A stretch of 36,918 nt of DNA from Bacteroidales bacterium (GTDB taxonomy: Bacteria > Bacteroidota > Bacteroidia > Bacteroidales > F082), in assembly GCA_015491905.1 (NCBI GenBank), contig WGGC01000095.1, positions 1 to 36,918 on the forward strand. Direction: 5' to 3'. Position numbers and translations under genes: made by a program. Of this stretch, positions 1-36,918 are shown piece by piece. The notes under the pieces were generated by a model. It saw only the letters and a program-made list of their open reading frames with translations. It was not told where the DNA came from and searched no databases. Numbering within the stretch: the stretch's first letter is position 1; every line of letters starts with the position of its first letter.

Positions 1-579
1 CAATATCCTCGATTTCCTCGGACGTTTTAACTGTAACTCTTCTATTTTTACCTCAGGCGAAAATTGTGTGAGTAACTTTAAGGCACTGATAAACTGCCTC
101 TGTGTGCTTACCGAATATTGATTCGGTGCTAAAAAATTTTCACAAAATAACTCTACATCCCTATTATTAAAATGTGATACTTCTTTATTATTATGGTAGT
201 TTAAAAAATCTGCTATAAAGGTGCTGTATGTCTTTACTGTGCTTTCACTGTAACGTTTTCCACGTAAAAACTTCTCATAAGATGCAATATACTTCTTAGT
301 TTCTTCTGTTAAATCCCTGTTTTTTATTAACCCCTTTTTATTAATGCGACTGTCTGACAGCTTTTCGTTTATTATAGCTTTGCCGGCAAGTACCTTACGT
401 ATCTTTTCCGGCATTCCTTTCCGGTCATCAACATACCAGCATTTTAAAGTTCTGCTCCAACTTGCGCCTTCTATCTTTTTAACTTCCTGTATAAGTGCAT
501 AGTTATAGTCAAACTCTAAAGCTATTCTAATGCTGTTTCTGTGGACAATCTTTCGTAATGTTATTTCATAAAGGGTCAT
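1..579 (-). CDS. Tyrosine-type site-specific integrase, N-terminal part (C-terminus cut by window edge)
   Basis: An open frame runs from an ATG at 579 to the left edge (193 codons, no stop), so the catalytic domain lies outside the window. Residues 1-70 form a small N-terminal domain with the segment GASWSRTLKCWYVDD, which I recognise from a group of Bacteroidota integrases. Residues about 95-185 resemble the SAM-like core-binding domain, including YEKFLRGKRYSESTVKTY and a TQRQFISALKLL helix. Family knowledge says such proteins cut and rejoin DNA through a C-terminal Tyr; that residue cannot be seen here. The gene follows ychF and ywbE on the same strand but 149 bases separate it from ywbE. 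It may mark the edge of a mobile or integron-like segment. The integrase-family call is fairly secure; its target is unknown. Confidence 0.8.
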   Translation of the reverse strand, partial: MTLYEITLRKIVHRNSIRIALEFDYNYALIQEVKKIEGASWSRTLKCWYVDDRKGMPEKIRKVLAGKAIINEKLSDSRINKKGLIKNRDLTEETKKYIASYEKFLRGKRYSESTVKTYSTFIADFLNYHNNKEVSHFNNRDVELFCENFLAPNQYSVSTQRQFISALKLLTQFSPEVKIEELQLKRPRKSRIL

Positions 580-680
580 AATCGGTTAATTGGCGTTGTA
601 AATTTACTAAAAAATTTAAAACAAACCACCCGAATAAATATGGCAATAATATTTTGAAAGGGATTCCTGAATGTGTAATG

Positions 681-693
681 TAGTATTATACTA
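681..693. repeat. Short perfect palindrome upstream of the integrase gene
   Basis: TAGTATTATACTA is a perfect inverted repeat (6-base arms around one T), about 100 bases upstream of the integrase start. It could be an operator or recombination half-sites, but short AT palindromes are common by chance in such DNA. Confidence 0.25.
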
Positions 694-728
694 TTTATAC
701 CTGATTATGCATTTTAACGGGAAAAAAA

Positions 729-941
729 TTATTCGGATATAATATGCTGAACTCTGCCTACTTCTCCCGTATCTAACATAACTTTTATGCCTCGTGTATG
801 CTTTGCCGATTTGGTTAAAATACGCTGTATAAATCCTTCTGTTAACTTCCCTGTGCGCTGATCGGCTTTTTTTATTATTGCTACCTTTTGTCCAATATGT
901 AAATTAGCTCTGTAAAAGCCTTCATTTTCTGCTATGTCCAT
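729..941 (-). CDS. YwbE family protein
   Basis: A 70-residue basic protein matching the small YwbE family, which has no established function. The diagnostic stretch is GQKVAIIKKADQRTGKLTEG followed by ILTKSAKHTRGIKV and a GEVGRVQHI ending; the family core VxIVxKxDQRTGKLTxGxVxxILTxSxxHxxGIKVxLxxGxVGRVxxI is almost complete. The fold is expected to be a small beta-barrel of nucleic-acid-binding type, but this is inference. It is a lone cytosolic protein with no signal peptide. It lies 149 bases from both ychF (upstream) and the integrase (downstream), so no tight operon is evident. Confidence 0.85.
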   Translation of the reverse strand: MDIAENEGFYRANLHIGQKVAIIKKADQRTGKLTEGFIQRILTKSAKHTRGIKVMLDTGEVGRVQHIISE

Positions 942-1090
942 TTTTTATAATTATATGATAACTATCGAATAAATCTAATTACCCCTGAAGAAAAACATAC
1001 CTCTTTTTGTGAGATTCTTATCTGTATTAACAAAATTATTTATACTTATCCGAAAATCACACCGTTATATTATACAGTAACAAAACTTAT

Positions 1091-2185
1091 CTAAACATTA
1101 AACCGTATATGCATAATGTCACCATCTTCTACAATATAGTTTTTCCCTTCTACATGAAACTTTCCGGCATCTTTCACAGCCTGTTCAGAGCCTAAAGCAA
1201 TAAAGTCATTATATTTTATCACCTCAGCACGAATAAAACCTCTTTCCAAATCACTGTGTATAACTCCAGCCGCCTGTGGCGCCGTCATACCTTTTCTTAT
1301 TGTCCAGGCACGGTTTTCCTGCTTTCCAATAGTAAAAAACGACTGTAAATCCAAAATGTCATAAGCTGCTCTTACCAGCTTATTCACCCCGGGTTCTTTC
1401 AATCCGGCATCTTCTAAAAATACTTTGCGGTCTTCAGCATCTTCCAACTCCGCAATTTCAGCCTCCAGCTCACCGGCCAATATCAATATCTTACTCTTTT
1501 CTCCAAGTTTCTCTTTTACCATCTCTACATAATCGTTTCCGTCCGTCGCTGAAGCATCATCAACATTGCAAACATAAATTACCGGTTTGGCTGTCAACAG
1601 TAATAAATCCTGAATATAAACCTTATCATCTTCATCAACGGGGGCAGTGGAGGCATTACCAAAATTTTCGAGATGATTTTTATATACTGTAAGTACTTCA
1701 ATGCCTTTTTTCGCATCCTTGCTGCCGGTTTTTGCCAATTTCTGCAACCGTTGTATCTTACGTTCTACCAAATCCAAATCCCGTACCTGAAGCTCAAAAT
1801 CTACAATCTCCAAATCGCGCACCGGGTCAACAGAGCCTTCTATATGAGGTAAATTGTCATTGTCAAAACATCGTAATACGTGTATCAAAGCATCTGTCTG
1901 CTGCACGTCAGCTAAAAATTTATTTCCTACGCCTTCTCCCTGACTTGCGCCTTTTGCCAATCCGGGCAAATCCACAATCTCCACCGTTGCAGGCACCAGC
2001 TTATCGGCTTTCAAAAGCTTGTCAATTTCATATAATCTCGGATCGGGCACTTCCACCATACCTTTGTTCGATTTTGTCGCGCTAAAAGCATAATTAGAAC
2101 TTTCTGCTTTCGTATTCGACATGCAATTAAAAATTGTCGTCTTTCCCGTATTCGTCAACCCTATTATTCCACAGTTTAATGCCAT
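1091..2185 (-). CDS. ychF: Obg-like ATPase YchF (variant P-loop)
   Basis: A 364-residue TRAFAC-class P-loop NTPase of the YchF/OLA1 family, which binds ATP and associates with ribosomes in other bacteria. The G1 motif is at residues 9-18 (GLTNTGKTTI), G3 is DLPGLAKGAS with the family's GEGVGNKFLADV following, and the G4-like segment is YVCNVDDASA. A helical coiled-coil insert follows G3, and the C-terminus carries the TGS domain (AWTIRKGMTAPQAAGVIH, ending GDIMHIRFNV). Most YchF proteins read GLPNVGKST in G1 and FPFCTI in the switch region; here these are GLTNTGKTT and YAFSAT, so the cysteine reported as redox-sensitive in E. coli is Ser. Length and the C-terminal signature are typical. It is preceded by a TACCTTTG promoter box. 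Confidence 0.95.
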   Translation of the reverse strand: MALNCGIIGLTNTGKTTIFNCMSNTKAESSNYAFSATKSNKGMVEVPDPRLYEIDKLLKADKLVPATVEIVDLPGLAKGASQGEGVGNKFLADVQQTDALIHVLRCFDNDNLPHIEGSVDPVRDLEIVDFELQVRDLDLVERKIQRLQKLAKTGSKDAKKGIEVLTVYKNHLENFGNASTAPVDEDDKVYIQDLLLLTAKPVIYVCNVDDASATDGNDYVEMVKEKLGEKSKILILAGELEAEIAELEDAEDRKVFLEDAGLKEPGVNKLVRAAYDILDLQSFFTIGKQENRAWTIRKGMTAPQAAGVIHSDLERGFIRAEVIKYNDFIALGSEQAVKDAGKFHVEGKNYIVEDGDIMHIRFNV

Positions 2186-2283
2186 TTATCTCTTTCTTTA
2201 ATATTATAAACAACTCATTTTCAGTAATTCAAAGCCTATCGCCTTCTTTTTGTTGCCTTTAAAAAATTTATGTTTTCTGCCGG

Positions 2284-2291
2284 CAAAGGTA
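2284..2291 (-). promoter_or_regulatory. ychF promoter -7 box
   Basis: The minus strand reads TACCTTTG, an exact match to the Bacteroidota -7 consensus TAnnTTTG, 98 bases before the ychF start. No convincing TTTG -33 box is seen at the right distance. Confidence 0.5.
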
Positions 2292-2333
2292 GCTATAATC
2301 TAAAAAAACTTCGATATTATTTTTTTGTTTGTT

Positions 2334-2482
2334 TTCAGGGCGGCTGAACCGGGTTGTCCGCTTTAGTCGGCAACAAAAAATAACGGCCGGCTAATGTGTT
2401 TTCGGGGGCTCCCTTGTCGCCCCGCCTCCACAAGCCGCCCTGTTATTTTTTGCCGCCTCGCTGCCGCTGCCACCCCTGCCGC
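2334..2482 (-). ncRNA. Structured GC-rich repeat/RNA element, copy A
   Basis: Read on the minus strand, this begins with CAGGGGTGGCAGCGGCAGC and ends with AGCGGACAACCCGGT followed by a TTCAG-CCGCC-CTGAA hairpin. Between the two blocks, GGCAAAAAATAAC pairs with GTTATTTTTTGTTGCC (3-nt bulge), then GGCGGCT pairs with AGCCGGCC, and an inner hairpin closes GGGGC-GACAAGGGA-GCCCC. The same blocks and layout occur at 14697-14863 and 25590-25745 with different stem sequences. It lies about 165 bases downstream of purM and upstream of ychF, all on the minus strand. It is either a structured RNA or a REP-like dispersed element; it may belong to the known Bacteroidota motif Flavo-1, which I cannot confirm. 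Confidence 0.65.
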
Positions 2483-2646
2483 AAATCTTGCAAATATCAA
2501 TATAAGGTTAAAAAAAAGTTTTTAATGTTAATGGTTATTTTTAAAAGGGAAGTTTCATAAAATCAAGGAAATACAAATTAAAAAACATATAAAAAATACT
2601 GATTTTTTAAATTTTATAATTTATCACCGTATTTTTATTTATATTT

Positions 2647-3834
2647 TTAATATATATAAGTTCCATTCTCCGATTTAATTGTTAGTTTTTTGCCTTCGCA
2701 TTCTTCTACACGTCCTACAATACGACTTTCTAAATTGTATTGCCCGGCAATATCCATTATCCTGCCGGCAACATCTTCCGGTACGTATAATTCCATTCGG
2801 TGTCCCATATTAAAAACACGATACATCTCCTCCCAGCTGGTCCCCGATTGATCTTGTATCATACTAAACAGGGGAGGGACGGGAAATAAGTTGTCTTTTA
2901 TAATGTGCAGGTTATTAACAAAATGCAGCACCTTTGTTTGTGCTCCGCCACTGCAATGAATCATTCCATGTATCGAAGATTTTAATTCTTTAAAAACAGA
3001 TTTTATTACAGGTGCATAGGTGCGGGTAGGAGATAAAATTAATTCTCCTACTGTTAGTCCTTCTACCGGCGATGGTTCTGTAAGTTTTAATTTACCGCTG
3101 TAAATCAACGATTCGGTAGTATGTGGATCATAACTTTCAGGATATCGCCCTGTAAGGGAGTGCTCAAGAACATCATGCCGTGCCGATGTAAGTCCGTTCG
3201 AACCCATTCCTCCATTATATTGGTCTTCGTATGTCGTTTGTCCGTACGATGCTAATCCAACAATAACATCTCCGGCTTGAATTTTGTTTTCTATTATCTC
3301 ACTTCTGGGAACTCTGGCTACAACCGTCGAATCTACAATAACGGTGCGTACTATATCTCCTACATCGGCAGTCTCACCGCCTGTTAATGTCATAAAAACC
3401 CCTTGCTTACCCATCTTTTCAATAAAGCGCTGGGTGCCGTTTATTAAAGTGGATATTACTTCTCCGGGAATTAAATTTTTGTTCCTTCCTATTGTCGATG
3501 ATAATAATATATCGTCTGTTATCCCGACACATAATAAATCATCGGTGTTCATAACAATAGCATCCTGTGCAATGCCTTCCCAAACGGATAAATCGCCTGT
3601 TTCTTTCCAATATAAATATGCCAGTGCCGATTTCGTACCTGCACCATCGGCATGCATTACATTGCAATATTCTTTGTCGTTACCGAGTATGTCCGGAATA
3701 ACTTTGCAAAAAGCATTAGGGTATAGTCCTTTGTCAAGATTCTTTATGGCTTCGTGTACTTCCTCTTTTCCTGAAGAAACACCCCTCATATCATATCTTG
3801 ATAATGGTTTGTTATTGTGGCTTTTGTTCTTCAT
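2647..3834 (-). CDS. purM: Phosphoribosylformylglycinamidine cyclo-ligase (AIR synthetase), Bacteroidota type
   Basis: A 395-residue PurM-family enzyme. It converts formylglycinamidine ribonucleotide plus ATP to aminoimidazole ribonucleotide, the fifth step of purine synthesis, in the cytosol. The N-terminal half carries the glycine-rich and acidic ATP-binding segments HADGAGTKSALAY, MNTDDLLCVG and TLTGGETADVGD. The middle has GLASYGQTTYEDQYNGGMGS and the C-terminal half IHGMIHCSGGAQTKVLHF and FNMGHRMELYVP. It is longer than the roughly 345-residue proteobacterial PurM and follows the extended Bacteroidota form often annotated only as AIR synthase-related. The start lies 41 bases after the PorE-like gene on the same strand, so cotranscription is likely. 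An N-terminal run of Asn, Lys and Ser before RYDMRGVS may be disordered. Confidence 0.92.
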   Translation of the reverse strand: MKNKSHNNKPLSRYDMRGVSSGKEEVHEAIKNLDKGLYPNAFCKVIPDILGNDKEYCNVMHADGAGTKSALAYLYWKETGDLSVWEGIAQDAIVMNTDDLLCVGITDDILLSSTIGRNKNLIPGEVISTLINGTQRFIEKMGKQGVFMTLTGGETADVGDIVRTVIVDSTVVARVPRSEIIENKIQAGDVIVGLASYGQTTYEDQYNGGMGSNGLTSARHDVLEHSLTGRYPESYDPHTTESLIYSGKLKLTEPSPVEGLTVGELILSPTRTYAPVIKSVFKELKSSIHGMIHCSGGAQTKVLHFVNNLHIIKDNLFPVPPLFSMIQDQSGTSWEEMYRVFNMGHRMELYVPEDVAGRIMDIAGQYNLESRIVGRVEECEGKKLTIKSENGTYIY

Positions 3835-3875
3835 TAAAATGAATTATTTATGTTTATGGTTTGTCGCAACCCTCT

Positions 3876-6359
3876 TTAAGAACCGATAATTAATAAATGT
3901 TTTTGCGTATTAAACCTGAAATTTCCAAATTTCTTTAATATGCTTTCTCCAAAAACAAAATCGTAAAAAAGATTTTTGGTAACAATAACCTGAATGTTTT
4001 TAATTGTCTTCCCTCCAATAGTAACTGTTTTTAATGTCAATACAGCATGATTGGCAATGGTGTTATTCCGTAAAATTTCTTCAGGATTTCCAACGAAATC
4101 TTCCTTGTTTATAATGCCTTCCTGCAATAATGCAATTGCCTTTTTTACTGATATCTGCGGACTGTTGTTAGCATCATACATAAACGATTCCTGATATCCA
4201 TTTATAAAACATGTGGCAATGTACAATCCGTTTTTTGGACTTTTATAAAATGGAATCTCATTTTCTGATGCCATTAAATTTATATTGAAACTTGTGTCTG
4301 CCACTGCTTCATTTCCTCCGGTGTTTTTGAAGTCTTTTCGTAATATTCTGAAATCTGTTCGCCTGTTTAAAGCATAAGCAGCCTGCCGGGCTTTTTGAGA
4401 TGGCAGACTGTTAATGTACTTGGCATTCAGAACAGTACCTTTTTTAAATATAATGCCATTTTTAATTTTTGTGGTTTGCAGTTTTCGTGGAACGCGTTCT
4501 CCATATCCTTTGGCAACCAAACGTTTGGACGAAATACCTCTTAATATAAGGTAGTTTACAACCGAGCGTGCTCTTTTCTGTGATAAGATGTCGTTGCTTT
4601 CAGCAGAACCTCTTATATCTGTATGAGAACCTAATTCAATTACTAAACCCGGGTTATCGCGTAGTAACCTTACCAGCCCTTGAAGTGAATCCTGATATTG
4701 TGGCTTTAACTCCCATTTTCCTGTGGCGTATAATATGTCAGGTAATACTACCGGTCGGGTTGGAATAGGGGAGAGGGTGAAATTTTCTTTGAAGGCTTTT
4801 CCCGTCTTCATACCTTTTGTTGTTACCGGAACTGTCTTGCGAAGGAAGTTTTTCTTTTCTGCTATCACCGTGTAATCTTTACCTCTCTGTATCTGACTTT
4901 TTGTAAAAGAATAAACTCCTTTGTCGTTGGTAATAGTTTTTACTGAACTACTGCCGCTTTTTAAAGTTACAGTAACGCCGGGCATGCCAAACAATGTTCT
5001 TTCATTAATTACCTTCCCCGAAAGGGTAAATACAACAGGCGGCTGAATAAAATAAAATATGTCCTCCTGTCCTCGTGTGCCTTTCCTGTTAGAGCTTAAA
5101 AAGCCACGCTCTGCTGTAGGATGAAATAAAATGCCAAAATCATCATAAGGGGAGTTCAATGGGTATTTTAGGTTTTTTGGCGACTGCCAGTTTCCCTTTT
5201 TGTCCAGATATGAAACAAATATGTCAAGTCCTCCCATTCCGCCATGCCCGTTGGAGGCAAAATATAAAGCCGTATCACCGCGTAAATATGGAAATACTTC
5301 TTCTCCTTTTGTATTTATAACCTTTCCCAGATTAAAAGCATGTCCAAATGAGGTGTTTTTCGAACTCCGGTGTGCTACCCATAAATCATTACCTCCCAAA
5401 GTGCCCTTTTTCGCTGATGAGAAATATATTGTCAACTCATCTTCTGAAAGTGTAGGCTGTCCAATGGATGATGTGGTGTCAACACCTCCAATGCGAACTC
5501 TTTGTGGTTTGCTCCAGCGCCTGCCTGTACGTCGCGATACATATATTGCACAGCCTGTAGACTTACCGGGTACTTTTAAGCAACGTGTAAAATATAATGT
5601 GTTAAAATTTTTATTTACCCATGGGTCACCTTCATTTCCTTTGGTGTTTATGGTTTCTGTCTTATCAAAAAGTTTGGGGGTTTCCCATTTGCCTTCTCTG
5701 TTTTTTTGGGCTGTAAACAAATCACTGAATTTGGTGCCTGTCCATGCATCAATAGCTTTTCCCGTAGCTTCTTTTCTTGTGGATGTAAAAATAATCTCTT
5801 GAAAGTTACCGGAAATATAGGCAGGTGCAAAATCTGCAAACCGTGAATTAATCTTTTTTATGTCTGTAACCTTGTAATTTAAAGGGTGTCTTATCCAGTT
5901 TTGTATTAACCGGGTAGTGGTTATTCCGGAAATTGCCCTTTTGTCGCCCGGATTCAGCTTTAAATATTGATTGTAATATTTAATTGCAGTCTTCCATTGT
6001 TCATTCATCTTTGCCAAATCAGCAAGATGTAATAATATGTCCGGATGTTGCTTTTGATAATTGTAACGAAGCAGGTTTTTAAAATAAATATTTGCTCTTC
6101 TGTATTTTTGTGTCTTCAGAAAACAATTTGACAGACGATAGGAAATTTTATTCCTTTCGCTGCGGTTGTTACGTAGTTTTGTTAATGCTTTTTGGTATTT
6201 TTCAATAGCTGCATAATACTGATTGCTTTCATAAAGCTTGTCACCTGAACGGATAAGAGCTTTTTGGCCAAAAAAAGTAAGCGGTAAAAAAAGAAATATA
6301 AATATTAATAATTTCAAATTCGTTGAAGAAGTTAATGTGTGATTATTTTGAGACATCAA
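3876..6359 (-). CDS. PorE-like OmpA-family protein with C-terminal degenerate retropepsin-like domain
   Basis: An 827-residue exported protein. In order: a Sec signal sequence with hydrophobic core at 16-30; TPR-type helices (about 32-150); a PD40/WD40-like beta-propeller (about 165-440, blades such as GNEGDPWVNKNFNTLYFT and YDDFGILFHPTAERGFLSSN); a carboxypeptidase-regulatory-like domain (about 443-530); and an OmpA C-terminal peptidoglycan-binding domain (about 537-675, ELGSHTDIRGS with D581 and R583, then LSQKRARSVVNYL). This is the architecture of PorE of the type IX secretion system, though no lipobox cysteine is seen. Residues about 700-825 are an extra domain resembling bacterial retropepsin-like proteases (INGYQESFMYD, ALLQEGIINKEDFVG, FGESILKKFG), with the catalytic DTGAS replaced by DANNS at 729-733. 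Seven bases separate it from tatA. Confidence 0.85.
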   Translation of the reverse strand: MMSQNNHTLTSSTNLKLLIFIFLFLPLTFFGQKALIRSGDKLYESNQYYAAIEKYQKALTKLRNNRSERNKISYRLSNCFLKTQKYRRANIYFKNLLRYNYQKQHPDILLHLADLAKMNEQWKTAIKYYNQYLKLNPGDKRAISGITTTRLIQNWIRHPLNYKVTDIKKINSRFADFAPAYISGNFQEIIFTSTRKEATGKAIDAWTGTKFSDLFTAQKNREGKWETPKLFDKTETINTKGNEGDPWVNKNFNTLYFTRCLKVPGKSTGCAIYVSRRTGRRWSKPQRVRIGGVDTTSSIGQPTLSEDELTIYFSSAKKGTLGGNDLWVAHRSSKNTSFGHAFNLGKVINTKGEEVFPYLRGDTALYFASNGHGGMGGLDIFVSYLDKKGNWQSPKNLKYPLNSPYDDFGILFHPTAERGFLSSNRKGTRGQEDIFYFIQPPVVFTLSGKVINERTLFGMPGVTVTLKSGSSSVKTITNDKGVYSFTKSQIQRGKDYTVIAEKKNFLRKTVPVTTKGMKTGKAFKENFTLSPIPTRPVVLPDILYATGKWELKPQYQDSLQGLVRLLRDNPGLVIELGSHTDIRGSAESNDILSQKRARSVVNYLILRGISSKRLVAKGYGERVPRKLQTTKIKNGIIFKKGTVLNAKYINSLPSQKARQAAYALNRRTDFRILRKDFKNTGGNEAVADTSFNINLMASENEIPFYKSPKNGLYIATCFINGYQESFMYDANNSPQISVKKAIALLQEGIINKEDFVGNPEEILRNNTIANHAVLTLKTVTIGGKTIKNIQVIVTKNLFYDFVFGESILKKFGNFRFNTQKHLLIIGS

Positions 6360-6366
6360 TATTTGT

Positions 6367-6882
6367 TTATTTTCTTACTGCTCCTTCTGCTGGTTTTATT
6401 TTTATTCCTTCTTCATCTTGTTGTGATGGGGCAGTCTCCTGCTCTTCTTCAATTTTATTTATTTTTTCCTCCTGAATATCTTGACTGCCGGTATTTTTCT
6501 TTTCCTTTCGGGCTTCATCTTTTTCAGAATTGACATCGTCCTGGTTAATTTTCGAACTTATAGTTTCTTCAGAGTTTACTTTTTCTTGTTTGTCTGTTTC
6601 AGAATTTGTTTTTTCTTGTTCTTTATCAGTAACTTCCTCTTCGCCGGCAGGTTTGTTTTTAAGGCTTTCTTTATATTTATTTAATTTTTCTTCTCTTTCA
6701 ATGCGGTTAGCCTCTCTGTTAATTTCGTCTTTTACATCTTCAGAAGCTCTTTTTATCTCGTTGATAAATTTTCCAAGATTTCTGGCTAACTCGGGTATTT
6801 TGCCGGGGCCAAAAACCAGAAATATTGCTAATACGATAAGAAAAATTTCTCCGGTTCCAAAATCAAATAATAATAATGTCAC
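6367..6882 (-). CDS. tatA: Sec-independent protein translocase TatA/TatB-like subunit with long acidic tail
   Basis: A 171-residue single-pass membrane protein. Residues 11-26 (GEIFLIVLAIFLVFGP) form the short N-terminal TatA/Hcf106 membrane helix with the conserved FGP hinge, followed by the amphipathic helix KIPELARNLGKFINEIKRAS. TatA oligomers form the pore for folded twin-arginine substrates. After residue 60 comes a very long Glu/Lys/Asn/Ser-rich tail with irregular NSE repeats, ending EGIKIKPAEGAVRK; most TatA tails are far shorter. The start is GTG at 6882: there is no in-frame ATG nearby, and a promoter box lies only about 20 bases upstream. TatA versus TatB cannot be decided, and no tatC is in the window. 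The PorE-like gene begins 7 bases downstream. Confidence 0.85.
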   Translation of the reverse strand: MTLLLFDFGTGEIFLIVLAIFLVFGPGKIPELARNLGKFINEIKRASEDVKDEINREANRIEREEKLNKYKESLKNKPAGEEEVTDKEQEKTNSETDKQEKVNSEETISSKINQDDVNSEKDEARKEKKNTGSQDIQEEKINKIEEEQETAPSQQDEEGIKIKPAEGAVRK

Positions 6883-6902
6883 AGTTACAATTTTTTAAAG
6901 TA

Positions 6903-6910
6903 CAAAAGTA
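6903..6910 (-). promoter_or_regulatory. tatA promoter -7 box
   Basis: The minus strand reads TACTTTTG, an exact TAnnTTTG match 20 bases before the GTG start of tatA. This implies a very short leader and likely drives tatA, the PorE-like gene and perhaps purM. Confidence 0.5.
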
Positions 6911-6940
6911 GTAATTAAACGTTGTTTTTTGAAAAATGTT

Positions 6941-8305
6941 TTATGCTTTAGCATTAATAATGTTTTCAGCAATTTTTTTTCCCTGTTTTATCCTGTCAGC
7001 CATGCCAATACCATCTCTGATACTTCCTGCAAGTTGAATTCCCGGATATTTTTCTTCAATTGCACTAATGGCATTTAGCCGCTCGCCGGAATCGGCACCA
7101 TATTGCGCAATAGCCCGGCGGTATTGTCTTGTTCTGAATAAGTCGGGATTAAAGGTTTTTAATCCCATGGTCCTGGAAATTTCTTTTTCAATAACAGGAA
7201 ATATTTCTTTTTCGCTTAAATCAGCTAAATGTGGCTTGCGCATACCTCCTACAAAGGTTGTTAACAAAGCACCGTTCCCGGGGGCTCTGTTTTTAAAAAG
7301 CGTGGACATGAATAATACACCTAAAATATCCATATTTTCTTTAAAAGGAATTAAACCACCAAAGGCATTCAACGAAATTCCATTCCACTTCTTAAATCCA
7401 ATACTTACCTCCGTAACCTTGGCATACAACAGTTTTGTAACAGGTTTTAAACTGTTTTTATTGATAAAAGGGAATAACAAAGGCAGTTCATTGGCAGATA
7501 CTGTGCTTATAACATTGTCATAAATTTCATCAAATCCTATTCCCGTTAATCGATATGTGTCTTTTAACGGATTTATTTCCAATGCGCCGCATTGTGTTAT
7601 TATGTTCTCTTTGCCAATGTGTTTTATAAGAGCCTTTACTAATTCTTCAAGGCCGCCTTCTACTGAAAATATTTCACGTGTTGCCTTTTTATCAGCTTCA
7701 CTTTTAGGTTCTTTTTTCTTTTTTATAGCTCCTCCAATAAAACTTCCGTAATTCTGCTCCAGTTGATATAATTTTGGTAATGCATATTTAGGTACAATAT
7801 ATGAAGGGTCGCCGGCATAAATTCCCAAAATGAAAGGGTCTATGGCATAATCAAGGAAACTTTTTCCCATACGTCGCTTTACCAGGTCGGCGAGACTTTC
7901 ATTTGGATTTGTACCCTTTTTCCGGAAAGGTTCTCCCAAAATGCGTAATTTGTCCTTTGGTGAAAATAATGGTGTGGTAATTCCTTTTCCTATCCCGGAA
8001 GGTAGAGAGTGCCATTTTCCATTTTTCCATATCAGCCTGTTTGCCGCTGCCGGATTTGCAGTTTCCAACCGGCAGTCGTTTTTTAAATCATCGAACAATT
8101 CAGCTACCTCAGGTTGCGAAATTGTACCGCTGTTTGGACCTGTTTCATATAAAAATCCATCTTCCTTAATGGTTTTTATTACCCCACCAATATGTTCCGA
8201 TTTCTCATATAATGTTACATCAATGCCATTTTTTCGTAAATAAAATGCCGTGGTCAAACCTGTTATTCCCGCTCCTATTATAGCAACTTTCCTTTGCTTT
8301 TTCAT
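6941..8305 (-). CDS. hemG: Protoporphyrinogen oxidase (FAD-dependent, HemY type)
   Basis: A 454-residue flavoprotein of the amine-oxidase superfamily. It oxidises protoporphyrinogen IX to protoporphyrin IX, the penultimate step of haem synthesis. Residues 8-40 form the Rossmann FAD site (GAGITGLTTAFYL, then VTLYEKSEHIGG). Family marks follow: YETGPNSGTISQPE, the LVKRRMGKSFLDYAIDPFILGIYAGDP segment that typifies these enzymes, and a C-terminal GIQLAGSIRDGIGMADRIKQG that closes the FAD site. Length fits the family. It is transcribed alone from its own TATTTTTG box; tatA follows 58 bases after its stop but has its own box. The neighbours are not haem genes, as is common for this pathway in Bacteroidota. 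Related amine oxidases are a less likely alternative. Confidence 0.93.
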   Translation of the reverse strand: MKKQRKVAIIGAGITGLTTAFYLRKNGIDVTLYEKSEHIGGVIKTIKEDGFLYETGPNSGTISQPEVAELFDDLKNDCRLETANPAAANRLIWKNGKWHSLPSGIGKGITTPLFSPKDKLRILGEPFRKKGTNPNESLADLVKRRMGKSFLDYAIDPFILGIYAGDPSYIVPKYALPKLYQLEQNYGSFIGGAIKKKKEPKSEADKKATREIFSVEGGLEELVKALIKHIGKENIITQCGALEINPLKDTYRLTGIGFDEIYDNVISTVSANELPLLFPFINKNSLKPVTKLLYAKVTEVSIGFKKWNGISLNAFGGLIPFKENMDILGVLFMSTLFKNRAPGNGALLTTFVGGMRKPHLADLSEKEIFPVIEKEISRTMGLKTFNPDLFRTRQYRRAIAQYGADSGERLNAISAIEEKYPGIQLAGSIRDGIGMADRIKQGKKIAENIINAKA

Positions 8306-8330
8306 TCTTTTTCTATATGTATTTAAGGTA

Positions 8331-8338
8331 CAAAAATA
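8331..8338 (-). promoter_or_regulatory. hemG promoter -7 box
   Basis: The minus strand reads TATTTTTG, an exact TAnnTTTG match 25 bases before the hemG ATG. No good -33 box is visible. Confidence 0.45.
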
Positions 8339-8595
8339 TAAAAAACAAAGTCAGGTTTTTTATATAAAATCCCATATTGCAAATATATTGTTAAACAATG
8401 GTTTAAATGCTAAGGAAATAATTAATAAATAAGTTATTAACTACCAAAATAATTCTTTAATTATTATCGTTCAACTTTTTATATTATTAAAATATTTTAA
8501 CTGTTAATAAATGTTAATAGATATAAAAGATTGTTTATTTATATATCTGAAATAAATTTTAGTTTTAATCCCAATTATTTACAAAAAAAAATATT

Positions 8596-11500
8596 ATGAA
8601 AAGTAAATTACAATTGGGATTGCTCTTGCTGGCATTTTTAGGCTTGAGTATTGCAGGTTACCCGCAAGGGGTAACAACGGCGGCATTAAAAGGCCGGGTT
8701 GTAGATACCAAAGGAAAACCTTTGTTTGCTGCAACAGTATTAGCTGTTCATACGCCAACCGGAACACAGTATGGTACTGTTACATCTGCTGATGGATTAT
8801 TCTATATCAGGAATATGAAAATCGGTGGGCCTTATACGGTAACTGTTAGTTCGGTAGGATACAAAACAGAAGTGATAAAGGATATTTATCTTGATTTGAA
8901 TGAAACAAAAAATATCAAGGTGGTATTAAAAGAGTCTTCTGTAAATATAGGTGAAGTTGTAATTAAAGCCAATAAAACCGGGGCTATCAATGCTGACAGA
9001 ACAGGGGCAACAACTTATATAGGCCATAAGGCTATTCAGGATATGCCTACCATTAAAAGAAGTCTTAAAGATATAACTAAACTAACTCCTCAGGCCGACG
9101 GATATAGTTTCGGTGGTCAGAACGACAGATATAATAACTTTTCATTGGATGGTTCTATTTTTAACAATTCTTTCGGATTAGGCGATGCTACTCCCGGTGG
9201 TCAAACCGGTGCTCAACCTGTTTCTCTGGATGCTATTGAACAGGTTCAGGTTTCTTTAGCTCCCTTCGATGTTCGTGAAGGCGGCTTTACCGGTGCCGGT
9301 ATTAATGCTGTTACTAAATCTGGTACAAACACTTTTAAAGGAAGCGTTTATAGTTTCTTTAGAGATAAAAGTATGGTAGGTTCCCGCGTAGGTAACTTAT
9401 CTGTACCCAATACAGATTTTAATACGCAGCAATATGGTGTTAGCCTTGGCGGCCCAATTATTAAAAATAAATTATTTTTCTTTGTTAACTATGAGGCTGA
9501 AAACCGTAAAGAATTAGCACACAACTTTGTGGCTTTAAACTCTTCAAATGCCGGACAGCCAAATGTTACCACAGTACCCGAAGATAGTATCCGTATGGTA
9601 CAGGCACGTTTGAGAGACTACTGGGGCTACGAACCCGGAGCTTATCAGGGATACACTCATCAAAAGAAAAATTATAAGTTCTTAGCAAAAATTGACTGGA
9701 ATATCTCAAAAAACCATAATCTAACAGTAAGATATAATATGTTAAATTCATGGAAAGATGTTTTACCACACCCTACTGCAATTATCGGACGTGGCCCAAC
9801 CAGTTATCGTTTGCCATTTCAAAATTCTTCATATCGTATTTTTAATAAAGTACAGTCTATTGTAGGTGAGTTAAATTCTATTATGTCTAATAAATTTGCA
9901 AATAAACTTACTGCCGGATATACTGCTTTTCGTGATTATCGTGTTCCACATTCAAAACCTTTTCCGGTTATTGATATTTTTAATCAGTATGGACAATTGG
10001 CAATTACTGCAGGGTCAGAAATGTTCTCAACTCATAATATTTTGAATCAGAATGTTGTTCAATTTTCTGATAACCTTACTTATTACTCCAATAAACATAC
10101 TATTACCGGTGGTATAAACTTTGATTATTTTAGTTTTGAAAATTCATTTAACTTGTTTTACTATCCATGGGATAAATTTTTCAGCGTAAAAAGTTTTCTG
10201 GAAAATGATTCTATTACAGGTGTGAATTTTAACAAACAAGTACGGGAATCACAAAAAAAACCTTACTCCCTCTCCCGCTTAAAAGTAGGTCAGTTGGCTT
10301 TATATGTGCAGGATGAATGGCAGGTTAATGAAAACTTTAATTTAACTTACGGCTTACGTATTGATGTTCCTTTTTACTTTAACAAAATTCCTCAAACAGC
10401 AGCAACAGCTGTTGCAAAGGATTTTAACGGATGGGTAAATCAATATGGTGATCCGGTAAAATTAGATCCTACGCAATGGCCTAAATCTAAAATTTTATGG
10501 TCACCCAGAATTGGCTTTAACTGGGATGTGAGAGGTGATAAAACCATTCAGCTTCGTGGCGGAACGGGAGTCTTTAGCGGTCGTATTCCTTTTGTATGGT
10601 TGGGAAATCAATCTACAAATGCCGGTATTTACCCCGGCTATACTTACCAGGTTGATGCAACTGTTGATAATTTTAAATGGCCCCAGGTTTGGAAAAATGA
10701 TTTAGCTGTTGATATGGATTTGGGTAATAACTGGATGGTTACCGTTGAAACTATCTATTCCAAAACACTATCTGCAATTATTCACCATAATTATAATATG
10801 AGACCTCCTACCGGACATTTAACAGGTACCGGTGATACACGTGCAATGTTTGTAAATTATAGTAATGTTAATATATATTCTACTAGTCCCGGTCATATTG
10901 GTTTCCTTGATGCCGGTACTATTGTTATGGGAAACACTAATAAAGGTTCTCAATTTAACTTTACTACCAAAATTAGTAAAACATGGAATTTTGGACTATA
11001 TCTTATGGCAGCTTATACCTATCTGGATGCAAAAGATATAACTTCTTTAACTTCCAAAATTGCAGCTAATGCTTTCCAAAGTCGCCCTGTTGTCGGGAAT
11101 CCTAACTTTTCAATGTATTCCTGGTCTGCTTTCGGGTTAAAACATCACATTATTGCTAACGCTGTTTACAGAATGGTTTATAATAAAATGGCTTCTACAT
11201 TTTCTTTCTTTTTTGATGCAGGAAAAGGAAACCGTTTTTCTTATGTTTATGCAGGTGACTTAAACCAGGATCACATTAGAAATAATGACTTGTTATATGT
11301 TCCGGCTAACCAAAATGATATCCATTTTGGAACAGTAGATGCAAATGGTAATGGCGTAACTGCTTCCGATGCAGCAACCCAATGGACTGCACTGGATGCT
11401 TTTATTAGTCAGGATCCATATTTAAGTACAAGAAGAGGAAAGTATGCTCAGCGTAATGGCGCAATGTTGCCTTGGTTCAGCGAGCTGGATTTTAAATTTA

Positions 11501-11763
11501 TGCAGGATTTTACCATAGGAAAAACGACAAAACATAAAATTCAAATTTCTTTGGATATTCTTAACTTAGGTAATATGATTAATTCAAATTGGGGCGTTCG
11601 TAAATATGCAACTACAAGAACTCCAATTTCAGTTACCGGTGTTGATAAAAATGGGGTTCCTTATTTTAAATTCGATCCTAATTTAAAAAGCTCTTATGTT
11701 AATGATGTTTCTTTACGTTCCAAATGGCAAATGCAATTAGGAATTAGATATATTTTTAATTAG
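8596..11763 (+). CDS. TonB-dependent receptor, Oar-like
   Basis: A 1055-residue outer-membrane receptor. A Sec signal peptide (about 1-24, hydrophobic core LGLLLLAFLGLSIAG) is followed by a carboxypeptidase-regulatory-like domain (about 27-115, ALKGRVVDTKGKPLFAATV). The plug domain (about 130-245) includes SLDAIEQVQVSLAPFDVREGGFTG and the Oar-type GAGINAVTKSGTNTFKGSVY. The remainder alternates short amphipathic strands, as in a 22-strand barrel, ending in LGIRYIFN with an aromatic near the C-terminus. Oar-like proteins lack the partner SusD, and none is encoded here, so the substrate is unknown (peptide or protein cargo is possible). The upstream 290 bases are very AT-rich, without an exact TAnnTTTG box. 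A strong terminator follows the stop, so it is monocistronic. Confidence 0.9.
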   Translation: MKSKLQLGLLLLAFLGLSIAGYPQGVTTAALKGRVVDTKGKPLFAATVLAVHTPTGTQYGTVTSADGLFYIRNMKIGGPYTVTVSSVGYKTEVIKDIYLDLNETKNIKVVLKESSVNIGEVVIKANKTGAINADRTGATTYIGHKAIQDMPTIKRSLKDITKLTPQADGYSFGGQNDRYNNFSLDGSIFNNSFGLGDATPGGQTGAQPVSLDAIEQVQVSLAPFDVREGGFTGAGINAVTKSGTNTFKGSVYSFFRDKSMVGSRVGNLSVPNTDFNTQQYGVSLGGPIIKNKLFFFVNYEAENRKELAHNFVALNSSNAGQPNVTTVPEDSIRMVQARLRDYWGYEPGAYQGYTHQKKNYKFLAKIDWNISKNHNLTVRYNMLNSWKDVLPHPTAIIGRGPTSYRLPFQNSSYRIFNKVQSIVGELNSIMSNKFANKLTAGYTAFRDYRVPHSKPFPVIDIFNQYGQLAITAGSEMFSTHNILNQNVVQFSDNLTYYSNKHTITGGINFDYFSFENSFNLFYYPWDKFFSVKSFLENDSITGVNFNKQVRESQKKPYSLSRLKVGQLALYVQDEWQVNENFNLTYGLRIDVPFYFNKIPQTAATAVAKDFNGWVNQYGDPVKLDPTQWPKSKILWSPRIGFNWDVRGDKTIQLRGGTGVFSGRIPFVWLGNQSTNAGIYPGYTYQVDATVDNFKWPQVWKNDLAVDMDLGNNWMVTVETIYSKTLSAIIHHNYNMRPPTGHLTGTGDTRAMFVNYSNVNIYSTSPGHIGFLDAGTIVMGNTNKGSQFNFTTKISKTWNFGLYLMAAYTYLDAKDITSLTSKIAANAFQSRPVVGNPNFSMYSWSAFGLKHHIIANAVYRMVYNKMASTFSFFFDAGKGNRFSYVYAGDLNQDHIRNNDLLYVPANQNDIHFGTVDANGNGVTASDAATQWTALDAFISQDPYLSTRRGKYAQRNGAMLPWFSELDFKFMQDFTIGKTTKHKIQISLDILNLGNMINSNWGVRKYATTRTPISVTGVDKNGVPYFKFDPNLKSSYVNDVSLRSKWQMQLGIRYIFN

Positions 11764-11785
11764 TAGTTTCTGTTTTAAAACATTT

Positions 11786-11816
11786 AAAGGCTATCCGGTT
11801 ACGGATAGCCTTTTTT
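11786..11816 (+). terminator. Rho-independent terminator after the TonB-dependent receptor
   Basis: AAAGGCTATCCG, a GTTA loop, and CGGATAGCCTTT form a 12-bp perfect stem ending in a T run. It starts 22 bases after the stop codon. Confidence 0.92.
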
Positions 11817-11847
11817 CTTTTACGCAGTGAATGTAATCAGAAAAAAT

Positions 11848-12102
11848 TTATAAATCTAATTTCCTTTGGTCTTCTGTAAGCTTATTAAGATATTTAAATG
11901 CAGCAAGACTTTCTTTGGCACTTTCTTCATCAATTACCGCGAGGGCAGTGCCAACATGAACTAAAATATAATCTCCTTGTTTTGCTTCAGGTACCCATTC
12001 TATAGAAATGTTCCGTATGGCACCGCCAAAGTCAACTTCTGCCGTTTTTACACCTTCCAGGGTGTGGAAACTTATTATTCTACCCGGTATAGAAAGACAC
12101 AT
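11848..12102 (-). CDS. hypC: Hydrogenase maturation chaperone HypC/HybG family
   Basis: An 84-residue protein starting MCLSIPGRI. HypC chaperones carry the metal-binding Cys directly after the initiator Met, which is removed; Cys2 hands the Fe(CN)2CO unit (with HypD) to the hydrogenase large subunit. For that reason I place the start at 12102; a longer frame from 12162 would add 20 hydrophobic residues and bury this Cys. The rest matches the family: AEVDFGGAIRNISIEW and GDYILVHVGTALAVIDEESAKESL. Usual length is 75-95 residues. No other hyp gene or hydrogenase lies in the window, so it is an orphan here; partners may be elsewhere in the genome. It is divergent from pcrA and convergent with the receptor gene. 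Confidence 0.92.
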   Translation of the reverse strand: MCLSIPGRIISFHTLEGVKTAEVDFGGAIRNISIEWVPEAKQGDYILVHVGTALAVIDEESAKESLAAFKYLNKLTEDQRKLDL

Positions 12103-12271
12103 TTTTTTATTGCTAAGATAAAAAAAATGATTATTCAAATAAATAAACAATAAATAATTCATTCCGGAAATAAAATTTTAAGTGTTTATAGTAAGAACCG
12201 TGAATTGAACGGGAACAAAGATTTTGTTAAAAAGAAATGAATAATTTTTTTTTAGAGGGAATTAGAAAATG

Positions 12272-12279
12272 TACTTTTG
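12272..12279 (+). promoter_or_regulatory. pcrA promoter -7 box
   Basis: TACTTTTG followed by C is an exact TAnnTTTG match, 25 bases before the GTG start of the helicase gene. Confidence 0.5.
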
Positions 12280-12304
12280 CAATTAGCAAAAAATTAAAAT
12301 TACT

Positions 12305-14584
12305 GTGGAAGATTTTTTAAAGGTTTTAAATAAAGAACAGCATGAGGCTGTAGTGCATACAGATGGTCCGGTTATGGTTATTGCCGGTGCGGGTTCGGGA
12401 AAAACAAGGGTGTTAACATACAGGATAGCATATCTCCTTAAAAAAGGGGTAGATCCCTTTCATATTCTGGCACTTACTTTTACTAATAAGGCTGCCCGTG
12501 AAATGAAAGAACGTGTTATAAATTTAATTGGCGATGGAGATGCCAGGAATGTATGGATGGGGACTTTTCACTCTGTATTTGCAAAAATATTGAGGATAGA
12601 AGGCAAGCATCTGGGTTATCCGTACAATTTCACTATTTATGATTCCGATGACTCGAAAAGATTAATAAGACAAATTTTGGGTGATATGAAAATGGATCCT
12701 AAAGTTTATGTGCCTAATTATGTTCGTGCACGCATATCAATGGCGAAATCGCATTTGATAAATCCTCAGGATTACGCTGATAACCCTGAAATTATTGCTG
12801 CCGATGAAAGCGCGGGAAAGCCTTTGATAAAAGAAATATATAAAAGTTATAATGCCCGCCTGAAGCGTTCGGATGCAATGGATTTTGATGACCTGCTGTT
12901 TAATACATATATACTTTTCAGGGATTTCCCGGAGGTTTTGTACAAATATCAACAAAAGTTTCAATATATCCTTGTTGATGAGTATCAGGATACTAATCAT
13001 GCTCAATATTTAATTGTAAAAAAACTGGCTGCCAATACAGAAAATATTTGCGTTGTGGGCGATGATGCGCAAAGTATTTATGCATTTCGCGGTGCCAATA
13101 TTCAGAATATTCTAAATTTCAGAAAAGACTATCCCGATTATCATTTGTTTAAGCTGGAGCAGAACTATCGTTCCACGAAAACCATCGTGGAAGCTGCAAA
13201 TAAAGTTATTACTTTTAATAAAGATCAGATAAAAAAATCGGTTTGGACAGAAAATGATGAAGGGCATAAAATTGGTTTAATAAAAGCAACAAGTGACAGT
13301 GAAGAAGGTAAACTTGTTGCGGATGCTATTTTTGCTGCAAAAATGACTGAACAAAGGCCAAACAGTGATTTTGCTATTTTATATCGTACCAATGCTCAAA
13401 GTCGTTCGATGGAAGAGGCTTTGCGGAGATTAAATATCCCTTATCGTATATATGGCGGTAAATCCTTTTACAGTCGTAAGGAAATAAAAGATATGCTGTC
13501 ATATTTTCGCCTGGTAATAAATCATAATGATGAAGATGCTTTGCAACGAATTATAAATGTACCTGCACGCGGAATTGGAAAAACTACCATGGAAAGAATT
13601 ATTGTTGCTGCCGACCAAAATAATGTTAGTATGTGGGAGGTTGTAGCTCATCCGCAAAATTTTGCTTTAAATGTAAACTCAGGTGTCATAAATAAACTCT
13701 CTTCTTTTTCAACCATGATAAGCAGCTTTTCTGCTGAGATGAAGAAAAAAGATGCCTATGATCTGGCTAAACTTATTGCTAATTCATCAGGGTTAATAAG
13801 AATGTTTCGTGAAGAAGATACTCCCGAAGGTTTAAGCCGGGTTGAAAATATTGAAGAGCTTTTAAACGGGGTAAAAGAATTTAGTGAACGTGGCGCCGAA
13901 AGTAATCAGGGTGATATGGAATTTCAAGGTACGCTGGATGAGTTTATGCAGGAAGTGGCTCTGCTTACAGATGCCGACAAAGATGATGAGACTGAAAATG
14001 ATAAGGTTTCGTTGATGACAATTCATGCTGCTAAAGGATTAGAGTTTCCTTATGTTTTTATTGTTGGTCTGGAAGAAAACCTGTTTCCTTCTGTCCAGTC
14101 TGTCAGTACCCGTTCAGAACTGGAAGAAGAACGGCGGTTATTTTATGTTGCCATTACCCGTGCTGAGGTAAAAGCCACACTTTCGTATGCAGAAAGCCGT
14201 TATCGCTGGGGACAGTTTACCATTACCGAGCCAAGCCGGTTTTTAGATGAAATAGATGAAAATTTATTGGATATTCCTCATCGAGGTGGAGGCTTAAAAA
14301 ATAAATTCTCTGATAAACCTGATGATTTTAGGAGTGCCAAAGAAAATTCATTCCGGAAAAGGTCACTTAAAACACCGGATAATAATGTATCTTCAGTAAA
14401 TACTTCTTCTGCAAATGATTTGGACCTTGCGGCCGGGGTACAAATAGAGCATCCTAAGTTTGGAAGAGGAAAAATAATAAATATTGAAGGTGCCGGTCCA
14501 AATAAAAAAGCATTGGTTTATTTCAACTCAGTAGGAAACAAAAATTTATTGTTGAGGTTTGCCAAATTAAAAGTTATTGAATAA
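12305..14584 (+). CDS. pcrA: ATP-dependent DNA helicase PcrA/UvrD (superfamily 1)
   Basis: A 759-residue 3'-5' SF1A helicase that unwinds DNA in nucleotide excision and mismatch repair and clears stalled complexes. Visible motifs: Q motif region (LNKEQHEAV), Walker A GAGSGKT at residues 28-34, motif Ia LTFTNKAAREMKER, motif II VDEYQDTN, motif III VGDDAQSIYAFRGA, motif IV LEQNYRS, motif V MTIHAAKGLEFPYVFIVG and motif VI EEERRLFYVAITRA. A basic, disordered linker (about 665-700) leads to a C-terminal Tudor-like domain (VQIEHPKFGRGKIINIEG), the RNA-polymerase-binding module of PcrA. The start codon is GTG at 12305; the next in-frame ATG lies inside the sequence before Walker A and would remove the Q motif. 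It is followed by the structured repeat copy B. Confidence 0.95.
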   Translation: MEDFLKVLNKEQHEAVVHTDGPVMVIAGAGSGKTRVLTYRIAYLLKKGVDPFHILALTFTNKAAREMKERVINLIGDGDARNVWMGTFHSVFAKILRIEGKHLGYPYNFTIYDSDDSKRLIRQILGDMKMDPKVYVPNYVRARISMAKSHLINPQDYADNPEIIAADESAGKPLIKEIYKSYNARLKRSDAMDFDDLLFNTYILFRDFPEVLYKYQQKFQYILVDEYQDTNHAQYLIVKKLAANTENICVVGDDAQSIYAFRGANIQNILNFRKDYPDYHLFKLEQNYRSTKTIVEAANKVITFNKDQIKKSVWTENDEGHKIGLIKATSDSEEGKLVADAIFAAKMTEQRPNSDFAILYRTNAQSRSMEEALRRLNIPYRIYGGKSFYSRKEIKDMLSYFRLVINHNDEDALQRIINVPARGIGKTTMERIIVAADQNNVSMWEVVAHPQNFALNVNSGVINKLSSFSTMISSFSAEMKKKDAYDLAKLIANSSGLIRMFREEDTPEGLSRVENIEELLNGVKEFSERGAESNQGDMEFQGTLDEFMQEVALLTDADKDDETENDKVSLMTIHAAKGLEFPYVFIVGLEENLFPSVQSVSTRSELEEERRLFYVAITRAEVKATLSYAESRYRWGQFTITEPSRFLDEIDENLLDIPHRGGGLKNKFSDKPDDFRSAKENSFRKRSLKTPDNNVSSVNTSSANDLDLAAGVQIEHPKFGRGKIINIEGAGPNKKALVYFNSVGNKNLLLRFAKLKVIE

Positions 14585-14696
14585 TTCTTTATTCTGAAAG
14601 AGCCAATAAACATAGGTTTTAATATTTTGATTGGTTCTACATTTTTAATAATAATTTTTTCATTTATAATAACATAAACCTGTAAATAGATGCATT

Positions 14697-14863
14697 CCGG
14701 GCAGGGGTGGCAGTGGCAGCCCGGAGACGCAAAGCAGTGGTATGCCCGGTGAGGCAGGGCGACTTTAGGAGCCACTGAAAAACCGTTGGCATACCCTGTT
14801 TTGCGGCGAGGACTATAACGGACAACCCGGTAAGGTTAGCGCAGGCATTGCGCGAAAGAAACC
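14697..14863 (+). ncRNA. Structured GC-rich repeat/RNA element, copy B
   Basis: CAGGGGTGGCAGTGGCAGC and AACGGACAACCCGGT flank a long stem. Positions 14728-14746 pair with 14788-14805: 18 bp including one G-U, with a single bulged T. Inside is an AGGGCGACTTTAGGAGCC hairpin. After the 3' block comes a GCGCA-GGCAT-TGCGC hairpin (14839-14853) inside a GGTT/AACC closing stem. The stem sequence differs from copies A and C, while the flanking blocks are nearly identical. It is about 112 bases downstream of pcrA on the same strand. A run of A rather than T follows, so it is not a terminator for that strand. Confidence 0.7.
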
Positions 14864-14873
14864 GTGCCCGCCT

Positions 14874-14907
14874 AAAAATAAAAAAACCCGAAGATAAACT
14901 CCGGGTC
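14874..14907 (-). terminator. Rho-independent terminator of the acyl-CoA dehydrogenase gene
   Basis: On the minus strand ACCCGGAG, a TTTAT loop and CTTCGGGT form an 8-bp stem (one G-U) followed by a long T run. It starts about 27 bases after the stop codon. Confidence 0.88.
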
Positions 14908-14933
14908 TGTAAAATATTTTGTTGTGATGGAGA

Positions 14934-16076
14934 TTATTTTAAAATCCCTTTTCCGATAACCAAACGTTGAATTTGATTGGTGCCCTCATAAATTTGACAT
15001 AATTTGGCATCACGCATCATTTTTTCAACAAGATAATCGGTAGAATAACCTTCGCCGGCCATAACCTGAACGGCATCGGTGGTAACTTTCATTGCCACGT
15101 CGGAAGCATATAGTTTAGCCATTGCCGATAGCAGGTTTTTATTTTTACGAGTATTATCGTATGACCATGCCGAATACCATGTGACCAGACGGGCGGCTTC
15201 AATTTCAGTTGCCATATCGGCAAGCATAAAGCTAACACCTTGATTTACAACAACCGGCTTACCGAACTGAATACGGTTTTTAGCCCAGTCGCGAGCAGTT
15301 TCGTAGGCAGCACGTGCATTTCCAACACTTAAAGCCGCAACACCGGTACGTGTTCTTTCAAAAGTTTTCATGGCAAGAACAAATCCCTGTCCTTCGCCAC
15401 CGATAAGGTTTTCTTTGGGGACTTCTACATTTTCGAAAATAAATTCAGTTTGAACAGAAGCTCTTTGTCCCATTTTACTCAAATTGGAAACTACTTTAAT
15501 GCCCGGAGATTTTGTAGGAACGACAAATGCACTTAGGCTTCGCGCCCCTTTTTCAGGATTTGTCATAGCAAAAACGGTAACGAATTCGGAGACAGCACCA
15601 TTGGTGATGAAACGTTTATGGCCGTTTAAAATATATTTGTCGCCATGAAGAATTGCCGTTGATTTAATACCGGCAACATCAGAACCGGCATTGGGCTCGG
15701 TAAGAGCATAAGCAGCAACGCCTTTGGTTTCGGTAATTTGACCAAAAAATCTCTTTTTTTGTTCTTCACTGGCACCTAATAAAAGAGGTGTTAACGCTAA
15801 CGTGTTGGCATCCATACAAATACCAATTCCAACGCAACCGGCACCTAATTCTTCGGAAGCTAAAGCACTGTCAAAAATGTTATGGTTGTGACCGCCGTAT
15901 TCCGTCGGAACAGGGCCGTTCATTAAACCTTCGTCGTACGCTTTTTTTACGATATCCCAGGGGAATTCAGCGCTTTCATCATATTTTCTTGCATTGGGAA
16001 TCATTTCCCTTTTGGCAAAATCTCTTACTTTTTCCTGAAGTTCAATTTGCCTGGGTTCTAATGAAAAATCAATCAT
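14934..16076 (-). CDS. Acyl-CoA dehydrogenase (short/medium-chain type)
   Basis: A 380-residue FAD enzyme that introduces the alpha,beta double bond of acyl-CoA in beta-oxidation, passing electrons to electron-transfer flavoprotein. The N-terminal helical domain begins MIDFSLEPRQIELQ. The middle beta domain carries AYALTEPNAGSDVAG and YILNGHKRFITNG, and the C-terminal helical domain RTGVAALSVGNARAAYE and AKLYASDVAMKVTTDAVQVMAGEGYS. The catalytic base is Glu364 in YEGTNQIQR. I start at 16076 rather than at 16148: the longer start adds 24 residues not typical of the family and lies across the predicted -7 box at 16146-16153. Butyryl-CoA dehydrogenase is plausible; chain length cannot be read from sequence. 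It ends in a clear terminator and is monocistronic. Confidence 0.93.
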   Translation of the reverse strand: MIDFSLEPRQIELQEKVRDFAKREMIPNARKYDESAEFPWDIVKKAYDEGLMNGPVPTEYGGHNHNIFDSALASEELGAGCVGIGICMDANTLALTPLLLGASEEQKKRFFGQITETKGVAAYALTEPNAGSDVAGIKSTAILHGDKYILNGHKRFITNGAVSEFVTVFAMTNPEKGARSLSAFVVPTKSPGIKVVSNLSKMGQRASVQTEFIFENVEVPKENLIGGEGQGFVLAMKTFERTRTGVAALSVGNARAAYETARDWAKNRIQFGKPVVVNQGVSFMLADMATEIEAARLVTWYSAWSYDNTRKNKNLLSAMAKLYASDVAMKVTTDAVQVMAGEGYSTDYLVEKMMRDAKLCQIYEGTNQIQRLVIGKGILK

Positions 16077-16145
16077 TGTTAAAAAGTTTATTATTAAATT
16101 AAGAATCAGATATTTAACTTTGTTAATTGGGTTAAATGAGGGTAA

Positions 16146-16153
16146 CAAAGATA
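16146..16153 (-). promoter_or_regulatory. Acyl-CoA dehydrogenase promoter -7 box
   Basis: The minus strand reads TATCTTTG, an exact TAnnTTTG match 69 bases before the chosen ATG. It overlaps the upstream alternative start at 16148, which supports the shorter protein. Confidence 0.5.
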
Positions 16154-16174
16154 AAATTAATCCGCAATTATTCC

Positions 16175-16182
16175 TATTTTTG
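16175..16182 (+). promoter_or_regulatory. xerD promoter -7 box
   Basis: TATTTTTG is an exact TAnnTTTG match 50 bases before the xerD ATG, arranged divergently with the dehydrogenase box 21 bases away. Confidence 0.45.
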
Positions 16183-16232
16183 ATAAAAATTTTTATGAAA
16201 AGAAGGGTGTATAACTCTTATTATTAATTAAA

Positions 16233-17141
16233 ATGAAAGATTCCGGTTACTTACGTGGTTTTAAAACTTTTCTGAAATTGGAAAAGGGCATGTCTGAAAA
16301 TACTATTTCGGCATATATTCATGATGTAATGTTACTGGAAACTTTTTTGCATGAGCAAGATGAGAAAGTGTCACTTAAAAATGCATTACTTGAAGATTTG
16401 CGTTCATTTGTTGTTCATATTCATAAAATTGGACTTGGAACATACTCACAAAACAGAATTATTTCAGGAATCAGGTCGTTTTATAATTATTTGATTATGG
16501 AAAAGGAAGTGGAGAATAATCCTGCTGAACTACTGGAATTACCCCGTTTGGGATTTAAATTACCTGTTGTATTGAGTGTGCAGGAAATTGACCGTATAAT
16601 AGATTCGATAGATTTATCAGAGCCTTTTGGTGAGAGAAATAAGGCAATTATTGAAATGCTTTATGGATGCGGATTACGTGTTTCAGAATTAATAAATCTT
16701 AAACTGTCACATTTATTTTTAAATGAAGGGTTTATAAGAGTGACAGGAAAGGGAGATAAAGAGCGTCTAATTCCTGTTGGTGATGCTGCCAAAAAGCAAT
16801 TGCTGATTTATATAAGAGAAGTACGAATTCATTATTCTCCTGTTAAAGAAGCTGAAGACATTATTTTTATCAACCGTAGCGGGAAAAAGTTATCCCGGCA
16901 GATGGTTTTTATTATGATAAAAAAGCAATGCGAAAAAGCAGGTATAAAAAAAAATATAAGTCCGCATACATTCCGGCATTCGTTTGCAACACATTTAGTC
17001 CGTAACGGTGCTGATTTACGTGCCGTTCAGGAACTGCTGGGGCATGTTTCCATTACTACCACCGAATTATATACCCATTTAGATACCAGAGATCTTCAGA
17101 ATGCCATATTAAATTTTCATCCAAGAAATAAGAAAAATTAA
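16233..17141 (+). CDS. xerD: Tyrosine recombinase XerD
   Basis: A 302-residue tyrosine recombinase that, with XerC, resolves chromosome dimers at dif. The N-terminal SAM-like domain (about 4-90) has FLKLEKGMSENTISAYIHDV. The catalytic domain has all expected residues: R149 (GCGLRVSEL), K173 (TGKGDKERLIP), H245 and R248 (SPHTFRHSFATHL), H271 (LLGHVSITTTELYTH) and the nucleophile Y280. These are each one position from E. coli XerD numbering, so the start is well placed. Chromosomal context between metabolic and signalling genes, and the absence of nearby phage genes, favour the housekeeping enzyme over a mobile-element integrase. The XerC/XerD distinction rests on overall resemblance and is less certain than the family. 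Confidence 0.9.
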   Translation: MKDSGYLRGFKTFLKLEKGMSENTISAYIHDVMLLETFLHEQDEKVSLKNALLEDLRSFVVHIHKIGLGTYSQNRIISGIRSFYNYLIMEKEVENNPAELLELPRLGFKLPVVLSVQEIDRIIDSIDLSEPFGERNKAIIEMLYGCGLRVSELINLKLSHLFLNEGFIRVTGKGDKERLIPVGDAAKKQLLIYIREVRIHYSPVKEAEDIIFINRSGKKLSRQMVFIMIKKQCEKAGIKKNISPHTFRHSFATHLVRNGADLRAVQELLGHVSITTTELYTHLDTRDLQNAILNFHPRNKKN

Positions 17142-17179
17142 TTTCTAAATATCATATTTAGATACTATAAAAAGCAAGG

Positions 17180-17209
17180 TTTGTATATATTTAAATAGAA
17201 ATATTTTTG
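17180..17209 (+). promoter_or_regulatory. Promoter of the receiver/kinase/receiver cluster
   Basis: TTTG at 17180-17183, an 18-base spacer, then TATTTTTG at 17202-17209. This is close to the Bacteroidota consensus TTTG-N19-TAnnTTTG and is the best complete promoter in the window, 96 bases before the first gene. Confidence 0.65.
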
Positions 17210-17305
17210 CGGTTAAGCAATAATTAAAATAGAAAAGTGAAATTTTATAAAAAATATATTAAATTTGCTATATTTGGAAACTTAAAAAGGTTTTAGAAGA
17301 TAGAA

Positions 17306-17758
17306 ATGTTAAATAAGGAACTAGATATTTTATTGGTAGAAGATAATCCTTCTGAAGTAGCATTGGCTTTACGTGCTTTTGAAAAAAATGGAGTTACTAA
17401 TGTAATTCATCATGTTTCTGACGGAGTTGAAGCTTTAGATTTTATGCTGGACAGAGGGAAATTTGCCGGTGAAGGGTATTATCAACGTTTGGGACTTATT
17501 TTGCTGGATATAAACATTCCAAAAATTAGTGGGTTGGAAGTTTTAAAAGTTATTAAGGAAAATCCCGATACCAAATCTATTCCTGTTATTGTTTTATCTT
17601 CATCCGACCAACCTTCAGATATTTATAAAGCCTATAGTCTGGGGGCAAATAGTTATCTTGTAAAATCACAGGGTTTTACTGATTTTGTAAAAGATATTGG
17701 CACTATATGCTACTATTGGTTAAGTTTAAATCGTTCTATATTGAGTGCTTCCCGTTAA
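17306..17758 (+). CDS. Single-domain response regulator (Rcp1-like receiver)
   Basis: A 150-residue protein made only of a CheY-like receiver. The acidic pocket is VEDN (E12, D13), the phosphoacceptor is D68 in LILLDINIPK, the switch Ser/Thr is in VIVLSSSDQ (about 97-101), and the conserved Lys is K120 in YLVKS. It has no DNA-binding output domain. The loop GKFAGEGYYQRLGL between helix 2 and strand 3 is the longer form seen in Rcp1-type regulators that act in multi-step phosphorelays with PAS/GAF kinases. The kinase gene starts 22 bases downstream, so partnership is likely. It would act in the cytosol by passing phosphate or binding the kinase; the true target is unknown. Confidence 0.9.
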   Translation: MLNKELDILLVEDNPSEVALALRAFEKNGVTNVIHHVSDGVEALDFMLDRGKFAGEGYYQRLGLILLDINIPKISGLEVLKVIKENPDTKSIPVIVLSSSDQPSDIYKAYSLGANSYLVKSQGFTDFVKDIGTICYYWLSLNRSILSASR

Positions 17759-17780
17759 TGAATATATGTAAATATACCGG

Positions 17781-20012
17781 ATGGATAAATTAAAATTTCT
17801 ACTTATTGAAGATTCTACCGAAGATGTGATTATTATTAAACGTCAGTTGGAAAAGGAATTTCAGGTTGAAATGAAATTGGCAGAAAATGAATCTGAATAT
17901 AAAAAACTTCTTGATGAATTTTGTCCTGATGTTATTTTATCAGATTATTTTCTACCGCAATTTGATGGGCTGAAGGCTTTGAAGGTAAGAAATGAAATTT
18001 GTCCGACAGTGCCGTTTATTCTTATCAGCGGTGCAATGAATCATGAAATAGAATTGAGCACCATAAAGTCAGGAGTGTCTGATTTTTTAATTAAAGATGA
18101 CTTATTACGGTTAAATTTTGCAATAAAAAAAGCTCTTGAGGTCAGGAAAATTAATGAAGAAAGAGAATGGGCCGAGAAGAAACTGGAAGAGAGCCTGCAT
18201 CGTTTCAGAAGCTTTGTGGAGAATGATATATCAGGAGATTTTATTGGAAACTACGAACAGATTATTTATTGCAATCCCAGATTATTGGAGATATTTGGTT
18301 TTAGGAGTCTTGAGGAGTTAAATGCTTTTGGTGCAAAAAAACTCTATGACGATATATCACAACGAAAAGCCGTTTGGGAAGATCTTAGAAAAGGTAAAAA
18401 AATAGAAAACAGGGAACTGAAAATGCATACCCGTGATGGTAAACCGTTATATATACTGGAGAATGCATTTTCTGAACGTGATGAGAAGGGAAATATCATA
18501 CAGATACAGGGTTACCTGATAGATATAACTCCGCAAAAAGAAGCTGAGACCTCTTTAATAGACTCTCAAAGTAAATTTCGGGCATTAATGGAAAGTACTG
18601 CAGCAGGAATTGTTATTTATGATTCAGAAAAGTTTCTATTTTCTAATCCTGCCATGTGCAGGTTATTGGGCTATACTGAAGAGGAAATGCTCCAAATGAA
18701 TTTTTGGGATGTTATTCATCCCGACCATAGGGAGTTGGTAAAACAAAGAGGTAAAGCCAGGATTGCACGTAATGAAGTTCCCGCAAAGTATTCATTTAAG
18801 GTGGTAACAAAAGCAGGGGAGACTAAATGGATAGAATTTACCGCCGGTGCATTTCAGTTTCAGGGAACACCAGCAGCAATAGGCACTGTTTATGATATTA
18901 CTGCGCTGAAAGAGGCTGAATTTGAAATAAAAAAACTATCTGTAGCTATTGAACAGAGTCCTTTATCGGTGGTAATAACCGATACCGATGGTGCCATTGA
19001 ATTTGTTAATAAAGCCTTTGAAGATGAGACAGGTTTTACCTTTTCTGAAGTAAAAGGAAAAAACCAGAGAATTTTACAAAGTGGTAAAACACCTCCCGAA
19101 GTTTATACAGATATGTGGAAAACTATTTCATCAGGAAAAATGTGGAAGGGAGAGTTTATAAACCGTAAAAAAGACGGAACAGAATTTATAGAGCTGGCGA
19201 TAATATCGCCTGTTATTGATAATTTTGGAAATATAGTACGTTATACCGGAGTAAAAAGAGATATTACCGAAGAGAAAAAAATGGCCAGGCAACTTCTTGA
19301 AGAAAAGGCTAAAGTTGAAGAAGCCAACCGGTTGAAAACCGCTATACTTACTAATATGAGTCATGAACTCAGGACACCATTGAATGGAATTCTTGGCTTT
19401 TCAACATTAATAAAAGATGCTGAAAGCCTTGAAGAAGTGAAAGAAATGACAAGTTATATTAATGAAAGCGGACAACGTTTATTACGTACATTAAATTTAA
19501 TAATTGACGTTTCGCGTTTGGAAGCAGGTAATTTTACCCCTGATTTTCAAGAATTAGAAATTTATTCTTTAATAGACCAGATAATAGAAAAGTATAAACC
19601 GGATGCATCTCAAAAAAAGCTTTCCATTATATTTGAAAAACAAGAAGAAAAAAAGACAGTTAAAGCAGATGTTAAATTTCTTAATGATATAATTGAAAAT
19701 TTATTGGATAATGCAGTAAAGTTTACCAATGAAGGGAACATTAAAATTGAAATACATGATAAAACTACTAAAAACAAGAAATATACAGTAATTGAAGTCT
19801 CAGATACAGGTATAGGAATATCAGAAAAAAATCAAAAGTTGATTTTTCATGAATTTCAACAGGAGAGTTATGGCTATGGCAGGGTTTATGAAGGTATTGG
19901 ACTGGGGCTAAGCCTTGCAAAAAAATATATTGAATTAATGGGAGGTAAAATAACCGTTAAAAGTAAAGTTGGTGAAGGCTCAACTTTTTCGGTATATTTG
20001 CCTGTGAATTAA
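17781..20012 (+). CDS. Sensor histidine kinase with N-terminal receiver and three PAS domains
   Basis: A 743-residue soluble kinase without membrane segments. In order: receiver (1-120, D55 in VILSDYFLP, Lys in FLIKDD); PAS1 (about 135-255, with a PAC tail YLIDITPQKEAE); PAS2 (about 260-378, FRALMESTAAGIVIYD); PAS3 (about 385-505, LSVVITDTDGAIEFVN, with PAC TGVKRDITEEKK); a short coiled coil; HisKA with phosphorylated H528 in MSHELRTPLNG; and HATPase with N box NLLDNAVKFTNEG, G1 SDTGIGIS and G2 EGIGLGLSLAKKY. All catalytic boxes are intact. The receiver comes first, so this kinase probably receives a phosphate signal from another protein in addition to sensing through PAS. Flanking single receivers (22 bases upstream, 36 downstream) are the likely partners. 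The ligand is unknown. Confidence 0.93.
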   Translation: MDKLKFLLIEDSTEDVIIIKRQLEKEFQVEMKLAENESEYKKLLDEFCPDVILSDYFLPQFDGLKALKVRNEICPTVPFILISGAMNHEIELSTIKSGVSDFLIKDDLLRLNFAIKKALEVRKINEEREWAEKKLEESLHRFRSFVENDISGDFIGNYEQIIYCNPRLLEIFGFRSLEELNAFGAKKLYDDISQRKAVWEDLRKGKKIENRELKMHTRDGKPLYILENAFSERDEKGNIIQIQGYLIDITPQKEAETSLIDSQSKFRALMESTAAGIVIYDSEKFLFSNPAMCRLLGYTEEEMLQMNFWDVIHPDHRELVKQRGKARIARNEVPAKYSFKVVTKAGETKWIEFTAGAFQFQGTPAAIGTVYDITALKEAEFEIKKLSVAIEQSPLSVVITDTDGAIEFVNKAFEDETGFTFSEVKGKNQRILQSGKTPPEVYTDMWKTISSGKMWKGEFINRKKDGTEFIELAIISPVIDNFGNIVRYTGVKRDITEEKKMARQLLEEKAKVEEANRLKTAILTNMSHELRTPLNGILGFSTLIKDAESLEEVKEMTSYINESGQRLLRTLNLIIDVSRLEAGNFTPDFQELEIYSLIDQIIEKYKPDASQKKLSIIFEKQEEKKTVKADVKFLNDIIENLLDNAVKFTNEGNIKIEIHDKTTKNKKYTVIEVSDTGIGISEKNQKLIFHEFQQESYGYGRVYEGIGLGLSLAKKYIELMGGKITVKSKVGEGSTFSVYLPVN

Positions 20013-20048
20013 GCCTTATTATATTATTGAAATTTTTACTTTTTAAAA

Positions 20049-20474
20049 ATGCACTCATTTATTACGGCGGAAAATAATCTTATTAAAAAGAATACTGATA
20101 CAAAGAGTATTCTTTATGTTGAAGATGACAGAAGCAGTCAGCTACTAATGCAGCATCTTTTACGAAATAAATATAATGTTGATTATGCTTCCACCGGTCA
20201 GGAAGGGTTACAAAAAGCAATTCAAAATAAATATGACCTAATATTAATGGATATTAAATTGGAGCGAGGCAAAACAGGAGTTGATTTAACACATGATTTA
20301 AGATCGATGCCACAATATCGAAAAACCCCTATTATTGCAATTACCGCTTATGCCATGCCCGGTGACGAAGAGTATTTTAAATCTGAAGGTTGTACCGATT
20401 ACATTCCAAAACCATTGGAGTTTAACACTTTATTCGCTAAACTTAAAAAACTACTTCCCGAAAGTAAATCCTAA
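20049..20474 (+). CDS. Single-domain response regulator
   Basis: A 141-residue receiver with an 18-residue N-terminal extension. The acidic pocket is VEDD (E25, D26), the phosphoacceptor D68 in LILMDIKLERGKTG, the switch Thr in IIAITAYAM, and the Lys K121 in YIPKPLE. The beta4-alpha4 ITAYAMPGDEE and D-Y-IPKP ending are typical of receivers fed by hybrid kinases. No output domain is present. It is the last gene of the signalling cluster, 36 bases after the kinase; it likely receives phosphate from H528 of that kinase, or feeds its N-terminal receiver indirectly through a histidine phosphotransfer protein not seen here. It converges on tsaC with a 14-base gap and no terminator. Confidence 0.9.
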   Translation: MHSFITAENNLIKKNTDTKSILYVEDDRSSQLLMQHLLRNKYNVDYASTGQEGLQKAIQNKYDLILMDIKLERGKTGVDLTHDLRSMPQYRKTPIIAITAYAMPGDEEYFKSEGCTDYIPKPLEFNTLFAKLKKLLPESKS

Positions 20475-20488
20475 AAAATAACATTCTC

Positions 20489-21064
20489 TTACGGTCGAAG
20501 TACTTTAAAAGTACCATTTTCATTTAGCTTTATTAACGTAGAAGACTTTGTTGAGACAATGGTATCCTGATACATGCCTACAACATAATCAACTTTATTT
20601 TTTAATTCTTCATTAATTTGTGAAAAAATAACCGGTGTAGGCTGACCTGAAAAATTAGCCGATGTAGAAAGTAAAGGCTTTCCGGTTTTTTTTATAATTT
20701 CAGAACAGAATTCATGTTTTACAATACGAATGGCAATGGATTTATCAGCAGCCCTGACATTTTTAAGTACATCTTTTGCATTAGAATAAATAATTGTAAG
20801 CGGGGATACGGCGTTGTTTATCAAATCATATGCTAACAGAGGAACCTTTTCGATATATTTGGGCAATTCTTCAACAGAAGACAGTAAAACAATCATACTC
20901 TTATTTTTATCCCTGTTTTTAATTTTATAAACCTTTTGAACAGCCTTATTATTAGTCGCATCACATCCTATACCCCATATTGTATCTGTGGGATATAAAA
21001 TTATTTTTCCTTTTTTTAAATAATGTACCGTTTTGGTTACTTCGTGTTGAAATAAATCAGTCAT
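20489..21064 (-). CDS. tsaC: L-threonylcarbamoyladenylate synthase
   Basis: A 191-residue YrdC-fold enzyme that makes threonylcarbamoyl-AMP from threonine, bicarbonate and ATP for the tRNA t6A37 modification. The basic nucleotide-binding cleft is marked by KKGKIILYPTDTIWGIGCDA, KVYKIKNRDKNKSMIVL, the RAADKSIAIRIV segment and PLLSTSANFSGQPTP near residue 135. It lacks the C-terminal Sua5 domain, so it is the short TsaC/YrdC form, though Bacteroidota often annotate it Sua5/YciO/YrdC. It starts 14 bases after dapD on the same strand and is probably cotranscribed. The context gives no functional link beyond that. Confidence 0.93.
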   Translation of the reverse strand: MTDLFQHEVTKTVHYLKKGKIILYPTDTIWGIGCDATNNKAVQKVYKIKNRDKNKSMIVLLSSVEELPKYIEKVPLLAYDLINNAVSPLTIIYSNAKDVLKNVRAADKSIAIRIVKHEFCSEIIKKTGKPLLSTSANFSGQPTPVIFSQINEELKNKVDYVVGMYQDTIVSTKSSTLIKLNENGTFKVLRP

Positions 21065-21078
21065 AAAAACATTATAAA

Positions 21079-21885
21079 TTAAACAGAAACCTGAAAATCG
21101 CGCAAAGCATCATTCAGTGAAGTTTTAATATCCGTAGAGGCTTTTCTTTTGCCTATAATCAATGCACAAGGAACCTGATAATCGCCAGCAGGAAATTGTT
21201 TTGTATAAGTTCCGGGAATTACCACAGAACGGGGAGGGACAAAAGCTTTATAGTGTATTGGTTTTTTTCCGCTGACATCAATAATTTTAGTACTTTGGGT
21301 AAGCACGACATTAGCACCTAAAACAGCTTCTTTTCCAACTTTAACACCTTCCACGACAATACAGCGAGAACCTATAAAACAATTATCTTCTATAATAACA
21401 GGAGCAGCCTGTACAGGTTCCAGTACTCCGCCAATTCCCACACCACCACTAAGGTGTACATTTTTCCCTATTTGGGCACAAGAACCTACCGTTGCCCACG
21501 TATCAACCATTGTCCCCGAATCAACATAAGCACCAATGTTTACATAAGAAGGCATCATGACAACACCCGGAGCAAGATAAGCACCATAACGCGCCAAGGC
21601 ATGAGGCACAACCCTGACTTTTTGCTCAGCAAAATGATGTTTTAAAGGTATTTTATCATGAAATTCAAACATTCCTACCTCCATTGTTTCCATTTTTCTT
21701 AACGGAAAATATAGAATTACAGCTTTTTTTACCCATTCATTAACTTTCCATGTATCTCCATTGGGTTCGGCTACACGAAGTTTACCTTTGTCAAGCAGCT
21801 CAACGACCTCCTCAATTGTTTTTTTTACTTCTTCTTCGGCGAGTAAATTCCTGTTATCCCACGCCTCTTCAACAATTTTTTGCAT
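21079..21885 (-). CDS. dapD: 2,3,4,5-tetrahydropyridine-2,6-dicarboxylate N-succinyltransferase
   Basis: A 268-residue left-handed beta-helix acyltransferase of the succinylase branch of lysine/meso-diaminopimelate synthesis; it transfers succinyl from succinyl-CoA to tetrahydrodipicolinate. The N-terminal helical domain (1-about 95) contains EPNGDTWKVNEWVKKAVILYF. The hexapeptide-repeat domain (about 100-230) includes YGAYLAPGVVMMPSYVNIGAY, SGTMVDTWATVGSCAQIG and NVHLSGGVGIGGVLEP, the conserved active-site region. Length matches E. coli DapD (274). The presence of this branch fits a meso-diaminopimelate peptidoglycan. The start at 21885 is preceded by an AT-rich region with a near-match TATTTTTA box; tsaC follows closely. 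Confidence 0.95.
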   Translation of the reverse strand: MQKIVEEAWDNRNLLAEEEVKKTIEEVVELLDKGKLRVAEPNGDTWKVNEWVKKAVILYFPLRKMETMEVGMFEFHDKIPLKHHFAEQKVRVVPHALARYGAYLAPGVVMMPSYVNIGAYVDSGTMVDTWATVGSCAQIGKNVHLSGGVGIGGVLEPVQAAPVIIEDNCFIGSRCIVVEGVKVGKEAVLGANVVLTQSTKIIDVSGKKPIHYKAFVPPRSVVIPGTYTKQFPAGDYQVPCALIIGKRKASTDIKTSLNDALRDFQVSV

Positions 21886-22032
21886 CTAACCTTTTTTGTA
21901 TTTTGAAATGTAAAAATACTATAATTATAATATTCGAAAGAATACTTTAATAAAAAAGTAAAAACAAAAAATTGCAATAAAATTGCATTCTCAGGATTTA
22001 AAAAATAAATTTCGGAAACAATAAAATATTTC

Positions 22033-22040
22033 TAAATTTG
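22033..22040 (+). promoter_or_regulatory. nusB promoter -7 box
   Basis: TAAATTTG followed by C is an exact TAnnTTTG match 45 bases before the nusB ATG. Confidence 0.45.
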
Positions 22041-22085
22041 CCGCAGTTTTTTGAGTTCATATAAAATACGAAATAAATATTTTTC

Positions 22086-23045
22086 ATGTTATATCGCAGA
22101 CACCTTCGAATTAAAGCCCTACAATCCCTTTATGAATGGTATTCAGGTTCTTATACAAATCTTCCGGAAGGAGAAAGAGAACTAATTAAAAGTATTAACA
22201 AACTCTATAATCTTTTCATATATCAGCTTTCTTTTTTGGTTGAAGTGAAGAAGTTTGCTCAGGTTAGGATTGAAGAGAATAAGAAAAAGTTTTATCCTAC
22301 AGATGAAGATCTAAATCCCAATTTAAAATTTATAAATAATAAGGTTTTAAATATTATAGAAGAAAACCAGGATTTTAAAAGGAAGGAAGAAGCACTTAAA
22401 ATTAACTGGTCGCAGGAGGAGGAAATGATATTAAAGTTTTATCATATGCTTCGGGAAGCGCCTTTTTTTAAGAAATATATGACAGATAACAGTTTTTCTT
22501 TAGAAGAGGATAAGAAATTTGTTATCAAAGTAATTGACAGGTTGATGATGGACTTTGATTTGCTGCGGTCGTATTATGATGAAAAGGATATATTTTACAC
22601 TGAAGGATATGATTTGGTTGGTATTTTACTGGTTAAATTTATCGATTCCATTAATTCACGTTTTACAGAAAACAGTCGTTTGCCGGGGATATATAACACA
22701 TCCGGTCAAAAGGTAAATGAAGATGAGCTGTTTGTGAGGACATTATATAGAAAAGTTATTCTTAACGATGAAAGATATTCTAAAATTATAGCCGGAAAGA
22801 CAAAAAACTGGGATTATGACAGAATTCCGTTAACAGATTTAATTATTATTAAACTTGCCATTGCAGAGCTTCAGGAGATGCCTACCATACCGGTGAAAGT
22901 AACTTTAAATGAATATATTGAATTGGCAAAATACTTCAGTACGCCAAAAAGTAAAATTTTTATAAACGGAGTTCTTGATAAACTGATAAGTGAATTTAGA
23001 GAAGAAGGGATAATAAAAAAGCAAGGGAGAGGTTTAAAAGAATAG
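22086..23045 (+). CDS. nusB: Transcription antitermination factor NusB (long Bacteroidota form)
   Basis: A 319-residue protein whose N-terminus (MLYRRHLRIKALQSLYEW) and C-terminal 110 residues (VRTLYRKVILNDERYSKIIAGKTKNWDYDRIPLTD and IPVKVTLNEYIELAKYFSTPKS-KIFINGVLDKL) match NusB. NusB with NusE (S10) binds boxA RNA and keeps RNA polymerase processive on rRNA operons. Standard NusB is about 140 residues; the extra 170 here form a highly charged helical insert (about 50-215), which is usual in Bacteroidota. The RIPLTDLIIIKLAIAELQ helix is the most diagnostic part. It stands between divergent dapD and aconitase, each with its own promoter. Confidence 0.92.
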   Translation: MLYRRHLRIKALQSLYEWYSGSYTNLPEGERELIKSINKLYNLFIYQLSFLVEVKKFAQVRIEENKKKFYPTDEDLNPNLKFINNKVLNIIEENQDFKRKEEALKINWSQEEEMILKFYHMLREAPFFKKYMTDNSFSLEEDKKFVIKVIDRLMMDFDLLRSYYDEKDIFYTEGYDLVGILLVKFIDSINSRFTENSRLPGIYNTSGQKVNEDELFVRTLYRKVILNDERYSKIIAGKTKNWDYDRIPLTDLIIIKLAIAELQEMPTIPVKVTLNEYIELAKYFSTPKSKIFINGVLDKLISEFREEGIIKKQGRGLKE

Positions 23046-23116
23046 AAAATAAATTAGAATCAGTTTGAATAAAAGCTTTCCTGTAAAAAACGGATAAATA
23101 GTTATTTGTAATTTAC

Positions 23117-23124
23117 TAATTTTG
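23117..23124 (+). promoter_or_regulatory. Aconitase promoter -7 box
   Basis: TAATTTTG followed by C is an exact TAnnTTTG match 73 bases before the aconitase ATG. Confidence 0.45.
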
Positions 23125-23197
23125 CTTCAAATAGAATGAAATGTTTATTAGGATGATAATTATTAACAAATTAAATAACCATATAAAAAAATAAATT

Positions 23198-25465
23198 ATG
23201 GCATTCGATATTGAAATGATAAAACAGGTATATTCCAGTTTTCCCGGAAGGGTAGAAGCAGCCAGGAAATTATTGGGCAGGCCTATGACTTTAACAGAAA
23301 AGATTTTGTATTCGCATTTGGATGCAAAAGAGGGAAATAAAGTTTTTAATAGGGGTGAATCATATGTTGACTTCAAGCCTGACAGAGTTGCCATGCAGGA
23401 TGCTACCGCACAAATGGCACTATTGCAGTTCATGCAAGCCGGAAAATCTAAAGCAGCTGTACCATCGTCAGTGCATTGCGATCATCTGATACAAGCCAAA
23501 GATGGAGCTGAAAAAGATTTGGAACGTGCTGAATATACTAATCATGAAGTTTATGAGTTTTTAAGTACCGTATCTAATAAATATGGTATTGGATTCTGGA
23601 AACCGGGTGCCGGGATTATTCATCAGGTAGTACTTGAAAATTACGCATTTCCCGGTGGTATGATGATAGGTACTGATTCTCATACTCCTAATGCAGGCGG
23701 TTTAGGAATGGTAGCTATTGGCGTTGGTGGTGCCGATGCCGTAGATGTTATGGCCGATATGCCATGGGAGTTGAAGTTTCCTAAATTAATTGGTGTTAAG
23801 CTAACAGGAAAGTTAAGCGGATGGTTGGCGCCGAAAGATGTTATTTTAAAAGTTGCTGACATTTTAACTGTAAAAGGTGGAACCGGTGCTATTGTCGAAT
23901 ATTTTGGTGAAGGTGCCAGAGCTATGTCGGCAACAGGCAGGGCTACTATTTGTAATATGGGAGCAGAAATTGGAGCCACAACATCTACATTTGGTTTTGA
24001 CGAAAATACAGCAGAATATTTAAAGCAAACAGGAAGAGCGGATGTTGCTGAACTTGCTGAAGGTATTGCCTCTTGTTTAACAGGTGATGCAGAAGTTTAT
24101 GCAAATCCTGAAAAATACTTTGATCAGGTTATAGAAATCAATCTTTCGGAATTAGAACCCGCTTTAAATGGCCCTTTTACTCCGGATTTAAGAACAGAAG
24201 TTTCTAAAATGGGAGAAACAGCAAAAGCAAAGGACTGGCCTTTGGTTGTAGAAGCTGCGCTGATAGGGTCATGTACTAACTCTTCTTATGAAGATATTAC
24301 CAGAGCCGCCAGTATTGCACAGCAAGCTATGGATAAAAAATTAAAGGCTAAAGCTGATTTGTTAATTACACCAGGGTCAGAGCAAGTGCGCTATACAATT
24401 GAAAGGGATGGTCTTATTGGGATTTTTGAAAAAATGGGTGCAGAAGTTCTTGCTAATGCCTGCGGACCATGTATTGGACAATGGGACAGGGAAAGTGTAA
24501 AAGATGGCCATAGAAATACTATTGTAACTTCTTTTAACAGAAATTTTGCAAAACGTAACGACGGAAACCCTAATACTTATGCTTTTGTTACATCTCCTGA
24601 GATGGTTATGTGCTATGCTTTATCGGGAAGTCTTGATTTCAACCCGTTAACAGATTATTTAATTAATGAAGATGGTGAAAAAGTAAAACTTGAAATTCCT
24701 GAAGGTATGGTTTATCCTCCCAAGGGGTTTGAAGTTGATGATCCCGGTTATCAGAAACCTGCTGAAGATGGTAGCAATATTGAAGTTACAGTAGATCCAA
24801 AATCAGAAAGGCTACAGTTACTAACTCCTTTTCCTGAATGGAATGGAGAAGATTTTAAAGGAATGAAGTTGTTGATAAAAGCCAAAGGTAAATGTACTAC
24901 CGACCATATTTCGATGGCCGGTCCGTGGTTGCGTTACCGTGGACATCTTGAAAACATTTCTCAAAACTTACTTATTGGAGCTGTTAACTATTTCAATGAA
25001 AAAACAAATTTTGTTAAAGATCAGATAGACGGAGAATATAAAGCAGTACCTGAAGCAGCAAAATCTTACAAAAAAGCAGGTATGGGTTCTGTTATTGTTG
25101 GGGATGAAAATTATGGTGAAGGATCTTCCAGAGAACATGCAGCAATGGAACCACGCTTTTTAGGTGTAAAAGTAGTTTTGGTACGTTCGTTTGCACGTAT
25201 TCATGAAACAAATTTGAAAAAACAAGGTGTTTTGGCCCTTACTTTTGCAGATAAGGCTGATTATGATAAAGTTCAGGAAGATGATACTATCGACGTATTA
25301 GGACTTAAGGAATTTGCTCCCGGAAAACCGTTAACAGTTGTTTTGCATCATGCTGACGGAACCAGTGACCAGTTTTTAGCAAATCATACTTATAATGAAA
25401 ATCAAATAGAATGGTTTAAAGCAGGTAGTGCTCTTAACCTTATTAGAAAGCAAAATGCTGTATAG
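23198..25465 (+). CDS. acnA: Aconitate hydratase
   Basis: A 755-residue 4Fe-4S enzyme that interconverts citrate and isocitrate in the TCA cycle. Cluster ligands are visible: the Cys in [11 protein letters not shown] and the CxxC in [13 protein letters not shown]. Substrate-binding marks include [27 protein letters not shown] and, in the C-terminal swivel domain, [19 protein letters not shown]. The length and the [17 protein letters not shown] segment place it with the mitochondrial-type aconitases common in Bacteroidota, rather than AcnB or the longer cytosolic AcnA type. The symbol acnA is therefore by family usage. It has its own promoter and a clear terminator. Confidence 0.95.
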
Positions 25466-25489
25466 TAATTTTTTATATTAATAAATGTA

Positions 25490-25520
25490 AAGCCTGTTGC
25501 CAAGCGACAGGCTTTTTTTT
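25490..25520 (+). terminator. Rho-independent terminator after aconitase
   Basis: AAGCCTGTTG, a short CCAAG loop and CGACAGGCTT form a 10-bp stem (one G-U) followed by eight T. It lies about 25 bases after the stop codon. Confidence 0.92.
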
Positions 25521-25589
25521 GTGAATTATTTTGATATAATTTAAAGTGAAAATACAATATTATTGCAATCAATAAGTTAGATGTTTTAA

Positions 25590-25745
25590 TTGGGACAGGG
25601 ATGGCAGCGGCAACCCGGAATTACAAAAAGCATTGACGGAAGGGGAGGGCAGGGCGACCTTAGAAGCCCTGCAAAACCCTTTACCGGAAAGTTTTTTGTA
25701 ATGAGGATTATAGCGGACAGCCCGGTGCCGCACTTAAATGCGGCA
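25590..25745 (+). ncRNA. Structured GC-rich repeat/RNA element, copy C
   Basis: CAGGGATGGCAGCGGCAAC and AGCGGACAGCCCGGT flank a stem whose outer part ATTACAAAAA pairs with TTTTTTGTAAT. The inner hairpin GCAGGGC-GACCTTAGAA-GCCCTGC has a perfect 7-bp stem. The 3' block is followed by TGCCGCA-CTTAAA-TGCGGCA (7-bp stem, 25726-25745). Stem sequences differ wholly from copies A and B while pairing is kept. It lies after the aconitase terminator and before the rpsA promoter, so it would need its own transcription or readthrough. Confidence 0.7.
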
Positions 25746-25795
25746 GTTCCCCTTAAAAAATACTAAAAAAACTTTTATAATCAATGAAATAGTTT

Positions 25796-25803
25796 TATTT
25801 TTG
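25796..25803 (+). promoter_or_regulatory. rpsA promoter -7 box
   Basis: TATTTTTG followed by C is an exact TAnnTTTG match, 135 bases before the rpsA ATG. It implies a leader of about 125-130 bases. Confidence 0.5.
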
Positions 25804-25938
25804 CACCCTTGTTTTAATGCCGCCCGGAATTGGTCTAAATATTTAATGATCAAATTATTAAAACAAAGATAAAATGAAGTTTAACCAGTTTCATGTTCAA
25901 AAAACCGGGTGATTGGGATGAAACGCAAGTAGTTTTTA
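25804..25938 (+). promoter_or_regulatory. rpsA 5' leader with tiny upstream open frames
   Basis: Three small frames follow each other: 25817-25846 (9 codons), 25846-25872 (8 codons, joined to the first through TAATG) and 25874-25912 (12 codons, one base after the previous stop). rpsA starts 26 bases later. GTTTCAT and ATGAAAC in the last part can pair. S1 controls its own translation in E. coli, so a regulatory leader is plausible, but tiny frames also arise by chance. Confidence 0.3.
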
Positions 25939-27876
25939 ATGTCAGAAAACGAAAAAAAAGCTCAGGAAGCCACTGAAAACAAAGAGGTTACCGTTGAGCA
26001 AAACGAAGCGGCACCTGTTGAAAATACTGAAGCAGTAGCTGAAAAAAAAGCCGAAGAGGCACCGGTTGCAGAACCAAAAGAAACCAAAACCAACGAGCCA
26101 GAAGAATTTGATTGGGATGCGCTAAGCAACAAAAAAGACATCTATTCAGCTGACGAAAGAGCTAAATTACAAGACCTTTACGGGAAAACATTAAGTTCAA
26201 TTACAGAGCATGAAGTTATTGAAGGAACTGTTGTTGCATTAAATTCCAGAGAAGTAGTTGTTAACATTGGGTACAAATCCGATGGGGTAATTCCCAGAAA
26301 CGAATTCCGTTATAATCCAGACTTAAAAGTTGGGGACACGGTAGAGATTTATGTTGAAAATCAGGAAGATGCCTCCGGTCAGATGATTTTATCACATAAA
26401 AAAGCACGTTTACTTCGTGCATGGGATCGTATTAATGAAGCTTATGAAAAAGAGGAAGTCATTAATGGTTATGTAAAAAGCCGTACCAAAGGTGGTTTAA
26501 TTGTAGATGTGTTTGGTATAGAAGCTTTCTTACCGGGATCTCAAATTGACGTTAAACCTATTCGTGATTACGATGTGTTTGTGAATAAAACCATGGAATT
26601 TAAAGTGGTTAAAATTAATCAGGAATATAAAAACGTTGTTGTTTCGCATAAAGCGTTGATTGAAGACGAACTGGAAGCACAAAAAGTTGAAATTATTGCT
26701 AAACTGGAAAAAGGACAGGTACTTGAAGGAACTGTTAAAAACATTACTTCCTATGGTGTATTTATTGACCTTGGTGGTGTTGACGGATTAATTCATATTA
26801 CCGACTTGTCATGGGGACGCATTAACCATCCTGAAGAGGTAGTACAGCTTGATGAAAAACTGAAAGTTGTTATCCTCGACTTTGATGAAAATAAAAAACG
26901 AATTGCACTTGGCTTAAAACAATTAACCCCTCATCCATGGGATTCACTTGACGCTAATTTAAAAATTGGTGATAAAGTAAAAGGAAAAGTTGTTGTTATA
27001 GCTGATTACGGTGCATTTATTGAAATTTCTCCCGGAGTGGAAGGGTTAATTCATGTTTCTGAAATGTCCTGGTCGCAGCATTTACGCTCAGCACAGGATT
27101 TCCTTAAAGTAGGTGATGAAGTTGAGGCTGTAATTCTTACATTAGACCGTGAAGAACGTAAAATGTCGTTGGGAATGAAGCAACTGATTCCGGATCCATG
27201 GAAAGACATCCGTGACCGTTACCCTGTAGGATCAAAACATACAGCTGTAGTTCGTAACTTTACCAACTTCGGTATATTTGTAGAAATTGAAGAAGGTGTT
27301 GATGGTTTAATTCACATCAGTGACTTATCATGGTCGAAAAAAATTAAACATCCTGCAGAATTCACTAAAATTGGTGAAAAAATTGATGTAGTAGTACTTG
27401 ATGTTGATGAAGAAAACCGTAGATTAAGTTTGGGACATAAACAATTGGAAGAAAATCCATGGGATGTTTTTGAAACAGTATTTACTTTAGGTTCTATTCA
27501 TGAAGGAACTGTTATAAATGTTATTGACAAAGGTGCAATTGTAGCATTACCTTATGGTGTTGAAGGATTTGTTCCAAATCGCCATATGAAAAAGCAAGAT
27601 GGTACCAATATTAAACTTGATGATAAATTGAATTTTAAAGTTATTGAGTTTTCTAAAGACAATAAAAAAATTGTTCTTTCACATACTGAAACATGGCAGG
27701 AACCTGAAAAGAAAGAGGTAAAACCAAAAGCCAAGGCTTCTGAAAACAGAAGTACAAAACGTTCGGTAAAAAAGGTTAATGATAATATTGAGAAAACCAC
27801 TTTAGGTGATCTTGATGTGTTAGCTAATCTAAAATCAGATTTGGAAAAGAAGGAAAAAGAAGATAAGAAGAAGTAA
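25939..27876 (+). CDS. rpsA: 30S ribosomal protein S1
   Basis: A 645-residue protein with six S1 (OB-fold) domains: about 75-150 (EGTVVALNSREVVVNIG), 165-240 (GYVKSRTKGGLIVDVFG), 255-330 (GTVKNITSYGVFIDLGGVDG), 345-415 (KGKVVVIADYGAFIEISPG), 430-500 (VVRNFTNFGIFVEIEEGVDG) and 515-590 (GTVINVIDKGAIVALPYG). The first two are divergent and bind the ribosome in known S1 proteins; the last four bind mRNA. An acidic Glu/Ala-rich N-terminal extension (about 1-60) and a Lys/Glu-rich C-terminal tail (about 600-645) are Bacteroidota features. The gene starts without a Shine-Dalgarno sequence, as is normal in this phylum. It has its own promoter and terminator. Confidence 0.95.
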   Translation: MSENEKKAQEATENKEVTVEQNEAAPVENTEAVAEKKAEEAPVAEPKETKTNEPEEFDWDALSNKKDIYSADERAKLQDLYGKTLSSITEHEVIEGTVVALNSREVVVNIGYKSDGVIPRNEFRYNPDLKVGDTVEIYVENQEDASGQMILSHKKARLLRAWDRINEAYEKEEVINGYVKSRTKGGLIVDVFGIEAFLPGSQIDVKPIRDYDVFVNKTMEFKVVKINQEYKNVVVSHKALIEDELEAQKVEIIAKLEKGQVLEGTVKNITSYGVFIDLGGVDGLIHITDLSWGRINHPEEVVQLDEKLKVVILDFDENKKRIALGLKQLTPHPWDSLDANLKIGDKVKGKVVVIADYGAFIEISPGVEGLIHVSEMSWSQHLRSAQDFLKVGDEVEAVILTLDREERKMSLGMKQLIPDPWKDIRDRYPVGSKHTAVVRNFTNFGIFVEIEEGVDGLIHISDLSWSKKIKHPAEFTKIGEKIDVVVLDVDEENRRLSLGHKQLEENPWDVFETVFTLGSIHEGTVINVIDKGAIVALPYGVEGFVPNRHMKKQDGTNIKLDDKLNFKVIEFSKDNKKIVLSHTETWQEPEKKEVKPKAKASENRSTKRSVKKVNDNIEKTTLGDLDVLANLKSDLEKKEKEDKKK

Positions 27877-27901
27877 AATCTGATTATAAGTATTTTTAAA
27901 T

Positions 27902-27933
27902 TCCCTCACGGTTTTTCCGTGGGGGATTTTTTT
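27902..27933 (+). terminator. Rho-independent terminator after rpsA
   Basis: TCCCTCACGG, a TTTTT loop and CCGTGGGGGA form a stem (one mismatch) followed by seven T. Confidence 0.9.
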
Positions 27934-27991
27934 AACCATAGAAATGTTAATAGAATAATTTTACCATAGTAATGGTATTTATGATTTTTTA

Positions 27992-27999
27992 TACTTTTG
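27992..27999 (+). promoter_or_regulatory. RNase Z promoter -7 box
   Basis: TACTTTTG is an exact TAnnTTTG match that ends 13 bases before the ATG at 28013. A transcript starting about 7 bases after the box would exclude the upstream TTG at 28001. Confidence 0.5.
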
Positions 28000-28012
28000 A
28001 TTGAAAAGAGAA

Positions 28013-28933
28013 ATGAAATTTTTTAGTGTTGGTATTTTAGGCAATGGTTCGGCAGTTCCTACCAGGATACAAAACCCCACCAGTCAGATTGTGCAATACG
28101 GCAAATCACGATTTATGATTGATTGTGGTGAAGGAACACAAATGCAGGTATTAAAATATCACTTCTCATATAAAAATCTTAACCATATTTTTATTAGTCA
28201 TTTGCATGGTGATCATTTTTTTGGTTTACCAGGGCTGATATCATCTTTTAATTTATACGCCCGTACAGAGCCTTTATATATTTACGGACCACCAGCTTTG
28301 GAGAATATACTTAACGAATTGCTTAAGGTTTCAGCAACACGGTTAAGGTATCCTTTGCATTTTCATGCTTTAAAAGGTAGTGAAACATTATATAGCACCG
28401 ATCAGTTTTCGGTTTTATCTTTTCCTTTAAAGCACAGCATACCGACATGGGGGTTTTTATTTAAGGAAAAGCCCGAAAATAGCAGGCGTTTAAAAAAATC
28501 ATTTGTTGAAAGCTATTCTCCGGGGATTGAAGAAATGCATAAGATAAAAAATGGCAGTGATTATATAGCTGCAGATGGAACCTGCTTACCCAATGAGGAT
28601 ATTACTATTCCACCTCATAAGCCAAGGAGTTATGCTTACTGTTCCGATACTTCTTTTAACCCAGAAATTGTAACTGAAATAAAGAATGTATCTGTTTTAT
28701 ACCATGAAGCTACTTTTATGAATGATGCAGAGGATAAAGCGGCAGAAAAACTCCATTCAACAGCTGCACAAGCTGCGACTATTGCAAAAATGGCAAATGC
28801 GGGAGAATTGTTATTAGGACATTTTTCTGCCAGATATAGCGATAAAATTCCTTTACTGGAGGAAGCAAAAGCTATTTTCCCAAATTCATTATTGACAGAA
28901 CAAGGTACAGTTTATCGTGTTGATGAATATTAG
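28013..28933 (+). CDS. rnz: Ribonuclease Z (tRNA 3' endonuclease)
   Basis: A 306-residue metallo-beta-lactamase-fold nuclease that trims the 3' trailer of tRNA precursors. The zinc motif is SHLHGDHFFGLPG with H63, H65, D67 and H68, the same numbering as in B. subtilis RNase Z, which supports the ATG at 28013 over a TTG at 28001. Other family marks are the N-terminal GNGSAVPT, IDCGEGTQ, KHSIPTWGFLF, the Asp in YCSDTSFN, the LYHEATFM segment, HSTAAQAATIAKMANA, and the final metal-binding His in LLGHFSARY. A PxKxxxLKxG exosite typical of the flexible arm is not obvious, but a Lys-rich arm lies around 150-180. It converges on the SRPBCC gene with a 15-base gap. Confidence 0.94.
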   Translation: MKFFSVGILGNGSAVPTRIQNPTSQIVQYGKSRFMIDCGEGTQMQVLKYHFSYKNLNHIFISHLHGDHFFGLPGLISSFNLYARTEPLYIYGPPALENILNELLKVSATRLRYPLHFHALKGSETLYSTDQFSVLSFPLKHSIPTWGFLFKEKPENSRRLKKSFVESYSPGIEEMHKIKNGSDYIAADGTCLPNEDITIPPHKPRSYAYCSDTSFNPEIVTEIKNVSVLYHEATFMNDAEDKAAEKLHSTAAQAATIAKMANAGELLLGHFSARYSDKIPLLEEAKAIFPNSLLTEQGTVYRVDEY

Positions 28934-28948
28934 GACACAGAGAGATTT

Positions 28949-29491
28949 TCAGTTTACAGAATCATTTTTGACTGTTATTTTTGTCAGATTATCCAATCCT
29001 TTCTTCAATACAGGTTTCATAGAACTTTTCATTACCAGGCCTAACCATCTGCCGAAAGGGTAATGTAAATTAACAATGTTCATTTCCCATAATACATTTG
29101 TTTTCAGACTGTCGCCTGTGATTTTAAAAGTTTCAACAGCACCACGTTGCCCCTTATTGAATGTGAGCTCATATTCAATAAGAGAATCAGGTATGCTTTT
29201 GATAATAGTTAATTCCCTAATTAAGGTATCATGACGCTGTAATTTACTTATTGCACCCGTACCTTCCATTGGTCCTGTGAAAATTTCGGTTGTAGCTGAA
29301 TCACTTTTGAAAGGAGTCCAAACCTGTCTTTTTTTTATGCTGTTTAACTCAGAAAAAACTACCGAAACAGGAGCTTTTATTTCTTTATTTGCTGATACTG
29401 AAATTTCAGAAGGGAGAAAAACAGGGATTAAAAAAAATAATACGAAAATAAATAGTAATAAATAAACCGTAAATTTTAATGACGTGGACAT
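28949..29491 (-). CDS. Membrane-anchored SRPBCC (START-like) family protein
   Basis: A 180-residue protein with an N-terminal hydrophobic helix (about 6-27, LKFTVYLLLFIFVLFFLIPVFL) that serves as an anchor or uncleaved signal. It is followed by a SRPBCC domain with the usual opening ISVSANKEIKAPVSVVFSELNS and WTPF. SRPBCC folds bind hydrophobic ligands; no specific function can be assigned. The FTGPMEGTGAISKLQ segment and the C-terminal helix (WLGLVMKSSMKPVLKKGLDNLTKI) fit the polyketide-cyclase-like subgroup. It follows the PatB-like aminotransferase by 24 bases on the same strand and is probably cotranscribed; no biochemical link is apparent. Confidence 0.82.
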   Translation of the reverse strand: MSTSLKFTVYLLLFIFVLFFLIPVFLPSEISVSANKEIKAPVSVVFSELNSIKKRQVWTPFKSDSATTEIFTGPMEGTGAISKLQRHDTLIRELTIIKSIPDSLIEYELTFNKGQRGAVETFKITGDSLKTNVLWEMNIVNLHYPFGRWLGLVMKSSMKPVLKKGLDNLTKITVKNDSVN

Positions 29492-29515
29492 GATATTATA
29501 TTTATAAAAATAAAT

Positions 29516-30682
29516 TTAGAAAACTTTCTTTAGCTTTTCACAAGCTTTTTCAATAATTTTTTTCGGTGCTGCAATATTCATTCTTTGGAAACCTTTTCCT
29601 CCGGCACCGAAAATACTTCCCGGACTAAAAGCAAGGCCGGCTTCAAAGATAAGGTTTTCTTTAATTTTTTTTTCTGTCAAGCCTGTTTCGGTAAAATCCA
29701 GCCATGCCAAAAAAGTAGATTCTTCCTTTGTTAAGTGAATATCAGGAAGCTCTGAATTAAGGAAACTTTCTAAATATTTAAAGTTTCCTTCTATATATTT
29801 CATAAGTTCATCTACCCAGTCACCACCTTTTGAGTAACCTGCTGTTAAAGCAGTATATCCAAAAAAATTACCCCTTGAAACATGAAGTCTGTCTAGTAAA
29901 GAATTAAACCGCTTATATAAATCAGGGTTTGAAATTACAGAAACGGAAGATGCCAGTCCGGCAACATTAAAAGTTTTACTGGGTGCGGCACAAGTAATAG
30001 TTTGATTTGCTATTGATTCAGAAATAGCTGCCATAGGAGTATGTTTATAGCCGGGTAAAATCAAATCATGATGAATCTCATCAGAAACGATAATTACATT
30101 ATGTCTGACACAAATTTCACCAATTTTAGTTAGTTCTTCCTTCGTCCAACATCTTCCTACAGGATTATGAGGACTTGATAATAAAAGAATTTTTGCTTTT
30201 TTAGCTTTTTCTTCCAAATCATTATAGTCAATGGTATAGTAATGGTCTTTATATATGAGCTTATTCTCCAACATTATCCGGTTATTGTCTTTAACAGCAG
30301 AAAAAAATGGAAAATATACCGGTGGCTGAACAATTACACCATCACCTTCTTTAGAAAAAGCTAAAATGGCAAAATTAAGAGCGGGAACAACACCGGGGGT
30401 AAAGCCTATCCATTCCTTTTTAATTTTCCAGTTATGGCGTTTATCCATCCAATCTATAACAGAATTATAAAAATTTTCATCAAGAGCCGTATAACCATAA
30501 ACAGGATGTTGAGCTCGTTTTATTACAGCATCTTGAATAAAATCAGGAATTGCAAAATCCATGTCGGCAACCCACATGGGAATAATATCACTTTTTCCAA
30601 AGTATTCTTTTCTTAAATCATATTTTATGCTTCCGGTATTTTCTCTTTTAATTATAGTGTCAAAACTATATGAATTTTTCAT
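29516..30682 (-). CDS. PLP-dependent aminotransferase/C-S lyase, MalY/PatB family
   Basis: A 388-residue fold-type I PLP enzyme. The PatB/MalY signature is clear: IPMWVADMDFAIPDFIQDAV at 34-53, HPVYGYT, VQPPVYFPFF, LLLSSPHNPVGRCWTKEEL, VSDEIHHDLILPGYKHTP with D201, and the PLP Lys K236 in APSKTFNVAGLASS. A C-terminal Arg binds the substrate carboxylate (FQRMNIA). Characterised members are cystathionine beta-lyases that cleave C-S bonds to give homocysteine or thiols, pyruvate and ammonia; some also regulate (MalY). The sequence does not show whether it acts as an aminotransferase or a lyase. The SRPBCC gene follows by 24 bases. A TATTTTTG box lies 80 bases upstream of the start. Confidence 0.9.
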   Translation of the reverse strand: MKNSYSFDTIIKRENTGSIKYDLRKEYFGKSDIIPMWVADMDFAIPDFIQDAVIKRAQHPVYGYTALDENFYNSVIDWMDKRHNWKIKKEWIGFTPGVVPALNFAILAFSKEGDGVIVQPPVYFPFFSAVKDNNRIMLENKLIYKDHYYTIDYNDLEEKAKKAKILLLSSPHNPVGRCWTKEELTKIGEICVRHNVIIVSDEIHHDLILPGYKHTPMAAISESIANQTITCAAPSKTFNVAGLASSVSVISNPDLYKRFNSLLDRLHVSRGNFFGYTALTAGYSKGGDWVDELMKYIEGNFKYLESFLNSELPDIHLTKEESTFLAWLDFTETGLTEKKIKENLIFEAGLAFSPGSIFGAGGKGFQRMNIAAPKKIIEKACEKLKKVF

Positions 30683-30761
30683 ATTTAAATTTTATATTGT
30701 TTACTCTATATTTATTCTATTAATTTAAATTTACCATTGTGAGCAGGTTTTTAAAAAATTC

Positions 30762-30769
30762 AAAAATAC
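30762..30769 (-). promoter_or_regulatory. PatB-like gene promoter -7 box
   Basis: The minus strand reads TATTTTTG, an exact TAnnTTTG match 79 bases before the ATG of the aminotransferase gene. Confidence 0.4.
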
Positions 30770-30924
30770 GAAAAGGAGTTTACTTTGAAATGCGTTAAAA
30801 TTAAATTCAGAATATTTCATTTTCCAGTTAATAAATTTTGCAAGAAATATATTTTTTGAAGCTCATAATGCAATAATTTTTCTGATTTTTGTAAAAACAA
30901 GATAAGTATCAAAAATAAAAAAGG

Positions 30925-31368
30925 ATGAAGCATACAAAAGATGAAGTATCTAGAAGGTTGGAGCAACTAAAGCAGGTTATTGAAGATGTAATGCCGGTAA
31001 ATAAATTATTAGGTATGAAAATAGAAAAGCTTGAAGAGGGTAGTGCAGAAGTATGTGTTCCTTTTCAGGATATTTTTGTGGGTGATTTCAGGCGTGGATT
31101 ATGGCATGGTGGAATATTGGCCAGTATTGCAGATTCCACAGGAGGATTAGTTGCATTAAGTTTAGCATTTGAACAAGATCAGGTAAATACTGTAGACATG
31201 CGAATTGATTACCTTCATGGTGCAGCACAGGGAGAGGCTGTTTATGGAGTGGCAGAGTTAATAAAATCAGGAAAGCGTATTATTCTTGCTGACGTTAAAT
31301 TATTTCAAAAACATCAAGAAGATCCTGTAGCTGTTGCACGATGTGCATATAGTATATTACGTAAATAA
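30925..31368 (+). CDS. PaaI-family hotdog-fold thioesterase
   Basis: A 147-residue hotdog-fold protein. The central helix and its start, GLWHGGILASIADSTGGLVALSLA, carry the HGG turn and acidic residue of the PaaI/YdiI group, which hydrolyse acyl-CoA thioesters (phenylacetyl-, aromatic or medium-chain acyl-CoA). The following strand TVDMRIDYLHGAAQGEAVYGVAELIKSGKR is the usual beta-sheet hallmark. There is no signal peptide. It stands alone between the divergent aminotransferase and convergent dnaN; no paa gene is near, so the true substrate is unknown. It ends at a terminator shared with dnaN. Confidence 0.88.
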   Translation: MKHTKDEVSRRLEQLKQVIEDVMPVNKLLGMKIEKLEEGSAEVCVPFQDIFVGDFRRGLWHGGILASIADSTGGLVALSLAFEQDQVNTVDMRIDYLHGAAQGEAVYGVAELIKSGKRIILADVKLFQKHQEDPVAVARCAYSILRK

Positions 31369-31372
31369 AAAA

Positions 31373-31397
31373 AAGGCTCAAGTGAGCCTCTTTTTTT
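31373..31397. terminator. Bidirectional rho-independent terminator
   Basis: AGGCTCA-AG-TGAGCCT is a perfect 7-bp stem with A run before and T run after, so it can end both the thioesterase gene (plus) and dnaN (minus). Confidence 0.88.
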
Positions 31398-31419
31398 ATA
31401 TTTAAAATATATAGTTTAA

Positions 31420-32550
31420 TTAATTAGATAGCATTACAGGCATTATCAGCATTAAAATATCTTCGGCATCATCGGTATTACTATCAGGAATAATGATGCC
31501 GGCTCTGTTTGGTGCAGAAAGCTCAAGGTCAACATTTTCAGACTCTAAAGTATTTAAAATTTCAAGCATGAACTTGGAGTTAAATCCAATTTCGATATTT
31601 TCACCTTCATAATTACAACTCAACCGTTCTTTAGCTTCGCTGGAATAGTCAATGTCTTCAGCTGTAAGAACCAGTTCTTGTCCGGAAATTTTAAATCTTA
31701 CCTGATGTGTTGATTTACTTCCAAAAATAGAAACCCTACGCAATGAATTCAGCAGGTTTTTCCGGTTTACCACCATTTTGTATGGATTTTGGGTAGGAAT
31801 AACAGCCTCATAATTAGGGTATTTACCATCTATCAATCGTGCTGTTAATTTAATATTATCAAAACTAAGAACAACATTTTTAGGATTATACTCAAGAAGG
31901 ACTTCCAGATCTGCATCATCGGCCATTATATTTTTTAGGTGTGATAAAGGTTTTTTGGGTAGAATAAAAGAACTTTCTTTCCCCGGTTTTATATCATAAC
32001 GGCGATAGCGTACTAACTTATGAGCATCTGTAGCAACAAAATTAATATGATCAGATTTCATCTCGCAATAAACGCCTGACATTACCGGACGCATTTCGTC
32101 ATTTCCGGTAGCGAATAAAGTTTTATTAAAAGCGTTCACCAGCAAAGAACCATTAAGTGTTAGCGATTCTGTCTCTTCCATTTCCGGGACTTGAGGAAAT
32201 TCATCACTATTATGTCCAATAAGTTTATACTTTCCTTCTCCTGCAAGCATTTCTACTTCCTGGCTTTTTAAATCTACCGAAAGAGTAACAGGGATATCAG
32301 GAAATGTCTTTAATATTTCTAACAAAATTTTTGCCGGAATCGCAACTTTTCCGGGATTTTCTGCCATTTCTACCTGAACATCAACGGTCATGGTAGTCTC
32401 AAGGTCAGAGGCTGTAATTTTTAACTGATTGTTTTCTGATAATTCGAATAGAAAATCTTCCAGAATGGGAAGAGTATTGCTTGTACTCATTACCCCACTG
32501 ATTTTTTGTAAGTTTTTCAGTAAAAGGTTACTGGATATAATAAATCTCAT
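31420..32550 (-). CDS. dnaN: DNA polymerase III subunit beta (sliding clamp)
   Basis: A 376-residue beta clamp that rings DNA and tethers the replicative polymerase. Three repeated domains of about 120 residues are seen, starting MRFIISSNLLLKNLQKISGVMSTSNTLPILEDFL, then SLTLNGSLLVNAFNKTLFATGNDEMRPVMSGVY, then NPYKMVVNRKNLLNSLRRVSIF. The C-terminus ends LMIMPVMLSN; clamps normally end with an M(P)xRx-type tail, so this is typical for Bacteroidota. Length is usual. No dnaA, recF or gyrB flanks it, so this is not a canonical origin arrangement, which is common in Bacteroidota. It ends at the bidirectional terminator. Confidence 0.96.
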   Translation of the reverse strand: MRFIISSNLLLKNLQKISGVMSTSNTLPILEDFLFELSENNQLKITASDLETTMTVDVQVEMAENPGKVAIPAKILLEILKTFPDIPVTLSVDLKSQEVEMLAGEGKYKLIGHNSDEFPQVPEMEETESLTLNGSLLVNAFNKTLFATGNDEMRPVMSGVYCEMKSDHINFVATDAHKLVRYRRYDIKPGKESSFILPKKPLSHLKNIMADDADLEVLLEYNPKNVVLSFDNIKLTARLIDGKYPNYEAVIPTQNPYKMVVNRKNLLNSLRRVSIFGSKSTHQVRFKISGQELVLTAEDIDYSSEAKERLSCNYEGENIEIGFNSKFMLEILNTLESENVDLELSAPNRAGIIIPDSNTDDAEDILMLIMPVMLSN

Positions 32551-32686
32551 AATATTTAATTTTCGTGCAAATGGTTTAATTCAAGTGAGTAAAAATAAAA
32601 ATTTCTATTGAAATTTGTAGCCAACTGTATCAATTTTTTTTATCTATTTAAAAGAACAATTTCTTAGTTTAAAAAAATAATAGTTA

Positions 32687-33097
32687 TTAATTAAAATACG
32701 ATTTAATTATATCTATTAATTCATCAGGAGTATAAGGTTTTGTTAAATATTCATCCATTCCGTTTTCCAAACAATTTTCCCTATCATGTTCAAGCGCAAA
32801 TGCTGTAACGGCAATTATTACAACAGGTTTATCAACAGCTAGTTGTTTTTCATATTTTCTAATTTCCTTTGTGGCTTCAATTCCATTTTTTAATGGCATT
32901 TGAATATCCATAAGAATCAAATCATAATTATTCTTCAAAAATTTTTCAACAGCCATTGCTCCATCAGTAGCATAATCAACATTATAATTTAGTTTTTTTA
33001 ATACCGCACCGGCAAATTTGGAATTAAGGTCATTATCCTCAACCACTAAAACATTTAAAGGGTCACTAAATTTTTTTCTCATCTTTTTATTATTCAT
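32687..33097 (-). CDS. Single-domain response regulator
   Basis: A 136-residue receiver protein without output domain. The acidic pocket is VEDN (E20, D21), the phosphoacceptor D64 in LILMDIQMPLKNG, the switch Thr in IIAVTAFAL and Lys K120 in YLTKPYTP. The IQMPxxNGIEATKEIR helix is the form found in receivers attached to or paired with hybrid kinases. It follows a histidine kinase gene by 13 bases on the same strand. That kinase carries a receiver lacking its phosphoacceptor, so this free receiver probably supplies the working receiver in trans. Target unknown. Confidence 0.9.
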   Translation of the reverse strand: MNNKKMRKKFSDPLNVLVVEDNDLNSKFAGAVLKKLNYNVDYATDGAMAVEKFLKNNYDLILMDIQMPLKNGIEATKEIRKYEKQLAVDKPVVIIAVTAFALEHDRENCLENGMDEYLTKPYTPDELIDIIKSYFN

Positions 33098-33110
33098 TCA
33101 AAGATACAAA

Positions 33111-34640
33111 TTATATAGAATGGTTTTTAGCTAAAGCTTCTTCAATTGACTGAAATAATATTTGTTTAGATAAAGGCTTTTCAATATAGCTCATAAAGCC
33201 ATATTTATGCATCTTTTTATCCAAACCGGGAATATGTGTGGAAACCATTGCTATAACATTCAGTCTTTTCTCCTTATTTGATATTTTATTTAATTTTTTT
33301 AATAACTCATTACCATTATCATCGTTTTCAATGTCAATATTTAGGATGAAAAGTTCAATATCATTAATTAAAATTTCTTTTTTTCTTACAGCTTCATGGA
33401 GTTCATCAATGGAACCGAAAAATAATACCTGAATACTTTCCGGCAACATTTTTCTAATTAGCATGTTGTTAAGAAAATCAGTATCTATAATTACTAATTT
33501 TTTAATAGGAGCTTTAAGCTGATATTTTTTTATTTTCTTAACCTTTTGTGGACTTTTTTCAACATCTTTTTTGGTGGAAACAGTTTTTGTTAATGGTAGT
33601 GTAATAGTAACAGTTGTGCCAACAGCTTTTTCTGACTCTAATTGAATCTTTCCACCCATCAATTCTAACATTTGTTTGGCAAGAGGCAATCCTAATCCTG
33701 CACCTTGATATGTTGTTTTCGAATAGCCAAGACTGTGTTGCCTGAATGGTTCAAAAATATCATTTAAATAAGCTTTATCAATACCCATACCGGTATCCTT
33801 TATAACCATAACAATACTTTCTTTTTCTACATTTATTTTTATTTTTATAAACCCTTTATCGGTATATTTAATTGCATTGTCAATAATATTAGACAAAATA
33901 TGTTTTAAAGCCTGTACATCAATTGAAAATTCAGGAACCGGATTGTCGATTTGTTTTACAATTTTCAATCCTTTTTGATCGGCCTTTGAATTATATTCTT
34001 TTATTAATTCATCAATTATTTCATTGATGTTACAATTTTGCTTTTTTAAACTAAATGTCTTTGCTTCAATTCTACTGATATCAATTATATTATTAAGTAA
34101 ATGCAATAATGACTCCCCACTTTTCCAGATATTTTCACTGTATTCGTAAAGTTCATCTTCTTCTTTTAGGGCAAATTCATCCTTTAATAAAGAAGAAAAA
34201 CCTAATATATCGTTAAGGTTAGTACGTAATGCATGGCTAATATTTGATAGTAAAAGACTGTTTTTTCTTGTGTTTTTCTTTGATATGGAAAGAGATTGTT
34301 CCAGGGCTTTAATATTTACAGATAAATTGGAGAGGTCTTGTTGTATAGAATGTATTCTTTCTTTTTTCCAGTCATCTGAATGTAAATTTAATTCTTCAAT
34401 CTGGTTCTTTATATTTTCAATATCCTGAATTAATTTATTTTTATGAGTATAAATTTCCGACTTATTTTTCTTAAAATATTTCCATAAAATAAATATTCCA
34501 AGAATTAATATTGCAGTCAAGATAAAAAACCAAATACTATTTCCGGATATTTCAGATTGGTTAAATTTGTTTGCAAAAACATTATTTCCTGAGAAAATCA
34601 GAAATAAAATAAAAAATAATATATATAATTTTAACCTCAT
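33111..34640 (-). CDS. Membrane histidine kinase with C-terminal pseudo-receiver
   Basis: A 509-residue kinase. An N-terminal hydrophobic segment (4-20) and a second one (36-53) bracket a very short outside loop of about 15 residues. A coiled coil (about 60-125) leads to HisKA with H136 in ISHALRTNLND, where the usual HELRTPLN has Ala after His and Asn for Pro. HATPase follows: N box NIIDNAIKYTDKG, G1 KDTGMGID, G2 GAGLGLPLAKQM. After a basic linker, residues about 378-505 form a receiver fold in which the phosphoacceptor Asp is N434 (FILNIDIEN) and the second pocket acid is Thr; the Lys K488 (YIEKP) is kept. It is likely unable to accept phosphate. The start overlaps the methyltransferase stop (ATGA), and the working receiver follows by 13 bases. 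Confidence 0.9.
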   Translation of the reverse strand: MRLKLYILFFILFLIFSGNNVFANKFNQSEISGNSIWFFILTAILILGIFILWKYFKKNKSEIYTHKNKLIQDIENIKNQIEELNLHSDDWKKERIHSIQQDLSNLSVNIKALEQSLSISKKNTRKNSLLLSNISHALRTNLNDILGFSSLLKDEFALKEEDELYEYSENIWKSGESLLHLLNNIIDISRIEAKTFSLKKQNCNINEIIDELIKEYNSKADQKGLKIVKQIDNPVPEFSIDVQALKHILSNIIDNAIKYTDKGFIKIKINVEKESIVMVIKDTGMGIDKAYLNDIFEPFRQHSLGYSKTTYQGAGLGLPLAKQMLELMGGKIQLESEKAVGTTVTITLPLTKTVSTKKDVEKSPQKVKKIKKYQLKAPIKKLVIIDTDFLNNMLIRKMLPESIQVLFFGSIDELHEAVRKKEILINDIELFILNIDIENDDNGNELLKKLNKISNKEKRLNVIAMVSTHIPGLDKKMHKYGFMSYIEKPLSKQILFQSIEEALAKNHSI

Positions 34641-35473
34641 AGAGAAGAATTAATACTATTTGGTTTAGTACATAAAAATAATTTTTCCTTTGAATTTAAA
34701 GCATATTTGGTTAATGGAGGAGGAACATGCATTAAATCATTTTCCTGATTAATTATTTTAACATAAAATCCTGCCTGCTCTAATCTATTTGGATAATCAC
34801 TTCCATAAATCCTCACATGATCAAACTGTCCAAAATGTTTTTCACGTTCTGCCGGATCAGTAATACTAAAGTCCTCATATGTTGTTTTTAGTTTTAAAGA
34901 AACCGGAACCTGTAGAATAGCATGTCCACCGGGTTTTAGTACCCTGAAAATTTCAGACATAGCTTTGGCATCTTCAGGAATATGCTCTAAAACATGATTA
35001 CATAAAACCCAGTCAAAAGTTCCCTCTTCAAAATTAAGGTCTAGTAAATCTGCTTTTCTGACAGATTTATCATAATAAAAACCTTCCTGATATTTTGTTA
35101 CGGGATAATACTGTAAATTTTTCATTTTTTTAAAAAATCTATACAATGACGGTTCAGGAGCAACGTGGAGTACCAGAAGATTATTTCTGAAGAAGTTACT
35201 TTCATATTTTAGATATAAAAACACAAATCTGTCGCGGTCAGTACTTTTACAATAAGGGCAAATATCATTTTCACGATAACCCCCGCCTATAATTTGTTTT
35301 TCTTTAATAACTGGCAAATCAAAACCTCCGGGTAACATTTTCCTGAAATGATGTCCACAAACAGGACATTCATAATTATTCCCTATATAATATAAGCCTC
35401 TTATTCCTAACCAGATGTTTTTAACGGGGCGGGCAACAGGATAAGGAATTATTTTTTTTAAATTTTTATTCAT
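34637..35473 (-). CDS. Zinc-ribbon class I SAM-dependent methyltransferase
   Basis: A 278-residue protein. The N-terminal part has two cysteine pairs, CPVC at about 36-39 and CPYC at about 74-77, forming a probable zinc ribbon with HH between. The methyltransferase domain (about 95-235) shows VLHVAPEPSL in the place of motif I, ADLLDLNFEEGTFDWVLCNHVLEHIPED (motifs II-III) and ALKPGGHAI-like VLKPGGHAILQVPV. The motif I glycines of the E/DxGxGxG loop are replaced by an AP(E)PS type, as in related SAM enzymes. The substrate is unknown; no glycan or sugar-transfer gene is in view. It starts 9 bases after the beta-helix gene stop and its stop overlaps the kinase start by four bases, so expression of the three is probably coupled. 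Confidence 0.85.
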   Translation of the reverse strand: MNKNLKKIIPYPVARPVKNIWLGIRGLYYIGNNYECPVCGHHFRKMLPGGFDLPVIKEKQIIGGGYRENDICPYCKSTDRDRFVFLYLKYESNFFRNNLLVLHVAPEPSLYRFFKKMKNLQYYPVTKYQEGFYYDKSVRKADLLDLNFEEGTFDWVLCNHVLEHIPEDAKAMSEIFRVLKPGGHAILQVPVSLKLKTTYEDFSITDPAEREKHFGQFDHVRIYGSDYPNRLEQAGFYVKIINQENDLMHVPPPLTKYALNSKEKLFLCTKPNSINSSL

Positions 35474-35482
35474 GATATTGCA

Positions 35483-36918
35483 TTAAGGATGAATTATCAT
35501 TTCCAAACTACTCTTTCCTTTTATTGTTTTTATTGTTAAAATATAAATCCCCGGAGAAATAAAGTCTAAATTAAGATTTTGTTTTTGAGGAAGCCATGCA
35601 TTTCCAACAGTCGTATATTTTTTTATAATTCTGCCGGTAATATCTCTAATAAAAATACCCACAGGTTGGGTTTTGTTTACAGTAAATTCTAAAATTGCTT
35701 TTTTCTTACTTATAGGGTTTGGATATAGTTTCATGCTTTGTAAATCAGCAGCTAAACGATTCTGAATTCCAACAGAAGGATTATGAGGTTCGTAGGCGCC
35801 GGCATCAAAATAACCATGATAAGGACGACTTCTATTATCAATATCAAAGGTGACGCCTTCAGCCGTTAGGTTTGTACCATAATCTATAGCCGGAGAATCA
35901 GGTTGCAGGTCAAAATTATAATTATTGGGATCAATAAATTTTACTGCTGGAATACTATTAGAGGTGTAATTTGTAGCTAAAAATAATTTATCCTGACTTA
36001 AATCAGAGTTTATAAAAGCTGCAGAACCAACATCGGCATATTTTCCGGGAGTGGTAATAAGATTATTAATTACCCTTGTTTGTTTTAATTTATTATTGGT
36101 AAGTTTAATTCCAAATGTTTTTGGAGAAACAATGGTGTTATTATAAATCCCCAATATAGCCTGATTTAGTACCGTATCGACACCAACGAAGATTCCATGT
36201 TTTTGAATATTAGGATTATTTGGAAAATAAGTCCGACCTACATTAACAATTAAGTTATTGAAGATATTGAAATTTCCCATTCCAAAAACATCAATACCGT
36301 CACCTTTTCCATTTATTATTTTATTATTATATGTTTTACAAACACTTCCACCTCCAATCATAATTCCTGACATTTGATACAAAACACCGGCTTGTGAATC
36401 GAAGTTTATTTGATTATCATGAATACTGCAACCGGAAACGGCTGAGCTGACCTGAATCCCATCATAACCAGTGTTTTCAACAATATTGTTATAGACTTCA
36501 ACTCCTTTTAAAACATGGGGATAAACCACCGTATCACAAGCTCCGGTAAGGTGTAACCCGGTGTAATGGGAATTACCGATATACATACCTTCGTCTTTAG
36601 TATCATGGATATAACTATCATGAAAGGAAAAGTTATACATGGTAAATTTATCCCGGGTAGATTTAAAATAAGAACAATTTGGGTCAGTTTTAGCATATAA
36701 ACCACCTATAGCCGTATTAGACAATTCAACATGCGATACTTCAACATTAGTACTTAAATCACCAACTCCCATTCCGGCACCCTTGGAAACCTTTAAAACT
36801 CTAAAACCATATTTTTCTGATGGATCTCCATCACCACGAAAAATGACATGAGAACAATTTCCGATTTTTATACCCACAAAATGATCTGTATCAATAATTA
36901 CAGCTCCTCCTTTATTAA
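35483..36918 (-). CDS. T9SS-exported right-handed beta-helix protein (5' end outside window)
   Basis: The frame continues in phase from the stop at 35483 to the right edge, so the start is outside; a GTG at 36877 is internal. Visible are repeated Asn-rich parallel beta-helix turns such as VEVSHVELSNTAIGGLYAK, GVEVYNNIVENTGYDGIQV and GIYNNTIVSPKTFGIKLTNN. A linker follows, including AIDYGTNLTAEG and RPYHGYFDAGAYE. The last 85 residues are a T9SS type A sorting domain: MKLYPNPISKKKAILEF, then IFIRDITGRIIKKY and FISPGIYILTIKT. The protein is thus secreted or anchored at the cell surface. Such helices bind or cleave polysaccharides, but no catalytic residues can be named. Methyltransferase and kinase genes follow within 9 bases. 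Confidence 0.88.
   Translation of the reverse strand, partial: NKGGAVIIDTDHFVGIKIGNCSHVIFRGDGDPSEKYGFRVLKVSKGAGMGVGDLSTNVEVSHVELSNTAIGGLYAKTDPNCSYFKSTRDKFTMYNFSFHDSYIHDTKDEGMYIGNSHYTGLHLTGACDTVVYPHVLKGVEVYNNIVENTGYDGIQVSSAVSGCSIHDNQINFDSQAGVLYQMSGIMIGGGSVCKTYNNKIINGKGDGIDVFGMGNFNIFNNLIVNVGRTYFPNNPNIQKHGIFVGVDTVLNQAILGIYNNTIVSPKTFGIKLTNNKLKQTRVINNLITTPGKYADVGSAAFINSDLSQDKLFLATNYTSNSIPAVKFIDPNNYNFDLQPDSPAIDYGTNLTAEGVTFDIDNRSRPYHGYFDAGAYEPHNPSVGIQNRLAADLQSMKLYPNPISKKKAILEFTVNKTQPVGIFIRDITGRIIKKYTTVGNAWLPQKQNLNLDFISPGIYILTIKTIKGKSSLEMIIHP

Follow-up and report, generated by a model that had tools for sequence, protein, structure and literature searches.

ERIC and Correia-type MITEs are dispersed imperfect palindromes of about 100-150 bp. 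For the CGTC class of REP elements, the available part of the published description reports an arrangement mostly in head-to-head dimers, with negligible head-to-tail pairs and no dedicated transposase (PMC3733652). Among families classified as RNA, Flavo-1 corresponds to Rfam RF01705, from Weinberg et al. 2010 (PMC2864571). It is placed among the most abundant sRNA families in a review whose function entry for it, in the available portion, is blank (PMC9029176). In the F. psychrophilum transcriptome, as presented in the accessible sections, Flavo-1 matches lie sense or antisense to transcribed regions indiscriminately, and many lie outside any transcribed region (PMC9723704). No proposed function for Flavo-1 was found in the portions of these three publications that were available (PMC9723704, PMC9029176, PMC2864571). 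The two-domain form described below was likewise found in none of the literature searched, available in part and with most subscription journals outside its scope.

Here, the window, that is, the whole 36,918-nt stretch of contig WGGC01000095.1 from the 3.02 Mb genome of Bacteroidales bacterium GCA_015491905.1 (the host genome), was analyzed and found to contain three copies of about 134 nt of one fold, designated A, B, and C. The original prediction had described three copies sharing two blocks, and these were present where it had placed them; the true limits are slightly wider because the closing stem encloses the common blocks. The copies and the parts of copy B are as follows, with the ends of whole elements read by eye.

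2338-2485, minus strand: whole of copy A, TTTGC-GGC ... GCCGCCC; core 2348-2480 (model R1, 124.4 bits)
14695-14872, plus strand: whole of copy B; core 14700-14831 (model R1, 135.9 bits)
25590-25753, plus strand: whole of copy C; core 25594-25726 (model R1, 128.8 bits)
14703-14724, plus strand: conserved, Flavo-1-like outer 5' arm of copy B
14728-14750, plus strand: 5' side of the long variable stem of copy B, paired with 14782-14805
14755-14777, plus strand: conserved inner hairpin of copy B, GGGCGAC...AGGAGCC
14782-14805, plus strand: 3' side of the long variable stem of copy B
14810-14831, plus strand: conserved, Flavo-1-like outer 3' arm of copy B

The element is closed by a short terminal stem. 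Inside this come the conserved outer arms, in which internal loops occur regularly, followed by a long stem and, innermost, a hairpin. The sequence of the long stem is specific to each copy with its pairing retained within each, and the inner hairpin is conserved among copies (GGCGAC ... GGAGCC); both features, anticipated from the sequence, were observed in the folds of all three copies. The closing stem usually takes the form TTTGC-GGC ... GCCGCCC-AAA, and in copy B an additional small hairpin precedes the closing 3' arm. In the window there are exactly three occurrences of the block GGCAGYGGCARC; with up to two mismatches allowed the number rises to nine, compared with a mean of 2.3 in shuffled sequence. 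Relative to dinucleotide shuffles, the folding z-scores of copies A, B, and C were -4.27, -4.28, and -5.01, with 0/200, 0/200, and 1/200 shuffles, respectively, folding as well.

A covariance model was built from seven host-genome copies, and with it 74 full-length matches were obtained in the 3.02 Mb host genome (E <= 1; 150 of 283 candidates scored), the weakest of which had an E-value of 8e-7, in agreement with the expectation that three copies in one window imply many per genome. The core is 131-138 nt long across these matches. At the genus level, the model matched in all 12 genomes searched, with 3 to 74 copies in each; at the class level, in 20 of 119 genomes, the host included (E <= 1e-4, stricter filters); and at the phylum level, in 5 of 148, the host among them and all five of the same class, under a filter so strict that it misses one genome found in the class-wide search. 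Two other genomes of about 2.5 Mb each carry at least 139 and at least 134 matches, with 150 candidates scored per genome, the second being genome G116. A DNA pattern for the inner hairpin was found in at least 118 stretches, and all 80 of the loci listed bear Bacteroidota titles. Among IMG/VR viruses the pattern was found in 12 stretches, among which the model matches a single one, weakly and in part (19.6 bits, E 0.018).

Several observations concern the borders of the family. Host contigs C86, C38, and C179 start or end near or inside the element at a common junction sequence, which probably reflects an assembly junction or a different repeat; since these three contig-end matches share the junction and two of them are 97% identical, perhaps not all are separate copies. 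A GC-rich variant at L299:13881-14015 scores 39.9 bits, and a sequence similar to it, not listed by the model, lies at the syntenic place at about 13300-13460 of L264, and further subfamilies may exist. At L118 and L121 there are short versions of 67-82 nt, in which the same outer arms enclose a plain hairpin instead of the long stem with its inner domain.

In the alignment of 74 distinct host copies, which was fitted to the model, 89.6% of cells are paired. The covariation score is 0.609, compared with 0.184 after shuffling; 0/500 shuffles reach 0.609, slid versions score at most 0.106, and 35 of 39 pairs are changed on both sides, compared with a shuffled mean of 30.1, with 1/500 shuffles reaching 35. 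The fold with compensated stems that the original prediction had considered to be selected is thus well supported. Covariation over the host copies is very strong, and the copies are not fragments of one identical transposon, their median nearest-neighbor identity being 0.80.

The relationships among copies indicate how the family may have grown. The nearest relative lies within the same genome for 69 of 71 host copies and for 27 of 27 copies in genome G001; in the closer pair, G039 and G116, it lies in the other genome for 20 of 70 and 13 of 30 copies. This distribution fits multiplication within lineages, although concerted evolution would look identical. When syntenic sites of G116 and G039 were compared with the elements masked, six element positions were common, in the same orientation, and five were not, in blocks that are mostly 74-80% identical. 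At one of the five (L299 13881) a similar sequence is present in G116, unlisted by the model, and at the unshared positions the flanks are too diverged for a clean empty site to be made out. Furthermore, for seven pairs of matched copies each fold was projected onto its partner in both directions: 511 base pairs were unchanged, 82 had both sides altered with pairing kept, 8 had one side altered, 66 were broken, and 2 were gapped. Among these seven, the pair L267/L294, with an identity of only 61%, may represent a replacement, and the pair L259/L114 was matched by similar flanks rather than by the synteny comparison. With alifold, the same seven pairs yield 44 double changes, 4 single ones, and no broken pair, a count that is biased because the consensus admits only pairs possible in both copies and that the projected count supersedes.

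A second pair count was performed with a structure-blind alignment and pairs chosen by Watson-Crick rules alone. In the host, 1090 of 1182 cells are Watson-Crick, 35 are G-U, and 6 are A-C; in G039 and G116 together, 2036 of 2340 are Watson-Crick, 61 are G-U, and 26 are A-C. The excess of G-U over A-C is moderate evidence that the plus strand is the folding strand, and it fits RNA and single-stranded DNA alike, so that it does not tell the two apart. The other strand tests do not agree with it, being uninformative or opposed. The strand-neutral count of single mismatches, in which conserved loop positions are mixed, gave 37:38 in the host, 23:156 in G039 and G116, and 11:20 in G001, and in the matched copies 12 broken pairs are A-C, compared with 8 one-sided changes that still pair. 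RNA folding energy, which is confounded by composition, favors the plus strand in 74/74 host copies (64/74 after shuffling) and the other strand in 79 of 128 matches in G039 and G116. With DNA folding parameters, the plus strand is favored in 71/74 and 96/128, respectively.

Kinship with Flavo-1 had been suggested at the outset, and it is upheld by loci matched by both models. In the window itself no Rfam match exceeds its gathering threshold, Flavo-1 (RF01705, 42 bits) included. At copy B a Flavo-1 match is absent at E <= 10, and the 15 Rfam matches obtained there at that cutoff are all under gathering scores and mostly fall on the terminator of the neighboring gene. At L119, the same place is matched by Flavo-1 (57.5 bits) and by the two-domain model (53.7 bits), and the full-length two-domain element at L117 scores 36.4 bits with Flavo-1, below the threshold of 42, and 56.4 bits with the two-domain model. 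At L120 there is a weak Flavo-1 match of 27.3 bits at the same place as that of the two-domain model, and at five of the seven loci besides L119 (L113, L115, L116, L118, and L121) Flavo-1 is absent at E <= 0.1. A Flavo-1 element of 43.2 bits exists in the host beside the 74 two-domain matches (L009:1501-1608, equivalent to G000 C200:54415-54522, minus strand), in a search that listed at least one match (150 of 866 candidates scored). The dual-model loci, together with window copies below threshold, imply that the family is a two-domain variant of the Flavo-1 superfamily that fails the formal threshold.

With genes called as simple longest ORFs, the context of each copy was described by two signs, the first for the gene 5' of the element and the second for the gene 3' of it, "=" denoting the same direction as the element and "x" the opposite. 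In the host, 18 copies are ==, 17 xx, 22 x=, and 11 =x, with 6 undetermined; in G039 and G116 (121 of 128 matches), 27 are ==, 31 xx, 23 x=, and 40 =x. Orientation relative to genes is neutral, and the context differs by lineage, divergent sites outnumbering convergent ones in the host (22 > 11) and the reverse holding in G039 and G116 (23 < 40).

TAnnTTTG is the consensus of the Bacteroidetes promoter box. Between the 3' end of the element and the following start codon it occurs 27 times in the host, compared with 4.1 in shuffled sequence, and 18 times in G039 and G116, compared with 0.8. In the interval separating the 5' end from a divergent gene, the box occurs on the opposite strand 17 times versus 4.0 in the host and 12 versus 2.0 in G039 and G116. 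Boxes pointing into the element are at chance level in the host (6 versus 7.3 shuffled, 68 flanks) and about twofold in excess in G039 and G116 (10 versus 4.9, 121 flanks). In the window as a whole the motif is at chance level (62 versus 61.4), as must be considered for the first two of the following features.

2284-2291, minus strand: TAnnTTTG promoter-like box between copy A and the YchF-type GTPase gene (1091-2185, minus strand); motif at chance window-wide
25796-25803, plus strand: TAnnTTTG promoter-like box between copy C and the gene at 25939-27876 (plus strand), which encodes an rpsA-like protein with six S1 domains; motif at chance window-wide
14884-14908, minus strand: hairpin resembling a terminator, with a T run, that belongs to the convergent acyl-CoA dehydrogenase gene (14934-16148, minus strand) and lies just past the 3' end of copy B; 1 such hairpin found versus 0.6 expected by chance

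The 3' end of the element is the one nearer to genes. When cases with another element in between were left out, the median distance from the core to a facing stop codon was 32.5 nt at the 3' side versus 73 nt at the 5' side in G039 and G116, and 75 nt versus 115 nt in the host; without that filter, the values for G039 and G116 are 33 and 133 nt. In the stop-side flanks of G039 and G116, a stop codon is often followed by a T run and then by the GGGCGGC end of the element, and the element therefore seems to finish in an A run abutting the gene. Copies less than 1 kb apart have their 5' ends facing in 15 of 15 pairs (5 in the host, 10 in G039 and G116), with cores at least about 50 nt apart. L118, from another lineage, has a tandem arrangement of two short copies, spaced by 222 nt and not head-to-head. 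Between paired host elements no mobile cargo is evident, the two ORFs there appearing ordinary by eye. For wider pairs the data sets conflict: among the fetched stretches of G039 and G116, 12 of 16 pairs at 1-4 kb face inward around genes, a pattern not seen in the best-scoring G116 copies, where 9 of the pairs within 5 kb face outward and 1 inward. In the host, the pairs spaced 1.1 and 1.6 kb apart face outward.

The reading preferred here, with a probability of roughly 0.5, is that the family is a dispersed intergenic REP/BIME-like structured DNA repeat, a two-domain form of the Flavo-1 superfamily. One strand would fold when single-stranded, possibly during replication, supercoiling, or transfer, and the folded strand would be recognized by a putative protein. 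The element may multiply within lineages while carrying no gene itself; the clustering by genome is observed, and multiplication or concerted evolution could each account for it. In the genomes examined, copies lie outside transcription units, past stop codons and upstream of promoters, in the arrangement relative to genes and to each other described above. After insertion, selection maintains the fold in place, as the compensatory changes observed at syntenic sites indicate. What weakens this reading is that neither a binding or mobilizing protein nor a clean empty site was found for the elements, that the strand tests disagree, that inward boxes are in about twofold excess in G039 and G116, and that the L118 pair is in tandem. 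More tentatively, we suggest that Flavo-1 and its two-domain relatives may together form one class of structured single-strand DNA elements, not small RNAs, that is widespread in Bacteroidota. Such elements would delimit transcription units on their outer side and multiply as head-to-head pairs; afterward they would persist for long times under selection for a 134-nt fold to which a putative protein binds.

A rather unlikely alternative is that the element works in read-through RNA, either as a terminator or insulator at transcription-unit borders or as a 3'-end stabilizer. An insulator would block outside transcription from entering a gene, which agrees with the 3' end facing the gene and lying nearer to facing stops, and the inward pairs around genes in the fetched stretches point the same way, as does the G-U excess. 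Of the genes whose stop faces an element, to which the counts are confined, few carry their own terminator-like hairpin ahead of it: 10/70 at the 3' side and 5/48 at the 5' side in G039 and G116, and 6/27 and 4/24, respectively, in the host. However, no U run was seen by eye after the fold on either strand, the contexts differ between lineages, and the inward pattern is missing in the best-scoring G116 copies. Furthermore, read-through RNA predicts a better fold where the neighboring gene transcribes the folding strand, and this is not the case. The fraction of paired positions in the host is 0.971 in == contexts and 0.974 in xx contexts, and in G039 and G116 it is 0.880 and 0.928; tests of per-copy pairing by upstream gene gave p = 0.59 and 0.60. 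The fold is thus kept equally where neighbors transcribe only the opposite strand, which, jointly with the scarcity of promoters into the element, favors a DNA-level role, though read-through or alternative-sigma transcription may occur.

It is improbable that the family is a multicopy set of independent small RNAs, as both the original prediction and Rfam would have it. The compact fold, the constant size in the host, and the strong covariation are as expected of small RNAs, the spacing between head-to-head cores would be compatible with them, and there is the weak excess of inward boxes in G039 and G116. Against these stand the lack of such an excess in the host, the absence of any conserved sequence upstream of the element beyond its own TTTGC end (72 of 74 host copies), the absence by eye of a terminator after the fold, and the inconsistent transcription of Flavo-1 matches reported in the published account, as far as available (PMC9723704). 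Work as a structured RNA, the functional part of the original prediction, is disfavored by the few inward boxes, by the neutral orientation, and by a fold kept where only the other strand is transcribed. The sequence analysis leans against extending the "sRNA" label of Flavo-1 to the window family.

Mobilization as a REP-like element by a Y1 (RAYT/IS200-type) transposase is very improbable: "atypical structures" do flank genes of Bacteroidetes subclass 2.6 and recur at other places in the genome, according to the available part of the description (PMC6006769), and a Y1 match is found in 15 of 16 genomes searched, but such a partner is largely contradicted by G116, which has its many elements without a Y1 match, and by an element within about 1.5 kb at only 1 of the 13 Y1 loci tested out of 30 fetched, two loci showing other repeats by eye, and the GTAG foot is absent. 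Two relatives, L202 and L213, carry Y1 transposase-like genes with other repeats nearby, GGACGCTCGAACC... and a tandem array of about 81 nt, which are perhaps the atypical REPs of those genes. Moreover, no bias of orientation with replication direction, as in IS200/IS605-like lagging-strand insertion, was present among the 41 matches of G001, whose replichores hold 12+/15- and 6+/5- (hand count, three matches near the origin left out; origin and terminus placed from the GC skew of 20 sampled stretches).

Taken together, the family is large and real, a new variant of Flavo-1 that is more like a REP-type DNA repeat than an RNA gene. A larger Flavo-1-related form is missed by the Rfam threshold in the window; in two genomes of about 2.5 Mb it numbers more than 130 matches apiece. 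Its rules, namely a position outside promoters, a 3' end nearer to genes, head-to-head pairs, and a fold kept regardless of what the neighbors transcribe, make the question of RNA or DNA directly testable.

In comparison with known systems, the window family resembles Flavo-1 (RF01705) in its outer arms, aligned by eye, and in its pairing scheme, closing stem, and dispersal, and the two have in common a Bacteroidota distribution, as judged for the former from the inner-hairpin pattern scan of 80 listed loci. It differs in the longer stem and the conserved inner hairpin domain, the Flavo-1 model comprising 76 positions. Like REP/BIME elements, it is a high-copy intergenic palindrome, and with CGTC REPs it shares both head-to-head pairing and the absence of a dedicated transposase. 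However, REP/BIME elements are palindromes of 20-40 bp, whereas the present element is about 134 nt long, with a two-domain fold and conserved internal loops; the GTAG/CGTC foot tag of REPs is absent, the ends reading TTTGC ... GCCC-AAA instead. ERIC and Correia-type MITEs are alike in size and in the form of a dispersed imperfect palindrome. In contrast to those MITEs, copies of the window family have diverged in sequence with the fold kept, no target duplication or transposase being evident, and in contrast to REP/BIME elements, compensatory change is observed in copies kept between species.
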